Origin: Bacilli bacterium
Lineage (GTDB): Bacteria; Bacillota_I; Bacilli_A; RF39; UBA660
Assembly: GCA_017416535.1 (NCBI GenBank)
Contig: JAFQCG010000001.1
Span: 203,013-267,012, forward strand
Length of the DNA: 64,000 bases
Reading direction: 5' to 3'
This document shows, piece after piece, positions 1-64,000 of this stretch (its first letter is position 1; every line of letters begins with the position of its first letter). Made by a program: the position numbers and the translations under genes. The notes under the pieces are model-generated. The model saw nothing but the letters and a program-made list of their open reading frames with translations, was not told where the DNA came from and did not search any database.

Positions 1-1
1 G

Positions 2-1018
2 TTCGTTGGAATGTCAGAAGGTGTAGCTACATTTAAATTATTTGGATTTGAATTCTTTGGTAAATTACTTGGAACATTTAATCCATTTGGTCAATGGACA
101 ATTAATGACTTATTCTTTGTTATGGCTGCAATTAGTGCGCTATTAACAATTATTTATAAAGTTGAAGTAGATGATGCATTAGAAGGATTTGTAAATGGTG
201 CTAAGAAAGCTATGGTTCCTGCTTTAGTTGCTTTACTTGTTTACACAGTTTTAGTAATTACAACATACCATCCTTACCAATTAGCAATTTATAAGGCATT
301 ATTAAATATTACTAAAGGATTTAATATTGTACCTTCAGCAATTGTTGCATTATTAACAGGATTATTTAATCAAGATCCTGCATATTCATTCCAAGCTGTA
401 CTTCCATATTTTACTGGAGTAATTACTAACTCAGGAGTTTATGAAACTGCTGGATTATTATTCCAATCATTATATGGTATTGTTATGTTAGTTGCTCCAA
501 CAGGATTAATTTTAATGGTAGTTTTAGCTTATTTAGAAGTTTCTTATAAAGAATGGTTAAAAGCTATTTGGAAATTATTAGTTGAGCTATTATTAGTTTC
601 ACTTGTAGTTGGTGCTATTGGTATAGTATTTGGTTTTGCAGGAATTTCAAATGTAATTGTAGTTATTCTTAAGGTTATTGGAATAATTGCACTAATTGGA
701 CTTCCACTTACATTAGCAGTATTTACAATTATTGCTTATTGGAAAATGTATAAGAAAGCGGGAAAAGCTGGTTGGGCTTCAATCGTTCCTTTCTATCATG
801 ATTACGTATTATGCGAAATTGGTGGTTTGAACGGTTGGATGTTCTTATTAGAATTTGTTCCAATTGCTAATATTGTTCTTGCGGTAATTGTATGTAAAAA
901 TATTGCTAAGGCATTTGATAAAGGAATTGGTTATACATTAGGTTTATTATTCTTAAATCCTTTCTTTGTATTACCATTAGGTTTTGGAAAATTAATTTAT
1001 ACTAAACCAACTAAGTAA
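2..1018 (+). CDS. YfcC-like carrier, C-terminal part, fused to a DUF5684-like domain (5' end outside window)
   Basis: The reading frame is open to the window edge, so the gene starts upstream; the ATG at 11 is probably internal. Residues counted from that ATG: about 1-210 are hydrophobic with several membrane segments and match the end of YfcC/C4-dicarboxylate anaerobic carrier family permeases, notably the APTGLILMVVLAYLEVSYKE stretch followed by a WLK motif. The last ~100 residues (from YWKMYKKAGKAGWASIVPFY) resemble DUF5684, a small membrane domain usually found alone or at the C-terminus of other proteins. Family knowledge suggests uptake or exchange of amino acids or dicarboxylates; the substrate is not deducible. 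The fusion is unusual. A strong terminator follows directly, so this gene ends its transcription unit. Confidence 0.7.
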   Translation, partial: FVGMSEGVATFKLFGFEFFGKLLGTFNPFGQWTINDLFFVMAAISALLTIIYKVEVDDALEGFVNGAKKAMVPALVALLVYTVLVITTYHPYQLAIYKALLNITKGFNIVPSAIVALLTGLFNQDPAYSFQAVLPYFTGVITNSGVYETAGLLFQSLYGIVMLVAPTGLILMVVLAYLEVSYKEWLKAIWKLLVELLLVSLVVGAIGIVFGFAGISNVIVVILKVIGIIALIGLPLTLAVFTIIAYWKMYKKAGKAGWASIVPFYHDYVLCEIGGLNGWMFLLEFVPIANIVLAVIVCKNIAKAFDKGIGYTLGLLFLNPFFVLPLGFGKLIYTKPTK

Positions 1019-1027
1019 TTAGTATTT

Positions 1028-1058
1028 AAATCACTATGGAAACATAGTGATTTTTTTT
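1028..1058 (+). terminator. Intrinsic terminator after the YfcC-like gene
   Basis: An 11-bp perfect stem (1028-1038 with 1043-1053) with a GAAA loop runs into eight T residues. Confidence 0.9.
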
Positions 1059-1093
1059 GTGATTTTTTGTTGTTTTTTTGGGGGTTAAAATTC

Positions 1094-1123
1094 TTGAAGT
1101 TAATGTATCTTACAAACTAAAAT
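1094..1123 (+). promoter_or_regulatory. Probable promoter of the clpC-like gene
   Basis: TTGAAG (1094-1099) and TAAAAT (1118-1123) are 18 bp apart, just ahead of an AAGGAG ribosome binding site. No CtsR-like direct heptad repeat was recognised near it. Confidence 0.55.
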
Positions 1124-1145
1124 TATTATAAGGAGATGATAATTT

Positions 1146-3386
1146 ATGTTTTCTAAATTTACTGAAGAAGCACAAAAAATACTTTTAATGACTAAAAAAG
1201 AAATGGCTAATTTAAAACATCCTTATGTTGGAAGTGAACATTTACTTTTGGCCATTTTACATAATACAGATTCAGATGTTTGTATGTTTTTAAATGAATG
1301 TGGAATTAATTATAAAAAGATTTATGATGAGATTATTAGGGTAATAGGTATTGGTAAAAGTAATAATGAATGGTTTTTATATACACCTCTTTTAAAAAGA
1401 ATTATAGAAGGTGCTGTAGAGAATTGTTCTGAAGAAAGCGAAATTACTGTAGAAGATTTATTGGTTTCCTTACTTAATGAAGGGGATGGTGTTGCAAATA
1501 GAATTTTAATGGGGCTTAACATAGATATTGATGCTTTATATGATAAGTTTTCGAATAAGTTTTCTGTAAAAAATTTTAATGGCAATAAAAAGATGTTTAT
1601 TGAAGAGTTTGCAACAAATTACAATAAAATATTTAATAGTACTGGATTTGATCCTGTTGTTGGTAGGGATGTTCAAGTAAATAGGCTTATGGAAATATTA
1701 TTAAGGAGAACAAAAAATAATCCTTTATTAATAGGTGAGGCTGGAGTTGGAAAAACTGCAATTGTTGAGGAATTTGTAAGAAGAATAGAATTAGGCTATG
1801 TCCCTAAAAAATTATGTAATAAAAAGGTTTATGGATTGTCTATGGCTAGTTTGGTTGCAGGGACAAAATATAGAGGAGAATTTGAAGAACGTATTAATCA
1901 AATTATTGATGAACTTGAGGATGATGACTCTATTATTTTATTTATAGATGAAATTCATACATTAGTCGGTGCAGGAGGTGCTGAAGGAGCAATAGATGCT
2001 TCTAATATTTTAAAGCCATATCTTGCAAGAGGTAAAATAAGAATAATTGGTGCTACAACTAAAGATGAATATATAAAGTTTATTGAAAGTGATAAGGCTT
2101 TAGATAGAAGATTTCAAAAGATTGATGTTTTAGAAATGAATAGTAGTGATACAAAAGATGTTTTAAAAAAATTAAAACCTATTTATGAGAAATACCATTC
2201 TGTTATTGTAGATGATAATATTATTGATGAAATTATTAGGTTATGCGAAAAATATATTTCTTTTGGGAAGTTTCCTGATAAAGCAATTGATTTATTTGAT
2301 GAAGTATGTGCTAAAACAAGTTTAATTGATACTAATTCTGAAAAAAAGTTAAAGGAACTAGATATTTCTATAAAAAAATATAAAGATGAAAAAAATAAGG
2401 CTATAATTAATCATAATTATGATTTGGCTTCTGCCCTAAAAGAAAAACAATTAAAATGTGAAAGAAAAAAGAGCGGTATTCTTAAAAAAGAAAGAAATTT
2501 CATTAATAGTAAGAATGTATTAATTGATAATTTATATGAGATAGTTTATGAGAAAACTAAAATCCCAGTTAGTCATTTAAGAGGATTAAATAAAACAAAG
2601 ATCATTAAAATTTTACAAAATAAGATTATTGGTCAAGATGATGTTGTTGAAAAAGTAGTAAATTGTACTATTTTTAATAGTAATATTACAAAAAATAAAC
2701 CTACAGTACTTTTATTAGTTGGAAAAAGTGGATTAGGAAAAACATTTTTGGCGAAAGAGTATGCTAAACTTCTTTATAGTAAGGAATCTTTTATAAAAAT
2801 AGATATGAGTGAATATAAAGATGAATTTAGTAGTAGCAAATTAATAGGAGCACCTCCTGGATATGTCGGGTATAAAGAAAATAATACACTTTTAGATAAA
2901 ATTAAACTTAATCCTTATTCGGTTTTATTATTAGATGAGATTGAAAAAGCCAGTCCAAGTGTTTTAAGATTATTTTTACAAGTATTTGATGAAGGTGTTT
3001 TAACTTCTTCCAATGGAGATGTTGTTGATTTTAAAAATGTAACTATTTTTTTAACATCTAATTTGTCTTCTGAAAGGGACTCAATTGGCTTTTCGTCTTC
3101 TTCTATTGATTATGTAACTGATAGTTTTAAAGATTACCTGGGTATTGAGTTTTTAAATAGAATTGATGAAGTTTTGATTTTTAGTCCTTTAAGTAAAACA
3201 AATGTTAGGAAAATTATTATTAAACAATTAACAGAATATGTGGATAAATATAAAATTAATTTGAAAGTTTCCACAGAAATTGTTGATAATATATTAGAAA
3301 AAGTTGATTTTTCTACCTCAGGTGCAAGAAAAATTAGTAGAATTGTTGAAAAGTATATAGAAGAAAATGAAATTTTGCAATTATAG
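1146..3386 (+). CDS. clpC: ClpC-type AAA+ protein-unfolding ATPase
   Basis: This is an Hsp100 unfoldase that would feed substrates to the ClpP peptidase in the cytoplasm. It has a Clp N-domain (about 1-140), AAA module 1 with Walker A GEAGVGKT near residue 196 and Walker B ILFIDEIH near 264, a middle region with a UVR-like coiled stretch (about 405-440) typical of ClpC rather than ClpB, and AAA module 2 with GKSGLGKT near 525 and LLLDEIEKA near 595. An IGF tripeptide near 647 is in the place of the ClpP-binding loop. At 746 residues it is shorter than the usual ~810, mainly in the N-domain and linker. The start has an AAGGAG Shine-Dalgarno sequence. mcsA, mcsB and ctsR, which often accompany clpC, are not adjacent. 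Confidence 0.9.
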   Translation: MFSKFTEEAQKILLMTKKEMANLKHPYVGSEHLLLAILHNTDSDVCMFLNECGINYKKIYDEIIRVIGIGKSNNEWFLYTPLLKRIIEGAVENCSEESEITVEDLLVSLLNEGDGVANRILMGLNIDIDALYDKFSNKFSVKNFNGNKKMFIEEFATNYNKIFNSTGFDPVVGRDVQVNRLMEILLRRTKNNPLLIGEAGVGKTAIVEEFVRRIELGYVPKKLCNKKVYGLSMASLVAGTKYRGEFEERINQIIDELEDDDSIILFIDEIHTLVGAGGAEGAIDASNILKPYLARGKIRIIGATTKDEYIKFIESDKALDRRFQKIDVLEMNSSDTKDVLKKLKPIYEKYHSVIVDDNIIDEIIRLCEKYISFGKFPDKAIDLFDEVCAKTSLIDTNSEKKLKELDISIKKYKDEKNKAIINHNYDLASALKEKQLKCERKKSGILKKERNFINSKNVLIDNLYEIVYEKTKIPVSHLRGLNKTKIIKILQNKIIGQDDVVEKVVNCTIFNSNITKNKPTVLLLVGKSGLGKTFLAKEYAKLLYSKESFIKIDMSEYKDEFSSSKLIGAPPGYVGYKENNTLLDKIKLNPYSVLLLDEIEKASPSVLRLFLQVFDEGVLTSSNGDVVDFKNVTIFLTSNLSSERDSIGFSSSSIDYVTDSFKDYLGIEFLNRIDEVLIFSPLSKTNVRKIIIKQLTEYVDKYKINLKVSTEIVDNILEKVDFSTSGARKISRIVEKYIEENEILQL

Positions 3387-3437
3387 TACTTTTTTCTTTT
3401 TATATTAGTATGATATAATAGCGACAGGTGATGAAAG

Positions 3438-4832
3438 GTGAAACTATATAATACATTGACAAAGAAAGTCGAAAAATTTATTCCTAATGAAGAAGGAAAA
3501 GTTAAAATGTATACATGTGGTCCGACTGTTTATCATTTCGCTCATATTGGAAATTTAAGAACTTATATTTCTGAGGATGTCTTAGAAAAAGGTCTTAAGT
3601 TTATTGGATATGATGTTGAAAGAGTAATGAATATTACTGATGTTGGTCATAATGTAGGAGATGGAGATTCAGGAGAAGATAAGATGTCAGTTGCTTCTAA
3701 AAGAGAAAATAAATCTTCTTATGAGATTGCTAAATACTATACTGACTGTTTCTTTGCTGATTGTTGTAAGTTAAACGTTCGTAAACCCGATGTTGTATCA
3801 AATGCTACAGATAATATTGAGATGTACATTAAGATGATAACTAAATTATTAGAAAATGGACATGCTTATATTGCTGATGGTAATGTGTACTTTGATACTA
3901 CTAAATTTAAAAATTACTATGAGTTATCTGGTCGTAACAGTGATGATTTGATGGTTGCGGTTAGAGAAGATATAGAAGAAGATACTGCAAAACGTAATCC
4001 ATTTGATTTTGGATTATGGTTTACTAATTCTAAATTTGATAATCAAGAGCTACAATGGGATTCTCCTTGGGGTAGAGGTTATCCAGGATGGCATATTGAA
4101 TGTTCTGGTATTTCTATTAAAAACCTTGGAGAAAAATTAGATATTCATTGTGGTGCTGAAGATGCAATTTTTCCACATCATACTAATGAAATTGCTCAAA
4201 GTGAAGCATATTTAGGACATAAATGGTGTAATTACTGGGTTCATTTAGGTTTTTTAAATGATGAGACTGGTAAAATGAGTAAATCAAAAGGAGAATTTTT
4301 AACTGTATCATTATTAGAAGAAAAAGGATATAATCCTCTTGCTTATAGATATTTATGTTTAAATTCTTATTATCATAGTCAATTAACTTTTAGTTATGAT
4401 ATTTTAGATGGTGCTCAAAATGCTTATAATAAATTAAAAAATAGAATTGCTAAACTTGAAAAAACTGAGGTTGAAGAAGATAAAGTTCTTCCATATATTG
4501 AAAAATTTAGTAGTGCTATTAAAGATGATTTAAATACATCTAATATGGTTACTTTAGTATATGACGTTTTAAAAGATGAAAGTTTAAATGATGGTACTAA
4601 ATTAGCTATTATTGATAAATTTGATGAAGTTTTGTCTTTGGATTTAACTAAAGTTGAAGAAAAGTCAGTTGATTCAGATTTAGAAAAAGAGATATTGAAA
4701 AAAATCGAAGAAAGAAAAGAAGCTAAGAAAAATAAGGATTTTGCAAAAGCAGATAGTATCAGAGATGAATTATTGGCTAAAGGTATAAAACTTATTGATA
4801 CAAGAGAAGGAACAACTTACGAACTTATTTAA
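3438..4832 (+). CDS. cysS: Cysteinyl-tRNA synthetase
   Basis: Class Ia synthetase charging tRNA-Cys. The 464-residue length is typical. The HIGH-box equivalent reads HIGN near residue 36, the KMSKS loop is present near 279, and the zinc ligands include the Cys of YTCGPTV near 27, the Cys of HIECSG near 222, and the following HHTNE. The start is GTG at 3438; an AGGTGATGAAAG stretch upstream supplies the ribosome binding site, and a TG-extended TATAAT at 3414-3419 is a likely -10 element. In Bacillus cysE precedes cysS; here it does not. A terminator follows immediately and separates it from the next gene. Confidence 0.97.
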   Translation: MKLYNTLTKKVEKFIPNEEGKVKMYTCGPTVYHFAHIGNLRTYISEDVLEKGLKFIGYDVERVMNITDVGHNVGDGDSGEDKMSVASKRENKSSYEIAKYYTDCFFADCCKLNVRKPDVVSNATDNIEMYIKMITKLLENGHAYIADGNVYFDTTKFKNYYELSGRNSDDLMVAVREDIEEDTAKRNPFDFGLWFTNSKFDNQELQWDSPWGRGYPGWHIECSGISIKNLGEKLDIHCGAEDAIFPHHTNEIAQSEAYLGHKWCNYWVHLGFLNDETGKMSKSKGEFLTVSLLEEKGYNPLAYRYLCLNSYYHSQLTFSYDILDGAQNAYNKLKNRIAKLEKTEVEEDKVLPYIEKFSSAIKDDLNTSNMVTLVYDVLKDESLNDGTKLAIIDKFDEVLSLDLTKVEEKSVDSDLEKEILKKIEERKEAKKNKDFAKADSIRDELLAKGIKLIDTREGTTYELI

Positions 4833-4860
4833 GAATTAGACTAAGTCTAGTTCTTTTTTC
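4831..4860 (+). terminator. Intrinsic terminator after cysS
   Basis: The 11-bp stem 4831-4841/4845-4855, with one G-U pair and a 3-base loop, is followed by a T-run. It starts at the cysS stop codon. Confidence 0.85.
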
Positions 4861-4864
4861 TTTC

Positions 4865-4893
4865 TTGACAGATAATATATTGAAATCTATAAT
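4865..4893 (+). promoter_or_regulatory. Consensus promoter for the sugar transferase operon
   Basis: TTGACA (4865-4870) and TATAAT (4888-4893) with exactly 17 bp between them. This is a perfect housekeeping-sigma promoter directly behind the cysS terminator. Confidence 0.9.
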
Positions 4894-4925
4894 GATGTTT
4901 ATATATTTTACTGGGGGCGTTTTCT

Positions 4926-5711
4926 ATGAAGTATCAAAATATTAAAAGAATACTTGATGTTGTTGTAGCTAGTGGTTTGATGATTGTTTTGTCTCCAGTA
5001 TTTTTAATAACTATTTTAGTTGTTAAAATAGACAGTTGTGGTCCAGCTATCTTTAAACAATCTAGAATAGGTAAGGATGGAAGAACATTTACTATATATA
5101 AATTTAGAAGTATGACTTCTGATAATGATGTTTATGATTTTTCTAAGAAAGATAAGGTTACTAGGATTGGTAAATTTCTTAGAAAAAGTGGTATTGATGA
5201 ATTACCTCAGCTTATAAATGTAATCAAGGGTGATATGAGTTTGGTAGGGCCAAGACCATATTTATTAAAATATGCTGATTTGTATACCGAACAAGAGATG
5301 AAAAGAACTAATGTCTTGCCTGGAATGATAGGTCCAAATGCATGTTGTTGTCAAAGATTATCTATCTTTGAGAAAAATAAATTAGATGATGAATATGTTG
5401 ATAATTTTTCTTTCAAACAGGATGTTGCTCTTGTAAAAAAATTGATTGTAAATTGCAGGGAAATCTTTAAATCACGAGAAGGTGGTTCTTTAGGGAATAA
5501 GGATTCTATTAAAGAAGAAATGTCTTTATTGCAAAAGAAATATGATGACTATTATGCTGTTTCATCTACTGATGAAGAACAAGTTATATCAGAAAAATCA
5601 AAATCAGTATATAGAGATGGAAAACACAATGGTAAAGATAGTAGTTATTTATTAGGAAGCCATGAAGATAATGTAGTAGTTTTACAGAAAAAAAGAGAAA
5701 ACTTTATGTGA
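4926..5711 (+). CDS. Polyprenyl-phosphate sugar-1-phosphate transferase (bacterial sugar transferase, PF02397 type)
   Basis: Enzymes of this family move a sugar phosphate from a UDP-sugar to undecaprenyl phosphate at the membrane, starting capsule, glycan or glycoprotein synthesis. An N-terminal membrane segment (about 12-35) is followed by the family signatures FKQSRIGKDGRTFTIYKFRS, DELPQLINVIKGDMSLVGPR and PGMIGP. The catalytic core ends near residue 180. The remaining ~80 residues are hydrophilic, rich in Lys, Ser, Asp and Glu, and match nothing I know. It sits between cysS and mrnC, which are normally close neighbours, so it appears to be an insertion with its own strong promoter. No other glycan-assembly genes adjoin it. 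Stop codon is TGA. Sugar substrate unknown. Confidence 0.88.
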   Translation: MKYQNIKRILDVVVASGLMIVLSPVFLITILVVKIDSCGPAIFKQSRIGKDGRTFTIYKFRSMTSDNDVYDFSKKDKVTRIGKFLRKSGIDELPQLINVIKGDMSLVGPRPYLLKYADLYTEQEMKRTNVLPGMIGPNACCCQRLSIFEKNKLDDEYVDNFSFKQDVALVKKLIVNCREIFKSREGGSLGNKDSIKEEMSLLQKKYDDYYAVSSTDEEQVISEKSKSVYRDGKHNGKDSSYLLGSHEDNVVVLQKKRENFM

Positions 5712-5759
5712 TTTATTTTTGTGATTAGTTATTGTGTTATAATTTAGGTGGTGAAAGCT

Positions 5760-6134
5760 ATGCAAACAAGAGAAATTAATGTATTAGTCCTTGCTTATTT
5801 AGGGGACGGAATATATGAAAATTATATAAGAAGATTTTTAATAGAAAAGGGTATTGCTAATGTTAATGATTTACAAAAAGAGTCTATTAATTATGTAAGT
5901 GCTAAAGGCCAAGCCGCTTTTCTAAATAAAATGCTTGATAATAATTTTTTATCTGAAGAAGAAATAACTATAGTTAAAAGAGCTAGAAATTATAAGACAA
6001 CGTCTCATCCAAAAAATTGCGATATAGTTACTTATAAGTATGCTACTGGACTTGAAAGTTTAATTGGTTATTTAGAACTTGAAAATAAAAAAGAAAGAAT
6101 AGATGAAATAATGAATTTTATCTTGGGTGAATAG
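5760..6134 (+). CDS. mrnC: Mini-ribonuclease III
   Basis: Mini-III matures 23S rRNA in Bacillus. The protein is an RNase III catalytic domain without the double-stranded RNA-binding domain. LAYLGDGIYENYIRR carries the catalytic acidic motif, and the central VSAKGQAAFL and RARNYKTTSHPKN stretches are typical of the family. I place the start at ATG 5760, eight bases after AGGTGG, rather than at the in-frame GTG 5748, which overlaps that ribosome binding site; this gives 124 residues. A TG-extended TATAAT (5735-5743) lies just upstream, so it may also have its own promoter. It is three bases from rlmB, with which it would be co-transcribed, as in Bacillus. Confidence 0.93.
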   Translation: MQTREINVLVLAYLGDGIYENYIRRFLIEKGIANVNDLQKESINYVSAKGQAAFLNKMLDNNFLSEEEITIVKRARNYKTTSHPKNCDIVTYKYATGLESLIGYLELENKKERIDEIMNFILGE

Positions 6135-6137
6135 GTT

Positions 6138-6836
6138 ATGTTAGTATATGGTAGAAATGTTGCTAAAGAAATTTTAGGAAAAAATAAAAAAGTTGAAAAA
6201 ATTATTTTACAAGAGGGTTTTGATGACAAAGAAATAAATTCTCTAATTGAAAAAGGTAATTTTAGAGTTGAAGTGAAACAAAAACGTGATATTGACCGTT
6301 TGGCTGAAGGAGTTCATCAAGGTATAATACTTTATATTCCGGATTACAAGTACAAAACATTAAATGAAGTACTTGAACATGAACCTCAATTTTTGGTCTT
6401 ACTTGATCATTTAGAAGACCCACATAATTTGGGTGCTATTATAAGAACAAGTGAAGCGGCAGGTGTAGATGCTATTATAATGCCCAAAGATAGACAAGTT
6501 ATGATTAATTCAACTGTTATGAAAACTAGTGTTGGGACTTTAGATAATATGGATATTGTTGCGGTTACTAATTTAGTTCAAACAATAGAAGAATTGAAGA
6601 AAAATGGATATTGGGTAGTTGGAACAGCATTAGAAAATAGTGTAGATTATCGTGATATTGATTATTCTGGAAAGATAGCTCTTGTTATTGGTAATGAAGG
6701 GAGTGGCATTTCTAGACTAGTTGCTAAGTCGTGTGATTTTATTGCTAAGATACCAATGTATGGAACTACTAATAGTTTAAATGCATCAGTTGCAGCTGGA
6801 ATTATGATTTATGAGGTTGTCCGAAATAGAAAGTAG
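6138..6836 (+). CDS. rlmB: 23S rRNA 2'-O-ribose methyltransferase, SpoU/TrmH family
   Basis: The family methylates a 23S rRNA guanosine ribose using S-adenosylmethionine. It has an N-terminal substrate-binding domain (about 1-75) followed by a SPOUT knot domain with its three motifs: DHLEDPHNLGAIIRTSEAAG near 95-114, LVIGNEGSGISR near 180-195 and IPMYGTTNSLNASVAAGIM near 205-223. The 232-residue length is normal. The gene lies between mrnC and a sigma factor, the Bacillus arrangement minus yacP (rae1). It begins three bases after mrnC with a weak GGGTGAATAGG ribosome binding region, consistent with translational coupling. Confidence 0.95.
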   Translation: MLVYGRNVAKEILGKNKKVEKIILQEGFDDKEINSLIEKGNFRVEVKQKRDIDRLAEGVHQGIILYIPDYKYKTLNEVLEHEPQFLVLLDHLEDPHNLGAIIRTSEAAGVDAIIMPKDRQVMINSTVMKTSVGTLDNMDIVAVTNLVQTIEELKKNGYWVVGTALENSVDYRDIDYSGKIALVIGNEGSGISRLVAKSCDFIAKIPMYGTTNSLNASVAAGIMIYEVVRNRK

Positions 6837-6842
6837 GAATTA

Positions 6843-7427
6843 ATGGATTATAAAAATATTAACGATTATGAAGTTCTTTATCAAATTAAAGAAAATAATG
6901 ACGATTATGCTATTAATATTTTAATAAAAAAATATGATGCAATTATTTTGAATTTAGCAAAAAAATATTTTCAACAGTCAAAATATCAAGGTGTTGAAAT
7001 TAATGATTTTATTCAAGAGGGAAGAATTGCTGTTATGAAAGCAATTAATACTTTTGATGCTAATAATGATGTATTATTTTATACTTATGTATGTGTTTGT
7101 ATTAATAGACGACTTATTTCTTATTGTAGAAGGTTGAATTCATTAAAAAATATGAATTTGAATTATAGTGTTTCAGATGATGCAATTTCTTTGATAAGAG
7201 ATTATTCATACGAACCATATAATTATTTAGAAATTAAAAGTATTGAAGATAAGTTGATTGAAAAAAAGAATAATATGAAATTTTTAGATAGTAATATTTT
7301 TGAATTAAGATATAATGGGTTTAGTTATAAAGAAATTTGTAGTTTGCTTGATATTGATGTATCTTTATTATCAAGAAGGTTATGTAAAATAAGGTGTACT
7401 TTACAATCTTTTAAAGACAAATTATAG
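6843..7427 (+). CDS. Sigma-70 family RNA polymerase sigma factor, SigH-like
   Basis: A 194-residue alternative sigma factor. Region 2 is visible in about residues 20-100 (AINILIKKYDAIILNLAKKY, DFIQEGRIAVMKAI, FYTYVCVCINRRLISYCRR). A region-4 helix-turn-helix is near 155-190 (LRYNGFSYKEICSLLDIDVS). Position directly after rlmB and ahead of secE is the sigH locus of Bacillus, where SigH drives the transition to stationary phase, sporulation and competence. I infer orthology from order rather than sequence and leave the symbol open. No anti-sigma factor is next to it. A terminator overlaps the stop codon. Confidence 0.85.
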   Translation: MDYKNINDYEVLYQIKENNDDYAINILIKKYDAIILNLAKKYFQQSKYQGVEINDFIQEGRIAVMKAINTFDANNDVLFYTYVCVCINRRLISYCRRLNSLKNMNLNYSVSDDAISLIRDYSYEPYNYLEIKSIEDKLIEKKNNMKFLDSNIFELRYNGFSYKEICSLLDIDVSLLSRRLCKIRCTLQSFKDKL

Positions 7428-7447
7428 TAATGATTTGTCTTTTTTTT
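7413..7447 (+). terminator. Intrinsic terminator after the sigma factor gene
   Basis: The stem 7413-7422/7433-7442 (10 bp) with a 10-base loop is followed by eight T residues. It overlaps the sigma factor stop codon. Confidence 0.85.
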
Positions 7448-7484
7448 ATGTTTGATATAAAATGAAAATAGGGAGGATGTCGAT

Positions 7485-8180
7485 ATGGCTAATGGAAAAT
7501 CTTTGAATGATGATTATAATGACAAAGCTATTTCTTTAGATGATTGGATTAAATCTTATCGTGATGAAGAAGAAATGCGTGAAATTTTTCTTAATATGGA
7601 TAGAGCTATGAAGTATATACATGATCACGGATATTGCGTTAAGTCATTTGATCCTCGTAATATTATGATTTTGAATAATTCTATTAATCAAATAAAGTTG
7701 GATATTGTTGCTTTACCAGATGATTATGCTGAAAGAAAACAATATATTAAAGAAGATATATATAATTCATCTTTTATTCAAATTGGATTGTATTCTAAAT
7801 GTCTTCCTTTTTTGAAGAGAGATTTTTTAAAAAGTAATTTTGATAGATTTAGTGAATTTTTACCAGAGGGAGACGTTCCATATTATAGGGGAGTAATAGA
7901 TAGAGGAGCTTCTGTTTATTTTTGCGAGTATGCTATGGAAAAAGTAAATCGTGATTTAGCAGCATTAGAAAATGAACTTGCTGGAGAATCTGGTGTTAAA
8001 GTTAAACCAAAGAGTGTATTTGATGATACTGGTATAAATGATAAAATAAATGATTCAATTTACAAACAATTAACTAGTAGGAGGGATGCAGCTTTTGTAA
8101 CTTTCTTGTTATTTCCAACTGCGTTGTTAGTACTTGGTACAGTTATTGCTTTAATTTCATTAATTATTAGCTTTGGATAA
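7485..8180 (+). CDS. Small membrane-anchored protein with a pseudokinase-like C-lobe motif
   Basis: I do not recognise a named family. Residues 40-75 read like the end of the alpha-E helix plus catalytic loop of protein kinases: YIHDHGYCVKSFDPRNIMI aligns with the pattern LH-x-GIVHRDLKPENILL. A Ser stands where the catalytic Asp should be, while the conserved Asn is kept. No glycine-rich loop or VAIK lysine is visible, because only about 45 residues precede the motif. A hydrophobic stretch at about 203-229 ends the protein, predicting a C-terminal membrane anchor. The 231-residue gene fills the sigH-secE gap and has its own GGGAGG site and a probable promoter (TTGTCT/TAAAAT, 7435-7463). EssB/YukC of type VII secretion is also a membrane-bound pseudokinase, but homology is unproven. 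Confidence 0.5.
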   Translation: MANGKSLNDDYNDKAISLDDWIKSYRDEEEMREIFLNMDRAMKYIHDHGYCVKSFDPRNIMILNNSINQIKLDIVALPDDYAERKQYIKEDIYNSSFIQIGLYSKCLPFLKRDFLKSNFDRFSEFLPEGDVPYYRGVIDRGASVYFCEYAMEKVNRDLAALENELAGESGVKVKPKSVFDDTGINDKINDSIYKQLTSRRDAAFVTFLLFPTALLVLGTVIALISLIISFG

Positions 8181-8190
8181 TAATAAAATG

Positions 8191-8219
8191 TTGACATTTC
8201 TAGGTGTTTATGCTATTTT
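8191..8219 (+). promoter_or_regulatory. Promoter of secE-nusG
   Basis: TTGACA (8191-8196), 17 bp, TATTTT (8214-8219) with a TG-extended -10. Confidence 0.8.
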
Positions 8220-8276
8220 AATGTTGAGGCACATAGAAGTGTTTTTATTTTGAAAAAATTTAGGGAATGGTGAAAT

Positions 8277-8600
8277 ATGGCTGAAGTAAGAAAAAAAGAG
8301 AAAGTTGAAAAATACAACATTGACGAATTAGCTGTAAAAAACAAAAAACAAGATGTAAAAAAAGATGTAAAGAAAAAGAAAACAACTAAGAAAAAGGTTG
8401 AAGAAGAAAAGAAAAGCTTATGGGTTAAATTCCGTATTTTCTGTCATGGTGTTAAAAGTGAATTTTTAAAAGTTCATTGGCCAAGTAAAAAAGATATGGT
8501 TCGTTACTCAATTGCAACAATATTTTTTATAATTTTTTGTGCAGTATTTTTTTGGGGAATTAATATAATCTTTGCATTAGTTCAAGAATTATTTAAGTAA
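8277..8600 (+). CDS. secE: Preprotein translocase subunit SecE
   Basis: This is the small essential SecYEG subunit. The C-terminal part (about 48-107) is the usual SecE core: an amphipathic helix (FRIFCHGVKSEFLKVHWPSK) and one membrane segment (about 78-102). The first ~48 residues form a lysine-rich, highly charged extension with repeats such as KKDVKKKKTTKKK, which makes the protein 107 residues instead of the ~60 seen in Bacillus. The start is ATG at 8277 behind GGGAATGG. nusG follows after 13 bases. rpmG (ribosomal protein L33), usually placed just before secE, is absent here. Confidence 0.95.
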   Translation: MAEVRKKEKVEKYNIDELAVKNKKQDVKKDVKKKKTTKKKVEEEKKSLWVKFRIFCHGVKSEFLKVHWPSKKDMVRYSIATIFFIIFCAVFFWGINIIFALVQELFK

Positions 8601-8613
8601 AAAGGAGTTTATT

Positions 8614-9147
8614 ATGGAAAAACAATGGTATGTAGTAAATACTTATTCTGGACATGAGAATAAAGTAAAAGAAAAACTAGAAATGAGATCTGAATCAATG
8701 GATATGCAAGACTTTATTTATAGAGTTGTAATTCCAGAAGAGAAGGTTGTTGAAGTTAAAGATGGTGTTTCTAAGGAAAAAGTTAAAAAAATGTTTCCTG
8801 GTTACATTTTAGTTGAAATGGTTATGTCTGATGAAGCTTGGTACGTTGTTCGTAATACTCCTGGTGTTACTGGATTCATTGGATCAAGTGGTAAGGGTGC
8901 TAAACCTACTCCATTACAACCATATGAAGTTGATAAAATTTTAGGTAATATGGGTATTAGCAGAATTGATGTTGATACTGAACTTACTGAAGGTGCTAAA
9001 GTTAAAATTGTTGATGGACCATTTAATGGTATGTTTGGTAAAGTTGATGAAGTTGATTTACCAAATCAAAAAGTTATGCTTTTAGTTGACTTATTTGGAC
9101 AAGAGACTTCTGTTGAAGTTGAATTAAGTCAAATTGAAAAAGCTTAA
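8614..9147 (+). CDS. nusG: Transcription termination/antitermination factor NusG
   Basis: NusG binds RNA polymerase and affects pausing, termination and coupling to translation. The N-terminal NGN domain begins with WYVVNTYSGHENKVKEKL and contains KKMFPGYILVEM. The C-terminal KOW domain is near 125-177 (GAKVKIVDGPFNGMFGKVDE). Its length of 177 residues is standard. It follows secE with an AAAGGAG site and shares its promoter; a separate promoter for rplK begins only 9 bases after its stop. Confidence 0.97.
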   Translation: MEKQWYVVNTYSGHENKVKEKLEMRSESMDMQDFIYRVVIPEEKVVEVKDGVSKEKVKKMFPGYILVEMVMSDEAWYVVRNTPGVTGFIGSSGKGAKPTPLQPYEVDKILGNMGISRIDVDTELTEGAKVKIVDGPFNGMFGKVDEVDLPNQKVMLLVDLFGQETSVEVELSQIEKA

Positions 9148-9155
9148 TAAAGTAC

Positions 9156-9184
9156 TTGCAAAAGTAAAAACTTTATGTTATTAT
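9156..9184 (+). promoter_or_regulatory. Promoter of rplK-rplA
   Basis: TTGCAA (9156-9161), 17 bp, TATTAT (9179-9184) with TG two bases upstream of the -10. Confidence 0.85.
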
Positions 9185-9189
9185 TTTGG

Positions 9190-9304
9190 TGCTATATTTA
9201 AATTAATATAGATTTAGTGGGAAGCATGGTTTGCATTTTAAAAGCGGTAATCAAGCTATTTGGACCACTCGCGAAAACTAAAAATTTATTAGGAGGTGTT
9301 TTTC
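9190..9304 (+). promoter_or_regulatory. Structured 5' leader of rplK (candidate ribosomal-protein autoregulatory RNA)
   Basis: About 115 transcribed bases precede the rplK start. AGTGG near 9213-9217 can pair with CCACT at about 9265, enclosing an AT-rich domain. By analogy with other bacteria, L11 or L1 could bind it; no exact match to a known L1 site was established. Confidence 0.4.
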
Positions 9305-9736
9305 GTGGCAAAGGAAGCAATTAAGAAAATCAAATTACAAATCCAAGCAGGAAAAGCTACACCAGCTCCACCAGTTGGAACTGTATTAGGACCTGCAGGA
9401 ATTAATCTACAAGAGTTCTGTACAAGATACAACGATGCAACTAGAGATAAAATGGGAGATGTATTACCAGTTGAAATTTCAATCTACGATGATAGAAGTT
9501 TTGATTTCGTAATTAAAACTCCACCAACAGCATTCTTATTAAAGAAATATGCTAAAGTTCAAAAAGGATCTACTAAAGGTTCTAAAGAAATGGTTGCTAC
9601 AATTACAGATAGTCAATTAACTGAAATTGCAGAAACTAAATTACAAGACTTAAATGCATATGATGTAGATGCTGCTAAGAAAATTGTAGCTGGTACAGCT
9701 AAGAACATGGGAATTGCTGTTGAAGGACAAGAGTAA
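9305..9736 (+). CDS. rplK: 50S ribosomal protein L11
   Basis: L11 is part of the GTPase-associated centre of the large subunit. The N-terminal [20 protein letters not shown] and [12 protein letters not shown] motifs and the C-terminal rRNA-binding domain are intact. The likely start is GTG at 9305, eight bases after AGGAGG (9291-9296). The upstream in-frame GTG at 9296 overlaps that site and is rejected. This gives 143 residues, the usual size. The gene is first in the rplK-rplA unit. Confidence 0.97.
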
Positions 9737-9739
9737 TTC

Positions 9740-9842
9740 AAAGAATTAAAGTAATTAATAATAGATTAATACATATAGGTTTAACCTATGTGGAAGGAAT
9801 TTAAAATTAAAATCCGCTTAAACCACATAAGGAGGAAATGAA
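9740..9842 (+). promoter_or_regulatory. Intergenic RNA structure ahead of rplA, with competing helices next to the ribosome binding site
   Basis: ATAGG-TTTAA-CCTAT can form a small hairpin near 9776-9790. ATGTGG just after it can instead pair with CCACAT beside the AAGGAGG site. The TTAAACC ahead of CCACAT can also pair with GGTTTAA of the first hairpin. These helices exclude one another, which fits translational feedback, probably by L1. The binding protein is inferred. Confidence 0.45.
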
Positions 9843-9844
9843 AA

Positions 9845-10540
9845 ATGGGAAAAAGAAGTAAAAAATATACTGAAGCTATTTCTAAAATTGAAAAAGGTAA
9901 AGTATATTCTAAAGAAGAAGCTGTTAAGTTAGTTAAAGAAACTTCAACTAGTACTTTCGATGGTTCAGTAGAAGTTGCTATGAGATTAAATCTTGACACT
10001 AAAAAAGCTGATCAACAATTAAGAGGTGCAATCGTACTTCCAAAAGGAACAGGAAAAACTAAAAAAGTATTAGTAATTGCTAAAGGAGAAAAAGCAAATC
10101 AAGCTAAAGAAGCTGGAGCTGACTATGTTGGTGATGTAGATATGCTTGAAAAAATCGAAAAAGAAAACTGGTTCGATTTCGATACAATGATTGCTACTCC
10201 AGATATGATGCCATTACTTGGTAAATTAGGAAAGGTATTAGGACCAAAAGGTTTAATGCCAAACCCTAAAACTGGAACTGTTACAATGGATGTTGCAAAA
10301 GCTGTTGAAGAAGTTAAAGCTGGACGTGTTGAATATAGAACAGATAGTTTTGGAAATATCCATGGTGTTATTGGTAAGGTTTCTTTCTCAGAAGAAGACT
10401 TACTTGCTAACTTAGATGCTTTTGTTGCACAAATTCTAAGAATTAAACCTGCAACAGTAAAAGGTGAATATGTTAAAAACATTTCAATAACTTCTACTAT
10501 GGGTCCTGGAATCAAAGTTGAAAATAATTTTGACAAATAG
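9845..10540 (+). CDS. rplA: 50S ribosomal protein L1
   Basis: L1 forms the mobile stalk at the E site of the large subunit and commonly represses its own mRNA. It has the normal 231 residues. Family stretches are visible: [38 protein letters not shown], and [16 protein letters not shown] near 133-148. It starts after AAGGAGGAAATGAAAA. A -35 element for the next unit overlaps its last codons. Confidence 0.97.
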
Positions 10541-10558
10541 GAATAGTTGAGTTATAAT
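10530..10558 (+). promoter_or_regulatory. Consensus promoter of rplJ-rplL
   Basis: TTGACA (10530-10535), 17 bp, TATAAT (10553-10558). The -35 lies inside the last codons of rplA. Confidence 0.92.
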
Positions 10559-10565
10559 AAAGACA

Positions 10566-10700
10566 ATTTGTTGGTGCCATAGACAGTAGGTATACAAATA
10601 AATCCTACCGAGGACTTTAAAAAGTAATCAAAAAGTTCTTTGGCTGTCTAGTTAAAGAACTTTTTATATGGCATCCCTAAATAGATTAAGGAGGTGTATT
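10566..10700 (+). ncRNA. L10 leader: autoregulatory 5' RNA of rplJL, with an attenuator-like hairpin
   Basis: The transcript from the consensus promoter folds like the known L10 (rplJ) leader. A closing helix pairs GGTGCCATA (10573-10581) with TATGGCATC (10667-10675). GTAGG (10586-10590) pairs with CCTAC (10604-10608), and ACAG (10583-10586) can pair with CTGT (10644-10647). A second strong hairpin, AAAGTTCTTT (10632-10641) with AAAGAACTTT (10654-10663), runs into five T residues and could terminate transcription. Binding by the L10-L12 complex is established for this RNA family; attenuation is inferred here. Confidence 0.85.
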
Positions 10701-11195
10701 ATGGCAAGTGAAGCAATCTTAAAGCAAAAACAAGTTGTAATCGATGAGATTAAAAATCGTGTTGAAGCTGCTAAGACTATCGTATTATTCGATTATCGTG
10801 GTATTACTGATAGCGAAGCTAAAGAATTACGTTGCAAATTAAGAGAAAGTAATTCAGATTATAAAGTATATAAAAATACTTTAATGGCTCGTGCTTTCAA
10901 TGATTTAGGTATTGACCTTAATGCTGAGTTAAATGGTCCAAGTGCTTTTGCATTTGGTGAAGATCAAATAGCTCCAATTAAGACTTTATCTGAATTCGCT
11001 AAAGATCACCCAGCATTAGTTTTAAAAGTAGGGATTGTTGATGGAGAAAAAGCTGATGCAGCTAAGTTAGCTGAATATGCTACTATCCCTTCAAGAGAAG
11101 GACTACTTACAATGCTTGCTGGTGGTATGATTGGTATCGCAAGAGACCTTTCAATTTGCTTAGACTTATATAGTCAACAAAAAGAAGAAAATTAA
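10701..11195 (+). CDS. rplJ: 50S ribosomal protein L10
   Basis: L10 anchors the L7/L12 stalk to the ribosome. The start is ATG 10701 behind AAGGAGGTG; the upstream in-frame ATG at 10668 lies in the leader's closing helix and is rejected. The result is 164 residues, the family norm. The N-terminal rRNA-binding part includes LKQKQVVIDEIKNRVEAAKT and VLFDYRGITDSEAKELR. The C-terminal helix binds L12 dimers. It is co-transcribed with rplL under the L10 leader. Confidence 0.97.
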   Translation: MASEAILKQKQVVIDEIKNRVEAAKTIVLFDYRGITDSEAKELRCKLRESNSDYKVYKNTLMARAFNDLGIDLNAELNGPSAFAFGEDQIAPIKTLSEFAKDHPALVLKVGIVDGEKADAAKLAEYATIPSREGLLTMLAGGMIGIARDLSICLDLYSQQKEEN

Positions 11196-11232
11196 TTTTA
11201 ATTAAATAATAAAAATATAGGAGGAAATAAAA

Positions 11233-11601
11233 ATGGCAAAATTAACAAGAGATGAATTTATCAGTAGTTTAAAAGAAATGACATTATTAGAAATTAAAGA
11301 ATTAGTAGATGCAATGAAAGAAGAATTTGGTGTTGATCCAAGTGCTGTAGCAGTTGCTGCACCTGCAGCTGGAGCTGCTGCTGATGCTGCTCCAAGTACT
11401 GTAACAGTATCAATCGCTGATGCTGGAGCTGGAAAAGTTGGAGTTATCAAAGTTGTTAAAGAAATTACTGGTTTAGGTTTAAAAGAATCTAAAGATATCG
11501 TAGATGCTAATGGTGTTGTTAAAGAAAACATTTCAGTTGCTGAAGCTGAAGAAATTAAAGCTAAGCTTGAAGAAGCTGGAGCTACTGTAGAAGTTAAATA
11601 A
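11233..11601 (+). CDS. rplL: 50S ribosomal protein L7/L12
   Basis: A 122-residue stalk protein that recruits translation GTPases. It has an N-terminal dimerisation domain ([20 protein letters not shown]), an Ala-rich hinge (about 36-55) and a C-terminal factor-binding domain ([20 protein letters not shown]). An AGGAGG site precedes the start. A strong terminator follows, so rplJL is a closed unit and rpoBC has a separate promoter. Confidence 0.98.
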
Positions 11602-11621
11602 TTAACTTAATTCATGTAGTT

Positions 11622-11656
11622 AAGATACATACATAATTGTATGTATCTTTTTTTTG
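11622..11656 (+). terminator. Intrinsic terminator after rplL
   Basis: A perfect 10-bp stem (11623-11632/11639-11648) with a 6-base loop is followed by a run of T residues. Confidence 0.9.
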
Positions 11657-11687
11657 TAAAAAAATATGTAAAATTTTTAAAAAAAGT

Positions 11688-11716
11688 TTGACAAATGAGT
11701 GAAAGTCGTGTATTAT
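11688..11716 (+). promoter_or_regulatory. Promoter of the rsmC-like/rpoB/rpoC operon
   Basis: TTGACA (11688-11693), 17 bp, TATTAT (11711-11716). Transcription should start near 11723. Confidence 0.88.
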
Positions 11717-11726
11717 ATCTTTCGAA

Positions 11727-11774
11727 AGGAAGAAAACTAAGGATTTTTGTGCAGTTTTCTTCTTCTTTTTTTTT
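11727..11774 (+). terminator. Terminator-like hairpin at the very 5' end of the rpoBC leader (possible attenuator)
   Basis: The stem 11727-11738/11753-11764 (12 bp with one G-U pair, 14-base loop) ends in a C and nine T residues (11766-11774). It begins only a few bases after the predicted start site and lies upstream of the first gene's ribosome binding site. An alternative pairing of the T-run with AGAAAAA downstream (11778-11785) is possible. Confidence 0.65.
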
Positions 11775-11797
11775 CTAGAGAAAAAGAGGAGATTAAA

Positions 11798-12382
11798 ATG
11801 GGTCAATATTTTACAAATGAGAACTTACCTAGTAATGTTCGCAAAACTGAATGTGTTGTCTTAGGTCGTAAGTTTATCTTCCTAACAGACAATGGAGTTT
11901 TTTCTAAAGACGGTTTGGATTTTGGCAGTAGACTTCTTCTTGAAACAATCCCGCTTGAAGAGGTTGGAGGCAAAATTCTTGATATGGGTTGCGGTTATGG
12001 AGTGTTTGGAATCGTTATAGGTAAACTAGCTAAAGTGCATGTTGATATGGTTGATGTAAATTTACGTGCTCTTCATTTAGCGGAGAGAAATGTTAAAGAA
12101 AATCATGTTGCGGATATTAATGTGTTTGAAAGTAATGTTTACGAAAATGTGTCTGGCAAATACTCTAGTATAGTTACTAATCCTCCGATAAGGGCTGGTA
12201 AAAAAGTAGTCTATGATATAGTGATGAATGCAAAGGATTATCTTGAAGATGATGGGAAGTTATTCTTGGTAATTCGAAAAGAACAAGGTGCTAAATCGCT
12301 AATTGTCGACTTACAAAAAGTATACAATGTAAAAGTATTAGAAAAGAAAAAAGGTTTTTTCATTTTGGAATGTAGTTTGTAA
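11798..12382 (+). CDS. Class I SAM-dependent methyltransferase, RsmC/YbxB-like
   Basis: Probably methylates rRNA. The gene sits in the position of Bacillus ybxB, between rplL and rpoB. A small-domain Rossmann methyltransferase of 194 residues: motif I is ILDMGCGYGVFGIVIGK near 62-78, and the NPPI motif (SSIVTNPPIRAGK near 124-136) is characteristic of N-methyltransferases acting on nucleic acid. The N-terminal YFTNENLPSNVRKTE is typical of the RsmC family. The start is ATG 11798 behind AGAGGAG; an upstream in-frame ATG at 11747 lies inside the leader hairpin. The exact target base is not deducible. Confidence 0.85.
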   Translation: MGQYFTNENLPSNVRKTECVVLGRKFIFLTDNGVFSKDGLDFGSRLLLETIPLEEVGGKILDMGCGYGVFGIVIGKLAKVHVDMVDVNLRALHLAERNVKENHVADINVFESNVYENVSGKYSSIVTNPPIRAGKKVVYDIVMNAKDYLEDDGKLFLVIRKEQGAKSLIVDLQKVYNVKVLEKKKGFFILECSL

Positions 12383-12460
12383 TGGACAGTTGTAATGGAC
12401 TGATACATTTACTATGAAAATCTCGTTTTCAAAAAAATCAATAGTGTGGGGTGAATATTA

Positions 12461-15400
12461 GTGGCATTTAAAATGACAAAATGTGGTGATTTTAGACAAA
12501 GACGTAATTTCTCTAAAATCAGAAATGCTTATGAATTACAAGATTTATTAGAAATTCAAAAGAAATCTTACAAATGGTTTATTGAAACAGGAATCAAAGA
12601 AGTATTCAAAGATTTATTTCCAGTAGAAAATTTCTCTGGAACTTTATCGCTTGAATTTGGTGATTATCATTTTGATGAACCTAGATATTCTATTAAAGAG
12701 AGTAAAGATCGTGAAACTACTTACTCTGCACCTTTAAGAGTTGAGGTTCGTTTATTTAACCGTGAAACTGGTGAAGTAAAAGAACAAGAAATCTTTATGG
12801 GTGATATGCCAATAATGACAGATAGTGGAACTTTCGTTATTAATGGTGCTGAACGTGTTATTGTTTCTCAATTAGTACGTTCTCCAAGTGTTTATTTTAA
12901 TCATGAAATTGATAAAAATGGACGTGAATTAATTACTTCCCAAATTATACCAACACGTGGTACTTGGCTAGAATTCGAAACAGACGCAAGAGATGTGCTA
13001 TATGTTAGAATTGACCGTACAAGAAAAGTTACTTTAACAACTTTATTACGTGCATTTGGTTTATCTTCAGATGATGAGATCTTAGCTATGTTTGGTGAAG
13101 ATGATTATCTAAAGAATACTATTGCTAAAGATTCAACTAAAAATACAGATGAAGCTTTAATTGAAATTTATGAAAAATTAAGACCAGGTGAACCTGCTAC
13201 TTTAGATTCATCTAAGAACCAAATTATTACTAGATTCTTTGATGAATTTAGATATGATTTAGCTCGTGTTGGTCGTTATAAATTTAATCGTAAATTAAAT
13301 GTAGCTGATCGTTTATTAGATCAAACTTTAGCTGAAAATATTACTGACGAAAACGGTGAAGTAGTATTTGAAAAAGGTACAAAAATTACAAAGGCTAACT
13401 TAGAAGAATTGAAAGCTGTTTTAGCTAAGGGATTTGGTGTTAAAGAAGTTACAATTAATGATGAGTTAGATACTTATAATAAGGTACAAATCGTTAAAAT
13501 TTATGATCCAAGTGATAAGAAAAAGAAAATTGCTGTTGTAGGTAATGATCAAAGTATTGATGTTAAGAGATTAACAATTTCTGATGTTTATGCCTCAGTA
13601 TCTTATTACTTAAACCTTTTACAAGGTGTTGGAAACTTTGATGAAATCGACCATTTAGGAAATCGTCGTATTCGTCAAGTTGGTGAATTACTACAAAACC
13701 AATTTAGAATTGGTGTTTCTCGTATGGAAAGAGTAATTCGTGAAAGAATGACTACTCAAGAAATGGAAGAAGTTACACCTAAGACATTAATTAATATTCG
13801 TCCAGTAACTGCTGCTATGAAAGAATTCTTTGGTAGTTCACAACTTTCTCAATTTATGGATCAAACTAACCCAATTGCAGAATTAACAAATAAACGTCGT
13901 TTATCTGCATTAGGACCAGGTGGACTTTCTCGTGATCGTGCTGGAGTAGAAGTTCGTGACGTTAATGCGTCTCACTATGGACGTATTTGTCCAATTGAAT
14001 CTCCAGAAGGACCAAACATTGGACTTATTACATCACTTGCAAGTTATGCAAAAATTGATGATTATGGATTTATTATGACTCCATATCGTAAAGTTGAAAA
14101 TTGTAAAATTACTGATGAAGTTTGCTATTTAACAGCAGATGAAGAATTAGACTATATTATTTCTCAATCAACTGTTGAAACAAGCGAAGACAATGTTATT
14201 ATTGACGAACAAGTTAGAGCTCGTTTCCGTGGTGAAAACATTTTAGCTAAACCTGAACAAGTTGATTATATTGACGTTAGTCCACAACAAGTTGTTTCGG
14301 TAACAACAAGTTGTATTCCATTCTTAGAGCATGATGATGCTACTCGTGCGTTAATGGGATCAAACATGCAACGTCAAGCAATGCCTTTAATTAAAACAGA
14401 AGCTCCATATGTTGGAACAGGTGTTGAATTTGTTGCAGCAAGAGATTCAGGAGTTGAAGTTGTTGCTAAGGCTGATGGTGTTGTAGAATATGCAGATGCT
14501 AAGAAAATTGTTGTTAAGACAAAAGAAGGAAAAGATACTTATAAATTAGCTAACTTTGAACTTGCTAACTCAAGTATTTGTTCTCATCAAAGACCTATTG
14601 TTAAAGTTGGAGATAAAGTTAAAGCAGGTAAGACAATTCTTGCTGATGGTAACTCAACTGACAAAGGAGAATTAGCATTAGGTAAAAATATGACTGTTGC
14701 TTTCATGACTTTCAACGGTTATAACTATGAAGATGCTATTATCTTAAATGAAAATTTAGTTAAAGATGATAAATATACTTCATTGCACTTAGAAGATTAT
14801 GAAATGCAATGTCGTGAAACTAAGTTGGGACCTGAAGAAATTACTAGAGATATTCCAAATGTTAGTGAAGAAGCTCGTCGTAACTTAGATGAAAATGGTA
14901 TTGTTACAATTGGTACTGAAGTACATGAAGGAGATATCCTTGTTGGTAAAGTTACTCCTAAGGGAATGGCTGAACTTACTTCAGAAGAAAAATTATTACA
15001 TGCTATTTTCGGTGAAAAGACTCGTGAAGTAAGAGATACTTCATTACGTGTTCCACATGGTGGAGATGGTATTGTTCACGATATTAAGATTTATTCAAGA
15101 AAGGATAATGATGAATTACCTGCTGGTGTTTCTAAAGTTATCCGTGTATATATAATTCAAAAACGTAAGATTCAAGTTGGAGACAAAATGTCTGGACGTC
15201 ATGGTAACAAGGGTGTTATTTCATTAGTTCTTCCACAAGAAGATATGCCATACTTACCAGATGGTACTCCAGTTGATATTATGTTAAATCCACAAGGTGT
15301 TCCTTCTCGTATGAACTTCGGGCAAATCCTTGAAATCCATATGGGTATGGCTTGTAAGAAACTAGGTGTTCATATTGCTACTCCAGTATTTGATGGTGCT

Positions 15401-16084
15401 CACATTAGTGATATCCAAGAAATGATGAAAGAAGCTGGTATGGACGAAGATGGTAAGACAATCCTTTATGATGGACGTACTGGTGAACCATTTGATAACC
15501 GTATATCTGTTGGTGTAATGTATATGATCAAATTACATCACATGGTTGATGATAAATTACATGCTCGTTCTACTGGACCTTACTCATTAGTTACTCAACA
15601 ACCACTTGGTGGTAAAGCTCAATTCGGTGGACAAAGATTTGGAGAAATGGAAGTTTGGGCATTATATGCATATGGTGCTGCTCATACATTACAAGAAATC
15701 TTAACAGTTAAGTCTGATGACGTTACTGGTCGTGTTAAAGTTTATGAATCAATTATTAAGGGTCAAGAAATTAATCAGGCTGGTGTTCCAGAATCATTCA
15801 GAGTATTGATGAAAGAATTCCAAGCTTTAGGATTAGATATTTCTATCATTAATGATGAAGGTGAAACTTTACAATTAAAAGAAATCGAAGAAGCAGAAGA
15901 TAAAGAAGATATGAATACTTCAATTGAAGAAGTAGAAAGTCCAGCAACTCCAGTAGTTACTGAAGAAGAAACAGAAGAATATGATGAAGACGATGAATTC
16001 GAAGATGAAAATGATTTTGATGATGAATTTGATGAATCAGAAGTAGATTTCGATGAAGAATTTGAGGAAGGAGCTGATCTTTAA
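12461..16084 (+). CDS. rpoB: DNA-directed RNA polymerase subunit beta
   Basis: The catalytic beta subunit, 1207 residues. GTG start at 12461 behind GGGGTGA. Conserved blocks include the rifampicin region [16 protein letters not shown] (about residues 455-470) and the [11 protein letters not shown]-like block near 515 ([14 protein letters not shown]). The residue matching E. coli His526 is Asn here (codon AAT at 13889-13891, residue 477; local sequence [16 protein letters not shown]). Asn at this place is reported as the basis of natural rifampicin resistance in Mollicutes. The last ~45 residues are a very acidic Asp/Glu tail. The stop overlaps the rpoC start by one base (TAATG), indicating translational coupling. 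Confidence 0.98.
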
Positions 16085-19000
16085 TGTTAGAAGTAAATAA
16101 GTTTGATGCATTAAAAATTGGTATTGCTTCTCCTGATAAAATCCGTGAATGGTCTTATGGAGAAGTTAAGAAACCTGAAACTATAAATTATCGTACACTT
16201 CGTCCAGAACGTGATGGATTGTTCTGTGAAAAAATATTTGGACCAACAAAAGATTTCGAATGTGGTTGTGGAAAATACAAACGTGTTCGTTATAAAAATA
16301 TAGTATGTGATAGATGTGGAGTAGAAGTTACTCGTGCTAAAGTACGTCGTGAACGTATGGGACATATTGAGTTAGCAACACCTGTATCTCATATTTGGTT
16401 CTTTAAAGGTGTTCCATCAAGAATGGGTCTTGTGCTTGATATGAGTCCAAGAGATCTTGAAGAAGTATTATACTTTGTTAGTTATGTCGTAATTGATAAA
16501 GGAAATGCACCTTTAGAAAATAAGCAAACATTATCTGAAAAAGAGTATCGTGCTTATTATGAAAAATATGGTACTGGATTCAGAGTAGGAATGGGTGCTG
16601 AAGCTATTAAAGAACTTTTAAGTAAAGTTGATTTAGCTAAAGATATTGAAGAAATTTCTAAAGAGTTAGAAACTGCACAAGGACAAAAGAGAACTCGTTT
16701 ATTAAAGAGACTTGATGTTTTAGATGCATTCTATCAATCAGGAAATAGACCTGAGTGGATGATTATGGATTGTATTCCTGTAATTCCACCAGAATTAAGA
16801 CCAATGATTCAATTAGATGGTGGTCGTTTTGCAACAAGTGATTTAAATGACTTATATAGACGTGTAATTAATCGTAACAATCGTTTAAAGAAACTTATTG
16901 ATTTAGGAGCGCCTGGAATCATTATTCAAAATGAAAAACGTATGTTACAAGAAGCTGTTGATGCATTATTTGATAATGGACGTCGCGGTAGAAGTGTAAC
17001 AGGTGCTGGAAATAGACCTTTAAAATCTTTATCTAGTATGTTAAAAGGTAAACAAGGGCGTTTCCGTCAAAACTTATTAGGAAAACGTGTTGACTATTCT
17101 GGACGTTCAGTTATCGTTGTTGGTCCATCTCTAAAGATGTATCAATGTGGTATTCCAAAAGAAATGGCTCTAGAATTATTTAAACCACATGTTATCCATG
17201 GTTTAGTAAGCAAAGATATTGCTCATAATATCAAAGCTGCTAAGAGATTAATTGATAATCAAGATCCTGTAGTTTGGGACATTGTTGAAGAAGTTATTAA
17301 AGAACATCCAGTTATGTTAAACCGTGCTCCGACTCTACATAGACTTGGTATTCAAGCATTCGAACCAATCTTAGTTGGTGGAAAAGCTATTCGTCTTCAC
17401 CCATTAGTATGTCCTGCGTTTAACGCTGACTTCGATGGAGACCAAATGGCTGTACACGTTCCACTTTCTGAAGAAGCTCAAGCAGAAGCTAGAATGTTAA
17501 TGTTAGGATCTAACAATATCCTACATCCAAAATCAGGAGATCCAATTGTTACTCCGTCTCAAGACATGGTTTTAGGTAACTACTATATAACTATGGAAAA
17601 GGCTGGAGAAGATGGAGAAGGTCGTGTATTTAGAAACTCTAATGAAGCTTTAATGGCTTATGAAAGAAGAGAAATTACATTACATACACGTATTGCAATT
17701 CCTGTTGATTCATTCAAATATAAATTATTTACTGAAAATCAAAAGGGTAAATATTTAGTTACAACTGTTGGTAAAATTAAGTTTAATGAAATCTTACCTG
17801 ATTCATTTGCTTATATTAATGAACCAACTGATGATAATATTTCTAATATTACTCCAAATAAATATTTCCTTGAAAAAGGAACTAATATTCCAGAAGCAAT
17901 TGCTGCTATGGATTTAGTAAAACCATTTGTTAAGGGTACTTTAGAAAAGATTATCGCTCAAGTATTTAAGCGTTATAAAACTACTGAAACATCTACAATG
18001 CTTGATAAGATGAAAGATTTAGGATTCTATTATTCAACTATTGCTGGTATTACAGTTTCTATGGCTGACGTTAAGTTAAGTAAGAAAAAACCTGAAATCG
18101 TTCAAGAAACTCAAGTAATGGTAGATAAAATCAATAAACAATATAAACGTGGTTTAATTACTGAAGAAGAAAGATTTACTAAGGTAATTGATACATGGAA
18201 TGGTGCTACTGACCGTGTTAAAGCAGAACTTGAAGAAGTTGCTAAATCAGATGTTGATAACCCAATTTTCATCATGATGAACTCTAAAGCTCGTGGTAAC
18301 ATCTCTAACTTTACTCAAGTTGCTGGTATGCGTGGTATTATGGCTAAGCCAGATGGTACACCAGTTGAAATTCCAATTCTTTCAAACTTCATTGAAGGGT
18401 TATCAGTTGCTGAATTCTTCTTATCTACACATGGTGCTCGTAAAGGTTCTGCCGATACAGCATTAAAGACAGCAGACTCTGGATACTTAACTCGTCGTTT
18501 AGTTGATGTATCTCAAGATATGATTGTTAGAGAAGCTGATTGTGGTACTGATCAAGGTGTTGTTGTTCATGACTTCATTAATGAAAAGAATAATACAATC
18601 ATTGAAAGTTTACGTGATCGTATCGTTGGACGTTTTGCTAATAAGAAGATTGTTCATCCTGAAACTAAAGAAGTTATTGTTGATAAATTACAATTAATTA
18701 CAGAATCATTAGCTGATAAGGTTGTTGCTGCTGGAATTAAAGAAGTTGAAATTCGTACAATCTTAACATGTAATACAGCTGGTGGTGTATGTCAAAAATG
18801 TTATGGACGTAACTTAGCTACAGGTAACTTAGTTGAAATTGGAGAAGCTGTCGGTGTTATGGCTGCTCAATCTATCGGTGAACCTGGTACACAACTTACA
18901 ATGCGTACATTCCACTCAGGAGGAGTTGCGCATGGTGGTGACGCCGATATTACTCAAGGTCTTCCTCGTGTTCAAGAGTTATTCGAAGCACGTAATCCAA

Positions 19001-19722
19001 AAGCTAAAGCAACTATCGCTGAAATTGATGGTACAATTAGTAAGATTAAAGAAGATCATGGTAAATATAAAATTAGTATTACTAACAAGTTAGAAACAAA
19101 AGAACATGTTACTAACTATGGTTCTAAACTTTGCGTTGAAAAGGGTGCTGAAGTTAAATGTGGAGATAGACTTACTGAAGGTGCTATTAGCCCTAAAGAG
19201 TTACTTGCAGTTACTGACCCAATTACAACTCAATCATATATCTTAAAAGAAGTACAACATACATATCGTTCTCAAGGTGTTGATATTTCTGATAAACATA
19301 TCGAAATTATTGCACGTAGAATGATTTCTAAGATTAGAATTGTTGAAGGTGGAGATACTCGTTTCTTACCTGGAGCACTTGTTAACTTCCGTGAATTTAC
19401 TGATGGAAATAGAGATGCTGTTATTATGGGTAAAAAACCAGCTCTTGGAAAACCAATCTTACTTGGAATTACTAAAGCTGCTCTTGAAACTGATTCATTC
19501 TTATCTGCTGCATCATTCCAAGAAACAACTCGTATCTTAACTGATGCTGCAATTAAGGGTAAAGTTGACCCACTATCAGGATTAAAAGAAAATGTTATCA
19601 TTGGTAAATTAATTCCTGCTGGTACTGGAAGTAGAGCTTATAGAGATGTTGATTATGAACTTCAAACAGAATTTATGGATGAAGAACCATTAGAAAAATT
19701 AGAAGACCAATTTATGGAGTAG
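16084..19722 (+). CDS. rpoC: DNA-directed RNA polymerase subunit beta'
   Basis: The active-site subunit, 1212 residues. The zinc finger near the N-terminus ([20 protein letters not shown]) and the catalytic magnesium loop [15 protein letters not shown] (near 449) are intact. The trigger loop and a second Cys cluster ([13 protein letters not shown]) are present. It overlaps rpoB by one base and is co-transcribed with it. A terminator contains the stop codon. The Bacillus neighbour encoding an L7Ae-family protein (ybxF) is missing downstream. Confidence 0.98.
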
Positions 19723-19741
19723 AGTAATCTACTCCTTTTTA
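19716..19741 (+). terminator. Intrinsic terminator overlapping the rpoC stop codon
   Basis: A perfect 8-bp stem (19716-19723/19728-19735), loop GTAA, followed by T residues. The rpoC TAG lies within the left arm. Confidence 0.85.
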
Positions 19742-19873
19742 TTTTTGTTTTTATAATTCATTTTTTCTAATTTAAAGCTTTTAAAAAATATAAATATTAA
19801 TATTATGTAATTATTTGGTATAAAACTATGTAAAAATCCATAATATTTTATTGTAAAAATTACAATTCTTTTG

Positions 19874-19902
19874 TTGACTTATTTTGCAATAGATGATATA
19901 TT
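19874..19902 (+). promoter_or_regulatory. Promoter of rpsL-rpsG-fusA
   Basis: TTGACT (19874-19879), 17 bp, TATATT (19897-19902), with TG at 19894-19895 extending the -10. The 130 bases between the rpoC terminator and this promoter are very AT-rich and hold nothing I recognise. Confidence 0.85.
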
Positions 19903-19909
19903 ATTACTG

Positions 19910-19997
19910 CTGATTAAATAGCTTTGCTGTGTGCAAAGTTTTATTTAAAGGGTAAAATGATACACCTGGATATGTGTAAAGAAAGGAGATATATTTT
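19910..19997 (+). promoter_or_regulatory. 5' leader of the rpsL operon with two small hairpins
   Basis: CTTTGC-TGTGT-GCAAAG (about 19922-19938) is followed by a T-rich stretch. TACAC-N8-GTGTA (about 19961-19978) lies just ahead of the AAGGAG site. These may be a feedback site for a small-subunit protein; the ligand is unknown. Confidence 0.4.
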
Positions 19998-20411
19998 ATG
20001 CCTACAATTAACCAATTAGTTCGTAAAAATCGTAAGGATAAAGTAAGAAAGAGTAAGGCACCAGTGTTAGGTGTTGGTTTAAATACTATTAAGAAAAAAG
20101 CTACTGATACAAATGCTCCTCAAAAACGTGGAGTTTGTACTCGTGTTGGTACTAAAACACCTAAGAAACCAAACTCAGCATTACGTAAGTACGCTCGTGT
20201 TCGTTTATCAAACGGTAAAGAAGTTGATACTTATATCCCAGGAATCGGACACAACCTACAAGAACATAGTGTTGTATTAATTCGTGGTGGACGTGTTAAG
20301 GACTTAATCGGAGTTCGTTATCACATCATTCGTGGTACATTAGATACTGCTGGAGTTAAGGATCGTATGCAAGGACGTAGTAAATACGGTGCAAAAAGAC
20401 CTAAAAAATAA
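19998..20411 (+). CDS. rpsL: 30S ribosomal protein S12
   Basis: S12 controls decoding accuracy at the A site. It has the normal 137 residues. The streptomycin-site loop [17 protein letters not shown] keeps both lysines, so no resistance-type change is seen at the first of them. The second conserved stretch ([20 protein letters not shown]) is intact. Start behind AAAGGAG. It is first in the str operon with rpsG and fusA. Confidence 0.98.
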
Positions 20412-20448
20412 TAAATCGATATAAATACAGTGAAGGGAGGAAATTAAA

Positions 20449-20916
20449 ATGCGTAAGAGACGTGCAGTTAAGAGAGATGTTCTTGCTGATCCAATATATA
20501 AGTCAAAAGTAGTTGCAAAACTAATTAACACTATTATGTTAGACGGTAAAAAAGGAACAGCTCAAACAATAGTTTATGAAGCATTTGAACAAGTAAAAAC
20601 TAAAACTGGTAAAGACCCGTTAGAAGTATTTACTGAAGCAATGGAAAATATTAGACCTCAACTTGAAGTTAAAAGTCGTCGTGTTGGAGGATCTAACTAC
20701 CAAGTTCCAGTTGAAGTTACACCAGCTAGAAGCCAAGCTTTAGCATTAAGATGGTTAACAAAATATTCACGTGAACGTGGTGGAAAAGGAATGGCTGATA
20801 ATTTAGCTAACGAAATCGTTGATGCATCAAATGGTACTGGTGCAGCATGTAAAAAACGTGAAGATACTCATAGAATGGCAGAAGCTAATAAAGCTTTCGC
20901 ACATTATAGATGGTAG
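20449..20916 (+). CDS. rpsG: 30S ribosomal protein S7
   Basis: S7 nucleates assembly of the 30S head and contacts E-site tRNA. It has the standard 155 residues. Recognised by [40 protein letters not shown] and AIRWL-like [17 protein letters not shown]. It is preceded by a GGGAGG site 37 bases after rpsL and followed 15 bases later by fusA. Confidence 0.98.
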
Positions 20917-20931
20917 GAAGGGAGTCATAAA

Positions 20932-23001
20932 ATGGCAAGAGATACGTCTTTAGAAAAGACAAGAAATTTCGGTATCATGGCTCATATCGATGCAGGTAAA
21001 ACTACTTGTAGCGAAAGAATCTTATTCCATACTGGTGTAAACCATAAAATCGGTGAAACTCATGAAGGTGCCGCTACAATGGACTGGATGGAACAAGAAA
21101 AAGAACGTGGTATCACAATCACTTCTGCAGCAACAACTGCTTATTGGAAGGGATATCGTTTAAATATTATCGATACTCCTGGTCACGTAGACTTCACTAT
21201 TGAAGTTTCTCGTTCGCTTCGTGTATTAGATGGAGCTGTAGCTTTAATTGATGCACAAGCTGGAGTAGAACCTCAAACTGAAACAGTTTGGAGACAAGCA
21301 TCTGACTTTAAAGTTCCAAGAATTATTTTTGCAAATAAAATGGACAAAATGGGTGCTAACTTTGAATATAGTTTAAAAACTATTAAAGATCGTTTAGGAG
21401 TAAATGCTAAACCAATCGAATGGCCAATTGGAGCTGAAGCTGATTTCAATGGTGTAATCGACTTAGTTACAATGAAGGCTTACCATTATGATGGTAAACA
21501 AGCAGAAGATGCTGAAGAAATCGAAATTCCAGCTGACTTAAAAGATATAGCTGAAGAAAAGAGAATGGAATTAATCGATGCTGTAGCTGAATTTGATGAA
21601 GAAATGATGATGACTTATCTTGATGGTGGAGAAGTAACAGTTGAAATGATCAAGAAAGCAATCAGAAATGGATGTTTAGCTGCTGAATTCTTCCCAGTTA
21701 TGTGTGGAACAGCATTAGGAAATAAAGGTGTTAAATTATTATTAGACGCTGTTATTGATTATTTACCTTGTCCATTAGATATTGAAGCTGTTAAAGGTAC
21801 AGATTTAGATGGAAAAGAATCAACTCGTAAAGTTAGTGATAATGAACCATTTGCTGCTTTAGCATTTAAAGTTATGACAGATCCATTCGTTGGACGTTTA
21901 ACTTTCTTTAGAGTTTATTCAGGTCACTTAGCAAGTGGTAGTTATGTTTTAAACTCTACTAAAGATACTAAAGAAAGAGTTGGACGTATTTTACAAATGC
22001 ATGCTAATAACCGTAAGGAAATTAGTGATGTATACACAGGAGATATTGCTGCTGCTGTAGGATTAAAGAATACAGGAACTGGTGATACTTTATGTGATGA
22101 AAAGAAACCAATCATTCTTGAAAGCTTAGTTGTTCCAGAACCAGTTATTCAATTAGCTGTTGAACCAAAATCAAAAGCTGATCAAGAAAAAATGTCAATC
22201 GCTCTTCAAAAATTAGCAGAAGAAGATCCAACATTTAAAGTTCATACTGATGCAGAAACTGGACAAACAGTTATTGCTGGTATGGGAGAATTACACTTAG
22301 ACGTTTTAGTTGATCGTATGAAACGCGAATTCAGCGTTGAAGCTAACGTTGGTGCTCCACAAGTTGCTTACCGTGAAACAATTAAAGCAGCTGCTGACTG
22401 TGAAGGTAAGTATATTAAACAATCTGGTGGACGTGGACAATACGGACATGTTTGGGTTAAATTTGAACCAAATCCAGATAAAGGATATGAATTTGTTGAC
22501 CAAATCGTTGGTGGAGTTGTTCCTCGTGAATATATTCCAGTAGTTGATAAGGGATTACAAGAAGCTTTACAATCAGGTGTACTTGCAGGATATCCTATGA
22601 TAGATGTTAAAGCTACATTATTTGATGGTTCTTACCATGATGTAGACTCTAACGAAATGGCTTTCAAGATTGCTGCTAGCTTTGCTTTAAAAGAAGCTAA
22701 GAACAAATGTAAACCAGTTTTACTTGAACCAATCATGAAAGTTGATGTTACAACTCCAGAAGAATATTTTGGAAATGTAATGGGTGATTTAACTTCTCGT
22801 CGTGGTAAACCACTTGGACAAGAAGCTCAAGGTAACGCTATTAAACTTAGCGCTATGGTTCCACTTTCAGAAATGTTTGGATACGCTACTAACTTACGTT
22901 CTAATACACAAGGTAGAGCAACATTCGTAATGTTCCCAGATCATTATGAAGAAGTTCCAAAAAATATTGCTGATGAAATTATCAAAAAGAGTGGAAATTA
23001 A
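20932..23001 (+). CDS. fusA: Elongation factor G
   Basis: The translocase GTPase, 689 residues, with normal domain order. G1 is [15 protein letters not shown] near residue 17, G3 is DTPGHVDF near 82, and G4 is [10 protein letters not shown] near 137. The domain IV loop is present near 505 ([20 protein letters not shown]). The start follows GGAAGGGAG. It is the last gene of the rpsL unit; tuf begins from a separate promoter 82 bases downstream, without an intervening strong terminator. Confidence 0.98.
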
Positions 23002-23021
23002 TTAAAATCGTATCAAAATAG

Positions 23022-23050
23022 TTGAAAATCTTTCAATTATTAGATAAAAT
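23022..23050 (+). promoter_or_regulatory. Promoter of tuf
   Basis: TTGAAA (23022-23027), 17 bp, TAAAAT (23045-23050), close behind fusA. Confidence 0.75.
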
Positions 23051-23082
23051 AAATGTGTAATTTATATAGGAGGAAATTATTT

Positions 23083-24267
23083 ATGGCAAAAGAAAAATTT
23101 GATCGTTCAAAACCACACGTAAACGTTGGTACAATTGGACACGTAGATCATGGTAAAACTACTACTACTGCTGCTATCACTAAAGTATTAGCTGGTAAAA
23201 ACGGTAATGAAGCTGTTGACTTCGCTAATATCGATAAAGCACCAGAAGAAAGAGAACGTGGTATCACTATCAATACTGCTCACGTTGAGTACAGTACTGA
23301 TGCTCGTCACTACGCTCACGTTGACTGCCCAGGACATGCTGACTATGTTAAGAACATGATTACTGGAGCTGCTCAAATGGACGGAGCAATCTTAGTTATT
23401 GCTGCAACAGATGGTCCAATGGCTCAAACTCGTGAACATATCTTACTTGCTCGTCAAGTTGGAGTACCAAAAATGGTTGTATTCTTAAACAAATGTGATA
23501 TGGTTGACGATGAAGAATTATTAGACTTAGTTGAAATGGAAGTTCGTGACTTATTAAACGAATACGATTTCGATGGAGACAACACACCAATTATTCGTGG
23601 TTCTGCTCTTAAAGCTCTTGAAGGAGATGCTGCTTGGACAGGAAAAATCGACGAATTAATGGATGCAGTTGATACATGGATTCCAACTCCAGAAAGAGAC
23701 AACGACAAACCATTCTTAATGAGTATTGAAGATGTTTTCACAATTACTGGACGTGGAACAGTTGTTACTGGACGTGTTGAACGTGGACAATTAAAACTTA
23801 ACGATGAAGTTGAAATCGTTGGTATTAAGGAAACTAAGAAAACTGTTGTTACAGGAATTGAAATGTTCCGTAAACAATTAGACTATGCTGAAGCTGGAGA
23901 CAATGCTGGAGTATTATTACGTGGTATTTCTCGTGAAGAAGTTGAACGTGGACAAGTTTTAGCTAAACCTGGAACTGTTACACCTCATAGAAAATTCAAA
24001 GCTACAGTATACGTACTAAGCAAAGAAGAAGGTGGACGTCATACTCCATTCTTCAACAACTATCGTCCTCAATTCTATTTCAGAACTACAGACGTAACTG
24101 GAGTTATTAACTTACCAGCTGGAACTGAAATGGTAATGCCAGGAGATAACGTTGATATCGATGTTGAATTAATCCATTCAATCGCTTTAGAACAAGGTAC
24201 TAAATTCTCTATCCGTGAAGGTGGAAGAACTGTTGGTGCTGGTAACGTTACTGAAATCGTTGAATAA
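23083..24267 (+). CDS. tuf: Elongation factor Tu
   Basis: Delivers aminoacyl-tRNA to the ribosome. It has 394 residues from ATG 23083, which lies behind TAGGAGG; an in-frame ATG at 23053 is part of the untranslated leader. GTPase motifs are GHVDHGKTT near 18, DCPGHADY near 80 and NKCDM near 135. Domains 2 and 3 are complete. It can be transcribed alone or by read-through from fusA. A strong terminator follows. Confidence 0.98.
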
Positions 24268-24282
24268 TAATTTGATATATTA

Positions 24283-24311
24283 AAAGAACCCATAAGGGTT
24301 CTTTTTTTTGT
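24283..24311 (+). terminator. Intrinsic terminator after tuf
   Basis: A 9-bp stem (24283-24291/24296-24304) with a 4-base loop and a long T-run. Confidence 0.9.
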
Positions 24312-24316
24312 TTTTA

Positions 24317-24348
24317 AATAAAAAAAGGTAAGACATTACTTACCTTTA
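24317..24348 (-). terminator. Terminator of the femX-like gene
   Basis: The stem 24324-24332/24339-24347 has an A-run on its left (plus strand), which is a T-run in the minus-strand transcript. It overlaps the stop codon of the minus-strand gene. Confidence 0.8.
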
Positions 24349-25577
24349 TTAAAACTTTTATATAAGTTATAAGAAAAATTATTTAGAATAATATCGAATT
24401 CTCCTAAGTATTCAGTTACGGTTGTATTAAATCCAAGTTTCATTTCGTTTAATCCGCTATATTGATTCTTTTCTTGGAACTCTCCAACAATGGCATTTAA
24501 ATTAATATATTTATAACCTCTGTTATTGTAATCTTGAATCATATACCATTTTAATAAGTAGTTAGCATTTAAATGGTTATATTGTTCGTTTATTCCATCT
24601 ATAAATACATATGCTGCATTATCATATGTTATTACCATTGCTGCGGCTACTTTTAATCCTTCTGGATGTGATTTTAGTAAGTCTGTTGCTAAAACAATAT
24701 TATTTTTATATGTATTTAGCAATTTATCTGATTCCATTTTTTGATTTAAATAGTTGTTTCTTTCTTTACTATCTAAATTCATATCTTGAATAAATGCATT
24801 TAATTGGCTATTTCTTTCTTCTTCTTGTTCTAATATACGTCTACTATTAATTGTAAATGTTTCTGTATTTAATACTGCATAATATACTTCTATATCATCT
24901 TTAAAATTTTTGCACATCTCTTTGTAGAAAGATATAGGATTTGGTGTCTTCTTGCTTATGAATTTATATAATGCATTTAAATCTCTTTCACTATCTCTAT
25001 ATACTTGAATTCCATTTGTAGTTGCTTTTCGTATTTTATTTCTAGTTCTTTTATCAAATTTTGCGAATATTTCACGATCATCTCTATTTAGTAATACTAG
25101 AGCCTCCCAGCGTGGCTTTTCTGTTTCAAAGAATAGTGTTTTACCTTTATATGAGAAACCTGCATTTGTTAGGTTTTCAATTATAGTATTTGCTTGGTTA
25201 TTAAAATTTATTGTATTTCCTTCACAATCTCTAATTGTTTCTGGAATATATGGATCCATTCTTAATAACATAAATCCTTGTTTTCCTAATAGTTGTTTTA
25301 ATCTTTTTACCATTTCTTCTACTTTGTCAGCATCTTCATAGTTAAATAGAATTCCTCTTGGAGCATAAGCTATTTTATTACTCATAAATATTTCTTTATA
25401 AATAATAAGAGTTGCCCCAATAAGTTTATTTTGATCACTAACTATACCTAAATAGTGAATATTATAACCGAATTTAACCATTACATTACCATAAGCTGAA
25501 CTTTGGTAATAATTTCTATAACGATGATTTTGAGCAAATTTATCAAATTGTTCAGGGGATAAAGTTACAATTTTCAT
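24336..25577 (-). CDS. FemABX/MurM-family aminoacyltransferase
   Basis: Family members add amino acids from aminoacyl-tRNA to the peptidoglycan stem peptide, building the interpeptide bridge at the cytoplasmic membrane face. Two GNAT-like halves are visible. The second half carries an inserted helical arm rich in Glu, Asn and Lys (around 245-300), the coiled coil typical of FemA-type enzymes. Signatures are APRGILFNY, GKTLFFETEKPRW and a late YKYINLNAIVGEF stretch. The start is ATG 25577 behind AAGGAGC, giving 413 residues; the longer frame from 25637 has no ribosome binding site. A single copy next to murD points to cell-wall synthesis. Which residue it adds cannot be told. Confidence 0.88.
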   Translation of the reverse strand: MKIVTLSPEQFDKFAQNHRYRNYYQSSAYGNVMVKFGYNIHYLGIVSDQNKLIGATLIIYKEIFMSNKIAYAPRGILFNYEDADKVEEMVKRLKQLLGKQGFMLLRMDPYIPETIRDCEGNTINFNNQANTIIENLTNAGFSYKGKTLFFETEKPRWEALVLLNRDDREIFAKFDKRTRNKIRKATTNGIQVYRDSERDLNALYKFISKKTPNPISFYKEMCKNFKDDIEVYYAVLNTETFTINSRRILEQEEERNSQLNAFIQDMNLDSKERNNYLNQKMESDKLLNTYKNNIVLATDLLKSHPEGLKVAAAMVITYDNAAYVFIDGINEQYNHLNANYLLKWYMIQDYNNRGYKYINLNAIVGEFQEKNQYSGLNEMKLGFNTTVTEYLGEFDIILNNFSYNLYKSFNKGK

Positions 25578-25703
25578 TGGTTGTTGCTCCTTTCTATCTA
25601 TACTCATTATTATATCATTTGTGGCTTTTTCTTTCAATATAGAAACTTAATTTATAGTGGTGAATTTCTATTGTTCATAGTATAATGATATTGGTGATAG
25701 AAT

Positions 25704-27062
25704 ATGTTTAAAAACAATAAAATTTTTATTTTAGGATTAGCAAGAAGCGGTTATCAAGCAGCGAAACTATTAATTGAAAGAGGTAATGAAGTTGTTCTTA
25801 ATGATGGAAAAGAAGAAGATAAGTTAAATAAAGAACAAATTGAAGAATTACGTGGATTAGGTGTAAAACTTGTATTTGGTTCTCATCCTGATGAATTATT
25901 AGATGAAAGTTTTGATTATTTAATTAAAAATCCAGGTGTTCCTATTGATCATAAATATGTACTTAAAGCTAGAGAGTTAGGTATAGAGGTAATGAATGAA
26001 GTTGAAATGACTTATCGTTTATTACCAGAGGACGTTAAAATAATTGCGATTACTGGAACTAATGGAAAAACTACGACTACTACTTTAACTTATGAAATTA
26101 TGAAAAAAGCATACGGAGATAAAGTTTTCTTAGCTGGAAATATTGGTTATCCACTTAGTAGTATTTTAAAAGATGTTAAAAGTGGAGATATTATTGTTAT
26201 TGAAATTAGTTGTCAACAACTTGAAAATTTAACTAAGTTTAATCCGACTGTTGCGTTAATGACTAATTTAAGTCCAGCACATATTGATTTTTTAAAGAGT
26301 TATGAAAATTACAAAAGAGTAAAAGCTAAGTTATTCCAAAATCATACTAGTGATAATGTTGCGATTTTAAATATAGAAAATGAAGATGTTTTAGAAGAAA
26401 CTAAGAATATTAAATCTAGTGTTAAATATTTTTCTAGTAAAAAAGAGATTAATGGTGGATATTTAAAAGATAATGATATTTATTATTATGGTGAAAAAGT
26501 TATTTCTAGAGATGATATTTTTATTGCGGGACTTCATAATGTTGAAAATTGTATTAGTGCAATAATGTTGGTTAAAGAGTTTGGCGTTTCTAACGAAATA
26601 ATTAGAGATGTTATTAGTAATTTTAGAGGTGTCGAACATAGACTTGAATATGTTGATACTATTGATGGAAGAAGATTTTATAATGATACAGAAGCAACTA
26701 ATATTAAATGTACTCAAATTGCATTGTCTTCATTTGATAAACCAACAATAATTATTTTGGGTGGTTTAGAGAGAGGACAAGATTTTAATGAATTAACTCC
26801 TTTTATGAATAATGTAAAGGCTATTATTGGTATAGGCCAATGTAGAGAAAGAGTTTTAGAATATGGGAATAGTATTAATATTCCTACTTATATTTACGAA
26901 CACTTGACGAATGGATTTGATAAATGTTTTGAAGTGAGTGATGAGGGTGATATAATATTATTGAGCCCAGCGTCTGCTTCATGGGATCAATATAAAGAAT
27001 GTGAAGTACGTGGTGCTGAGTTTAAAAAGAAAGTTGAGGAACTTAAGAATGGAAGTAATTAA
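25704..27062 (+). CDS. murD: UDP-N-acetylmuramoyl-L-alanine--D-glutamate ligase
   Basis: Adds D-Glu to UDP-MurNAc-L-Ala in the cytoplasm. Normal length (452 residues). The N-terminal Rossmann domain starts ILGLARSGYQAAKLL; the Mur ligase P-loop is ITGTNGKTTTTTL near 116-128; and the substrate-binding motif MTNLSPAHIDFLKSYENY is near 186. EHRLEYVDTIDGRRFYNDTE marks the junction to the C-terminal domain. Start behind GGTGATAGA; a TATAAT at 25681-25686 could be its -10. Its 3' end overlaps the next gene by 14 bases. Confidence 0.96.
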   Translation: MFKNNKIFILGLARSGYQAAKLLIERGNEVVLNDGKEEDKLNKEQIEELRGLGVKLVFGSHPDELLDESFDYLIKNPGVPIDHKYVLKARELGIEVMNEVEMTYRLLPEDVKIIAITGTNGKTTTTTLTYEIMKKAYGDKVFLAGNIGYPLSSILKDVKSGDIIVIEISCQQLENLTKFNPTVALMTNLSPAHIDFLKSYENYKRVKAKLFQNHTSDNVAILNIENEDVLEETKNIKSSVKYFSSKKEINGGYLKDNDIYYYGEKVISRDDIFIAGLHNVENCISAIMLVKEFGVSNEIIRDVISNFRGVEHRLEYVDTIDGRRFYNDTEATNIKCTQIALSSFDKPTIIILGGLERGQDFNELTPFMNNVKAIIGIGQCRERVLEYGNSINIPTYIYEHLTNGFDKCFEVSDEGDIILLSPASASWDQYKECEVRGAEFKKKVEELKNGSN

Positions 27063-27279
27063 GGGACAACGTTATAAACATTTTAAAGGTCATATTATTA
27101 CTGTTTTAGAAATTGCAAAGCATACTGAAACTGGAGAGATGATGGTTGTTTATTTACATGAAGGAACTAATGTTGTATGGGCAAGACCATATGAGATGTT
27201 TATTTCAAAAGTTGATAGAGAAAAATATCCAGATGTTGAGCAAGAATATAGGTTTCAATTAATGGATGATAATAAATAG
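27049..27279 (+). CDS. DUF1653 family protein
   Basis: A 76-residue protein with the family pattern [20 protein letters not shown], then VVYLHEG and [15 protein letters not shown]. The domain is widespread and small, and no biochemical role is established that I know of. I chose ATG 27049 because the similarity begins there and the start overlaps the murD end by 14 bases in another frame, which suggests coupled translation. eno follows eight bases after its stop, so murD, this gene and eno form one unit. Confidence 0.85.
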
Positions 27280-27287
27280 GAGGAATT

Positions 27288-28505
27288 ATGAAAATAATCG
27301 ATGTAAAAGGAAGAGAAATTCTTGATTCTAGAGGAAATCCTACTGTTGAAGTAGATGTTATTCTAGAAAATGGTATAAGGGGACGTGCTGCTGTACCAAG
27401 TGGAGCATCTACTGGAGAAAGAGAAGCTCTAGAAATGAGAGATGGTGGAGAACGTTATTGTGGTAAAGGTGTTTTAAATGCGGTTAATAATGTTAATACT
27501 ATTATTCGTGATAGAGTAATTGGTATGGATGCTGCTAATCAAAAAGCACTTGACTATGCAATGATTGAACTTGATGGTACTGAAACTAAATCTAAATTAG
27601 GAGCAAATGCTATTTTAGGTGTTAGTATGGCTGCATTACGTGCAAGTGCAATCAATGAAGGAAAAGAATTATATGAATATATTGGAGAAGGAAGAAGTTT
27701 ACCATACCCAATGATGAATATTATTAATGGTGGAGCTCATGCTGATAATAATCTTGATTTCCAAGAATTTATGATTATTCCACAAAGAGATACTATTCAT
27801 GAAAGAGTAAGAGTTGGTGCAGAAGTATTCCATTCTTTAAAGAAAGTATTAAATGGACGTGGATATTTTACTGGAGTAGGTGATGAAGGTGGTTTTGCAC
27901 CTAATCTAGGGTCAAATAAGGAAGGCTTTGAGTTAATTGTTGAGGCAATTGAAAAAGCTGGATATGAACCTGGAAAAGACGTTAAAATAGCTATTGATGT
28001 TGCTGCTTCAGAATTCTATGAAGATGGAAAATATCATGTTGATGGAAAAGAATTAACTACTGATGAATTGATTAATTTTTATGAAGAATTAGTTAATACT
28101 TATCCTATTATTTCAATTGAAGATCCAGTAGATGAAAATGATTGGGAAGGATTTACTAAGATTACTGAAAGAATTGGTGATAGAGTTCAATTAGTAGGAG
28201 ATGATTTATTCGTTACTAATAAAAAATGTCTTCAAATGGGAATTGATAAGAAAGCTGGAAATGCTATTTTATTAAAGGTAAACCAAATTGGTACAATTAC
28301 TGAAACAATTGAAACTATTGAATTAGCTAAGGCTAATGGATATAAAACAATTATTTCTCATAGAAGTGGAGAAACAGAAGATAATACAATTGCTGATTTA
28401 GCAGTAGGGCTTGATTTAGGACAAATTAAAACAGGTTCTATGTCTAGAACAGATAGAATTTGTAAATATAATCAATTAATGAGAATTGAAGAAGAACTAA
28501 ATTAA
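27288..28505 (+). CDS. eno: Enolase
   Basis: Converts 2-phosphoglycerate to phosphoenolpyruvate in glycolysis. Signatures: [17 protein letters not shown] at the N-terminus, [10 protein letters not shown] near 202-211, the magnesium ligands in DVAAS, SIEDP and GDDLF, and LLKVNQIGT near 328-336, with [10 protein letters not shown]. At 405 residues it is about 25 shorter than the Bacillus enzyme. It stops at MRIEEELN and so lacks the usual ~17-residue C-terminal tail. The active site is intact, so the gene is probably functional. AGGAGG precedes the start. The terminator contains the stop codon in its loop. Confidence 0.96.
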
Positions 28506-28520
28506 TTAGTTCTTTTTTTG
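28492..28520 (+). terminator. Intrinsic terminator overlapping the eno stop codon
   Basis: The stem 28492-28500/28506-28514 (9 bp) holds the stop codon in its loop. The T-run after it also contributes to the next promoter's -35. Confidence 0.85.
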
Positions 28521-28546
28521 ACAAATTAATATAAGTGTGTTATAAT
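28518..28546 (+). promoter_or_regulatory. Consensus promoter of the proS T-box transcript
   Basis: TTGACA (28518-28523), 17 bp, TATAAT (28541-28546), directly behind the eno terminator. Confidence 0.93.
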
Positions 28547-28552
28547 ATGAAC

Positions 28553-28825
28553 ACATTTTGAGATTAATAGGTATTGATTGACAAATGATTATTTAAATAG
28601 TAAAATCGATTTATTGATAAATCCAATAGAGAAGACCATAATTGTATTTAGCTCTTATGCAAAGTGAATTAAGGATAGTGAGAACTTAATCATAATCTGA
28701 TACAATTCCTACCTTTTCTGGTGAAATAAGTGTTTCCGGTGTAATCTACATCGTTAAAAATAAGAGTTAAAGTAAGGATGGTACCGTGCATTATGCACTC
28801 CTTTAGGTATCATCCTTTTTATTTT
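28553..28825 (+). ncRNA. T-box riboswitch, proline-specific (CCU specifier), controlling proS
   Basis: The leader senses uncharged tRNA-Pro. Lower stem I pairs AGAGAAG (28628-28634) with CTTTTCT (28713-28719). The next helix pairs AATTGTAT (28640-28647) with ATACAATT (28700-28707). The internal loop between them shows CCUAC on its 3' side, placing the specifier codon CCU (Pro) at 28708-28710. The conserved T-box sequence AAGGATGGTACCGTGCA is at about 28774-28790. The competing terminator pairs GGATGGTACC (28776-28785) with GGTATCATCC (about 28806-28815) and ends in T residues. This accounts for most of the 340 bases between eno and the next ORF. Confidence 0.95.
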
Positions 28826-28846
28826 AAATTATAGGAGGTGGTTCAG

Positions 28847-29008
28847 ATGTCATCTGAAGTAAAATTTAATTTATATGTTGGTAGATTTCAGTTAATGTCT
28901 GTTCTACCCAATAAGATGAATACTTTTCTTGGAGAATATCTCCCGGAATATTTAAATATTATTTATGAAAAGAAATTAGGAGGAGAAAATTATGAAATTA
29001 AAAAATAG
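28847..29008 (+). CDS. Small ORF (53 residues) between the T-box and proS
   Basis: I do not recognise it. It has an excellent ribosome binding site (AGGAGGTG, seven bases before ATG), 53 codons with no unusual codon use, and ends with TAG at 29006-29008, overlapping the proS start (28992) by 17 bases in another frame. The protein begins MSSEVKFNLYVGRF and is mixed hydrophobic/charged with no clear membrane segment. The overlap and the site suggest that it is translated and coupled to proS. It could be a small protein in its own right or a leader ORF that only sets proS translation. Confidence 0.55.
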   Translation: MSSEVKFNLYVGRFQLMSVLPNKMNTFLGEYLPEYLNIIYEKKLGGENYEIKK

Positions 29009-30668
29009 TTATTTTTTTACAAAAAGAGAAGATTCAAAAGATGAAGAAAGTGTAAGTGCCAATTTATTAGTTAGATCGGGAATGATAAAAAAAGCAGGTA
29101 GTGGAATTTATTATTTCTTACCAATGGGACATAGAGTTACTAAGAAGATTGAAAAAATTGTTAGAGAGGAAATGAATGCGATTGATTCTCAAGAATTAGT
29201 AATGCCTCAATTATTACCTGAAGAAGTTTATATTGCGAGTGGACGTAGAGAAAACTTTGGTAATGGTATGTTTTCGCTAAAAGATAGATTTAATAGAAGT
29301 TATGTTCTTGGTCCAACACATGAAGAAATGTTTGTTGAAGCAGCTAAAGAAGTTATTAAATCTCATAAGGATATGCCAATTAGTTTATATCAAATGGCTA
29401 ATAAGTATCGTGATGAACCAAGAAGTAGATATGGTTTAATACGTACTCGTGAATTTGTTATGAAGGATGCTTATACATTTGATAAAGATGAAGCAGGACT
29501 TGCTGTTGCATATGATAAGATGTATGAGGCTTATAAAAAGATTTTTGATAGAGTAGGTCTTGATTATAAAATTGTTACTGCAAGTTGTGGAGTAATGGGT
29601 GGTACCTTATCAGAAGAATTCCAAGCTGTTTGTGATATTGGAGAAGATGTACTTGTTTTATGTGACAAATGCGGTCTTGCTACTAATATTGAAGTTTGTG
29701 AATGTGTAGATAATATGGAAGAATCTACTGAAGAGTATAAGGAAAAAGAATTGCTTTATACTCCAATGGTTGGAACTATTAAAGATTTAGAAGATAATTA
29801 TAATATTAAAGCAGAAGATACTGTTAAAACTTTAATATATAAAGCAGATGGTAAGTTTGTAGCTTTGATGATTCGTGGAGATCATGAAGTTAATGAAGAA
29901 AAAGTTCAAAAGTTACTTGGTGCTAAAGAATTTGAAATGGCAACAATTGAAGAAGATGAAGAAGTAACAGGTGCTAAAGTAGGATTTGCTGGACCAATTG
30001 ATTTAGATGTTAAAATTATTGTTGATAATGTTGTTAGCAAGATGAGAAATTTCTTAGTTGGCGCTAATAAAACTGATTATCACTATATTAATGTTAATTT
30101 AAGTGACTTTAAATATGATATGGTTGCTGATATTAGAAATGTTACTGAAAATGATGTTTGTCCAAAATGTGGAGCTAAACTTTCGTTTAAAAAAGGAATT
30201 GAAGTTGGTAATACATTTAAATTAGGTACTAAGTATTCTGAAGCAATGGATTTATACTTTGCAGATGAAGATAATAAACTTAAACCAGTTGTTATGGGAT
30301 GCTATGGAATTGGTATTGCTAGAATTCTTGCTGCAGTAGTTGAACAAAATCATGATGAAAATGGTATGATTTTACCAAAGAATATTGCTCCATATGAAGT
30401 TAGTATTGTAATTGCTAATGTTAAAGATGAAGAACAAGTAAGATTAGGTAATGAATTATATGATAAATTAAATGAAAAAGGTATTGAAGTTTTACTAGAT
30501 GATAGAAATGAACGTGCTGGAGTTAAATTCAAAGATATGGATTTAATTGGTATACCAGTAAGAGTTGTTGTTGGAAAGAAAGCAAATGAAGGTATTGTTG
30601 AGTATAAAGAAAGAGCAAATGATATTGTAGAAGAATTATCAATTGATGAGTTATTAAATCGTTTTTAG
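28992..30668 (+). CDS. proS: Prolyl-tRNA synthetase, bacterial type with editing domain
   Basis: Class II synthetase, 558 residues. Motif 1 (MGHRVTKKIEKIVREEMNAI), motif 2 (YRDEPRSRYGLIRTREFVMK) and motif 3 (GCYGIGIARI near 435) are present. The insertion between motifs 2 and 3 (about 235-385) is the editing domain that removes Ala-tRNA-Pro, with VKTLIYKADGKFVALMIRGD recognisable. The C-terminal anticodon-binding domain begins near 465. Start ATG 28992 behind AGGAGG. Expression depends on the T-box upstream; read-through continues over the 53-codon ORF. Confidence 0.97.
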   Translation: MKLKNSYFFTKREDSKDEESVSANLLVRSGMIKKAGSGIYYFLPMGHRVTKKIEKIVREEMNAIDSQELVMPQLLPEEVYIASGRRENFGNGMFSLKDRFNRSYVLGPTHEEMFVEAAKEVIKSHKDMPISLYQMANKYRDEPRSRYGLIRTREFVMKDAYTFDKDEAGLAVAYDKMYEAYKKIFDRVGLDYKIVTASCGVMGGTLSEEFQAVCDIGEDVLVLCDKCGLATNIEVCECVDNMEESTEEYKEKELLYTPMVGTIKDLEDNYNIKAEDTVKTLIYKADGKFVALMIRGDHEVNEEKVQKLLGAKEFEMATIEEDEEVTGAKVGFAGPIDLDVKIIVDNVVSKMRNFLVGANKTDYHYINVNLSDFKYDMVADIRNVTENDVCPKCGAKLSFKKGIEVGNTFKLGTKYSEAMDLYFADEDNKLKPVVMGCYGIGIARILAAVVEQNHDENGMILPKNIAPYEVSIVIANVKDEEQVRLGNELYDKLNEKGIEVLLDDRNERAGVKFKDMDLIGIPVRVVVGKKANEGIVEYKERANDIVEELSIDELLNRF

Positions 30669-30687
30669 AATAATTTATAATTTATGG

Positions 30688-30721
30688 GACATGTTAATGA
30701 ATAGTTAACATGTCTTTTTTC
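30688..30721 (+). terminator. Intrinsic terminator after proS
   Basis: A perfect 10-bp stem (30688-30697/30705-30714), 7-base loop, T-run. Confidence 0.92.
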
Positions 30722-30753
30722 GTAAAATGTGTGATAAATGTGTGAAAAAAGAC

Positions 30754-30782
30754 TTGCAATATTGTATGAAAAATAAGATAAT
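30754..30782 (+). promoter_or_regulatory. Promoter of the WXG100 gene cluster
   Basis: TTGCAA (30754-30759), 17 bp, GATAAT (30777-30782). It is the only clear promoter before the six rightward small genes. Confidence 0.65.
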
Positions 30783-30833
30783 TGTAGTGTAAGGTATTAG
30801 AGTAGAGGGGTGTCTTACTTTAAGGAGGTCAAT

Positions 30834-31187
30834 ATGAATAATAACAACGATGTATTTGCCTTGAATGAAGCAGTAATTGATAATTATATGCTAGATATTA
30901 TTGAATGTAGCAATAAAGTTAAAGCTATATTTAATAAAATAGATGATTTAGTTGAAAAACTAAAAAGCAATTACGTTTGTGAGAGTGCAACAACATTATT
31001 TAAACAATATGAAGATTTCAATGATAATTATTCAATTGTTGTAAATAATATTCTTAGTTATAATACAGATTTGATGTCTTTAAAGAAAAAATATGTTTCT
31101 GCTTTAAACGACCTAACACAGAAAATGAAATCAGAAGCTGTGCGTTTGCAAGCTGATAAAACTGATGGATATAAGGAAGAGAGGTAG
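30834..31187 (+). CDS. Small helical protein, first gene of the type VII secretion cluster
   Basis: A 117-residue acidic protein from ATG 30834, which has AAGGAGG before it; an earlier in-frame ATG at 30810 does not. Predicted almost wholly helical with heptad-like spacing (for example CSNKVKAIFNKIDDLVEKL and YNTDLMSLKKKYVSALNDL) and no signal peptide or membrane segment. No WXG motif is present. Size, helicity and place directly before a WXG100 gene suggest an ESX-family or partner protein, but I know no named family for it. Seven bases separate it from the next gene, so they are co-translated. Confidence 0.5.
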   Translation: MNNNNDVFALNEAVIDNYMLDIIECSNKVKAIFNKIDDLVEKLKSNYVCESATTLFKQYEDFNDNYSIVVNNILSYNTDLMSLKKKYVSALNDLTQKMKSEAVRLQADKTDGYKEER

Positions 31188-31193
31188 AAAATT

Positions 31194-31496
31194 ATGGATT
31201 TTCAAAGCGCAGATCATGGTGTAAGTATCACTGGTATGAACCAATATATCGATGATATTAACACTGTAGTTTTAACTGAAGTTGCTGCTGCATTAAGAGA
31301 CACTGGTGCTGTTGAAGATGCAGTAAGAGCTGGATGGCATGGTAATGCTCCAGAACAATTTATTGCTAACTTAAATAAGGCAAAAGAACAAATGGTTGAA
31401 ACTTTAAAACAATTACAAAACACATTCGAAACAGAGCTAAATGGTATCAAATCTTCAATTTTAGATATGGATGCTAATTTAGTTGATGAAGAGTAG
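31194..31496 (+). CDS. WXG100 family type VII secretion protein
   Basis: A 100-residue helical hairpin protein with the WXG motif in the turn: the central stretch RAGWHGNAPEQF (residues about 48-59) is flanked by two amphipathic helices. No signal peptide, as expected for ESAT-6-like proteins exported by EssC. The C-terminus ends in an acidic stretch. It is the clearest EsxA/YukE-type protein here and so is a likely substrate or structural secretion partner. Start after GTAGAAAATT, weak ribosome binding site; coupling to the gene seven bases upstream is likely. Confidence 0.88.
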   Translation: MDFQSADHGVSITGMNQYIDDINTVVLTEVAAALRDTGAVEDAVRAGWHGNAPEQFIANLNKAKEQMVETLKQLQNTFETELNGIKSSILDMDANLVDEE

Positions 31497-31507
31497 GAGG
31501 TAAGACA

Positions 31508-31993
31508 ATGGGTGCAATAGGACAATGGGTTAAAAATCAAGCTTCTAGAGCTTGGGATAGCGTTCAAAATATCGGAGATAAGTTCTCTACTGCAATCGGT
31601 AAAGTTCAAGGTTATGTAGGTACTGCATTTGAAGTTGCTAAGAATGGTTCAACATTCGTTGGTTTACAATATTCTTCAATCGGTACAATCCGTTCTGCTA
31701 TTAGAAACTATGTTACAGGAGTACAAAAAGTACTTGCTGACTTAAATACAAAAGCTTCTAATAAAAATGCTTTAAAAGGTGAAGTTGCTTCTGCAGCTGA
31801 TGCTTATGTTAAAGCTGTTTCAGACGTAGCACAAGCTTATGTTTCTGCATTATTAGCATACAGTGATAGAATGTATGAATATGGTGAAGAATATAAGAAA
31901 GCTGATACTAACCTTGCTTCTACAGTTAGTGAAGAAGCTTCAGCTTTATCTAGTTCTGCTGAAACATATCAAGAAAAATATAACCAACAATAG
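31508..31993 (+). CDS. Helical ESX-like protein, 161 residues
   Basis: I do not recognise a named family. The N-terminal ~60 residues (MGAIGQWVKNQASRAWDSVQ, then GKVQGYVGTAFEVAK) are amphipathic and Gly/Ala-rich. The remainder is a long helical pair: ALKGEVASAADAYVKAVSDV resembles the helix-turn around the WXG position of ESX-like and LXG-associated proteins (a G-x-x-A pattern without Trp). No signal peptide. Strong GGAGG site. The 11-base spacing on both sides places it in the same transcript. It may be a substrate or chaperone-like partner. Confidence 0.5.
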   Translation: MGAIGQWVKNQASRAWDSVQNIGDKFSTAIGKVQGYVGTAFEVAKNGSTFVGLQYSSIGTIRSAIRNYVTGVQKVLADLNTKASNKNALKGEVASAADAYVKAVSDVAQAYVSALLAYSDRMYEYGEEYKKADTNLASTVSEEASALSSSAETYQEKYNQQ

Positions 31994-32004
31994 AGAACTA
32001 ATAT

Positions 32005-32313
32005 ATGAGTAGTCTATACGAGTTATATAACAAAAGAACAAAATATAAGGCTTTACGAGAGAACGTTACTAATGCTATTAACGTTCTTTCTCGTAATATA
32101 ATTAATGATGGACTTTCTAATGCTAGTTATTCATTAAGTAATAATTATACTGTTAATGAAGTGGCATGTAAGAACGATGTTATTAGTAAGGCAAAAGATA
32201 ATTTGGCGTCTGATTTAAGTAACTTGAATGCTTGCTTATCTTCAATTAATTCTAAAATTTATAGTTTAAATAAAGAAATTGAAGAAGCAGAAGCAGCCGA
32301 GGGTGCAGTTTAG
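32005..32313 (+). CDS. Small coiled-coil protein, YwqH/DUF5082-like
   Basis: A 102-residue, almost all-helical protein with N-terminal LYELYNKRTKYKALRENVTN and C-terminal LSSINSKIYSLNKEIEEAEA. The layout recalls YwqH (DUF5082), a small protein encoded upstream of LXG-type type VII substrates in Bacillus, where such proteins act as targeting partners. The resemblance is in size, position and pattern rather than in an identifiable signature. The start lacks a strong ribosome binding site and lies 11 bases after the previous stop. Confidence 0.4.
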   Translation: MSSLYELYNKRTKYKALRENVTNAINVLSRNIINDGLSNASYSLSNNYTVNEVACKNDVISKAKDNLASDLSNLNACLSSINSKIYSLNKEIEEAEAAEGAV

Positions 32314-32324
32314 TAGGTGATAGT

Positions 32325-32609
32325 ATGGCGGAAATTAAAGCAAACGGTGACGAACTAATTAATTGTGGTGAAAGTATGATTGCTTTATGCGATGACTATT
32401 TAACACAAATTAATAATTTGTTTGATTCATTATCAAAGTTAAATAAAACTGGTTGGTCTGGTAGAGCAGCTGATGGTTATGTTTCTAAGTTAGTTATGGA
32501 TCGTAAGAGATTCACTGAATTTGGTGATTATCTAAAAATGTACGGAAAAGTAATTAAAAATACTGGTGATAATGTTAATCGAATCATTGCAAAGTGGGAT
32601 GATAAATAA
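32325..32609 (+). CDS. WXG100 family protein (second copy)
   Basis: A 94-residue helical hairpin with the turn sequence KTGWSGRAADGYVSKL (residues about 45-60), a canonical WXG. Sequence around the turn differs clearly from the WXG100 protein at 31194-31496, so this is not a recent duplicate. The two could form a heterodimer or separate homodimers. Start after AGGTGATAG. Its stop codon overlaps or abuts the next start at 32609 (TAATGG), showing translational coupling. Confidence 0.85.
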   Translation: MAEIKANGDELINCGESMIALCDDYLTQINNLFDSLSKLNKTGWSGRAADGYVSKLVMDRKRFTEFGDYLKMYGKVIKNTGDNVNRIIAKWDDK

Positions 32610-32917
32610 TGGCAAAAGTAAGTTTAGATTATGGTCCAATAAGTAATAATTGTATTACTTCTTTAGATAGTGTTATTGATGCACTAAATGAAGCAATAAA
32701 ATATTTACAACAAAATTCTATTCCAAGTGATTTCTATAAAAGAACTACACTTTCTAATACAATTGCTGATTTAAAATCTCAAAGAGATAATTTAGTTTAT
32801 GTTAAGAATTGGATTGTAAATAGTAATGCTAATTATAATTCAATGATTGATAAATTGAATATTCAAGCCAATAAATTGCCTGTATATCAAGTAAAACGTA
32901 GAACGACTATCGTTTAA
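32609..32917 (+). CDS. Small helical protein, last gene of the rightward cluster
   Basis: 102 residues, predicted helical, no WXG, no signal peptide. Its start overlaps the stop of the WXG100 gene before it by one base, so a tight functional link with that protein is likely. The C-terminus (VYQVKRRTTIV) is basic, unlike the other proteins of the cluster. The family is unknown to me. A hairpin terminator follows. Confidence 0.45.
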   Translation: MAKVSLDYGPISNNCITSLDSVIDALNEAIKYLQQNSIPSDFYKRTTLSNTIADLKSQRDNLVYVKNWIVNSNANYNSMIDKLNIQANKLPVYQVKRRTTIV

Positions 32918-32920
32918 ATT

Positions 32921-32944
32921 AAACACTATATAGTGTTTTTTTTT
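32921..32944 (+). terminator. Terminator of the WXG100 cluster
   Basis: AAACACTA-TA-TAGTGTTT followed by a T-run. Confidence 0.75.
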
Positions 32945-32945
32945 G

Positions 32946-32982
32946 TAAAAAAAAGATAGCTTTTGTTGCTATCTTTTTTATT
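32946..32982. terminator. Bidirectional terminator between the WXG100 cluster and the metallopeptidase
   Basis: The stem 32952-32960/32968-32976 is flanked by an A-run on the left and a T-run on the right, so it can act on both converging transcripts. Confidence 0.8.
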
Positions 32983-34696
32983 TTGTAGTATTTATTTCAG
33001 TTGTTGGTTGAGACTTTGCGTTTATATAGCTTAAAACATCGCTATTACGGCTAAAATTAGCTGTTGTGTATTTTTTCTTTGCTGATGTTAAATAATTGCT
33101 TGTATAAGTGTTATATGCATTAAAATTGCAATTGTCATATACTTTGTCATCTATACTTGCTTGTAAATTATATTCATTATATAAAGTATTTATATTATCA
33201 ACTGTCATTCCATTACTTTCAGCAATGGCATTAAAGAAATTATTTTGAATTTCCCCATGCCATTTTATAAAGTCTTCTGCATGTTTTAGTGAATTTGTTT
33301 TTGTATATTCTAGATGTCCGTATATATCTAATTCCCAGTTTCTAATTAAATAGAATGCTGAGTCTAAATCTTTAACTTTCCCTTCATGAATTGCATCAGC
33401 CAGATTATCATAGAAGTTTTTGCTTAAATATTTTACTGCATCTGTTCTTATATCCATACGTATTGCTGTCTTTTCTGCATCTGTTGGTGTTAATCCTGTT
33501 TTTGCTGTATAGTTTTTCCAAAAATCATCGGGATCGCTTTGTGTTATTTCAACTGAGTACATATATTTTAAGAATTCTTTTTGTGATTCTGTATTTGTTA
33601 GTTCTAAATCTTTATATGCGCTTTCAAGAGTATTATTAAATGCTACATCTTCTAAACCTTGGTTTTCTAAATTTAGGTCATTAAATCTACTTAGATTGTA
33701 TGATCTTACATAAGATATTTTCTTCCCGTATGTTCCTGGTTCTATTTTTAAATAGTCTGACATTCCAAGTTCAGCTGCAGCTTCTAATACCCAACTATTC
33801 CATAGTGAATCTACTGGTACTTTTTCTTCTTTATTTGGTAGATTATACATTCTACATATTCCGGATTCTAATCCATTTTCGTCGTTTATGTCACTTGCAC
33901 TATATTCTAATAAATGCATTATTTCATGTACAATTACTGATTTTAATATTTCATCGGGGTTAGCATTTTCTCCTGTGATTTTTTTTACGTCTGCATACAT
34001 GTCTGTCATTGTTGGATTGTATACAAATGTTAGATTATTTGTAATATATGCATTTGATGCTGAACCTGTTCTTTGAAACATAGTTAATTTTGTTAGTGTA
34101 TTAGCAACTTTTGCAATTTCAATATCGTTGAATTCGTTATTTACTACTTCTGCAATAAGTGTACATATTTTATTCATATCTGATGTTGACATGTCTGAGT
34201 AGAATGTATTTATACTGTCTGTACCTTTAGACATATATTCTTTGTTGTTTTGTTGTACTTTTTGTATTAATTTATTAACATCTAATTTTCCTTGATTATT
34301 TAATAAATCTGATTGTGTACTTTTATTTATTTGTGTTGAATTATATACTGCAAGCGCTTCATCTAATCCGTAATATGGAGCATATTCAAATGAATAATCA
34401 TGGGAATTCAATTGGTTTATAAAATTCATATAATTATAATTATTCATTGTAATTGAATGTGTATTTAAATCTTCATCATAAACACTTAATTCGCTACTCT
34501 TTGTTGAATTGATATAATCTGATGTAATCGATGAATTGTTTGTTGTGTTACTATATGAGGATTGTTTTGATTGACTTGCAAATTGTAATAAACCTCCAGT
34601 ACATGCTGTTGCACTAAAAGCCATTACAAGAGTAAGACCTATTGCTATTCCTGCTTTTTTAAATTTGTTTAGTTTATATTTCTTTTCTGGATCCAT
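32978..34696 (-). CDS. Lipoprotein zinc metallopeptidase linked to the type VII locus
   Basis: A 572-residue protein from ATG 34696 (AAGGAGTG upstream). An N-terminal basic region and hydrophobic stretch end in SATAC near residue 32, a probable lipobox, so it is likely anchored outside the membrane. After a Ser/Asn/Thr-rich linker the only clear motif is VIVHEIMHLLEYSA (about 260-273), the HExxH zinc site. EAAAELG about 50 residues later offers a Glu as a possible third ligand, as in gluzincins. No named family is recognised. It lies between the WXG100 genes and yukD/essC but has its own promoter. A role in processing secreted proteins or cell wall is conjecture. Confidence 0.65.
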   Translation of the reverse strand: MDPEKKYKLNKFKKAGIAIGLTLVMAFSATACTGGLLQFASQSKQSSYSNTTNNSSITSDYINSTKSSELSVYDEDLNTHSITMNNYNYMNFINQLNSHDYSFEYAPYYGLDEALAVYNSTQINKSTQSDLLNNQGKLDVNKLIQKVQQNNKEYMSKGTDSINTFYSDMSTSDMNKICTLIAEVVNNEFNDIEIAKVANTLTKLTMFQRTGSASNAYITNNLTFVYNPTMTDMYADVKKITGENANPDEILKSVIVHEIMHLLEYSASDINDENGLESGICRMYNLPNKEEKVPVDSLWNSWVLEAAAELGMSDYLKIEPGTYGKKISYVRSYNLSRFNDLNLENQGLEDVAFNNTLESAYKDLELTNTESQKEFLKYMYSVEITQSDPDDFWKNYTAKTGLTPTDAEKTAIRMDIRTDAVKYLSKNFYDNLADAIHEGKVKDLDSAFYLIRNWELDIYGHLEYTKTNSLKHAEDFIKWHGEIQNNFFNAIAESNGMTVDNINTLYNEYNLQASIDDKVYDNCNFNAYNTYTSNYLTSAKKKYTTANFSRNSDVLSYINAKSQPTTEINTTK

Positions 34697-34719
34697 ATTA
34701 TACACTCCTTATTATAATA

Positions 34720-34748
34720 ATTTTATCATATTAGTTTTTAAAGGACAA
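34720..34748 (-). promoter_or_regulatory. Promoter of the metallopeptidase gene
   Basis: Reading the minus strand: TTGTCC (34748-34743), 17 bp, TAAAAT (34725-34720) with a TG-extended -10. Confidence 0.65.
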
Positions 34749-34782
34749 TTATTACTACAGTTACATATGTTAAGTTTAGTCA

Positions 34783-34812
34783 AATAAAAAAAGCTATACA
34801 AATAGCTTTTTT
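34783..34812 (-). terminator. Terminator after essC-yukD
   Basis: The stem formed by AAAAAAGCTAT and ATAGCTTTTTT around ACAA can end the minus-strand transcript just at the yukD stop codon. Confidence 0.75.
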
Positions 34813-35065
34813 ATAATAGTATTAAAGTTGTTCCGTTTCTTATATCGGTATTATATAAAAGAGTATTTGGTTCATATTTTTGACTTGTATCTCTATTATA
34901 TAGTGATGTTGTATTACTTCCTTCATAACATCCATCAGAAAATTCTGCAACTGTTTTATTTAGTAATGTGATTATGTTTCCAATTCTTTTGTTAATTGGT
35001 AGGTATACATCAAAGCTTGTTTCAATTGTTGGAACTACTAGTTCAACTAAAACTTTATTTTTCAT
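34811..35065 (-). CDS. YukD/EsaB-like ubiquitin-fold protein of type VII secretion
   Basis: An 84-residue protein beginning KVLVELVVPTIETSFDVYLP. The pattern of a beta strand pair, then the helix RIGNIITLLNKTVAEFS, and a late strand ending NGTTLILL fits the ubiquitin-like YukD/EsaB family, small cytoplasmic parts of Firmicutes type VII systems. The start is ATG 35065 behind AGGAGG and overlaps the end of essC by 11 bases, so the two are translationally coupled. The longer frame from 35086 is inside essC and rejected. Confidence 0.75.
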   Translation of the reverse strand: MKNKVLVELVVPTIETSFDVYLPINKRIGNIITLLNKTVAEFSDGCYEGSNTTSLYNRDTSQKYEPNTLLYNTDIRNGTTLILL

Positions 35066-38000
35066 CTTGATTTTCCTCCTTATCACTTACTACTTTTTTA
35101 ATTGGTATTACAGTTGTTTCATCAAGGATAAATGCCATATCTGGGAAAGATTGATTTCTTATTTCAGGGTCAATATTGTCAACTCTTATTGCTAGTTGAT
35201 TTCCAACATCTTCTCCTAACCAAATTCCTCTATGTTTATTTATTACTTCATCATACCATGTTTCTAATTCTAGTCGTTGATAATCGGATTCATTGTCAGC
35301 AATAATTGCGATTGTATTTTCTGATTCTTTTATTGCTCTAAAGAACTTTTCGTATATTGGATATGTATTTTCATTAATTTTTGATTTTAATTTAGATACT
35401 CCATTGATTACATATACACGTTTGATATCTGTTGTTGTTTTTTCAATTTCTTGAATTAGTGCTGGCAATATAGCATCAAATTTATCTGTATAACATTCAA
35501 CAGGGATCTTAGCATTATCATATGTTTTTGCAACGTCTAGTACTCTTACTTTTGTTTGAGGTATACGTTTTAAAATCTTAAATAATGAGAAGAAGAAGTT
35601 TTCGTGTTCTGATATGTTATTTGCTAGTACAACATTAATTTGATCTTTTGTAAAGTCATATGTTTCGTTGTATTTGCTTTCAACATTTACTCCGATTGGA
35701 ACTTTTGTTAGATCTTTAATGTCTTCTAACAAGTGATCAACTGTAACTACATCTGGTAATACTGGTACACGTGTTGCATGTGTTGTATAGTTCTTTTGTA
35801 GTACTAATACACCTTCACGTATTGTCTGAGTTACCTTGTCAGGTTTAGTAATATATGCTGTTTGGAATTCTAATTTCATATCTCCAATTCCTGTAATACC
35901 ACGACCACGTACTTTGTAAGGAATTAATCCTTTAGCACACATTAATAATGTTCTATAGTCTGTATCATTTGCCATTTGTAAGCATAATTTATTTGAGAAG
36001 TATTCCGCTAATCTTGGTCTGAAACTATTAGCAGCTCCTGTTGTGATTACAAATGATACACCGCATTTTAATGCATCACGATACATTGTTGAAATCATTT
36101 CTGTAAAGTTACCCATTGTTTCTGAGAATATTTCATAGTTGTTGATAATAATTGAAATTAGTGGTAACTTTTCACCGCTTTGTTCAATATAGTTTTTATA
36201 GCTTCCACCATAGTCAACAAATAAATCTTTACGTCTATCTAATTCTTTGTCGATCATGATAAATAAGTTAACTATTTGTTCTTGACTATCTACTGTACAA
36301 ACTTCTCCAATTTGTGGAGCTTTTGAGAAAACTTTTAATGTTTCTGAACCGAAGTCTAAGATATACATATGTAATTCATCTGGACTATGATCTGCTATTG
36401 CTGAATAAATCATTGTTGCAAGTAAGTCTTCTTTACCACTATCATTCATTCCCCAAATTAATGTATTTGCAGATGAAAGATTTAATGTTAATAGCCCTTG
36501 CTTTTGAGCAGCAGGTTGGTCATATTCTCCAATAATTGGATTAATGACATATGGTTCAGGTTGATAATTATATTTTTTCTTTAAGTTTCCTAAGAAAATT
36601 TCAGCAGGAATTTTATCTAACCATAATTTTTGAGCTACATAATTGTCTTCTGCTGCAATTTCTGTGATGTGTTTTACGATGTTTGAAAGTTGATCTCCTT
36701 TTTCTGCAACTTCAACACGTTTTACAATTTCATTAATAGTTTTTGTTACATTTCCTACGTTATCGACAAATTTAATTGAATCGTCAATCTTTTTTATTAC
36801 GGCGTCACTTGGAATATATTTTGCTCCAGCCCAACCTGATTGACCAATATCAAAGTATTCATCAAATCCAACTTGTAGGTAGAAACGTCCAGTTTCTTTA
36901 ATACTTGCTGCATCAGGTTTCTTTAGTACTTCCATACTATCACCACGGTCTGCAACTTTTAAACAAACACGGAATTTTGTGTTTGACCAGATTTGATCAT
37001 TTACTACTCCGGATGGTTTTTGTGTTGCTAGGATTAAGTGAACTCCTAATGAACGTCCAATACGAGCTGTTGAAATTAACTCATCCATGAACTCTGGTTG
37101 TTGAGATTTTAATTCAGCGAACTCGTCACTAACAATTAATAAGTGAGAGATTGGTGTTTCAAGAATACCTTCTCTGTAATATTTTTGATATTTGTAAATG
37201 TCAATTGTACTTTCACCTGTAACACTTTTTGCATCATTAAACATTCTTTGACGTCTTTTTAGTTCAGAATTGATTGATACTAATGTTCTGTTCATTTCAG
37301 CTGTGTCTAGGTTTGTTATTGTTCCTACAACGTGTGGAATTCTTGTTTTTGTTTCATGGTTATCGAAGGCCATTGCTAGACCTCCACCTTTGTAGTCGAT
37401 AAGTACAAATTGTACTTCATCTGGGTGGAAGTTTACTGCCATTGACAATAAACAAGTAACTATAAATTCTGATTTACCAGAACCAGTAGAACCTGCTATA
37501 AGTCCATGTGGTCCATGATATTTTTCATGTAAGTCTAAGTAGAATTGTTCACCACTTTTATGTACTCCGATAGGTACTTGAAGTGATTGGATTGGATTGT
37601 TTGTTTTCCATCTATTTCTTATATTCAATTGTTCAATTCTTGCTACATTATACATTTCTAGGAATGTCATACTTGTTGGTAGAGCAGATTCTTCATCTAC
37701 ATATGAGATTGGTATATTTGCAAGTCTATTAGCGACTGCTCTCATATTTAAACCAGTAACAATTTCTGGTAAGAATCTTTGTTGGTTATTTAGTTCTTTT
37801 TCGATAATACAACTTTCTTTATCTAATACTTCGATGAATGCAGAACATTCATTTGGTAAACTTTGCAATGAATCATCAATAATATTTAATGAAAATCCAA
37901 GATTTGATTTACTATTAATTATTTCGTTGATGATTGGAACATCTTTTATTGCAGTATAATCATTTGTAATTATTAAATAATATGAATCAAAGTTTCTAAA

Positions 38001-39689
38001 ACCAAAGTTCTTTTCAACTTGTCTATCAACTGCTTCTTGCGTTTTTTCGTCTTTATCTTGTTTTCCGTAGAATTCTCTTTGTCTTTTTTGGAATATTCCT
38101 TCTAAATATGTTGATACTTTTTTAATATCTTTCATATTATTTGCATAAAAACGAGTGTTTTTGTCTTCTGAAATACAATGAGGAGCAAACTTTGCATAAG
38201 TAAAATCTGTTTGGTCTTTATCTGTTAACATAAATATTAATTTTAAATCTTGTGAACTATGATATGCCATTAACTGTAAGAATATACCGTTTAAGAAATC
38301 TTGATTATATGATGAATTACATATAAATGCAGATATGTTTTTATCTGAGAATGAGAATGTAATTGGAACATCATTTAATGTATATTTAGTTGCTGATATA
38401 TTTGTAGCTAAATCCATTAAATTATCTTCATCTAATGTAAATCTTTTTTGTGGTGCTGTGATTTTTAACTTAGCTGGACAGTTACCTGTACCAACTTTTA
38501 CTGTTAAGAAATCATCATCACGTATTTCTTTATTCCATAGATTTGTTCTTGTTTTACCAAATACTAAACTGTAACATTCACTAATACTAATGTTATTTCC
38601 TTTTAGTATTTGTGTTTGATTAACAATTTTTACATTTATTTCTTCTTCTTTTTCTTTTATGTATTCAGTGTACTTAGTTTGTCTTTTCTTTTCTTTTTGC
38701 TTTGATTTATTCTTCTGATAACTTGCAGTAATACGTGGCATTAATGCTCCACCAATAAGCATACTTATACACATTACTAATCCAGGGATTGAATCTTTTA
38801 GTCCTCTTTGACCACTAGCAATTCCATAAATTGTTGTATAGGCATTCATTACTGATGATGAAAGCATTGTTATCATTGAACCTAAAGTTAATAAGAATGG
38901 CATTTCTTCTTGTTCTTGTTTTTCTGGTGGTGCATCAATATTAACTTCTTCTTCTACTAAACTTTGTTTTAGTCTTGGAGTATGAAAGAAATAGTCTTTG
39001 TCTGTATATAGTTCAATTGCCATTTCTTCATCACTTACAGGGTCAACTTGAGTATTATCTTGTGTTGTTTGTTCGTTGTAAGTTACTAAATTAAAGTTAT
39101 TTATAAATAATTTATCTTTTGGTTGGTTTATTTGTAAGAATGTTCCCATCCAAATAATTTTTAATCCGTATAAAAATATAACGTCTCCAACTTTGATTTT
39201 TGTTTGTTTAACACGTTTGTCATTTAAATATACAAAGTGAGAGTCATCGTCTGTTGCTGTTATGTAAAAAGATCCATCTTGTGCTGGATTTATTGAAATG
39301 TGATGTGGAAGTACGTGGTTATTTACGTAACTAATACTTGTATCATTTGCTGAACCTACAGTAATAGCTCCATTTTGTACTAGATATCTTGTTGATTTTT
39401 CTTCTACACTTGGAATACAATAAATACCAATATAGTCATTACGACCTTTTATTTGAATTGGTTGGTATTGATATTCTTCTAGTACTGCTACTTCTTGAAT
39501 CATATTTCCACTAACTATATTCACACTACCGTTACTTTTTACAATCCACTTTTCGTCTCTTGCTTCAATACTTACAGTTCTTTTGATTTTAGAACCTACT
39601 GGTAAGTAATCGATGGCATATACTCCAGACACTTTATTCGGAAGATTAAATTTTGTTATTTTTTCTTTGTCTAAAATAAAAACGCGCAA
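35055..39689 (-). CDS. essC: EssC/YukBA-type FtsK/SpoIIIE ATPase, motor of type VII secretion
   Basis: 1544 residues, start TTG at 39689 placed 7-8 bases after AGGAG; the in-frame GTG three codons earlier overlaps that site. Domains: N-terminal FHA-like region (about 95-190, with NHVLPHHISI and VGDVIFLYGLKIIW); two membrane segments (about 265-315); then three FtsK/SpoIIIE-like modules. Module 1 is complete, with Walker A GSTGSGKSE near 736 and VLIDYKGGG near 765. Module 2 has a degenerate P-loop, GMNDSGKED, near 1081, with Glu for Ser/Thr. Module 3 has no recognisable P-loop. In known systems this hexameric ATPase selects WXG100 and LXG substrates. It lies convergent to the WXG100 genes rather than in one operon with them. 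Confidence 0.93.
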   Translation of the reverse strand: MRVFILDKEKITKFNLPNKVSGVYAIDYLPVGSKIKRTVSIEARDEKWIVKSNGSVNIVSGNMIQEVAVLEEYQYQPIQIKGRNDYIGIYCIPSVEEKSTRYLVQNGAITVGSANDTSISYVNNHVLPHHISINPAQDGSFYITATDDDSHFVYLNDKRVKQTKIKVGDVIFLYGLKIIWMGTFLQINQPKDKLFINNFNLVTYNEQTTQDNTQVDPVSDEEMAIELYTDKDYFFHTPRLKQSLVEEEVNIDAPPEKQEQEEMPFLLTLGSMITMLSSSVMNAYTTIYGIASGQRGLKDSIPGLVMCISMLIGGALMPRITASYQKNKSKQKEKKRQTKYTEYIKEKEEEINVKIVNQTQILKGNNISISECYSLVFGKTRTNLWNKEIRDDDFLTVKVGTGNCPAKLKITAPQKRFTLDEDNLMDLATNISATKYTLNDVPITFSFSDKNISAFICNSSYNQDFLNGIFLQLMAYHSSQDLKLIFMLTDKDQTDFTYAKFAPHCISEDKNTRFYANNMKDIKKVSTYLEGIFQKRQREFYGKQDKDEKTQEAVDRQVEKNFGFRNFDSYYLIITNDYTAIKDVPIINEIINSKSNLGFSLNIIDDSLQSLPNECSAFIEVLDKESCIIEKELNNQQRFLPEIVTGLNMRAVANRLANIPISYVDEESALPTSMTFLEMYNVARIEQLNIRNRWKTNNPIQSLQVPIGVHKSGEQFYLDLHEKYHGPHGLIAGSTGSGKSEFIVTCLLSMAVNFHPDEVQFVLIDYKGGGLAMAFDNHETKTRIPHVVGTITNLDTAEMNRTLVSINSELKRRQRMFNDAKSVTGESTIDIYKYQKYYREGILETPISHLLIVSDEFAELKSQQPEFMDELISTARIGRSLGVHLILATQKPSGVVNDQIWSNTKFRVCLKVADRGDSMEVLKKPDAASIKETGRFYLQVGFDEYFDIGQSGWAGAKYIPSDAVIKKIDDSIKFVDNVGNVTKTINEIVKRVEVAEKGDQLSNIVKHITEIAAEDNYVAQKLWLDKIPAEIFLGNLKKKYNYQPEPYVINPIIGEYDQPAAQKQGLLTLNLSSANTLIWGMNDSGKEDLLATMIYSAIADHSPDELHMYILDFGSETLKVFSKAPQIGEVCTVDSQEQIVNLFIMIDKELDRRKDLFVDYGGSYKNYIEQSGEKLPLISIIINNYEIFSETMGNFTEMISTMYRDALKCGVSFVITTGAANSFRPRLAEYFSNKLCLQMANDTDYRTLLMCAKGLIPYKVRGRGITGIGDMKLEFQTAYITKPDKVTQTIREGVLVLQKNYTTHATRVPVLPDVVTVDHLLEDIKDLTKVPIGVNVESKYNETYDFTKDQINVVLANNISEHENFFFSLFKILKRIPQTKVRVLDVAKTYDNAKIPVECYTDKFDAILPALIQEIEKTTTDIKRVYVINGVSKLKSKINENTYPIYEKFFRAIKESENTIAIIADNESDYQRLELETWYDEVINKHRGIWLGEDVGNQLAIRVDNIDPEIRNQSFPDMAFILDETTVIPIKKVVSDKEENQDEK

Positions 39690-39720
39690 AGTAACCACTC
39701 CTATTCTTCTACTATAGAAT

Positions 39721-39749
39721 AGTATAACATATATATTTTGAAAAGTCAG
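39721..39749 (-). promoter_or_regulatory. Promoter of essC
   Basis: Minus strand: CTGACT (39749-39744), 17 bp, TATACT (39726-39721) with an extended TG. Confidence 0.6.
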
Positions 39750-39793
39750 TTGAAATTAGTTAATTTTTAATAATTTTTAACTTTACAAAAATA

Positions 39794-39822
39794 TTGCATA
39801 AATTATTAGTTTATGGTATTAT
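39794..39822 (+). promoter_or_regulatory. Promoter of secG
   Basis: TTGCAT (39794-39799), 17 bp, TATTAT (39817-39822), with TG two bases before the -10. Confidence 0.75.
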
Positions 39823-39850
39823 ATTGGTATTGTTATTGGAGGTGTGTTGA

Positions 39851-40069
39851 ATGAAAACAGCACTTTTAATTATTTCGATTTTACTTATTGTAATAGTGTT
39901 ATTACAAAGTGGTAAAGCTGAGAGTGCAGCACAAATTTTATCTGGCGGAGGATCAGATTTATTTACAAAGAGAAAAGAACGTGGTTCTGAATTATTTATT
40001 AGTAGATTAACTTTACTTTTAGGACTTGCATTCTTTGTAATTTGTTTAGTTTCAGTATTTGTAAAGTAG
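39851..40069 (+). CDS. secG: Preprotein translocase subunit SecG
   Basis: A 72-residue membrane protein of the SecYEG channel. Two membrane segments (about 2-20 and 50-71) flank the conserved loop QSGKAESAAQILSGGGSDLF. GGAGGTG precedes the start. secG ahead of rnr and smpB is the common Firmicutes order. A terminator overlaps its stop. Confidence 0.96.
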   Translation: MKTALLIISILLIVIVLLQSGKAESAAQILSGGGSDLFTKRKERGSELFISRLTLLLGLAFFVICLVSVFVK

Positions 40070-40090
40070 GACCTTAGGTCCTTTTCTTTT
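40068..40090 (+). terminator. Terminator overlapping the secG stop codon
   Basis: AGGACC-TTA-GGTCCT followed by a T-rich tail. Confidence 0.7.
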
Positions 40091-40152
40091 TGTAAAAAAC
40101 TCTAGTTATATTAAGTAAAATAAAGTATAATGATAGTATAGGATGTGATACT

Positions 40153-42261
40153 ATGCGTGAAGCAATATTAGGGGTACTTAAAAATAGCGATAAAGCAATG
40201 GATGCATATGAGTTGCAAGATGCTTTAAAGGTTAGTACAGTAGAAGATACAACTTTATTAATGGATGAATTAAGAAAACTTGAAGATGAAGTGATTATAT
40301 ATCATTCTAATAAAGATAAATATATGATGCTTGATAATAGTCATTTAAGAAAAGGGACTATGAGAGCAAATAAAAGAGGATTTGGCTTTGTAGAAGTTGA
40401 AGGTATGAAAGATGATATTTATGTTTCATCTGATAATATGAATGGCGCTATTCATGAAGATATTGTTTTAGTTGAAATTACAAGTAAAATGAATACTGAA
40501 CGTTTAGAAGGAAGAGTTCTTAAAATTATTAAAAGACAAGTTGAAAGATATATTGGAGAAATTAATTTTGATAAAAAAGGTAAAGGACATATTACTTTAG
40601 ATGATCAAAAGATAAAACTTAATATTGAAATTCCAAAGGATAAAACTTTAAATGCGGTAGATGGTCATAAAGTTGTTGTTGAATTAACTAAGAAAATTAA
40701 TAAAAACACTAAATATGAAGGTAAAGTTATTGAAGTTATTGGACATAAGCATGATCCTGGAGTAGATATTTTATCTATTATTTATAAGTACAATATTAAT
40801 GTTGATTTTCCTGATGATGTAAAGGAAGAAGTTAAAACAATTCCGTCTGAAGTTGCTCCTGATGAGTGTAATGGTCGACGTGATTTACGTGATGAAGTAA
40901 TATTTACAATTGATGGTGATGACACTAGAGATATTGATGATGCAATTTCAATTGAAAAACTACCTAATGGTAATTATAAATTAGGAGTTCATATTGCAGA
41001 TGTTAGTTATTATGTTAAAGAGGGTAGTCCTCTTGATGTTGAAGCTCAAGAAAGAGGTACAAGTGTTTACTTAGTTGATAGAGTTATTCCTATGTTACCG
41101 CACGAACTATCTAATGGTATTTGTTCATTAAATCCTAATGTTGATAGACTTGCTATGTCTTGTGTAATGGAAATTGATGAGAGTGGTAAGACTGTAGATT
41201 ATGAGATTTTTGAAAGTGTTATTCGTTCTAGAATTCAAATGACTTATAAGAAAGTTAATAGCATTTTAGAAGATAATGTTGTACCAGAGGGTTATGAAGA
41301 ATATGAAGAAAAATTACGTTTAATGGCAGAACTTGCTGAAGTGTTACGTAAATTTAAAGTTAGACGTGGATATATTGATTTTGGTGTGCAAGAAGCTAAA
41401 ATTTTAGTTGATGAGGAATGTAAGCCTACTGATGTCGTTATTCGTGAACGTGGTGTAGGGGAAAACTTAATTGAAGATTTTATGATTGCTGCTAATGAAT
41501 GTGTTGCTAGTCATATTTTCTACATGAGTTTGCCATTCGTATATCGTATTCATGAGATTCCAGAAGAAGAAAGAATTAGAAGCTTCTTAGCATTTGTAAG
41601 TAGTTTAGGATATAGTGTAGCTGGTGATATCAAAGATGTTAAACCTACGACAATGCAAGGTATATTAAAGAGTTTAGAAGATAAACCAGAGTTTAAGATT
41701 TTATCAAGTTTATTACTAAGAAGTATGAAAAAAGCTGTGTATAGACCTGAAAATTTAGGTCATTATGGTCTTGCTAGTCCTTGTTATACACATTTTACTT
41801 CTCCAATTAGACGTTATCCAGATACAACTGTTCATAGATTACTTAGAACATATTTGTTCCAAGGGAAAGTTGATATGGGTACTATTAAGAAATGGGAAGA
41901 AAAATTAGTATATATTACAGAACATTCTTCTGATAGAGAGCGTGCCGCTGTTGAGTGTGAACGTGAAGTTGAAGATATGAAGATGGCTGAATATATGGAA
42001 GAACATATTGGAGAAGAATTTGAAGGTATGGTTTCTTCGGTTACAAACTTTGGTATGTTTGTAGAACTTGATAATTTAATTGAAGGATTAGTTCCTTTAA
42101 GAGAAATGAATGATTTCTTCCACTATGATGAAGAAAGAATGACTTTAACTGGAGAAAGAACTAATATTAAATATTCTATTGGTGATAGATTATTAGTTAA
42201 GGTTGTTAGAGCTTCGCGTGAAGAAAAGACTATTGATTTCGAAGTGGTTAAGAAGGTGTAG
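40153..42261 (+). CDS. rnr: Ribonuclease R
   Basis: A processive 3'-5' exoribonuclease that can degrade structured RNA; it cooperates with tmRNA-SmpB to destroy non-stop mRNA. It has 702 residues with an N-terminal winged-helix region (about 1-60), cold-shock domains (about 60-215), the RNB catalytic domain with DGDDTRDIDDAIS near 252-264, and a C-terminal S1 domain (about 620-700, GEEFEGMVSSVTNFGMFVEL). It keeps the catalytic aspartates. Start behind TAGGATGTGAT. The next gene begins two bases after the stop. Confidence 0.97.
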   Translation: MREAILGVLKNSDKAMDAYELQDALKVSTVEDTTLLMDELRKLEDEVIIYHSNKDKYMMLDNSHLRKGTMRANKRGFGFVEVEGMKDDIYVSSDNMNGAIHEDIVLVEITSKMNTERLEGRVLKIIKRQVERYIGEINFDKKGKGHITLDDQKIKLNIEIPKDKTLNAVDGHKVVVELTKKINKNTKYEGKVIEVIGHKHDPGVDILSIIYKYNINVDFPDDVKEEVKTIPSEVAPDECNGRRDLRDEVIFTIDGDDTRDIDDAISIEKLPNGNYKLGVHIADVSYYVKEGSPLDVEAQERGTSVYLVDRVIPMLPHELSNGICSLNPNVDRLAMSCVMEIDESGKTVDYEIFESVIRSRIQMTYKKVNSILEDNVVPEGYEEYEEKLRLMAELAEVLRKFKVRRGYIDFGVQEAKILVDEECKPTDVVIRERGVGENLIEDFMIAANECVASHIFYMSLPFVYRIHEIPEEERIRSFLAFVSSLGYSVAGDIKDVKPTTMQGILKSLEDKPEFKILSSLLLRSMKKAVYRPENLGHYGLASPCYTHFTSPIRRYPDTTVHRLLRTYLFQGKVDMGTIKKWEEKLVYITEHSSDRERAAVECEREVEDMKMAEYMEEHIGEEFEGMVSSVTNFGMFVELDNLIEGLVPLREMNDFFHYDEERMTLTGERTNIKYSIGDRLLVKVVRASREEKTIDFEVVKKV

Positions 42262-42262
42262 T

Positions 42263-43444
42263 ATGAGAAGAAAAAGAGTTAGAATAAAATGGGTAATTAT
42301 TATACTTGTAGGAATTGTTTTAGGGATTTGTGCAAGTGTTGGCTACTATTTTTATGCTAGCTCTTCTTTTGAAAAATCTTTAGTTAAAACAGAAGCTAAA
42401 GTATTTAAACGTAAAGCAAGAACATATGAATTTAATTTGTTTATGGTAGGAGATGCACTTATTCATGAGTCTGTTTATGTTGATGCTAGAAAGAGTGATG
42501 GCTCTTATGATTTTAAACCGATGATTGATTTAATTAAACCAATATCTTCTAGTTATGATCTTGCTTATTATAATCAAGAAACTATATTAGGTGGTAAATC
42601 TATTGGGCTTTCTCATTATCCAAGGTTTAATTCTCCGCAAGAAGTAGGAGATGCAATGATTGATGCTGGATTTGATTTGGTATCTTTAGCTACTAATCAT
42701 ACTATGGATAAAGGAGAAGCAGGGGTACTTGCTTCAGTTAAATATTGGAAAAATAAAAAAGATATTGTAACATCAGGACAATGGTCTTCTCAAGCAGAAA
42801 GAGATACTCCAAGAGTATATGAAAAAAATGGTATTAAATATGCTTTTTTCTCATATACAACACTTACTAATGGTTTAAATACACCTAATGGTAAGAGCTA
42901 TTTAAATAATGTTTATTCTGATAGTAAAGCTAAAGCTGATATTGAAAGAGTTAAAGATAAAGTTGATGTTATTATGGTAGCAATGCACTGGGGTGTTGAA
43001 TATTCTTTAAATGTTTCTAATGAACAGGAAAGAATTGCTAAATATTTATCTTCGTTAGGAGTTAATCTTATAATTGGTGCTCATCCACATGTTGTTGAAC
43101 CTGTTGAATATATAAATAATGGTAAAACTTTTGTTATTTATTCATTAGGTAACTTTATTTCTGGTCAAATTGGAGTAGAGAAACTTACTGGATTGATGAT
43201 GGAAGTTACAATTAAAAAATTAGTAGATGTTGATGGAAGTGTTAAAGTTACCGTTGAAAATCCAAAGGCAGACTTAATGTATACAAGATATAACTTAAAT
43301 TCAAGCAAACGTAACTTTGAGGTATTCCCATATTCTAAATTAAATGATAATATATTACCTAATCATAAAAGTTATTATGAGAAATATAAAGCTGTTGTAA
43401 GTTCAAGATATAAAGAACTTCAGTGGGGTATTACAGGAGCGTGA
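42263..43444 (+). CDS. CapA-like metallophosphatase-fold protein, membrane anchored
   Basis: 393 residues from ATG 42263, immediately after the rnr stop; the longer frame starting at 42203 lies inside rnr. A basic N-terminus is followed by one membrane segment (about 9-30), leaving the rest outside. The domain has the CapA/PgsA pattern: FNLFMVGDALIH near 58, YNQETILGG near 105, SLATNHTMDKG near 150, MHWGVEY near 235 and IGAHPHVVEPVE near 265. CapA proteins belong to poly-gamma-glutamate synthesis, but stand-alone copies like this one have no settled function. No capBC genes are nearby. Stop codon TGA. Confidence 0.85.
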   Translation: MRRKRVRIKWVIIILVGIVLGICASVGYYFYASSSFEKSLVKTEAKVFKRKARTYEFNLFMVGDALIHESVYVDARKSDGSYDFKPMIDLIKPISSSYDLAYYNQETILGGKSIGLSHYPRFNSPQEVGDAMIDAGFDLVSLATNHTMDKGEAGVLASVKYWKNKKDIVTSGQWSSQAERDTPRVYEKNGIKYAFFSYTTLTNGLNTPNGKSYLNNVYSDSKAKADIERVKDKVDVIMVAMHWGVEYSLNVSNEQERIAKYLSSLGVNLIIGAHPHVVEPVEYINNGKTFVIYSLGNFISGQIGVEKLTGLMMEVTIKKLVDVDGSVKVTVENPKADLMYTRYNLNSSKRNFEVFPYSKLNDNILPNHKSYYEKYKAVVSSRYKELQWGITGA

Positions 43445-43448
43445 TTAT

Positions 43449-43886
43449 ATGGAAATTTTAAATAGAAAAGCACATCATGATTATTTTATAGATGATATAT
43501 ATGAGGCTGGTATTGTTCTTACTGGTACTGAAATAAAATCTATTAGAAATGGTAATTGTAATATAAAAGATTGTTATGCAATTATTAAGAATGGAGAAGT
43601 CTTTTTACTTAATATGTATGTTGGACAATATAAAGAAGGAAATATTTTTAATCATTCTGAGACAAGAAGTAGAAAGCTGCTTTTACATAAGAAGGAAATT
43701 AAAAAGTTAGATGAAGGTATCAAATTAAAAGGAATAACTTTAGTTCCAATTAAACTTTACTTTAAAAATAATAAGTTGAAAGTAAGTTTAGGTGTTTGTC
43801 GTGGTAAGAAAGATTATGATAAACGTGAATCTATAAAACAAAGAGATATAAAAAGAGAAGTTGCGAAGAGTTTAAAAAACTATTAA
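43449..43886 (+). CDS. smpB: SsrA-binding protein SmpB
   Basis: SmpB binds tmRNA and brings it to stalled ribosomes. It has 145 residues, with the OB-fold core HDYFIDDIYEAGIVLTGTEI, VFLLNMYVGQYKEGNIFNH and LKGITLVPIKLYFKNNKLK, and a basic C-terminal tail (KRESIKQRDIKREVAKSL) that enters the decoding centre. It begins four bases after the CapA-like gene. The ssrA gene is 3 kb further on, separated by the inverted pflA-pflB pair. Confidence 0.97.
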   Translation: MEILNRKAHHDYFIDDIYEAGIVLTGTEIKSIRNGNCNIKDCYAIIKNGEVFLLNMYVGQYKEGNIFNHSETRSRKLLLHKKEIKKLDEGIKLKGITLVPIKLYFKNNKLKVSLGVCRGKKDYDKRESIKQRDIKREVAKSLKNY

Positions 43887-43940
43887 CAACTTCTTTTTGT
43901 TTGTGAAAGTGTGTTTATAATACTAAAATTATAATTTAAA

Positions 43941-43968
43941 AAAACAGTAAATGTTATTTACTGTTTTC
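43941..43968 (-). terminator. Terminator of pflB-pflA
   Basis: AAAACAGTAAAT-GTT-ATTTACTGTTTT; the left A-run makes a T-run in the minus-strand transcript. May serve smpB too. Confidence 0.75.
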
Positions 43969-44685
43969 TCTTTGTTCACAAAAGTATTTATATAACTTAT
44001 TACATTCTTCTTTATCCATTTCATTTTTTTCTTCATATGGATATTTTAGTCCAAGCGATATATATTTTTCTCTTCCTAGTCTATGGAATGGTAGAAAGTC
44101 TACTCGTTCTATGTTATTTATCTTTTCTAAGTATTTTACCAGACTGTCTATATATTCTTTATTATCCATTATACCAGGTACTATTACTTGTCTTATCCAT
44201 ACTGGTTTATTTGATTTATTTAATTCGTTTATAAATTCCTCTGCTTCACTTATTTCTAGGTTTGTTAGTTCTTTGTAGCCAAGTGGTTCAGTATGTTTTA
44301 TATCTAATATAATTAAATCAATATATGGAAGTAATTCATTATAATCTCCAAGTCCAACTCCTGATGTATCTAATGCAATATGAATATTTTCTTGTTTTAG
44401 GAGTTTTGCTGTTTCAATTATAAATTTACTATGAAGAAGTGGTTCTCCTCCGGAGAAGGTTACACCACCATTTTGTTTAAAATAACTTTTATATCTTTTT
44501 ATTTTATCCACAAGTTCTTGTGGAGTATAATTATTTTCTTTTTTTGTCCACATTTCTGGATTGTGACAATACTTACATCTTAACTTGCATCCGTTAAAGA
44601 ATACTACTACACGTATTCCTGGACCATCGACTAAACCGAATGTTTCAATTGAGTCAATGCTTGCTTGTATATTATTTTGATTCAT
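43954..44685 (-). CDS. pflA: Pyruvate formate-lyase-activating enzyme (radical SAM)
   Basis: Generates the glycyl radical on PflB under anaerobic conditions. It has 243 residues. The radical-SAM cluster motif is [11 protein letters not shown] near 33-43 (three Cys of CxxxCxxC), preceded by [33 protein letters not shown] near 74 is the second family motif. Its start overlaps the end of pflB by 14 bases in another frame, which implies coupled translation. Confidence 0.97.
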
Positions 44686-46897
44686 GGAATGTTCTTGAAA
44701 TAACTTCTTCTTGTTGTTTTCTTGTTAATCTGTTGAAGTGTACTGCATATCCTGATACACGAATTGTTAGTAGTGGATATTTATCTGGGTTTTCCATTGC
44801 ATCAATTAGTGTTTCACGATTTAATACGTTAACATTTAAGTGATGTGCTCCTTGAGCAAAATATCCATCAATAACGTTAGCTAAGTTAATAATTTGTTCA
44901 TCTTTATTTGTTCCTAATGCTGTAGGTACAATTGTAAATGTATTTGAAATACCATCTTTACAGCAGTTTCCATATGGAATTTTAGCTACAGAGTTAAGTG
45001 ATGCAATAGCTCCAGATTTATCTCTTCCATGCATAGGGTTTGCACCTGGTGCGAAAGGAATTCCGGCTTTTCTACCATCTGGTGTAGCTCCTGTTTTTGA
45101 ACCATATACTACATTTGATGTTATTGTTAATACTGATAGAGTAGGTTCTGCATTTCTATATGTTTTATGTTTCTTTAATTCAGAAGACATTTTATTAACT
45201 ATTTCTACTGCTATATCATCAACTCTGTCATCGTCATTTCCGTATTGTGGATAATCTCCTTCGATTTCAAAGTCAATTGCTAAACCGTCTTCATCACGAA
45301 TTGGTTTTACTTTTGCATATTTAATTGCAGATAGTGAGTCAGCTACTACTGATAGTCCAGCAACTCCATATGCCATATAACGATGTACTGTTGTATCGTG
45401 AAGTGCCATTTGTCCTGCTTCATAAGCATATTTATCATGCATGAAGTGAATTATGTTCATTGCACTTGCATATATTTCAGCAACTTTTTCTATTGCTCTA
45501 AAATATACTTCTTTTACTTTATCATAATCAAGAACTTCGTCTTGCATTATTTCGAAATCATCTAATACTTTTTCTTTTTTTACTTCATCAATACCACCAT
45601 TGATTGAGTATAAAAGTGTTTTTGCTAAGTTACAACGTGCACCAAAGAATTGCATGTCTTTTCCTAAACGCATTGCAGATACACAACAAGCGATTGCATA
45701 GTCATCTCCATAGATTGGACGCATCAAATCATCGCTTTCATATTGAATTGCGTCTGTATTAATAGACATTTTAGCACAATATTTTTTGAAGTTTTCTGGA
45801 AGTTTTTCACTCCATAAAACTGTCATATTTGGTTCTGGTGCTGGGTTAAGATTTGTTAGTGTATGTAGGATACGATATGAACTTTTTGTAACCATATGTT
45901 CATTGTGATCGTTAACTCCGGCAATACTACATGTAACCCAAGTTGGGTCTCCTGAGAATAATTCATCATAGTCAGGAGTTCTTAAATGTCTTGCTAAACG
46001 TAATTTAATTACGAATTGATCAATTAATTCTTGAGCATCTTCTTCAGTAATTAGTCCTGCTTCTAAGTCTCTATTAATATAGATATCGAAGAAGGCATCA
46101 ACTCTACCTAAACTCATTGCAGCACCATTGTTTTCTTTAATTGCTGCTAAATATCCAAAATATGTCCATTGAACTGCTTCTTTTGCATTGCTTGCTGGTT
46201 TTGAAATATCAAATCCATAAGTTGCAGCCATTTGTTTAATTTCTTCTAATGCTCTATATTGCATTGATACATCTTCTCTTAGTTGAATTAATTTTGCTGA
46301 CATTGGACCTTTTAGTTCGTCCCAATCTTTTTTCTTTTGTTCTTGTAAGAAGTCTATACCATATAAAGCTATACGTCGATAGTCTCCAATAATTCTACCA
46401 CGGCCATATGCATCTGGTAGACCTGTTAATAAACCAACGTGACGAGCTTTTCTTATTTCAGCAGTATAGGCATCGAAAACACCTTGGTTATGTGTTTTAC
46501 GATAGGCATTAAAATATTTATCTACTTCTGGATTTAATTTATAATTGTATGCTTCTAATTCTTGATATACCATTCTAATTCCACCAAAAGGATTTACAAT
46601 TCTCTTTAGTGGTGCATCTGTTTGTAGTCCAACGATTACATCGTCATCCTCACAGATATATCCTTTATCAAATGCATTTATTCCTGACATGTGGTCTACA
46701 TCAATATCAAGAACATGTTTTTCTAATTCTTCTTTTAGTAATTCTTCACATTTATTCCAAACTTTTGTTGTTTTAGCACTTTTTGGAGATAAAAATGAAT
46801 CGTCACCTTCATATTGTTTATAGTTTTTTTGTATGAAATCACTGACATTAATTGTTTTTTGCCAGCTACCTTCGTTAAAATTTTTCCATTGTTCCAT
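44672..46897 (-). CDS. pflB: Formate C-acetyltransferase (pyruvate formate-lyase)
   Basis: Cleaves pyruvate with CoA to acetyl-CoA and formate; the central enzyme of mixed-acid fermentation and destroyed by oxygen. It has 741 residues. The active-site cysteine pair is in [11 protein letters not shown] near 400. The C-terminal glycyl-radical motif [13 protein letters not shown] is near 712-724. Start behind GGAGG. Together with pflA it shows that the organism ferments pyruvate anaerobically. Confidence 0.98.
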
Positions 46898-46991
46898 AAG
46901 CCTCGTCCTCCGATTATTAGTATACCACGAATAACTAATTTTTAATATGCTAATTCTTCTTATTAGACACTATTTTTGGTAGTAGTTTACA

Positions 46992-47020
46992 TTGAATTAT
47001 TTTTTAGTTTGTGCTATAAT
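46992..47020 (+). promoter_or_regulatory. Promoter of ssrA
   Basis: TTGAAT (46992-46997), 17 bp, TATAAT (47015-47020) with TG extension; it ends about 10 bases before the tmRNA 5' end. Confidence 0.85.
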
Positions 47021-47030
47021 CTTTGTACAT

Positions 47031-47412
47031 GGGGCTGACTTGGTTTCGACGGGAATATTTGAGCATAGATGGCAAGTCGAATGTCCACGTCACGGACACA
47101 AAAAAATAAATGCAAACAAAATTAAAAATGCAGTAGCAAACTTATTTGGTGGAAACCAAGCAGTTGCTTTTGCCTAATAATAATATAATGGCCTGCGCTT
47201 TCTTTTAATTTCTACTCGTGAATTTTTAGAAAGCTCGATTTAGCGAGTTATAGCTATTAGTTGTCTAGCTAATAGAAAGAATCTCTAGACTGGTACATTA
47301 TCTTGGTCGTTAATTACTTGGGTAATGTATAAGAATAATTAGTTAACTAAGCTTGTAGAGGTTTATGTAGCTTTATTTTCGGACAGGAGTTCGATTCTCC
47401 TCAGCTCCACCA
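47031..47412 (+). ncRNA. ssrA: Transfer-messenger RNA (tmRNA)
   Basis: The one-piece tmRNA begins GGGGCTGACTTGGTTTCGAC, the universal 5' acceptor and T-arm-partner sequence. It ends with GGAGTTCGATTCTCC of the T-arm, CTCAGCTCC of the acceptor stem, and an encoded CCA. The tag frame starts with GCA at 47112 and stops at TAA 47175-47177. The encoded tag is ANKIKNAVANLFGGNQAVAF plus a final Ala (21 residues). It ends in AFA rather than the common ALAA, as in some Mollicutes. Pseudoknot regions follow downstream. It works with SmpB and RNase R encoded nearby. Confidence 0.98.
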
Positions 47413-47413
47413 A

Positions 47414-47453
47414 TAAAAAAATTAACTCTAACTTTTTAGTTAGAGTTTTCTTT
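47414..47453. terminator. Bidirectional terminator between ssrA and the HD-domain gene
   Basis: AACTCTAACT-TTTT-AGTTAGAGTT (47424-47447) is flanked by an A-run and a T-rich tail, serving both converging genes. Confidence 0.85.
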
Positions 47454-48509
47454 TGGTTTAATTTGTTGTGATTCTTTTATTTTTGTACTACTTATATTGT
47501 TAAAGTAATATGTAAATAATGATGATACATCATAAAATATTTTGTCTAATTGTTCATCTGATATGTTATATGTTGCTTTTAATGTTCCAATAGAATTTGG
47601 TTCAATTTCACCTGTTTGTTCTAAGAAATAAAACATAAGGTTAGAAAATTCTGCTTTAAAGTAATTTCTATTTTTTGGATCGGGAGTTGAACGTGTTGCA
47701 ATATCAGATACTCTATCATATGGTGAAAGTATTCCATATGATGTTGCCATTAAATCGGACATATTTATAATTGAATCATATATGTTATAGTTATAATTTT
47801 CTAAAAATTCTGTTACATCGTCTTTTGTTGCATTTTCTTCAAATTTTGGATTTCCATCTTCATCAATATAAAAGTTTGGGAGAGCAGGGTCACATCCACA
47901 GCATCGTCCACCTTTATTTGTTTGTTTATTACCTATAAATGAATGTGTAAGGCATATAAATGCTTCATCTGTCCATCCTTCATCTGATAATATTTCGAAA
48001 CCAGCTACTGTATGCATTAAGGTATGTGTATATTTTCTTCCAATATCATGAAGTATCCCTAATTTTCTTGCTGTATCTGGATTAAGTCCTAAAGATTTGG
48101 CAATATTAGCAGCAGCTTCGCCTTGGTATAGGCAATGACTAATCCATGCAGTTGTAGAATTTGATGAATTTTCTCTTAGTTTTGAACCTACTGTAATATC
48201 TTGATTAATACAATCATAGGCTAATCTCAAAAGAATTTCTTTAAAGTCTTTATCACATTTTATATCTTTTGTATCAAATCCTTGTGTTAGTTTATAACAA
48301 TCTTCTAAGGATATTGAAATTGGATTTTCTTTATATCGATAGTAGTATTCGATTTTACTACATAAATTGTCTAGTTCTTCATATGGAAGAGATTTAATAC
48401 ACATTAAAAATGCATCAGATGCTGTATTATTATTTTCATATTTTGCGGTTACTTTATGCTTAGTAATATTTTTATAATAATTACTTGAAAAATTTAAATA
48501 TTGTGTCAT
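47436..48509 (-). CDS. HD-domain phosphohydrolase-like protein
   Basis: A 357-residue cytoplasmic protein. HD-domain residues are seen around 135-175: ISHCLYQGEAAANIAKSLGL, then GILHDIGRKYTHTLMHTVAG, giving the His and His-Asp metal ligands. HSFIGNK follows with a further His. A Cys-rich patch GGRCCGCDPALPN (near 200) is unusual and could bind a metal. HD proteins hydrolyse phosphate esters such as nucleotides or cyclic dinucleotides; the substrate here is not deducible. Start behind AAGGAGG-like AGGAGGCG. It converges with ssrA and is separated from the AAA gene by a divergent promoter region. Confidence 0.75.
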   Translation of the reverse strand: MTQYLNFSSNYYKNITKHKVTAKYENNNTASDAFLMCIKSLPYEELDNLCSKIEYYYRYKENPISISLEDCYKLTQGFDTKDIKCDKDFKEILLRLAYDCINQDITVGSKLRENSSNSTTAWISHCLYQGEAAANIAKSLGLNPDTARKLGILHDIGRKYTHTLMHTVAGFEILSDEGWTDEAFICLTHSFIGNKQTNKGGRCCGCDPALPNFYIDEDGNPKFEENATKDDVTEFLENYNYNIYDSIINMSDLMATSYGILSPYDRVSDIATRSTPDPKNRNYFKAEFSNLMFYFLEQTGEIEPNSIGTLKATYNISDEQLDKIFYDVSSLFTYYFNNISSTKIKESQQIKPKENSN

Positions 48510-48610
48510 TATATCGCCTCCTTATATTTGAATTATAATACATAAAGTGGTTATTTTAAAGATTTTTTAATAGGTATATGACAACATTTTAATATTTTGT
48601 TAAAAACATA

Positions 48611-48640
48611 TTGACAAAAACAGAAGAGGGGTCGTATAAT
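48611..48640 (+). promoter_or_regulatory. Promoter of the AAA ATPase operon
   Basis: TTGACA (48611-48616), 18 bp, TATAAT (48635-48640). Confidence 0.85.
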
Positions 48641-48679
48641 GAAATTGTCAGAAGAGTGCACTTTTTTTTGATAAGACAT

Positions 48680-48696
48680 ATTAACATATTGTTAAT
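48680..48696 (+). promoter_or_regulatory. Palindrome in the AAA operon leader, possible operator
   Basis: ATTAACA-TAT-TGTTAAT is a perfect 7-bp inverted repeat about 40 bases downstream of the -10. Related half-sites (TTTTGTTAAAAACA) lie just upstream of the -35 near 48595-48610. The binding protein is unknown; a small RNA hairpin is the alternative. Confidence 0.4.
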
Positions 48697-48716
48697 AACA
48701 AAAAGAAGGGATGACT

Positions 48717-50462
48717 ATGAGTAATTATGAAAAGAGTGGTAGAACATTTATAGCATATCAAGGGAGAGAGTATAGTAACCATGATATTGTTGCTAGACTA
48801 AATAGAGATTGTCCAGGTGGATATACTGTTAAGAGTAATACTAAAAGGGATGATGGGGTTGTTTTTGCAAAAATAGTGTGTGATAACTATTTAGAAGATA
48901 GAGATCCTAATCATTCACAGGTTGGTGTTATGACTGTTAATGGATATGATCAAGATGAAATTGGTAATGCAGTCAGGGATTATAGTACTTATAATATTGA
49001 TGATTCTGATAAATATCATGTGCTTGTAAATAGACTTTATCGAGATAGTGGAGAAAGTGTATTTAGAAAACTTGAAAGTAGAATGAATTTTTGTTCTGTT
49101 ATTTGGGATGGTAGAACAAAAGATTTAATTGCTGGAGTTACTAATGGTAGAAAATCATATACTAAACTTTATTATGGATATACAAATAATAATGAAGAAT
49201 TAATGTTTTCTAATGATGCTGAAGTATTAAGGGATTTCTGTAGTGAAGTTATTGAGATGGAAGCTAATACTTATATGAAAAATGGGGAATTATTTACTCT
49301 TGATGGTGAACCTATTAAGAAAGGAAATGATCCTTTAATTAAAAAAACTCGTCAAAATGCTGATTTTTTATTAGATGGATTAAATGCTTTACTTGTTTCA
49401 ATTACAAAGGAATCTGTAAAAGCGAAGATTGAGGAAAATTTAGATGAATATTTAGCTTCTGATGATCCTAAGAAAAAACTTACTGATTATATTACTAAGG
49501 AATTAGATGATATAACTAAAAAAGAGGTTTTAGAATTAATTAATCGTGTTATTGATGATTATAGATTAGAAGAAAATGTTGAACAAACTTTGAGAGATTT
49601 ATTTGATAATGTTTTGGAGGAATATTCTAAAACTGTAAATGTTCCTGTTTCATATAATGTGTATTTAAATGGTAATCAAGTTGGACAAACTAATGGTGGC
49701 TTTTATCATGAAAAGTATCCACAGATATTGAGACAAATTCAATTAGATGAACCAATAATGCTAATCGGACCTGCTGGTTCTGGTAAGAATGTTGCAGTTA
49801 GTCAAGTAGCAGATTCTTTAGGTTTAAAAATGTATTATACAAATAATGCTTCTAATGAATTTAAACTAACTGGATTTATTGATGCTGGTGGTAATTATAG
49901 GGATACAGAGTTTTATAAAGCTTTTAAAAATGGTGGAGTATTTTTCTTAGATGAAATTGATAATTCTGATCCTTCTGCATTAATTGTTATTAACTCTGCG
50001 CTTGCTAATGGATATATGGCTTTTCCTCATGAAACTATTGATAGACATCCTGATTTTAGAATTATTGCAGCTGCAAATACATGGGGTAAGGGTGCTGATT
50101 TACAATATGTTGGTAGAAATGCTCTTGATGCCGCAACTCTTGACAGATTTGATAATATTTTCTTTGATTATGATAGACATTTAGAAGAATGTTTATATCC
50201 TAATGAAGATGTTCTTAAATTTATGTGGTCATTTAGAGATGCAGTATTAAAAACAAAAATTCCACATGTTGTATCTACTCGCGGAATTGGTAAAGTATAT
50301 AAAAAAGAAATTAACGGAATACCTGTTGAAGATATTTTAACTTCTAATGTTATTAAGAATTTAGGACAAGATGATGTTAATACTATTGTTGGTAATATGA
50401 GAGATATAAATACTTCAAATAAGTACCTTGAGGGAGTTAAACAATTAACTTTAAGGAGGTAG
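48717..50462 (+). CDS. MoxR/CobS-like AAA+ ATPase with a large novel N-terminal region
   Basis: 581 residues; ATG 48717 is preferred to ATG 48711, which touches the AAGGGATG ribosome binding site. The AAA domain occupies about 335-520: Walker A LIGPAGSGKNVAV near 347, Walker B GGVFFLDEIDNSDPSALIVI near 405, sensor region FRIIAAANTWG near 450 and DRFDNIFFDYD near 478. This is the dynein-related AAA_5 type, whose members remodel partners, often a VWA-domain protein. Residues 1-330 hold a mixed domain and a Glu/Lys-rich helical stretch (about 220-310) that I do not recognise. A consensus promoter and the partner gene four bases downstream mark a two-gene operon. Confidence 0.75.
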   Translation: MSNYEKSGRTFIAYQGREYSNHDIVARLNRDCPGGYTVKSNTKRDDGVVFAKIVCDNYLEDRDPNHSQVGVMTVNGYDQDEIGNAVRDYSTYNIDDSDKYHVLVNRLYRDSGESVFRKLESRMNFCSVIWDGRTKDLIAGVTNGRKSYTKLYYGYTNNNEELMFSNDAEVLRDFCSEVIEMEANTYMKNGELFTLDGEPIKKGNDPLIKKTRQNADFLLDGLNALLVSITKESVKAKIEENLDEYLASDDPKKKLTDYITKELDDITKKEVLELINRVIDDYRLEENVEQTLRDLFDNVLEEYSKTVNVPVSYNVYLNGNQVGQTNGGFYHEKYPQILRQIQLDEPIMLIGPAGSGKNVAVSQVADSLGLKMYYTNNASNEFKLTGFIDAGGNYRDTEFYKAFKNGGVFFLDEIDNSDPSALIVINSALANGYMAFPHETIDRHPDFRIIAAANTWGKGADLQYVGRNALDAATLDRFDNIFFDYDRHLEECLYPNEDVLKFMWSFRDAVLKTKIPHVVSTRGIGKVYKKEINGIPVEDILTSNVIKNLGQDDVNTIVGNMRDINTSNKYLEGVKQLTLRR

Positions 50463-50465
50463 TTT

Positions 50466-51359
50466 ATGTATAAGACATATCGAAAAAATGGTTATGATGT
50501 AATGTATTATAGATTTGATTCTATTTCTGAGTTTGTTGATTATTTGAAGAATGCTCCAATTCAATCTGATGCTTTTTATAATCTATCTAGTGAATCAGGT
50601 AGTTATAGTTTTACACAAACAAGATCTTTTGATGAAGCAATTGATTTAATAAAATATGGTTATCACGATGACTTTGAAAAATTAGTTCAATTAAAATTAA
50701 AATTAGAGAAGTATATAAAAATGTCTAAAAAGAGAAATAAACAATTTAATGATTATATTGGATATGTTCCTGATGTTAAAGCTTATTTAGAAGGAAATCC
50801 TTTATCAATGCTAAATAAAAAAAGTGAAATACGTAAGAAAATAAACGTTTATATGAATACATCTTTTTATGGAAATACTTCTAAAGAGGCAATTTTTAAT
50901 AGAGGTGCAATTGTGTTATCTATGGTTGAGATTTTGGAGAATATGGGATTTAGTGTTGATTTGCATTTGTTTGAAATGTCGACTGTTGGTTCAATGATGC
51001 ATTTTAGTGACTTTATTTTAAAGGCTGAAAATGAAAGAATGAATATTCAAAAATTGTATTTTCCTCTTTGTCATCCTTCTTGGATTAGAAGACTTAATTT
51101 TAGATTAATTGAGGTTACTCCAGATATTACATCTAGTTGGTCTGGAGGTTATGGCAAACCTAGTGATTTAGAAACAATGAAAAAGGTAATAGATTTAGAT
51201 AAAAATGATATTATTATTCCTACAATTGAAGAATTAAATGTATGTGGTAGAAATGTTGTTGCAGATGCAAATAGTGTTTTTGATTATGTTAATAGAATAG
51301 ATAGTAAGGAATTTACTTTAGATAGAGTTGAAGAAAGTCCTAAAGTTTATAGAAGATAA
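50466..51359 (+). CDS. Unknown protein paired with the MoxR-like ATPase
   Basis: 297 residues, strong AAGGAGG site, start four bases after the ATPase stop. Domain unknown to me. The N-terminal SFDEAIDLIKYGYHDDFEKL resembles phage-associated and chromosomal proteins of unknown function (DUF7192-like). The middle RGAIVLSMVEILENMGFSVD followed by LHLFEMS reads like a helix-strand of a Rossmann or von Willebrand A fold, and an earlier INVYMNTSFYGNTSKEA might be its first strand and loop. A VWA-like partner would suit a MoxR-type ATPase, but the MIDAS motif DxSxS is absent. Conserved-looking LCHPSWIRRL and SSWSGGYGKP stretches could mark the active surface. Confidence 0.5.
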   Translation: MYKTYRKNGYDVMYYRFDSISEFVDYLKNAPIQSDAFYNLSSESGSYSFTQTRSFDEAIDLIKYGYHDDFEKLVQLKLKLEKYIKMSKKRNKQFNDYIGYVPDVKAYLEGNPLSMLNKKSEIRKKINVYMNTSFYGNTSKEAIFNRGAIVLSMVEILENMGFSVDLHLFEMSTVGSMMHFSDFILKAENERMNIQKLYFPLCHPSWIRRLNFRLIEVTPDITSSWSGGYGKPSDLETMKKVIDLDKNDIIIPTIEELNVCGRNVVADANSVFDYVNRIDSKEFTLDRVEESPKVYRR

Positions 51360-51384
51360 AAAAGAACCATTTGGTTCTTTTTCT
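51358..51384. terminator. Bidirectional terminator between the ATPase operon and the deoxynucleotidase
   Basis: AAAAAGAACCA-TT-TGGTTCTTTTT, flanked by A-run and T-run. Confidence 0.85.
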
Positions 51385-51949
51385 ATGAATGATTTGCTAT
51401 GTAATTATATACATCTTCCCAATTATATACTTTTTGGTGTTCTTCATTTGATTCATTTATTGGGGAAACAAATAATAGTGCTTTAATTCCTTTTTCTTTA
51501 ACACTATTACATTGATTTATAGAGTCGTCAATAAATATATCAATATTTTGTTCTTTACAAATTCCAGCTTTATCAAAGGTACATATTAATTCATCATATT
51601 CTATACCATGATTTTTTAGGTATTCAGATGATGTTTTATAAGCATCTGTATAAAATAGATTGTTTCTTGCGGTTATGATTGTTATCTTGTGTCCTAGTTT
51701 TTTTATTTTTCTAATGTATTCAGCTGCATCTGGTTTTACTGGAGTATTAGGTATTAATTTATCAAAATTTGCTTTGGCAAATTCAAGTTCTTGTTCTTTC
51801 ATTTTAGGAGTTAGAGTTGTATATGATATTTTATTTTCTTTTAAGTAGTCTAAATCCATATTATAAAATTCTGCTACAGCAGGCATTAGATAATTAAATG
51901 TGTTTGTTATTGTATCATCTATATCTATTCCTATATTGAGTATCTTCAT
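51383..51949 (-). CDS. HAD-family 5'(3')-deoxyribonucleotidase-like phosphatase
   Basis: 188 residues from ATG 51949 (GAGGAGTG upstream; the in-frame ATG at 51964 overlaps that site). HAD motif I is GIDIDDTITNT near 7-17 with both aspartates. Motif II is KITIITARN near 92-100. Motif IV is FIDDSINQC near 145. The layout matches the NT5C/YqfW-type family that dephosphorylates deoxynucleoside monophosphates or similar small substrates. It is divergent from the kinase-like and deoxyribosyltransferase-like genes, so a common theme of nucleotide turnover is plausible. Substrate unproven. Confidence 0.78.
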   Translation of the reverse strand: MKILNIGIDIDDTITNTFNYLMPAVAEFYNMDLDYLKENKISYTTLTPKMKEQELEFAKANFDKLIPNTPVKPDAAEYIRKIKKLGHKITIITARNNLFYTDAYKTSSEYLKNHGIEYDELICTFDKAGICKEQNIDIFIDDSINQCNSVKEKGIKALLFVSPINESNEEHQKVYNWEDVYNYIANHS

Positions 51950-52015
51950 TTTATCACTCCTCATTATAATTATAACATAAGCAGTATATATGATATAATA
52001 AAAGTAGGTGATGAT

Positions 52016-52579
52016 ATGTCAAATGAGGAAATGTTTATTGATTTAGTAATTGATAAGAAACCATATATTAAAAATTTTTCTAATGATCCAGTTATTAATT
52101 TGACTGGAGAAAGTGGAAGTGGTAAGTCTTTTTATGCACAACAGTATTTAAATGATGATAATTATATTGTAATTGATACAGATGAGGTTTTTGGAAGATT
52201 TGAAACTTCTTCTGGTGTTAATAGGGAGTATGGAGAACATATTAGAGAAAAATTTGATGTATTACCAGAACTTATTTATGAATTTGATATGTATTACCAA
52301 GATATTTTAGAATATTTTGAGGGTTGTGGAAAAACTATTGTTATTGATTCTGCGCAATTTAGAAATATGAAAGATGTTAGTAAGTTAAAAGGAAAACTTA
52401 TTGTGATGAGGACATCTGTTAATACTTGTTATGAAAGATGCTTAGAAAGATATAAAAAAAATAATCCAAATTATTTGGATGAGGATTTTATAAAATATAG
52501 TGAAAGAAAGAAAGCTATATATAAATGGTATTTAGGATTAAATGAATTTTTAAAAAGAGTAGAAGAGGTGGATATATGA
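52016..52579 (+). CDS. P-loop NTPase, small-molecule kinase-like
   Basis: 187 residues. Walker A is INLTGESGSGKSFYAQQYL near 24-42. DNYIVIDTDEVFGRFE follows as a substrate-binding strand, and KTIVIDSAQFRN near 112 is a Walker-B-like strand. RTSVNTCYERCLERYKKNNP near 140 supplies the arginine-rich lid. The layout is that of nucleoside/shikimate-type kinases or zeta-toxin-like kinases, but I cannot name the substrate. Start behind AGGTGAT. It overlaps the next gene by four bases (ATGA), implying coupled expression with the deoxyribosyltransferase-like protein. Stop codon TGA. Confidence 0.65.
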   Translation: MSNEEMFIDLVIDKKPYIKNFSNDPVINLTGESGSGKSFYAQQYLNDDNYIVIDTDEVFGRFETSSGVNREYGEHIREKFDVLPELIYEFDMYYQDILEYFEGCGKTIVIDSAQFRNMKDVSKLKGKLIVMRTSVNTCYERCLERYKKNNPNYLDEDFIKYSERKKAIYKWYLGLNEFLKRVEEVDI

Positions 52580-53037
52580 GAGTAAATTTTTCTGATGAGG
52601 TTGTATTAAAGGGTAAGAAGTCAATATTTTTAGCAGGACCTACACCTAGAGAGGAAAAAGTTGCTTCTTGGAGAGTTGATGCTGTTAAGAAATTAGAAGA
52701 ACTTGGGTTTGATGGAGTAGTATTTGTTCCGGAATATTCTACTTGGGTTCCTAAAACAAATTATGTAGATCAAGCTAATTGGGAAAGAGAAGCATTAACT
52801 GAGGCAACCGTTATATTATTTTGGATTCCTAGAAGTTTACCTGATATGCCTGGTTTTTCTACAAATGTAGAGTTTGGTTATTGGTTACATTCTAAGAAAG
52901 TTATTTATGGTAGACCAGATGGTGCCCCTAAAACTAAATATTTAGATTGGTTATATAAGACTGATTATAATGAAGAACCATTTAACGATTTAGATAAACT
53001 ATTAGAATACGCTGTGGAAATTATTAATAGGTTGTAA
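52576..53037 (+). CDS. Nucleoside 2-deoxyribosyltransferase-like protein
   Basis: 153 residues. The N-terminal KSIFLAGPTPREEKVASWRV has the AGPxxR signature, VFVPEYSTWVPKTN and NWEREALTEATVILFWIPRS include the expected catalytic acidic region, and GFSTNVEFGYWLHSKKVIYG provides the NVEFG motif (catalytic Glu in NDT-family enzymes). Family enzymes exchange bases between deoxynucleosides or hydrolyse nucleoside monophosphates. It overlaps the P-loop gene by four bases. The pair beside a deoxynucleotidase suggests a salvage or nucleotide-sanitising cassette. Confidence 0.8.
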   Translation: MRVNFSDEVVLKGKKSIFLAGPTPREEKVASWRVDAVKKLEELGFDGVVFVPEYSTWVPKTNYVDQANWEREALTEATVILFWIPRSLPDMPGFSTNVEFGYWLHSKKVIYGRPDGAPKTKYLDWLYKTDYNEEPFNDLDKLLEYAVEIINRL

Positions 53038-53058
53038 AAAGACACTGATGTGTCTTTT
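53036..53058. terminator. Bidirectional terminator between the deoxyribosyltransferase-like gene and coaB
   Basis: AAAAGACAC-TGAT-GTGTCTTTT (53037-53058). Confidence 0.8.
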
Positions 53059-53821
53059 ATTTCTGAATAAATGATTTTGTTTTTTGATAAATGTCTTCAG
53101 GAGAATGAAATTCTGTGTTTTGGTAGCCATCTTTATTTACTAAGAATGATAAATGTTGACCTTGTCTTAGATCAGCCAAATCATTAGCGATAATATAATC
53201 CATATTATTTTTGTCACATAATTTTCTTGCTACTTCTAATAAATGTTCTTTAGTGACATTTTCTAGAAGTTTAAAGCCTACTAATGTTGCATTTGGATAC
53301 CAGTTTCTTAAGTTTGAGATTAGTTTTGGTGTAAGTGTTAGTTTAACTGTAAGGTGTGGTTCATAGCTACTAATCTTTGTATCATCATCAACTTTACATG
53401 ATGGATTAGTTAAAATACTTAAAATTTCTTCTTCTGTAGTTTGTCCAGATGCAATAGCCTCAACTAATTCTTTAGCTAAATCTTCCATTCTAAATGAAAA
53501 TTCTGGTTTATAATCTCCTACTGCTGAAGAGTGAATAACTAAATCATATTCATTTTTTGATTCTTGCTCTAATGCAAGATACATATCTTGTGTAGTTTCA
53601 ATTGGAATTGATCTTAAGTTTTTGTGTCCCGCCAAGTGATATTTTTCAAATAAGCCACTTCTAAATACACTTCTTGTTCCAATTAATGTAACTTGTTCTC
53701 CACTTTCTAAAAAATTTCTGGTTAATTCAATACCTAGTCTACCAGTAGACATGTTTGTTATTTTCATGACCTCATCAATATATTCGTTTGTAGGTCCTGC
53801 TGTGATTAATATTTTTTTCAT
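53057..53821 (-). CDS. coaB: Phosphopantothenate--cysteine ligase, stand-alone CoaB
   Basis: Joins cysteine to 4'-phosphopantothenate in CoA synthesis. 254 residues from ATG 53821 (AAGGAGAG upstream). It begins ILITAGPTNEYIDEVMKITN with the STGRLG motif, has SSAVGDYKP near 97 and the later KLTLTPKLI and GFKLLENV stretches, then MDYIIANDLAD. In most bacteria CoaB is fused to the CoaC decarboxylase; separate CoaB is typical of streptococci and enterococci. No coaC is adjacent. A LysR regulator is divergent, 92 bases away, and could control it. Confidence 0.88.
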   Translation of the reverse strand: MKKILITAGPTNEYIDEVMKITNMSTGRLGIELTRNFLESGEQVTLIGTRSVFRSGLFEKYHLAGHKNLRSIPIETTQDMYLALEQESKNEYDLVIHSSAVGDYKPEFSFRMEDLAKELVEAIASGQTTEEEILSILTNPSCKVDDDTKISSYEPHLTVKLTLTPKLISNLRNWYPNATLVGFKLLENVTKEHLLEVARKLCDKNNMDYIIANDLADLRQGQHLSFLVNKDGYQNTEFHSPEDIYQKTKSFIQK

Positions 53822-53846
53822 ATTTATCTCTCCTTTCAATTTGTAT

Positions 53847-53875
53847 TTTACTAGTATTTGTGTTATAAGTATAAT
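53847..53875 (+). promoter_or_regulatory. Promoter of the LysR-type regulator
   Basis: TTTACT (53847-53852), 17 bp, TATAAT (53870-53875). Confidence 0.6.
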
Positions 53876-53888
53876 ATATATAACTTAT
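53865..53888 (+). promoter_or_regulatory. Inverted repeat in the coaB-lysR gap, likely LysR operator
   Basis: ATAAGT-N12-ACTTAT overlaps the -10 of the regulator gene. Such AT-rich dyads with T and A about 11 bases apart are typical LysR sites, so autoregulation is plausible. Confidence 0.5.
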
Positions 53889-53913
53889 CTTAAATATAAG
53901 GAGAAATTATAAT

Positions 53914-54777
53914 ATGGATGTAAACTTTGAATTATACAAAATGTTTTATGTAGTTGCTAATAATAAAAGTATTTCTAAGGGAGCAGAGGAGTTAATGATT
54001 AGTCAACCTGCTGTTACACAATCTATTAAAATGTTAGAAGGACAATTAGGAGTTACTTTGTTTGTTAGAACTAAAAAGGGAGTAATTCTTACTGATGAAG
54101 GAGAAGAATTATACAAGTATGTAAAAGAAGGAATGACTTATTTTATTAATGGACATAATAAAGTAATGTCATTAAAAAACTTAGAAGCAGGTGTTTTAAG
54201 AATTGGTGCTTCTACTTCAGTTACTGAACATTATTTAATGCCATATATTACTAGGTTTCATGAACTTTATCCTAATGTTGAAATTAAAATAGTTAATTTA
54301 TTAACAGATGTATTACTTAAAGAACTTAGAAATGGTAATGTTGATATTGTTATTGGAAGTAATGGTGATTATGTTGATAAAGACCTAGAATTCTTTGAAA
54401 TATCAGAAGTAGGTGAAGTTTTTGTTAGTAATAAAAAAACTTCTTTATCGAAAGAAGATTTATTTAACAGTAATTTGATATTACAAACTGCACCATCTGT
54501 TGCTAGAACTAGTTTTAATGAATATGTTAAGAAAAATGATATAAAATATGTTCCTTTTATGGAAGTTGTTAGTCATAGATTAGTTACTGAACTTGTTAAA
54601 GCGGGAATGGGAATAGGTGTTGTTACAGAAGAATATGTTAAGAATGAGCTTGGGAAAAACTTATTTATAGTTAATCATGATGTTTGTTTGCCAAAGAGAA
54701 AATTTGGTTATACTTTAGTAAAAAATAGTGTTCCAACATATAGAGTAAAAGCATTTATTAATTTATTAAAAAAATAA
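53914..54777 (+). CDS. LysR-family transcriptional regulator
   Basis: 287 residues. The N-terminal winged helix-turn-helix is clear: FYVVANNKSISKGAEELMIS, QPAVTQSIKMLEGQLGVTLF, then VRTKKGVILTDEGEELYKYV. The effector-binding domain begins near 90 (GVLRIGASTSVTEHYLMPYI). Start behind AAGGAGAAA. It is divergent from coaB; LysR proteins commonly control the divergent neighbour. The ligand is unknown. Confidence 0.92.
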   Translation: MDVNFELYKMFYVVANNKSISKGAEELMISQPAVTQSIKMLEGQLGVTLFVRTKKGVILTDEGEELYKYVKEGMTYFINGHNKVMSLKNLEAGVLRIGASTSVTEHYLMPYITRFHELYPNVEIKIVNLLTDVLLKELRNGNVDIVIGSNGDYVDKDLEFFEISEVGEVFVSNKKTSLSKEDLFNSNLILQTAPSVARTSFNEYVKKNDIKYVPFMEVVSHRLVTELVKAGMGIGVVTEEYVKNELGKNLFIVNHDVCLPKRKFGYTLVKNSVPTYRVKAFINLLKK

Positions 54778-54800
54778 AATACTAGTTATCTAGTATTTTT
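54776..54800. terminator. Bidirectional terminator between lysR and the Nudix gene
   Basis: AAAATACTAG-TTAT-CTAGTATTTT (54776-54799). Confidence 0.8.
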
Positions 54801-55311
54801 ATTTTAAAATATTTTCTAATATAACTTTATTTTCTTCATCAAAGAATTTCCCATTTACTGAGGATGAATGATCAATATTTAATAATTTTATTAGTTCTTC
54901 TTTTGTAACAAATTTAATATTAAAGTTTTCATTAATTTCAGATGTTGTTAAGGATTGATTTGATTTATTTATATCTGATGTAGTTTCTACATAATAATAT
55001 TTTGTTATTGTATATCGTGGCGTTTCTTTTGATATTCGGTAGTTATAAAAGTCTTCATAATATGTTTCTAGTGTTAATATGTTTTCTAATGAGTTTTTTT
55101 CAAAAGAAATTCCTGTTTCTTCTTCTAGTTCTCTTATAATTGCATCATCAAAGTCTTCGTCTTTATCGCATTTTCCTCCAGGAAAGATGACTTTGCCTCC
55201 TTCTTCAGTAATTGCATATTTATCATTATTTTTAATAATTGCACGTACTTTTCTAAATATTGACCAGTCATCATTTATTTGTGCGTTATTTTTATTTATT
55301 ACTATATTCAT
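54799..55311 (-). CDS. Nudix hydrolase
   Basis: 170 residues. The Nudix box is complete at about 46-68: GKCDKDEDFDDAII followed by RELEEETGI, fitting Gx5Ex7REUxEExGU. The preceding KYAITEEGGKVIFPGGKCD is the usual strand and loop. It hydrolyses a nucleoside diphosphate linked to some group X; the substrate cannot be told. Start behind AAGAGGTG. It is single and converges with the LysR gene. Confidence 0.9.
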   Translation of the reverse strand: MNIVINKNNAQINDDWSIFRKVRAIIKNNDKYAITEEGGKVIFPGGKCDKDEDFDDAIIRELEEETGISFEKNSLENILTLETYYEDFYNYRISKETPRYTITKYYYVETTSDINKSNQSLTTSEINENFNIKFVTKEELIKLLNIDHSSSVNGKFFDEENKVILENILK

Positions 55312-55415
55312 GGGACACCTCTTTTTTATTATAATTAGTTGTTTATTTTTGTGTCAAGTTTGTTTATTATTAATATTTATTTATCTTTTAGTGATATAAT
55401 TTTTATGGTGATAAT

Positions 55416-56540
55416 ATGGATAGTAATCAAAAAAACTTTAATTTATATGTTTTCTTTTCTACATTTGCGAGAAATTTAGTAGAATTATATATTCCTATAT
55501 TATTTTATAAAGCAGGATATGATTTGCCTAGTATAATGATTTATTTTTTACTAATTCATTTTATATCTTTACTTTTAGATTATCCGTGTATTTATTTATC
55601 TAAAAAGTTTGATAATAGAGTTTTATCAATAGTTGGAATAATTGCTTTTTGTTTATTACAGATACTTCTGAATATTAAAATGATTGGTATTTTTTCTATT
55701 ATACTGATTGCATTTATCTATGCTTTATATAGAAGGGGATATTGGATTGCGAGAAGATATTATAATTTAAAGGTTATTCATAAAGATGATATTTCAAAAT
55801 CTTATTCAATTATAAGTATTATAAATCAAATTGGTGTTATTGTTTCATCATATATAGGGGCATTATTCTTAGATTATTTTAGTTTAAAAATTTTAACTGT
55901 TATATCTATTGTACTGTTCTTATTTAGTGTAATTTATTTATACAAATTAAAGTTTACTCATGAGAAAAATGATATTAAGATTGATTTATTTAAAACTTTA
56001 AAGAAAATTCCAAAAGAGGATATATTTTTATTTGGTACTTATGAATTGACTACTGTAGTGAAACTTATTTTTCCTTTATTTTTATATTTATATGTTAAGG
56101 ACACATTTCAAACAGTTGGTTTATTAACTTTATTTACTAATTTAGCTACTATTTTATTTGCATATTTTTATGGTAAGAAAGTTAATGGTAAAAAGAATTT
56201 TTTAACTTTGAGTTTAGTTTTGGTAGTATTAGTATTTTTTATGAAATGTAATGTTACTGGTATATTACTTGTTATAGTTTCTTTCTTTGAAGGTATTGTG
56301 GGAAAAATGCATGAGATTTCAATGTCAAAAGAATTTTATGCTTTAAGTAAAAAGTTTGAATATTATAACTATAATTTAGCTTATGAAGTAATTCAAAATA
56401 TTTCTAGAACGCTAATGACTTTAGTTTTACTTTTTTTTGTAAAAGACTTGAAAATAATGATTTATATTACGCTTTTAGTTATGCTTTCAGGTGTTTTTGT
56501 TAAGTTTAAGAGGGCTAGAGGAAAAGATTTTGATATATAA
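55416..56540 (+). CDS. Major facilitator superfamily-like membrane transporter
   Basis: 374 residues with about ten to twelve hydrophobic segments across the whole length. The first half contains IYALYRRGYWIARRYYNLKV in the place of the MFS loop 2-3/4-5 arginine motifs, and a central hydrophilic loop (about 185-205) divides two halves. No drug-specific motif or binding-protein partner is visible. Start behind GGTGATA. The gene is very AT-rich, as are its neighbours. The substrate is unknown; an efflux role is one possibility. Confidence 0.7.
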   Translation: MDSNQKNFNLYVFFSTFARNLVELYIPILFYKAGYDLPSIMIYFLLIHFISLLLDYPCIYLSKKFDNRVLSIVGIIAFCLLQILLNIKMIGIFSIILIAFIYALYRRGYWIARRYYNLKVIHKDDISKSYSIISIINQIGVIVSSYIGALFLDYFSLKILTVISIVLFLFSVIYLYKLKFTHEKNDIKIDLFKTLKKIPKEDIFLFGTYELTTVVKLIFPLFLYLYVKDTFQTVGLLTLFTNLATILFAYFYGKKVNGKKNFLTLSLVLVVLVFFMKCNVTGILLVIVSFFEGIVGKMHEISMSKEFYALSKKFEYYNYNLAYEVIQNISRTLMTLVLLFFVKDLKIMIYITLLVMLSGVFVKFKRARGKDFDI

Positions 56541-56568
56541 AAAGTATTAGTTTCCTAATACTTTTTTT
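56539..56568. terminator. Bidirectional terminator after the MFS gene
   Basis: AAAAGTATTAG-TTTC-CTAATACTTTT (56540-56565), with flanking A and T runs. Confidence 0.85.
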
Positions 56569-57007
56569 GTTTTTCATAAGTTAAGTATTCTGTTCCATCT
56601 TCCTCTTTTATCCAATAAGCAAATTTTCCTGTTACTTTTATTGGTGAATCTAACGAAATAAAATTTAAGTTTTTCGTAAGATATGCTTTTGAATCTTCTG
56701 ATATAGATGTAGTGATATGTGGGATTTTTAGTTTGGTTGGATCTTCTTCCTCGTAATTAATATAATATTTCATATATTTTTCTGGAATTTTTACTTCAAA
56801 ACCGCTGTTTTTTCCATCGCTTCCATATCCAATTAGTTCTATTTCTATTTCTTGCCCAAGTAGTTCATCAAATAATTCTTCATTAGTTGGTTTTGGTTTA
56901 AATGTACAATGTATTTCATCATTTAATACAGGTAATTTATTCTTGTCTAAAGAAATAATATAATCTTGAGTTTTTTTATCAAAAAATATTCCCTCGTAAT
57001 GTACCAT
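56555..57007 (-). CDS. Candidate 2H-type phosphoesterase
   Basis: 150 residues, not assignable to a named family with certainty. Two short H-x-T motifs lie at the expected distance: DEIHCTFKPKP near 32 and IPHITTSISED near 95. Two HxT/S motifs framing a small alpha/beta domain are the hallmark of 2H phosphoesterases (2'-5' RNA ligase and cyclic phosphodiesterase superfamily). The hydrophobic strands around them (DYIISLDKNKLPVL and KITGKF-like KVTGKFAYWI) fit. Start behind AAGGAGGAATC. If correct, the substrate would be a 2',3'-cyclic phosphate or 2'-5' linked nucleotide, possibly RNA repair related. Confidence 0.55.
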   Translation of the reverse strand: MVHYEGIFFDKKTQDYIISLDKNKLPVLNDEIHCTFKPKPTNEELFDELLGQEIEIELIGYGSDGKNSGFEVKIPEKYMKYYINYEEEDPTKLKIPHITTSISEDSKAYLTKNLNFISLDSPIKVTGKFAYWIKEEDGTEYLTYEKQKKY

Positions 57008-57103
57008 GTTGATTCCTCCTTAAATATATTATATTTTTTTTTGAAAATTTTTCCAATTATAATTTTTGAATTCAGAATAATACTAGTTTTAGAAGTATGA
57101 TTT

Positions 57104-57132
57104 TTGACTTTTTTGGTTAAATTTGGTATAAT
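57104..57132 (+). promoter_or_regulatory. Promoter of the NlpC/P60 gene
   Basis: TTGACT (57104-57109), 17 bp, TATAAT (57127-57132), with TG extension. Confidence 0.85.
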
Positions 57133-57157
57133 ATACGGCATTCAGGGAGGAAATTTT

Positions 57158-58123
57158 ATGCAAACGGGGCAGACCGTTAGGTTGAAGTTTTTAATGAGTG
57201 TTTTATTCTTAGTAATATTATGTATTGCGGGATATTCTTATAGAAATAAAATTATTTTTAATAGTATTACAGTAGATGTTAATGATAATAGGGTGGTTGA
57301 ATTTGGTACTTCTAGTTATGATTCTATTGCAATGCTTAGCAATGTATCAGGGGATGTTTCAATAATAAAGGATGTTAATACTAATAAAGTTGGGGAACAA
57401 GTGGTTTTATTTGAAATTGAAAAAAGTAATGTTAAAAAACATGTTCCTGTTTCGATAAAGGTTGTAGATAGTGTTAAGCCTATTATTGAATTAAAAAAAG
57501 ATACAGTTTATGTAAGTGTTGGTAAATCATTTGATGTTTTTGGTAATATTAAGAGTGTTACTGATAATGTTGATGGGAAACTTACATTTAAAAAGAATGA
57601 AGAAATTATTGATGGAGATACTAATTATTATACGATTAATGGGTCTGTTAATACTAATCAGATTGGTAAATATAGTATTGAGATTAAAGCTGTTGATAAT
57701 GCTGAAAATGTTTCTAGTAAAAAGTTTAATGTGGTTGTTACTAGTCATGGTAGAGAAAATTCAATTAAAAGTACAGCTTATTCTTTATTAGGTAAACCTT
57801 ATGTTTATGGTGGTAGTAGTATTAATGGATTCGATTGTAGTGGATTTGTTCAATATGTTTATGCTAGAAATGGTTTAAAAGTTGGACGCAGTGCTACAGA
57901 TCAACTTTATAATGGATATGAAGTTTCTTATAAAAATGCAAGAGTAGGAGATATTATTGTTTGGGGTTATGGAAGAAATAATATTACACACACTGCTATT
58001 TATGTGGGAAATGGTTTAATGATTCATGCATCTAATCCACGTGATGGTGTTGTTGTTAATAAAGTAGATAGTTGGGGAAGTTATACTGGTGTTCATATCG
58101 TATCAGTGAGAAGATTATCATAA
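57158..58123 (+). CDS. Secreted or membrane-anchored NlpC/P60 cell-wall endopeptidase with an Ig-like domain
   Basis: 321 residues from ATG 57158 (GGGAGG upstream). One N-terminal hydrophobic segment (about 9-29) is a signal anchor. Residues 105-205 form a DUF5011/bacterial Ig-like module (SVKPIIELKKDTVYVSVGKS, then VTDNVDGKLTF and IKAVDNAENVSSKKFNVVV). The catalytic NlpC/P60 domain follows, from AYSLLGKPYVYGGSSINGFD, with catalytic Cys in DCSGF near 227, His in HTAIYVGNG near 280 and a third polar residue in HAS. It would cut D-Glu-diaminopimelate or -lysine bonds in peptidoglycan. Monocistronic with a strong promoter. Confidence 0.93.
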   Translation: MQTGQTVRLKFLMSVLFLVILCIAGYSYRNKIIFNSITVDVNDNRVVEFGTSSYDSIAMLSNVSGDVSIIKDVNTNKVGEQVVLFEIEKSNVKKHVPVSIKVVDSVKPIIELKKDTVYVSVGKSFDVFGNIKSVTDNVDGKLTFKKNEEIIDGDTNYYTINGSVNTNQIGKYSIEIKAVDNAENVSSKKFNVVVTSHGRENSIKSTAYSLLGKPYVYGGSSINGFDCSGFVQYVYARNGLKVGRSATDQLYNGYEVSYKNARVGDIIVWGYGRNNITHTAIYVGNGLMIHASNPRDGVVVNKVDSWGSYTGVHIVSVRRLS

Positions 58124-58176
58124 TTTATGTATATTTTTGTTTGTTTTTGGAAATCCTATATTTAGGAGGATTGATT

Positions 58177-58380
58177 ATGGAAACATTACAAAAAGTATTG
58201 TTAGTTATTACAATAATTGGAGCAGTAAACTGGGGATTAATCGGTTTATTAGACTTTGATTTGGTTGCTATGATTTTTGGTGAAGCAACTTTATTTTCAA
58301 GAATTATTTATACACTTGTTGGTGTTTGTGGTCTTGTTAATATTGGAATTTTATTTAATCATATTGAACCAACTAAATAG
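58177..58380 (+). CDS. DUF378 family membrane protein
   Basis: 67 residues from ATG 58177 (GGAGG upstream; longer frame from 58072 overlaps the preceding gene and is rejected). Two membrane segments (about 6-27 and 41-62) carry the family pattern ITIIGAVNWGLIGLLDFDLV and SRIIYTLVGVCGLVNI. Function of DUF378 proteins is unknown. A hairpin terminator with a TTCG loop follows. Confidence 0.88.
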   Translation: METLQKVLLVITIIGAVNWGLIGLLDFDLVAMIFGEATLFSRIIYTLVGVCGLVNIGILFNHIEPTK

Positions 58381-58402
58381 AAAAGACTTCGGTCTTTTTT
58401 TG
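58379..58402 (+). terminator. Intrinsic terminator after the DUF378 gene
   Basis: AAAAGAC-TTCG-GTCTTTT with extended T-run. Confidence 0.92.
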
Positions 58403-58478
58403 TTTGTTTTTTAGTTTCGAAGGTTGATAAATTTTCTATTAAATGTTATTATAGTTATTAAGAATAGGGGTGATATTG

Positions 58479-58793
58479 ATGGATTTTATAATTACATTTT
58501 TTAGAGATGTTCTAAATGGTCCATTATATATTGGAGTATCTATTGTTTGTGGAATATTAATTTGTTCATGTATTGGTTATTTAGGTGAACAGTATTTAAA
58601 TAAACAAAAAGAGAAAAAAGAATATGAAGCGACACATGCTGCAATTGCAGGAGATATGGTTGATGCTAGTGCTTTTGCTGCAGCACCGGTTCAACAACCA
58701 GCTGGTGTAACATCTGTAGAACAAGCAATGGTTGCGCCAGTAGTTGATGTTGCTGTTTCTGCACCCGTTGTAGATTCTAACAATAATCAATAA
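58479..58793 (+). CDS. Small single-span membrane protein with an Ala/Val/Pro-rich tail
   Basis: 104 residues from ATG 58479 (AGGGG upstream). A membrane segment (about 12-35, with GVSIVCGILICSCIGYLG) is followed by a charged linker (NKQKEKKEYEATH) and a low-complexity tail of Ala, Val, Pro and Gln to the C-terminus. Unknown to me. It is not clearly paired with neighbours; its own promoter was not found. Confidence 0.55.
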   Translation: MDFIITFFRDVLNGPLYIGVSIVCGILICSCIGYLGEQYLNKQKEKKEYEATHAAIAGDMVDASAFAAAPVQQPAGVTSVEQAMVAPVVDVAVSAPVVDSNNNQ

Positions 58794-58794
58794 C

Positions 58795-58823
58795 TTTACT
58801 ATTTAGATAAAATTTTGTATACT
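58795..58823 (+). promoter_or_regulatory. Promoter of cdaA-cdaR
   Basis: TTTACT (58795-58800), 17 bp, TATACT (58818-58823). Confidence 0.6.
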
Positions 58824-58855
58824 AGATTATAGCATTTTTAGAAGGAGAGGATGTA

Positions 58856-59683
58856 ATGTCAATAACAGTAACAGATGTATTATCCGTATTAAGAGATTTC
58901 GTTGATGTCTTATTAGTATGGTTTGTAATTTATTATATTTTGAAAAATATTAAAAATAATATTAAATTATCGTTAATTTTTAAAGGATTAGTATTTATTG
59001 TTTTACTTTATGCGGTAAGTGATCTTTTTGGATTTGTAACTATTGGAGTTTTATTAGATTATATTCTTCAATGGGGACCAATTGCTTTAATTGTTATTTT
59101 CCAACCAGAAATTAGAACTATATTAGAGCAACTTGGACGTACTCAATTATTAGGAAGACATAAAGTACTAACAGTTGATGAACGTGAACGTATGGTTTAT
59201 GAAATGGTTAATGCAATTGACTATTTAAGAAAAGAAAGAATTGGAGCATTAATGGTAATTGAAAGAGATATTAGTCTTGGTAATTACATTGATAAAGCTA
59301 AAAAGTTATATGCTGATTTAACAAGTGATTTATTAATAGCTATTTTCTATGAAGGTAATCCATTACATGATGGTGGAGTTATTATTCAAGGTGATAGAAT
59401 TACTTGTGCTGGTGCTGTTTTTCCAACAAGTAATAGTCCTAAGTTGAATAAAAGATTAGGAACAAGACATAGAGCGGCCTTAGGGTTAGCTGAAGAAACA
59501 GATGCTATTTGTATTGTTGTTTCTGAAGAAACAGGAAGAGTTTCAATAGCATTAAAGGGAGAAATGTTATATAACCTAACACTTGATGATGTTAGAATGA
59601 TGTTAATAGATGAGTTAAAACCAAAACAAGATATTGAATTTGAAGAAGAAATAGAGGAAGCAGCTTATGAAGAAGATAATTAG
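58856..59683 (+). CDS. cdaA: Diadenylate cyclase CdaA (c-di-AMP synthase)
   Basis: Makes cyclic di-AMP from two ATP. 275 residues: three N-terminal membrane segments (about 12-32, 38-60, 65-85), then the DAC domain. The active-site motifs DGGVIIQGDR near 172 and GTRHRAALGLAEETDAICIV near 201 are intact; the usual DGA reads DGG. Start behind AAGGAGAGGATGT. It overlaps cdaR by 17 bases. c-di-AMP controls potassium, osmolytes and cell-wall stress in Firmicutes. glmM, the usual third gene, is absent. Confidence 0.95.
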   Translation: MSITVTDVLSVLRDFVDVLLVWFVIYYILKNIKNNIKLSLIFKGLVFIVLLYAVSDLFGFVTIGVLLDYILQWGPIALIVIFQPEIRTILEQLGRTQLLGRHKVLTVDERERMVYEMVNAIDYLRKERIGALMVIERDISLGNYIDKAKKLYADLTSDLLIAIFYEGNPLHDGGVIIQGDRITCAGAVFPTSNSPKLNKRLGTRHRAALGLAEETDAICIVVSEETGRVSIALKGEMLYNLTLDDVRMMLIDELKPKQDIEFEEEIEEAAYEEDN

Positions 59684-61025
59684 AAAAATTGGAAGATTAT
59701 TCCACCATATTGGATTATTCTTTGATAAATGGTTAATAACTCCTATTACAAAACTCATCTTAATTGTTATGAATTTCTTCAAAAACAATTCTAAAAATAT
59801 TGATAGATTTGCTGGTAAAAAATCTACTTTGTTAATAATAAGTATGATTTTAGCATTTATTGTATTTGTATGGACTGATAAAGAATCTAATATTATGATT
59901 GATCAATATGCAGAAATTTTATCAGACCAACAAGTAACAGCAGTTTATAATGAGGAATTATATGTAGTTGAAGGTTTACCTGATACTGTTGATATTACTT
60001 TAGTAGGACAAAGAAGACACATCTTCTTAGCAAAGCAATCTCCTGCTAAAGGTGTATCTGTTGATTTAACTGGATTAAAACCAGGAAATCATAAGGTTAC
60101 ATTAAAGTATACACAACGACTTAAATCGTTAGATTATAAGTTAGATCCTGAAAATGTAACAGTTACAATTTATGAAAAAGTTAGTGATACTAGAACATTA
60201 ACTTATGATGTATTACATAAAGATAATTTAGATAAGAAATTATATATTAGTGATATTGAATTAGATAGAACTGATGTAATTATTAAGGGTGCAGAATATA
60301 AGTTAAAACAAGTTGCATCTGTAAAAGCATTAGTTGATGTTAATGAAATTCCTAATCCAAAGGCTGGGGAAATTGAATTAAAAGATGTTCCTCTAGTTGC
60401 TTATGATACTGATGGAATGATTTTAGATGATGTTGAAATAGTTCCTAAAACAGTAAAAGCTAAACTTACAATTACTTCTCCAAGTAAAGAAGTTCCAATT
60501 AAAGTTATTCCAAAAGGAGACTTAGCATTTGGTAGATCAATTAAATCAATGGTATTAAGTTCTACTTTAGTTACTATTTATGGTGAACAAGCTGCTGTTG
60601 ATGAAATTGAACAACTTGAAGTTGAAATTGATACTAAGGGATTAGCTAAAGATAAAGAATATCATGTTACTTTAAAGAAACCTTCTGGTATTACTGAACT
60701 TAGTACAAAAACATTAACAATTAAATTAACTTTAGATGACTCAATTACTAAAGAGTTTGAAAATATTGCAATTCAATTTAAGAATCTTGGAAATAATTAT
60801 AAAGTTCAAGCATTAACTGATGACGATAGACAAGTTACTGTAGTAGTATCTGGAAGTAGTGATGTTGTTAAGAAAGTTGAGTCTACATCAATTAAACCTT
60901 ACATCGATCTTAAAGATTATGGAGTAGGTACTCATGAAGTAGAAGTTCAAGTTTCTGGAGATGACTTGAAGTTAAATTATGAATCTAAGACTAAGAAAGT
61001 TAAGATTGTTATTACAAAGAAATAG
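59667..61025 (+). CDS. cdaR: CdaA regulator CdaR (YbbR-domain protein)
   Basis: 452 residues. A membrane segment near 51-70 anchors an extracellular part made of YbbR repeats (about 75-450). The repeats show as a recurrent pattern ending in ...VTIYEKVSD, VPLVAYD, VEIDTKGLAKD and SIKPYIDLKDYGVGTHEVEV. CdaR binds and regulates CdaA. It starts inside the last codons of cdaA (17-base overlap), which fits coupled, stoichiometric synthesis. A terminator follows the stop. Confidence 0.92.
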   Translation: MKKIIRKIGRLFHHIGLFFDKWLITPITKLILIVMNFFKNNSKNIDRFAGKKSTLLIISMILAFIVFVWTDKESNIMIDQYAEILSDQQVTAVYNEELYVVEGLPDTVDITLVGQRRHIFLAKQSPAKGVSVDLTGLKPGNHKVTLKYTQRLKSLDYKLDPENVTVTIYEKVSDTRTLTYDVLHKDNLDKKLYISDIELDRTDVIIKGAEYKLKQVASVKALVDVNEIPNPKAGEIELKDVPLVAYDTDGMILDDVEIVPKTVKAKLTITSPSKEVPIKVIPKGDLAFGRSIKSMVLSSTLVTIYGEQAAVDEIEQLEVEIDTKGLAKDKEYHVTLKKPSGITELSTKTLTIKLTLDDSITKEFENIAIQFKNLGNNYKVQALTDDDRQVTVVVSGSSDVVKKVESTSIKPYIDLKDYGVGTHEVEVQVSGDDLKLNYESKTKKVKIVITKK

Positions 61026-61048
61026 TTGAATGACTATTTCTTTTTTTG
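61017..61048 (+). terminator. Intrinsic terminator overlapping the cdaR stop codon
   Basis: AAGAAATAGT-TGAATG-ACTATTTCTT followed by a T-run. Confidence 0.85.
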
Positions 61049-61103
61049 TAATAAATTAGTTCTACCTAAATATAATTTAGTATAAATATTAATGGGGTGA
61101 ACT

Positions 61104-62090
61104 ATGAAAAAAATATTTTTGTTTTTATTTGCAATGATAATTTTTCTTACTGGATGTGGTAAATACAATGAGAAAGATATTGTAAATGAAATAAGTAAAA
61201 AGATTAAAAAAAGTTATATGTTAAGTGGTGAACTTGCTATAACTAATAATGATGATGTTTATAATTATGATATTGAAGTTAGTTATAAGAAGGATAATTA
61301 TTATAAAGTTAGTATGACGAATATGGCTAATGGTCATACACAAGTTATATTAAAAAATGATGATGGTGTATATGTGTTGACACCTGCTTTAAATAAAAGT
61401 TTTAAGTTTCAAAGTGATTGGCCTTATGAACACTCACAAATTTATTTATTAGAAGCTTTAATTAATGATATAAAAAATGATAAGGAACATAAATTTGAAG
61501 AAGTAGAGAAAGGATATAATTTTACTACTAAGGTTAATTATCCTAATAATAGATTACTTGTAAATCAAAAAATATTTATTGATAAAGATTTAAATATTAA
61601 AGAGGTAAAAATATATGATTCCAACGATACTATAAAAATGGAATTAGATATTAAAGATATAGATTATTCTCCAACATTTAAGGATGATTATTTTAAATTG
61701 AATTATGTTATGGAGTCATTTGAAGAATTAGATGTTGTGGAAAGTTCTAATTTAGATGATTCTATATATCCATTATTACTTCCAACTAATACAACTTTGT
61801 CTAATAGTGAGAAGATAACAACTGATACAGGTGAAAGGATTATTATGACGTTTGAAGGTGATAAGCCATTCTTACTTGTAGAAGAGACAAGTAATGTTAT
61901 GGATGAATTTACTGTTATTCCTACTTATGGTGAGCCATATATGTTTATGGATACTTTAGGTGTTATGACAGACAATTCATTGTCTTGGACAAGTGGAGGA
62001 ATTGATTATTATATTGTGAGTGATGTAATGGGAAAAGACGAATTGATTGAGATAGCTCAAAGCATTAGTTCTGTTCCAACTCTTAAATAA
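61104..62090 (+). CDS. Lipoprotein, LolA/RseB-like fold suspected
   Basis: 328 residues. The signal peptide ends with the lipobox LTGC (Cys near 18), so it is anchored to the outer face of the membrane. Residues 30-215 look like the curved beta domain of outer-membrane-lipoprotein-sorting/YdcC-like proteins (MLSGELAITNNDDVYNYDIE, YYKVSMTNMANGHTQVIL, LDIKDIDYSPTFKDDYF). The C-terminal part (about 225-328) resembles DUF4367-type domains (GERIIMTFEGDKPFLLVEET). Bacillus relatives are sporulation lipoproteins; here the role is open. Start behind GGGGTG. Confidence 0.7.
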   Translation: MKKIFLFLFAMIIFLTGCGKYNEKDIVNEISKKIKKSYMLSGELAITNNDDVYNYDIEVSYKKDNYYKVSMTNMANGHTQVILKNDDGVYVLTPALNKSFKFQSDWPYEHSQIYLLEALINDIKNDKEHKFEEVEKGYNFTTKVNYPNNRLLVNQKIFIDKDLNIKEVKIYDSNDTIKMELDIKDIDYSPTFKDDYFKLNYVMESFEELDVVESSNLDDSIYPLLLPTNTTLSNSEKITTDTGERIIMTFEGDKPFLLVEETSNVMDEFTVIPTYGEPYMFMDTLGVMTDNSLSWTSGGIDYYIVSDVMGKDELIEIAQSISSVPTLK

Positions 62091-62093
62091 GAC

Positions 62094-62122
62094 TTTACGT
62101 TGATTTTTACTTATGCTATAAT
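62094..62122 (+). promoter_or_regulatory. Promoter of the thioredoxin-fold membrane protein
   Basis: TTTACG (62094-62099), 17 bp, TATAAT (62117-62122) with TG extension. Confidence 0.6.
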
Positions 62123-62140
62123 TGATTCGTGGTGATTAAA

Positions 62141-62680
62141 ATGGCAAAAAGTAAAAAAACAATTAATAAAAAGGGAACTACAAAAAAGAATATTAATAAA
62201 AAAATTGATGAAATGGAAACTAGTACATCTTATGAAATACTAAAGGTTGTTACTGTTTTACTAGGAGTGCTTGCAGTACTAAGTTGTTTCTATTTAATAA
62301 CAGTGTTTGTTACTGGTAATAATAGTAAACAAGAGGAAGAAAAAGTTGAAGCTGAAATTCAATATGATGAAATTTTAGCCGGTTCAAGTTTCAATATGAG
62401 AAATGAGAAATATTTAGTTGTATATTATGACTTTACTGATGCTGAACTAGCTGAATTAACTTCTACTTTAAATAATTATTCATATAATGGAAAATATAGA
62501 TTTTATAAAGTTGATATGAGTAATGGATTTAATAAGCAATATGTTAGTGAAAAGTCTAATAAGAAACCTAAGAGTGCTGATGAATTATTAATTAAAGGAC
62601 CAACACTTATTAAGTTTGAAGATGGTAAAGTAACTAGATATATTGAAGGTGTAGATTCAATTATTGATTATTTAAATTAA
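62141..62680 (+). CDS. Membrane-anchored thioredoxin-fold protein without CxxC
   Basis: 179 residues from ATG 62141 (GTGGTGATT upstream). A lysine-rich cytoplasmic N-terminus is followed by one membrane segment (about 38-62) and an extracellular domain. The strand order YLVVYYDF, then YRFYKVDM, then GPTLIKFEDGKVTRYIEG is that of a thioredoxin fold, including the cis-Pro position (GPTLI), but no CxxC redox motif is present. It is therefore not a classical oxidoreductase. Possible partner of the neighbouring secreted protease; that is conjecture. A terminator follows. Confidence 0.6.
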   Translation: MAKSKKTINKKGTTKKNINKKIDEMETSTSYEILKVVTVLLGVLAVLSCFYLITVFVTGNNSKQEEEKVEAEIQYDEILAGSSFNMRNEKYLVVYYDFTDAELAELTSTLNNYSYNGKYRFYKVDMSNGFNKQYVSEKSNKKPKSADELLIKGPTLIKFEDGKVTRYIEGVDSIIDYLN

Positions 62681-62703
62681 GACAAGTAATTGTCTTTTTT
62701 TAT
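62679..62703 (+). terminator. Intrinsic terminator after the thioredoxin-fold gene
   Basis: AAGACAA-GTAA-TTGTCTT with a T-run. Confidence 0.85.
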
Positions 62704-62781
62704 TTTATTTAGATTTTTTTGTTCTAAATAAAAGTATACTGTGATATTATAATTTATAGGTAAGAAAGGATAGTGCTTATT

Positions 62782-64000
62782 ATGAAGAAAAAAGATAATA
62801 AAAGAAATAAATCTGATAAAAAGCCTTTCTTTGGTAAAAAAAATAAGAAGAAAGTTATTGAGATAGATGAAGAACTTGATAATGTAAGAGAAGTTGTTAT
62901 TGAAAGAGATAGTGGGTTTAATACAATAGAAGTTATGGTCATTATTCTTATATCTGTCTTATTTGGTGTTGTAATTGGCTGTATTTTAAATTCTACTAAA
63001 TCAATTGGTAAAGAAGTATCAAATGAGGCTAGTGAAATTATTACAACATATAATGCAATTTTAGAAAATTATTATGATGAAGTTGATCCTGGTGAACTTG
63101 CAGATGCTGCTGTGTCTGGTATGATTGGAGTTTTGGATGATCCTTATTCGGTGTACATGAATAGTAATGATACTGATTCTTTTTTAGAAAGTGTTAATGG
63201 TTCTTTTGTTGGAATTGGTGTTACTGTTGAATGGTCTGATAATAAATTTAAGATTGTTGAGATTTTTAATAATTCACCTGCTCAAGAGGCTAAATTAGAA
63301 GTTAATGATTATATTGTTAAAGTTGATGGTAAAAGTGTTGAAGATTTAAGTTTGGATGAGTTATCTAAATTATTAAAGGGTAAGTCAGGTTCCAAGGTTA
63401 ATGTTACTGTAAAAAGAGGAGAAGAAGAATTAACGCTTAAAGTTAAACGTGGTGTTGTGGAAATTCCTTCTGTAACTAGTTCGATTTTAGAAAATAATAT
63501 TGGGTATATGACAATTTCATCTTTCTCAGCAACAACAAGTGAACAATTTATTAATAAGCTTGAAGGTCTTGAAAAAGATAAAATTAAGTCATTGATTATT
63601 GACGTTAGAGATAATCCAGGTGGTAAACTGGGTCAAGTTAATAAAATATTAGATGAATTCTTTAGTAAGAAGACTATTTTATATAAAATTGTTACTAAAG
63701 AAAAAACAACTAATGTATATGCAGAAAATTCAACTAAGAGAAATTTACCGGTTGTTATTTTAGTAAATCATAATAGTGCTTCTGCATCTGAAATACTTGC
63801 AGCTAGTTTTAAAGATAATTATAAAAATGTAAATATTGTGGGTAGTGTTACTTATGGTAAAGGAACTATTCAAAAAGCGATAGAACTTTCTAGTGGTGCA
63901 AGTATAAAATACACTACTCAAAAATGGTTAACTCCTAAAGGTGAGTGGATAAATGAAAAAGGTATTATTCCTGATGTAGTTGTTGATCAAAGTGAAAAGT
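62782..64000 (+). CDS. CtpA-type carboxy-terminal processing protease, S41 family (3' end outside window)
   Basis: The frame from ATG 62782 (GAAAGGATAG upstream) stays open for 406 codons to the window end. Domains: lysine-rich cytoplasmic start, one membrane segment (about 49-70), S41 N-terminal region, PDZ domain (about 135-225, with VGIGVTVEWSD and VNDYIVKVDGKSVEDLSLDE), then the protease core. The catalytic Ser is in NSASASE (near 334) and the general-base Lys is in TYGKGTIQ (near 360). ENNIGYMTISSFS and IDVRDNPGGKL are typical S41 stretches. Such proteases trim periplasmic or extracytoplasmic proteins and, in Bacillus, act in sporulation signalling. Any peptidoglycan-binding domain would lie past the window end. 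Confidence 0.93.
   Translation, partial: MKKKDNKRNKSDKKPFFGKKNKKKVIEIDEELDNVREVVIERDSGFNTIEVMVIILISVLFGVVIGCILNSTKSIGKEVSNEASEIITTYNAILENYYDEVDPGELADAAVSGMIGVLDDPYSVYMNSNDTDSFLESVNGSFVGIGVTVEWSDNKFKIVEIFNNSPAQEAKLEVNDYIVKVDGKSVEDLSLDELSKLLKGKSGSKVNVTVKRGEEELTLKVKRGVVEIPSVTSSILENNIGYMTISSFSATTSEQFINKLEGLEKDKIKSLIIDVRDNPGGKLGQVNKILDEFFSKKTILYKIVTKEKTTNVYAENSTKRNLPVVILVNHNSASASEILAASFKDNYKNVNIVGSVTYGKGTIQKAIELSSGASIKYTTQKWLTPKGEWINEKGIIPDVVVDQSEK

What the first reader, a model, noticed from the sequence alone, without database searches (positions are those of the whole stretch)
30754..39749. Reduced, rearranged type VII secretion locus without EssB, EsaA or EssA
Six small helical proteins (two with a clear WXG) run rightwards and meet a leftward group of EssC-type ATPase, YukD-like protein and an HExxH lipoprotein. 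The membrane partners EssB/YukC, EsaA/YueB and EssA known from Staphylococcus and Bacillus are not recognisable, and no LXG toxin is present. Either the missing parts are elsewhere, or unfamiliar proteins here do their job. Established: WXG100 plus EssC defines type VII-like systems. Inference: this is a different subtype.
Basis: partly seen in the sequence, partly recalled or inferred. Interest (0 to 1): 0.8.

Follow-up and report, generated by a model that had tools for sequence, protein, structure and literature searches.

The report
Nine-gene type VII secretion variant
Uncultured gut Bacilli carry a stripped-down type VII protein-export locus that lacks the usual membrane partners and instead travels with six small proteins and a membrane-anchored metalloprotease-like protein, which looks like an undescribed subtype of a known secretion system.

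Summary
The window has an EssC ATPase, a YukD-like protein, an HExxH lipoprotein and six small ORFs, two with WXG. Profiles for EssB/YukC, EsaA, EssA and LXG find nothing in the same genome, although they ring in control genomes. YukC passes its cut-off in 0 of 386 family genomes. A second EssC locus in the genome also lacks these partners. The non-WXG small genes are conserved with essC. All nine genes sit together in 16 sampled loci from at least 10 genera, in six different gene orders, and profile comparison matches the small genes position by position. Their EssC proteins fall in one supported clade (one member has different cargo). The lipoprotein keeps H-E-H and a downstream ExxAE in 18 of 18 sequences and was securely found only in this family. 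This gene set matches none of the subtypes T7SSa to T7SSj described in Garrett et al. 2024. I judge it a new T7SS subtype: a new variant of a known kind. Proposed mechanism (inferred): EssC with YukD exports the WXG100-like proteins as complexes without EssA/EssB/EsaA, and the lipoprotein acts on the outer face. A pseudokinase-TM protein 23 kb away looked like an EssB substitute, but its distribution does not follow EssC.

The parts
30754..30782 (+). promoter-like TTGCAA-17-GATAAT ahead of s1; weak
   Evidence: 9 of 12 matches; such sites are not more frequent than in shuffled sequence
30834..31187 (+). s1, 117 aa small protein, no WXG
   Evidence: AAGGAGG ahead of ATG; orthologues in all 16 nine-gene loci
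31194..31496 (+). s2, 100 aa, WXG100-like (WHG)
   Evidence: PF06013 in 13 of 15 orthologues; EsxA structures found by profile
31508..31993 (+). s3, 161 aa, longest small protein; next to s2 in every nine-gene arrangement seen
   Evidence: weak TIGR04197 match E 0.0028
32005..32313 (+). s4, 102 aa, no WXG
32325..32609 (+). s5, 94 aa, WXG100-like (WSG)
   Evidence: PF06013 in 9 of 15 orthologues; EsxA structures found by profile
32609..32917 (+). s6, 102 aa, start overlaps the stop of s5
32949..32979 (.). terminator-like palindrome between the two converging gene groups
32978..34705 (-). membrane-anchored (lipoprotein) gluzincin-like protein, 575 aa, HEIMH at 260-264, LEAAAE at 307-312
   Evidence: H260, E261, H264, E308, A311, E312 aligned in 18 of 18 full homologues; family profiles A2/A4
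34811..35068 (-). YukD/EsaB-like protein, 85 aa
   Evidence: PF08817 E 0.0015; next to EssC in most sampled loci
35055..39698 (-). EssC-type ATPase, 1547 aa, FHA region, D1 with intact Walker A and B
   Evidence: TIGR03928 921 bits; motifs; B. subtilis YukB structure E 2.6e-112

Best explanation
[quoted passage not shown] It is defined by a co-inherited set: EssC with FHA region, YukD, six small proteins s1-s6 (s2 and s5 are WXG100-like) and a membrane-anchored gluzincin-like protein, plus a DUF4176 protein in part of the clade. Mechanism, inferred: D1 of EssC powers export; YukD is the cytosolic ubiquitin-like partner; s2/s5 and their non-WXG neighbours pre-assemble as helical-bundle complexes (s2-s3 and s4-s5-s6 are never separated) and are recognised by the fast-evolving C-terminal part of EssC; the metalloprotease-like protein sits on the outer face and trims, releases or makes room for the exported proteins, a role comparable in position to MycP of T7SSa. 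No EssA, EssB or EsaA is used. Shown: gene content, conservation, clade, absence by profile. Inferred: export, complexes, protease role.
For: Nine genes together in 16 loci, six arrangements; 17 of the 18 family genomes with a strong lipoprotein match have it beside module genes. Orthology of s1-s6 by position: window-type against L040/L072 profiles 97, 97, 96, 67, 92 and 91% on the diagonal, every off-diagonal 3.1% or lower; against the L080 group 70-97% for five of six, with off-diagonals up to 12.7%. EssC of nine-gene loci in one starred clade of 18 rows, 16 nine-gene plus L204 (cut by its contig end) and L069 (different cargo). YukC over cut-off in 0 of 386 family genomes but found next to EssC in same-class G059. 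EssA, EsaA and LXG absent from G000-G002. D1 identity about 77-78% to L082 and L110 against 19-34% in the C-terminal 190 residues (its L087 row is the wrong copy), matching published roles: only the D1 Walker motifs are needed for translocation (PMC13355648) and the EssC C-terminus sets specificity (PMC5994694).
Against: No experiment; secretion is not shown. Very diverged membrane partners encoded elsewhere would escape the profiles. L069 has an EssC of this clade with other small proteins and no lipoprotein, and G035 has the lipoprotein on a contig without the module. Fold of the lipoprotein was not obtained (mean pLDDT 60). The small proteins were not folded, so the helical-hairpin shape of s1, s3, s4 and s6 is assumed. 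EssC was not compared with named T7SSc-j references.
Confidence: 0.72

Rival explanations
1. It is an ordinary T7SSb whose EssA, EssB and EsaA are encoded elsewhere and have diverged past recognition; for EssB the candidate is the pseudokinase plus TM protein at window 7485-8180.
For: That protein has a kinase C-lobe fold (model pLDDT 82.8, Z about 11 to kinases) and a C-terminal TM helix, the architecture of EssB's cytoplasmic and membrane parts; all seven genomes of the held set with a type-A EssC carry it.
Against: It lies behind a sigma-factor-like gene, often ahead of secE-nusG, is present in EssC-minus genomes G016, G019 and G056, and is absent from most EssC-plus genomes. No profile hit for YukC, EssA or EsaA in the genome while controls ring. 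No EssB-like gene stands out among the recurrent neighbours of family EssC genes.
Confidence: 0.15
2. EssC plus YukD is a generic engine shared in the family, and s1-s6 plus the lipoprotein are a cargo module rather than a separate secretion subtype.
For: L069 has an EssC of the clade with other cargo; L040, L072 and the L080 group carry small-protein arrays without this lipoprotein.
Against: 16 nine-gene EssC proteins share one clade with only two other rows, so engine and module are inherited together; an apparent swap in L087 was my own selection error and vanished on correction.
Confidence: 0.2
3. A decaying remnant without function.
For: Missing partners and no toxin gene in the locus.
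Against: All nine frames are intact and conserved over 10 genera, with D1 Walker motifs and zinc-site residues kept.
Confidence: 0.03

Closest known systems
T7SSb (EssC/YukB systems of Staphylococcus and Bacillus)
   Same: EssC with FHA region, YukD/EsaB, WXG100 proteins; EssC scores over the model TIGR03928
   Different: no EssA, EssB or EsaA and no LXG toxin found in the genome; six small proteins in conserved neighbourhood; metalloprotease-like lipoprotein
T7SSc-T7SSj (Garrett 2024, PMC11217815)
   Same: EssC, YukD and WXG100 without EssA/EssB/EsaA
   Different: those are described with kinases, phosphatases, DUF6382-FHA, TadZ-like ATPase, Ig-domain protein, EspG-like chaperone or beta-propeller; none is described with this six-gene small-protein set or a metalloprotease-like lipoprotein
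T7SSa / ESX with MycP
   Same: extracytoplasmic membrane-anchored protease linked to the EccC ATPase
   Different: MycP is a mycosin (subtilisin-type serine) protease; here a putative zinc protease; EccB, EccD and EccE were not looked for
LXG-Lap operons with DUF4176 (PMC9600955)
   Same: small helical proteins in a row and, in part of the clade, a DUF4176 gene
   Different: no LXG toxin or immunity gene in the module

Membership tests
type VII secretion system (general) | EccC/EssC ATPase | tested here: met
   TIGR03928 921 bits over cut-off 778
type VII secretion system (general) | WXG100 protein in the locus | tested here: met
   window members are below the Pfam cut-off, but 13 of 15 s2 and 9 of 15 s5 orthologues match WXG100, with invariant W and G
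type VII secretion system (general) | WXG100 proteins are secreted through EssC | not testable with these tools
   needs an experiment
T7SSb | EssB/YukC | tested here: not met
   PF10140: none in G000; 0 of 386 family genomes over cut-off; B. subtilis, G059 and G081 ring
T7SSb | EsaA/YueB | tested here: not met
   TIGR03929: none in G000-G002; B. subtilis rings
T7SSb | EssA | tested here: not met
   PF10661: none in G000-G002; B. subtilis rings
T7SSb | LXG substrates | tested here: not met
   PF04740: none in G000-G002; B. subtilis rings
T7SSb | EsaB/YukD | tested here: met
   PF08817 E 0.0015 for the window protein, below cut-off; a YukD-like gene clusters with EssC in 80 of 87 loci compared
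T7SSc, T7SSg, T7SSh | EssC without N-terminal FHA (PMC11217815) | tested here: not met
   FHA match E 1.6e-4, over cut-off
T7SSd, e, f, j | kinase, phosphatase, DUF6382-FHA, TadZ-like or Ig-domain protein beside EssC | tested here: inconclusive
   none recognised by eye among the neighbours of the nine-gene loci; no profile for these components was run on the locus or the genome
T7SSc-j | EssC inside the named clade | not tested
   no reference sequences at hand
gluzincin metallopeptidase (lipoprotein) | HExxH plus downstream glutamate | tested here: met
   H260, E261, H264 and E308 aligned in 18 of 18; L209 has one extra residue in the motif
gluzincin metallopeptidase (lipoprotein) | fold | tested here: inconclusive
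   model too poor, no match; no Pfam or PDB sequence relative

The most novel reading that the evidence does not exclude
A T7SS subtype in which EssC needs no dedicated membrane scaffold: the only other membrane-attached part is an outer-face metalloprotease-like protein, and the six small proteins are themselves the exported end product (a secreted complex or surface structure) rather than carriers for a toxin.
Probability: 0.35. Interest if true: 0.78.

Novelty: new variant of a known kind. Interest (0 to 1): 0.6.

Why it matters
What EssB, EsaA and EssA contribute to T7SSb is not settled. A lineage that keeps EssC, YukD and WXG100 proteins without them, with a fixed set of other parts, gives a natural reduced system to test which parts are truly needed. 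It also links an extracytoplasmic metalloprotease-like protein to T7SS outside mycobacteria, and suggests that RefSeq-based surveys miss subtypes present in uncultured gut Bacilli.

Tried and rejected
Pseudokinase-TM protein (window 7485-8180) as EssB substitute: fold fits but distribution does not. EssB/YukC chains were not among the rows shown in the structure searches; that says nothing either way. Module swapping between EssC clades in L087: caused by my picking the wrong of two tandem EssC genes; gone. Lipoprotein fold: model poor, no match. The HExxH membrane proteins beside EssC in L040 and L072 were not recovered by the lipoprotein profile, so kinship is unproven. In one search a longer antisense ORF hid s2 of the window and L035, and YukD of L110; these genes are present. 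Promoter-like sites are no more frequent than in shuffles. Two scripts or calls failed for trivial reasons.

Full report
What is there. The window (G000:C4:203013-267012, from a 1.5 Mb assembly about 96% complete) carries six small genes on the + strand, 30834-32917, meeting three genes on the - strand, 32978-39698, at a palindromic terminator-like hairpin. A near-identical locus is in record JAFSGC010000002.1, a goat rectum Bacilli MAG. EssC is unambiguous (TIGR03928 921 bits; YukB structure 9qks E 2.6e-112). D1 keeps Walker A GSTGSGKSEF and Walker B DEFAEL; D2 Walker A ends in SGKE in most of these EssCs, where two EssCs of other families of the class read GKT or GKS.

Missing partners. In the whole genome the profiles for YukC/EssB, the EsaA N-terminus, EssA and LXG give nothing, while each rings in B. 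subtilis. YukC also rings in same-class genomes G059, next to EssC, and G081. Over 386 genomes of the family YukC never passes its cut-off. The genome has a second EssC, 41% identical, with its own YukD and two small proteins; it too has no canonical partner beside it.

Conservation of the small genes. In the two same-genus genomes all nine genes are kept in the same arrangement: EssC 79%, YukD 85-87%, lipoprotein 62-63%, small proteins 48-63% identical. A search of the family with a profile of the lipoprotein gave 18 strong matches among 386 genomes, in 10 genera (the tool's tally of 27 genomes includes weak hits near E 1e-4). I fetched their surroundings. Fifteen have the complete nine-gene set on one contig, G130 has eight with the contig ending at YukD, G121 has EssC-YukD-lipoprotein with the contig ending there, and G035 has the lipoprotein alone. 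With contig L087 (CALVIH010000006.1) this makes 16 complete loci in six gene orders: EssC-YukD-s1..s6-lipo; EssC-YukD-lipo-s1..s6; EssC-YukD-lipo-s2-s3-s1-s4-s5-s6; EssC-YukD-s2-s3-lipo-s1-s4-s5-s6; and two convergent orders, one of them the window's. Through all reshuffling s2-s3 and s4-s5-s6 stay together.

Six more loci (L040, L072, L080, L081, L088, L111) have EssC, YukD and a small-protein array without this lipoprotein. Profile-profile comparison of the array genes, built separately for each group, matches position with position: window-type against L040/L072 gives 97, 97, 96, 67, 92 and 91% on the diagonal and at most 3.1% off it; against the L080 group five of six diagonals reach 70-97% with off-diagonals up to 12.7%. 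For L110 four of six match. So the second refuter fails too.

The proteins. s2 and s5 are WXG100 proteins by profile: 13 of 15 and 9 of 15 orthologues match PF06013, W and G are invariant, and EsxA structures are the best solved relatives. s3 (about 160 aa) has only a weak match to the type VII effector model TIGR04197. s1 has a marginal WXG100 match (E 0.025); s4 and s6 match nothing convincing; that these are helical hairpins is inferred from size, context and weak coiled-coil matches. The lipoprotein has a lipobox or an N-terminal membrane helix, and aligned H260-E261-x-x-H264 with E308-x-x-A-E312 in 18 of 18 homologues (one has an extra residue inside the motif), the pattern of a gluzincin zinc protease; its fold remains unknown. 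A search of 395 genomes across the class gave secure hits only in this family. In part of the clade a tenth gene, DUF4176, follows, a family often found among T7SS genes with unknown function (PMC9600955).

Evolution. In a tree of 76 EssC proteins the 16 nine-gene EssCs lie in one supported group of 18; the other two are L204 (contig ends in the module) and L069, which has different small genes. An earlier tree used the wrong one of two tandem EssC genes of L087; that was corrected. EssC D1 is 77-78% identical between the window and L082 or L110 while the last 190 residues are 19-34%. This fits published work that only the D1 Walker motifs are needed for translocation (PMC13355648) and that the C-terminus of EssC decides which substrates go (PMC5994694).

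A lead that failed. Window 7485-8180 encodes a kinase C-lobe with a C-terminal membrane helix, a layout like that described for EssB and TshM. It follows a sigma-like gene, occurs in genomes without EssC and is missing from most with EssC, so I do not count it as part of the system.

Comparison with the known. T7SS without EssA/EssB/EsaA are known as T7SSc-j (PMC11217815); a search of the held papers for those subtype names since 2024 returned no newer subtype survey. That paper does not mention lipoproteins or metalloproteases as components, and its gene sets differ from this one. EssC here has an FHA region, which excludes the c, g and h definitions; the neighbours that define d, e, f and j were not recognised at the locus, though no profile for them was run. 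Placement against reference EssC sequences of those subtypes could not be done.

Verdict. A T7SS, not T7SSb, and most likely an undescribed subtype. Gene content, co-inheritance and absence by profile are shown; export, complex formation and the protease role are inference.

Noticed in passing
window 7485-8180: 231-aa pseudokinase C-lobe plus C-terminal TM protein behind a sigma-factor-like gene and ahead of secE; 12 of 98 relatives have it; function unknown.
   Followed up: yes
L032 9018-15504 (G000:C4, second EssC locus): Type-A EssC with YukD and two small proteins (83 and 71 aa); upstream lie a 233-aa and a 112-aa gene that read like cell-wall hydrolase and holin genes (by eye; no Pfam match for the first). 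Type-A EssCs of seven loci form one clade.
   Followed up: partly
L087 5265-14596 and L200 2849-17481: Two different EssC systems in tandem on one contig.
   Followed up: partly
L040 14265-15716 and L072 1448-3175: Other HExxH proteins with a membrane segment directly beside EssC in loci that have the small-protein array but not this lipoprotein; kinship unproven.
   Followed up: partly
L080 2940-3488 (also L081, L088, L111): Transglutaminase-like protein (DUF553, E 0.0024) beside EssC where the metalloprotease-like lipoprotein is missing.
   Followed up: no
L125: Contig binned as a Methanobacteriaceae archaeon (RUG12825) carries this Bacilli-type EssC-YukD-lipoprotein; probably a binning error.
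   Followed up: no
L036 (G001:C48): A third EssC in same-genus genome G001 with no counterpart among the EssC matches of G000 or G002.
   Followed up: no
window 35055-39698, EssC D2 (residues 1083-1090): Walker A Thr/Ser replaced by Glu (SGKE) in most family EssCs compared, against GKT/GKS in two EssCs of other families of the class.
   Followed up: no
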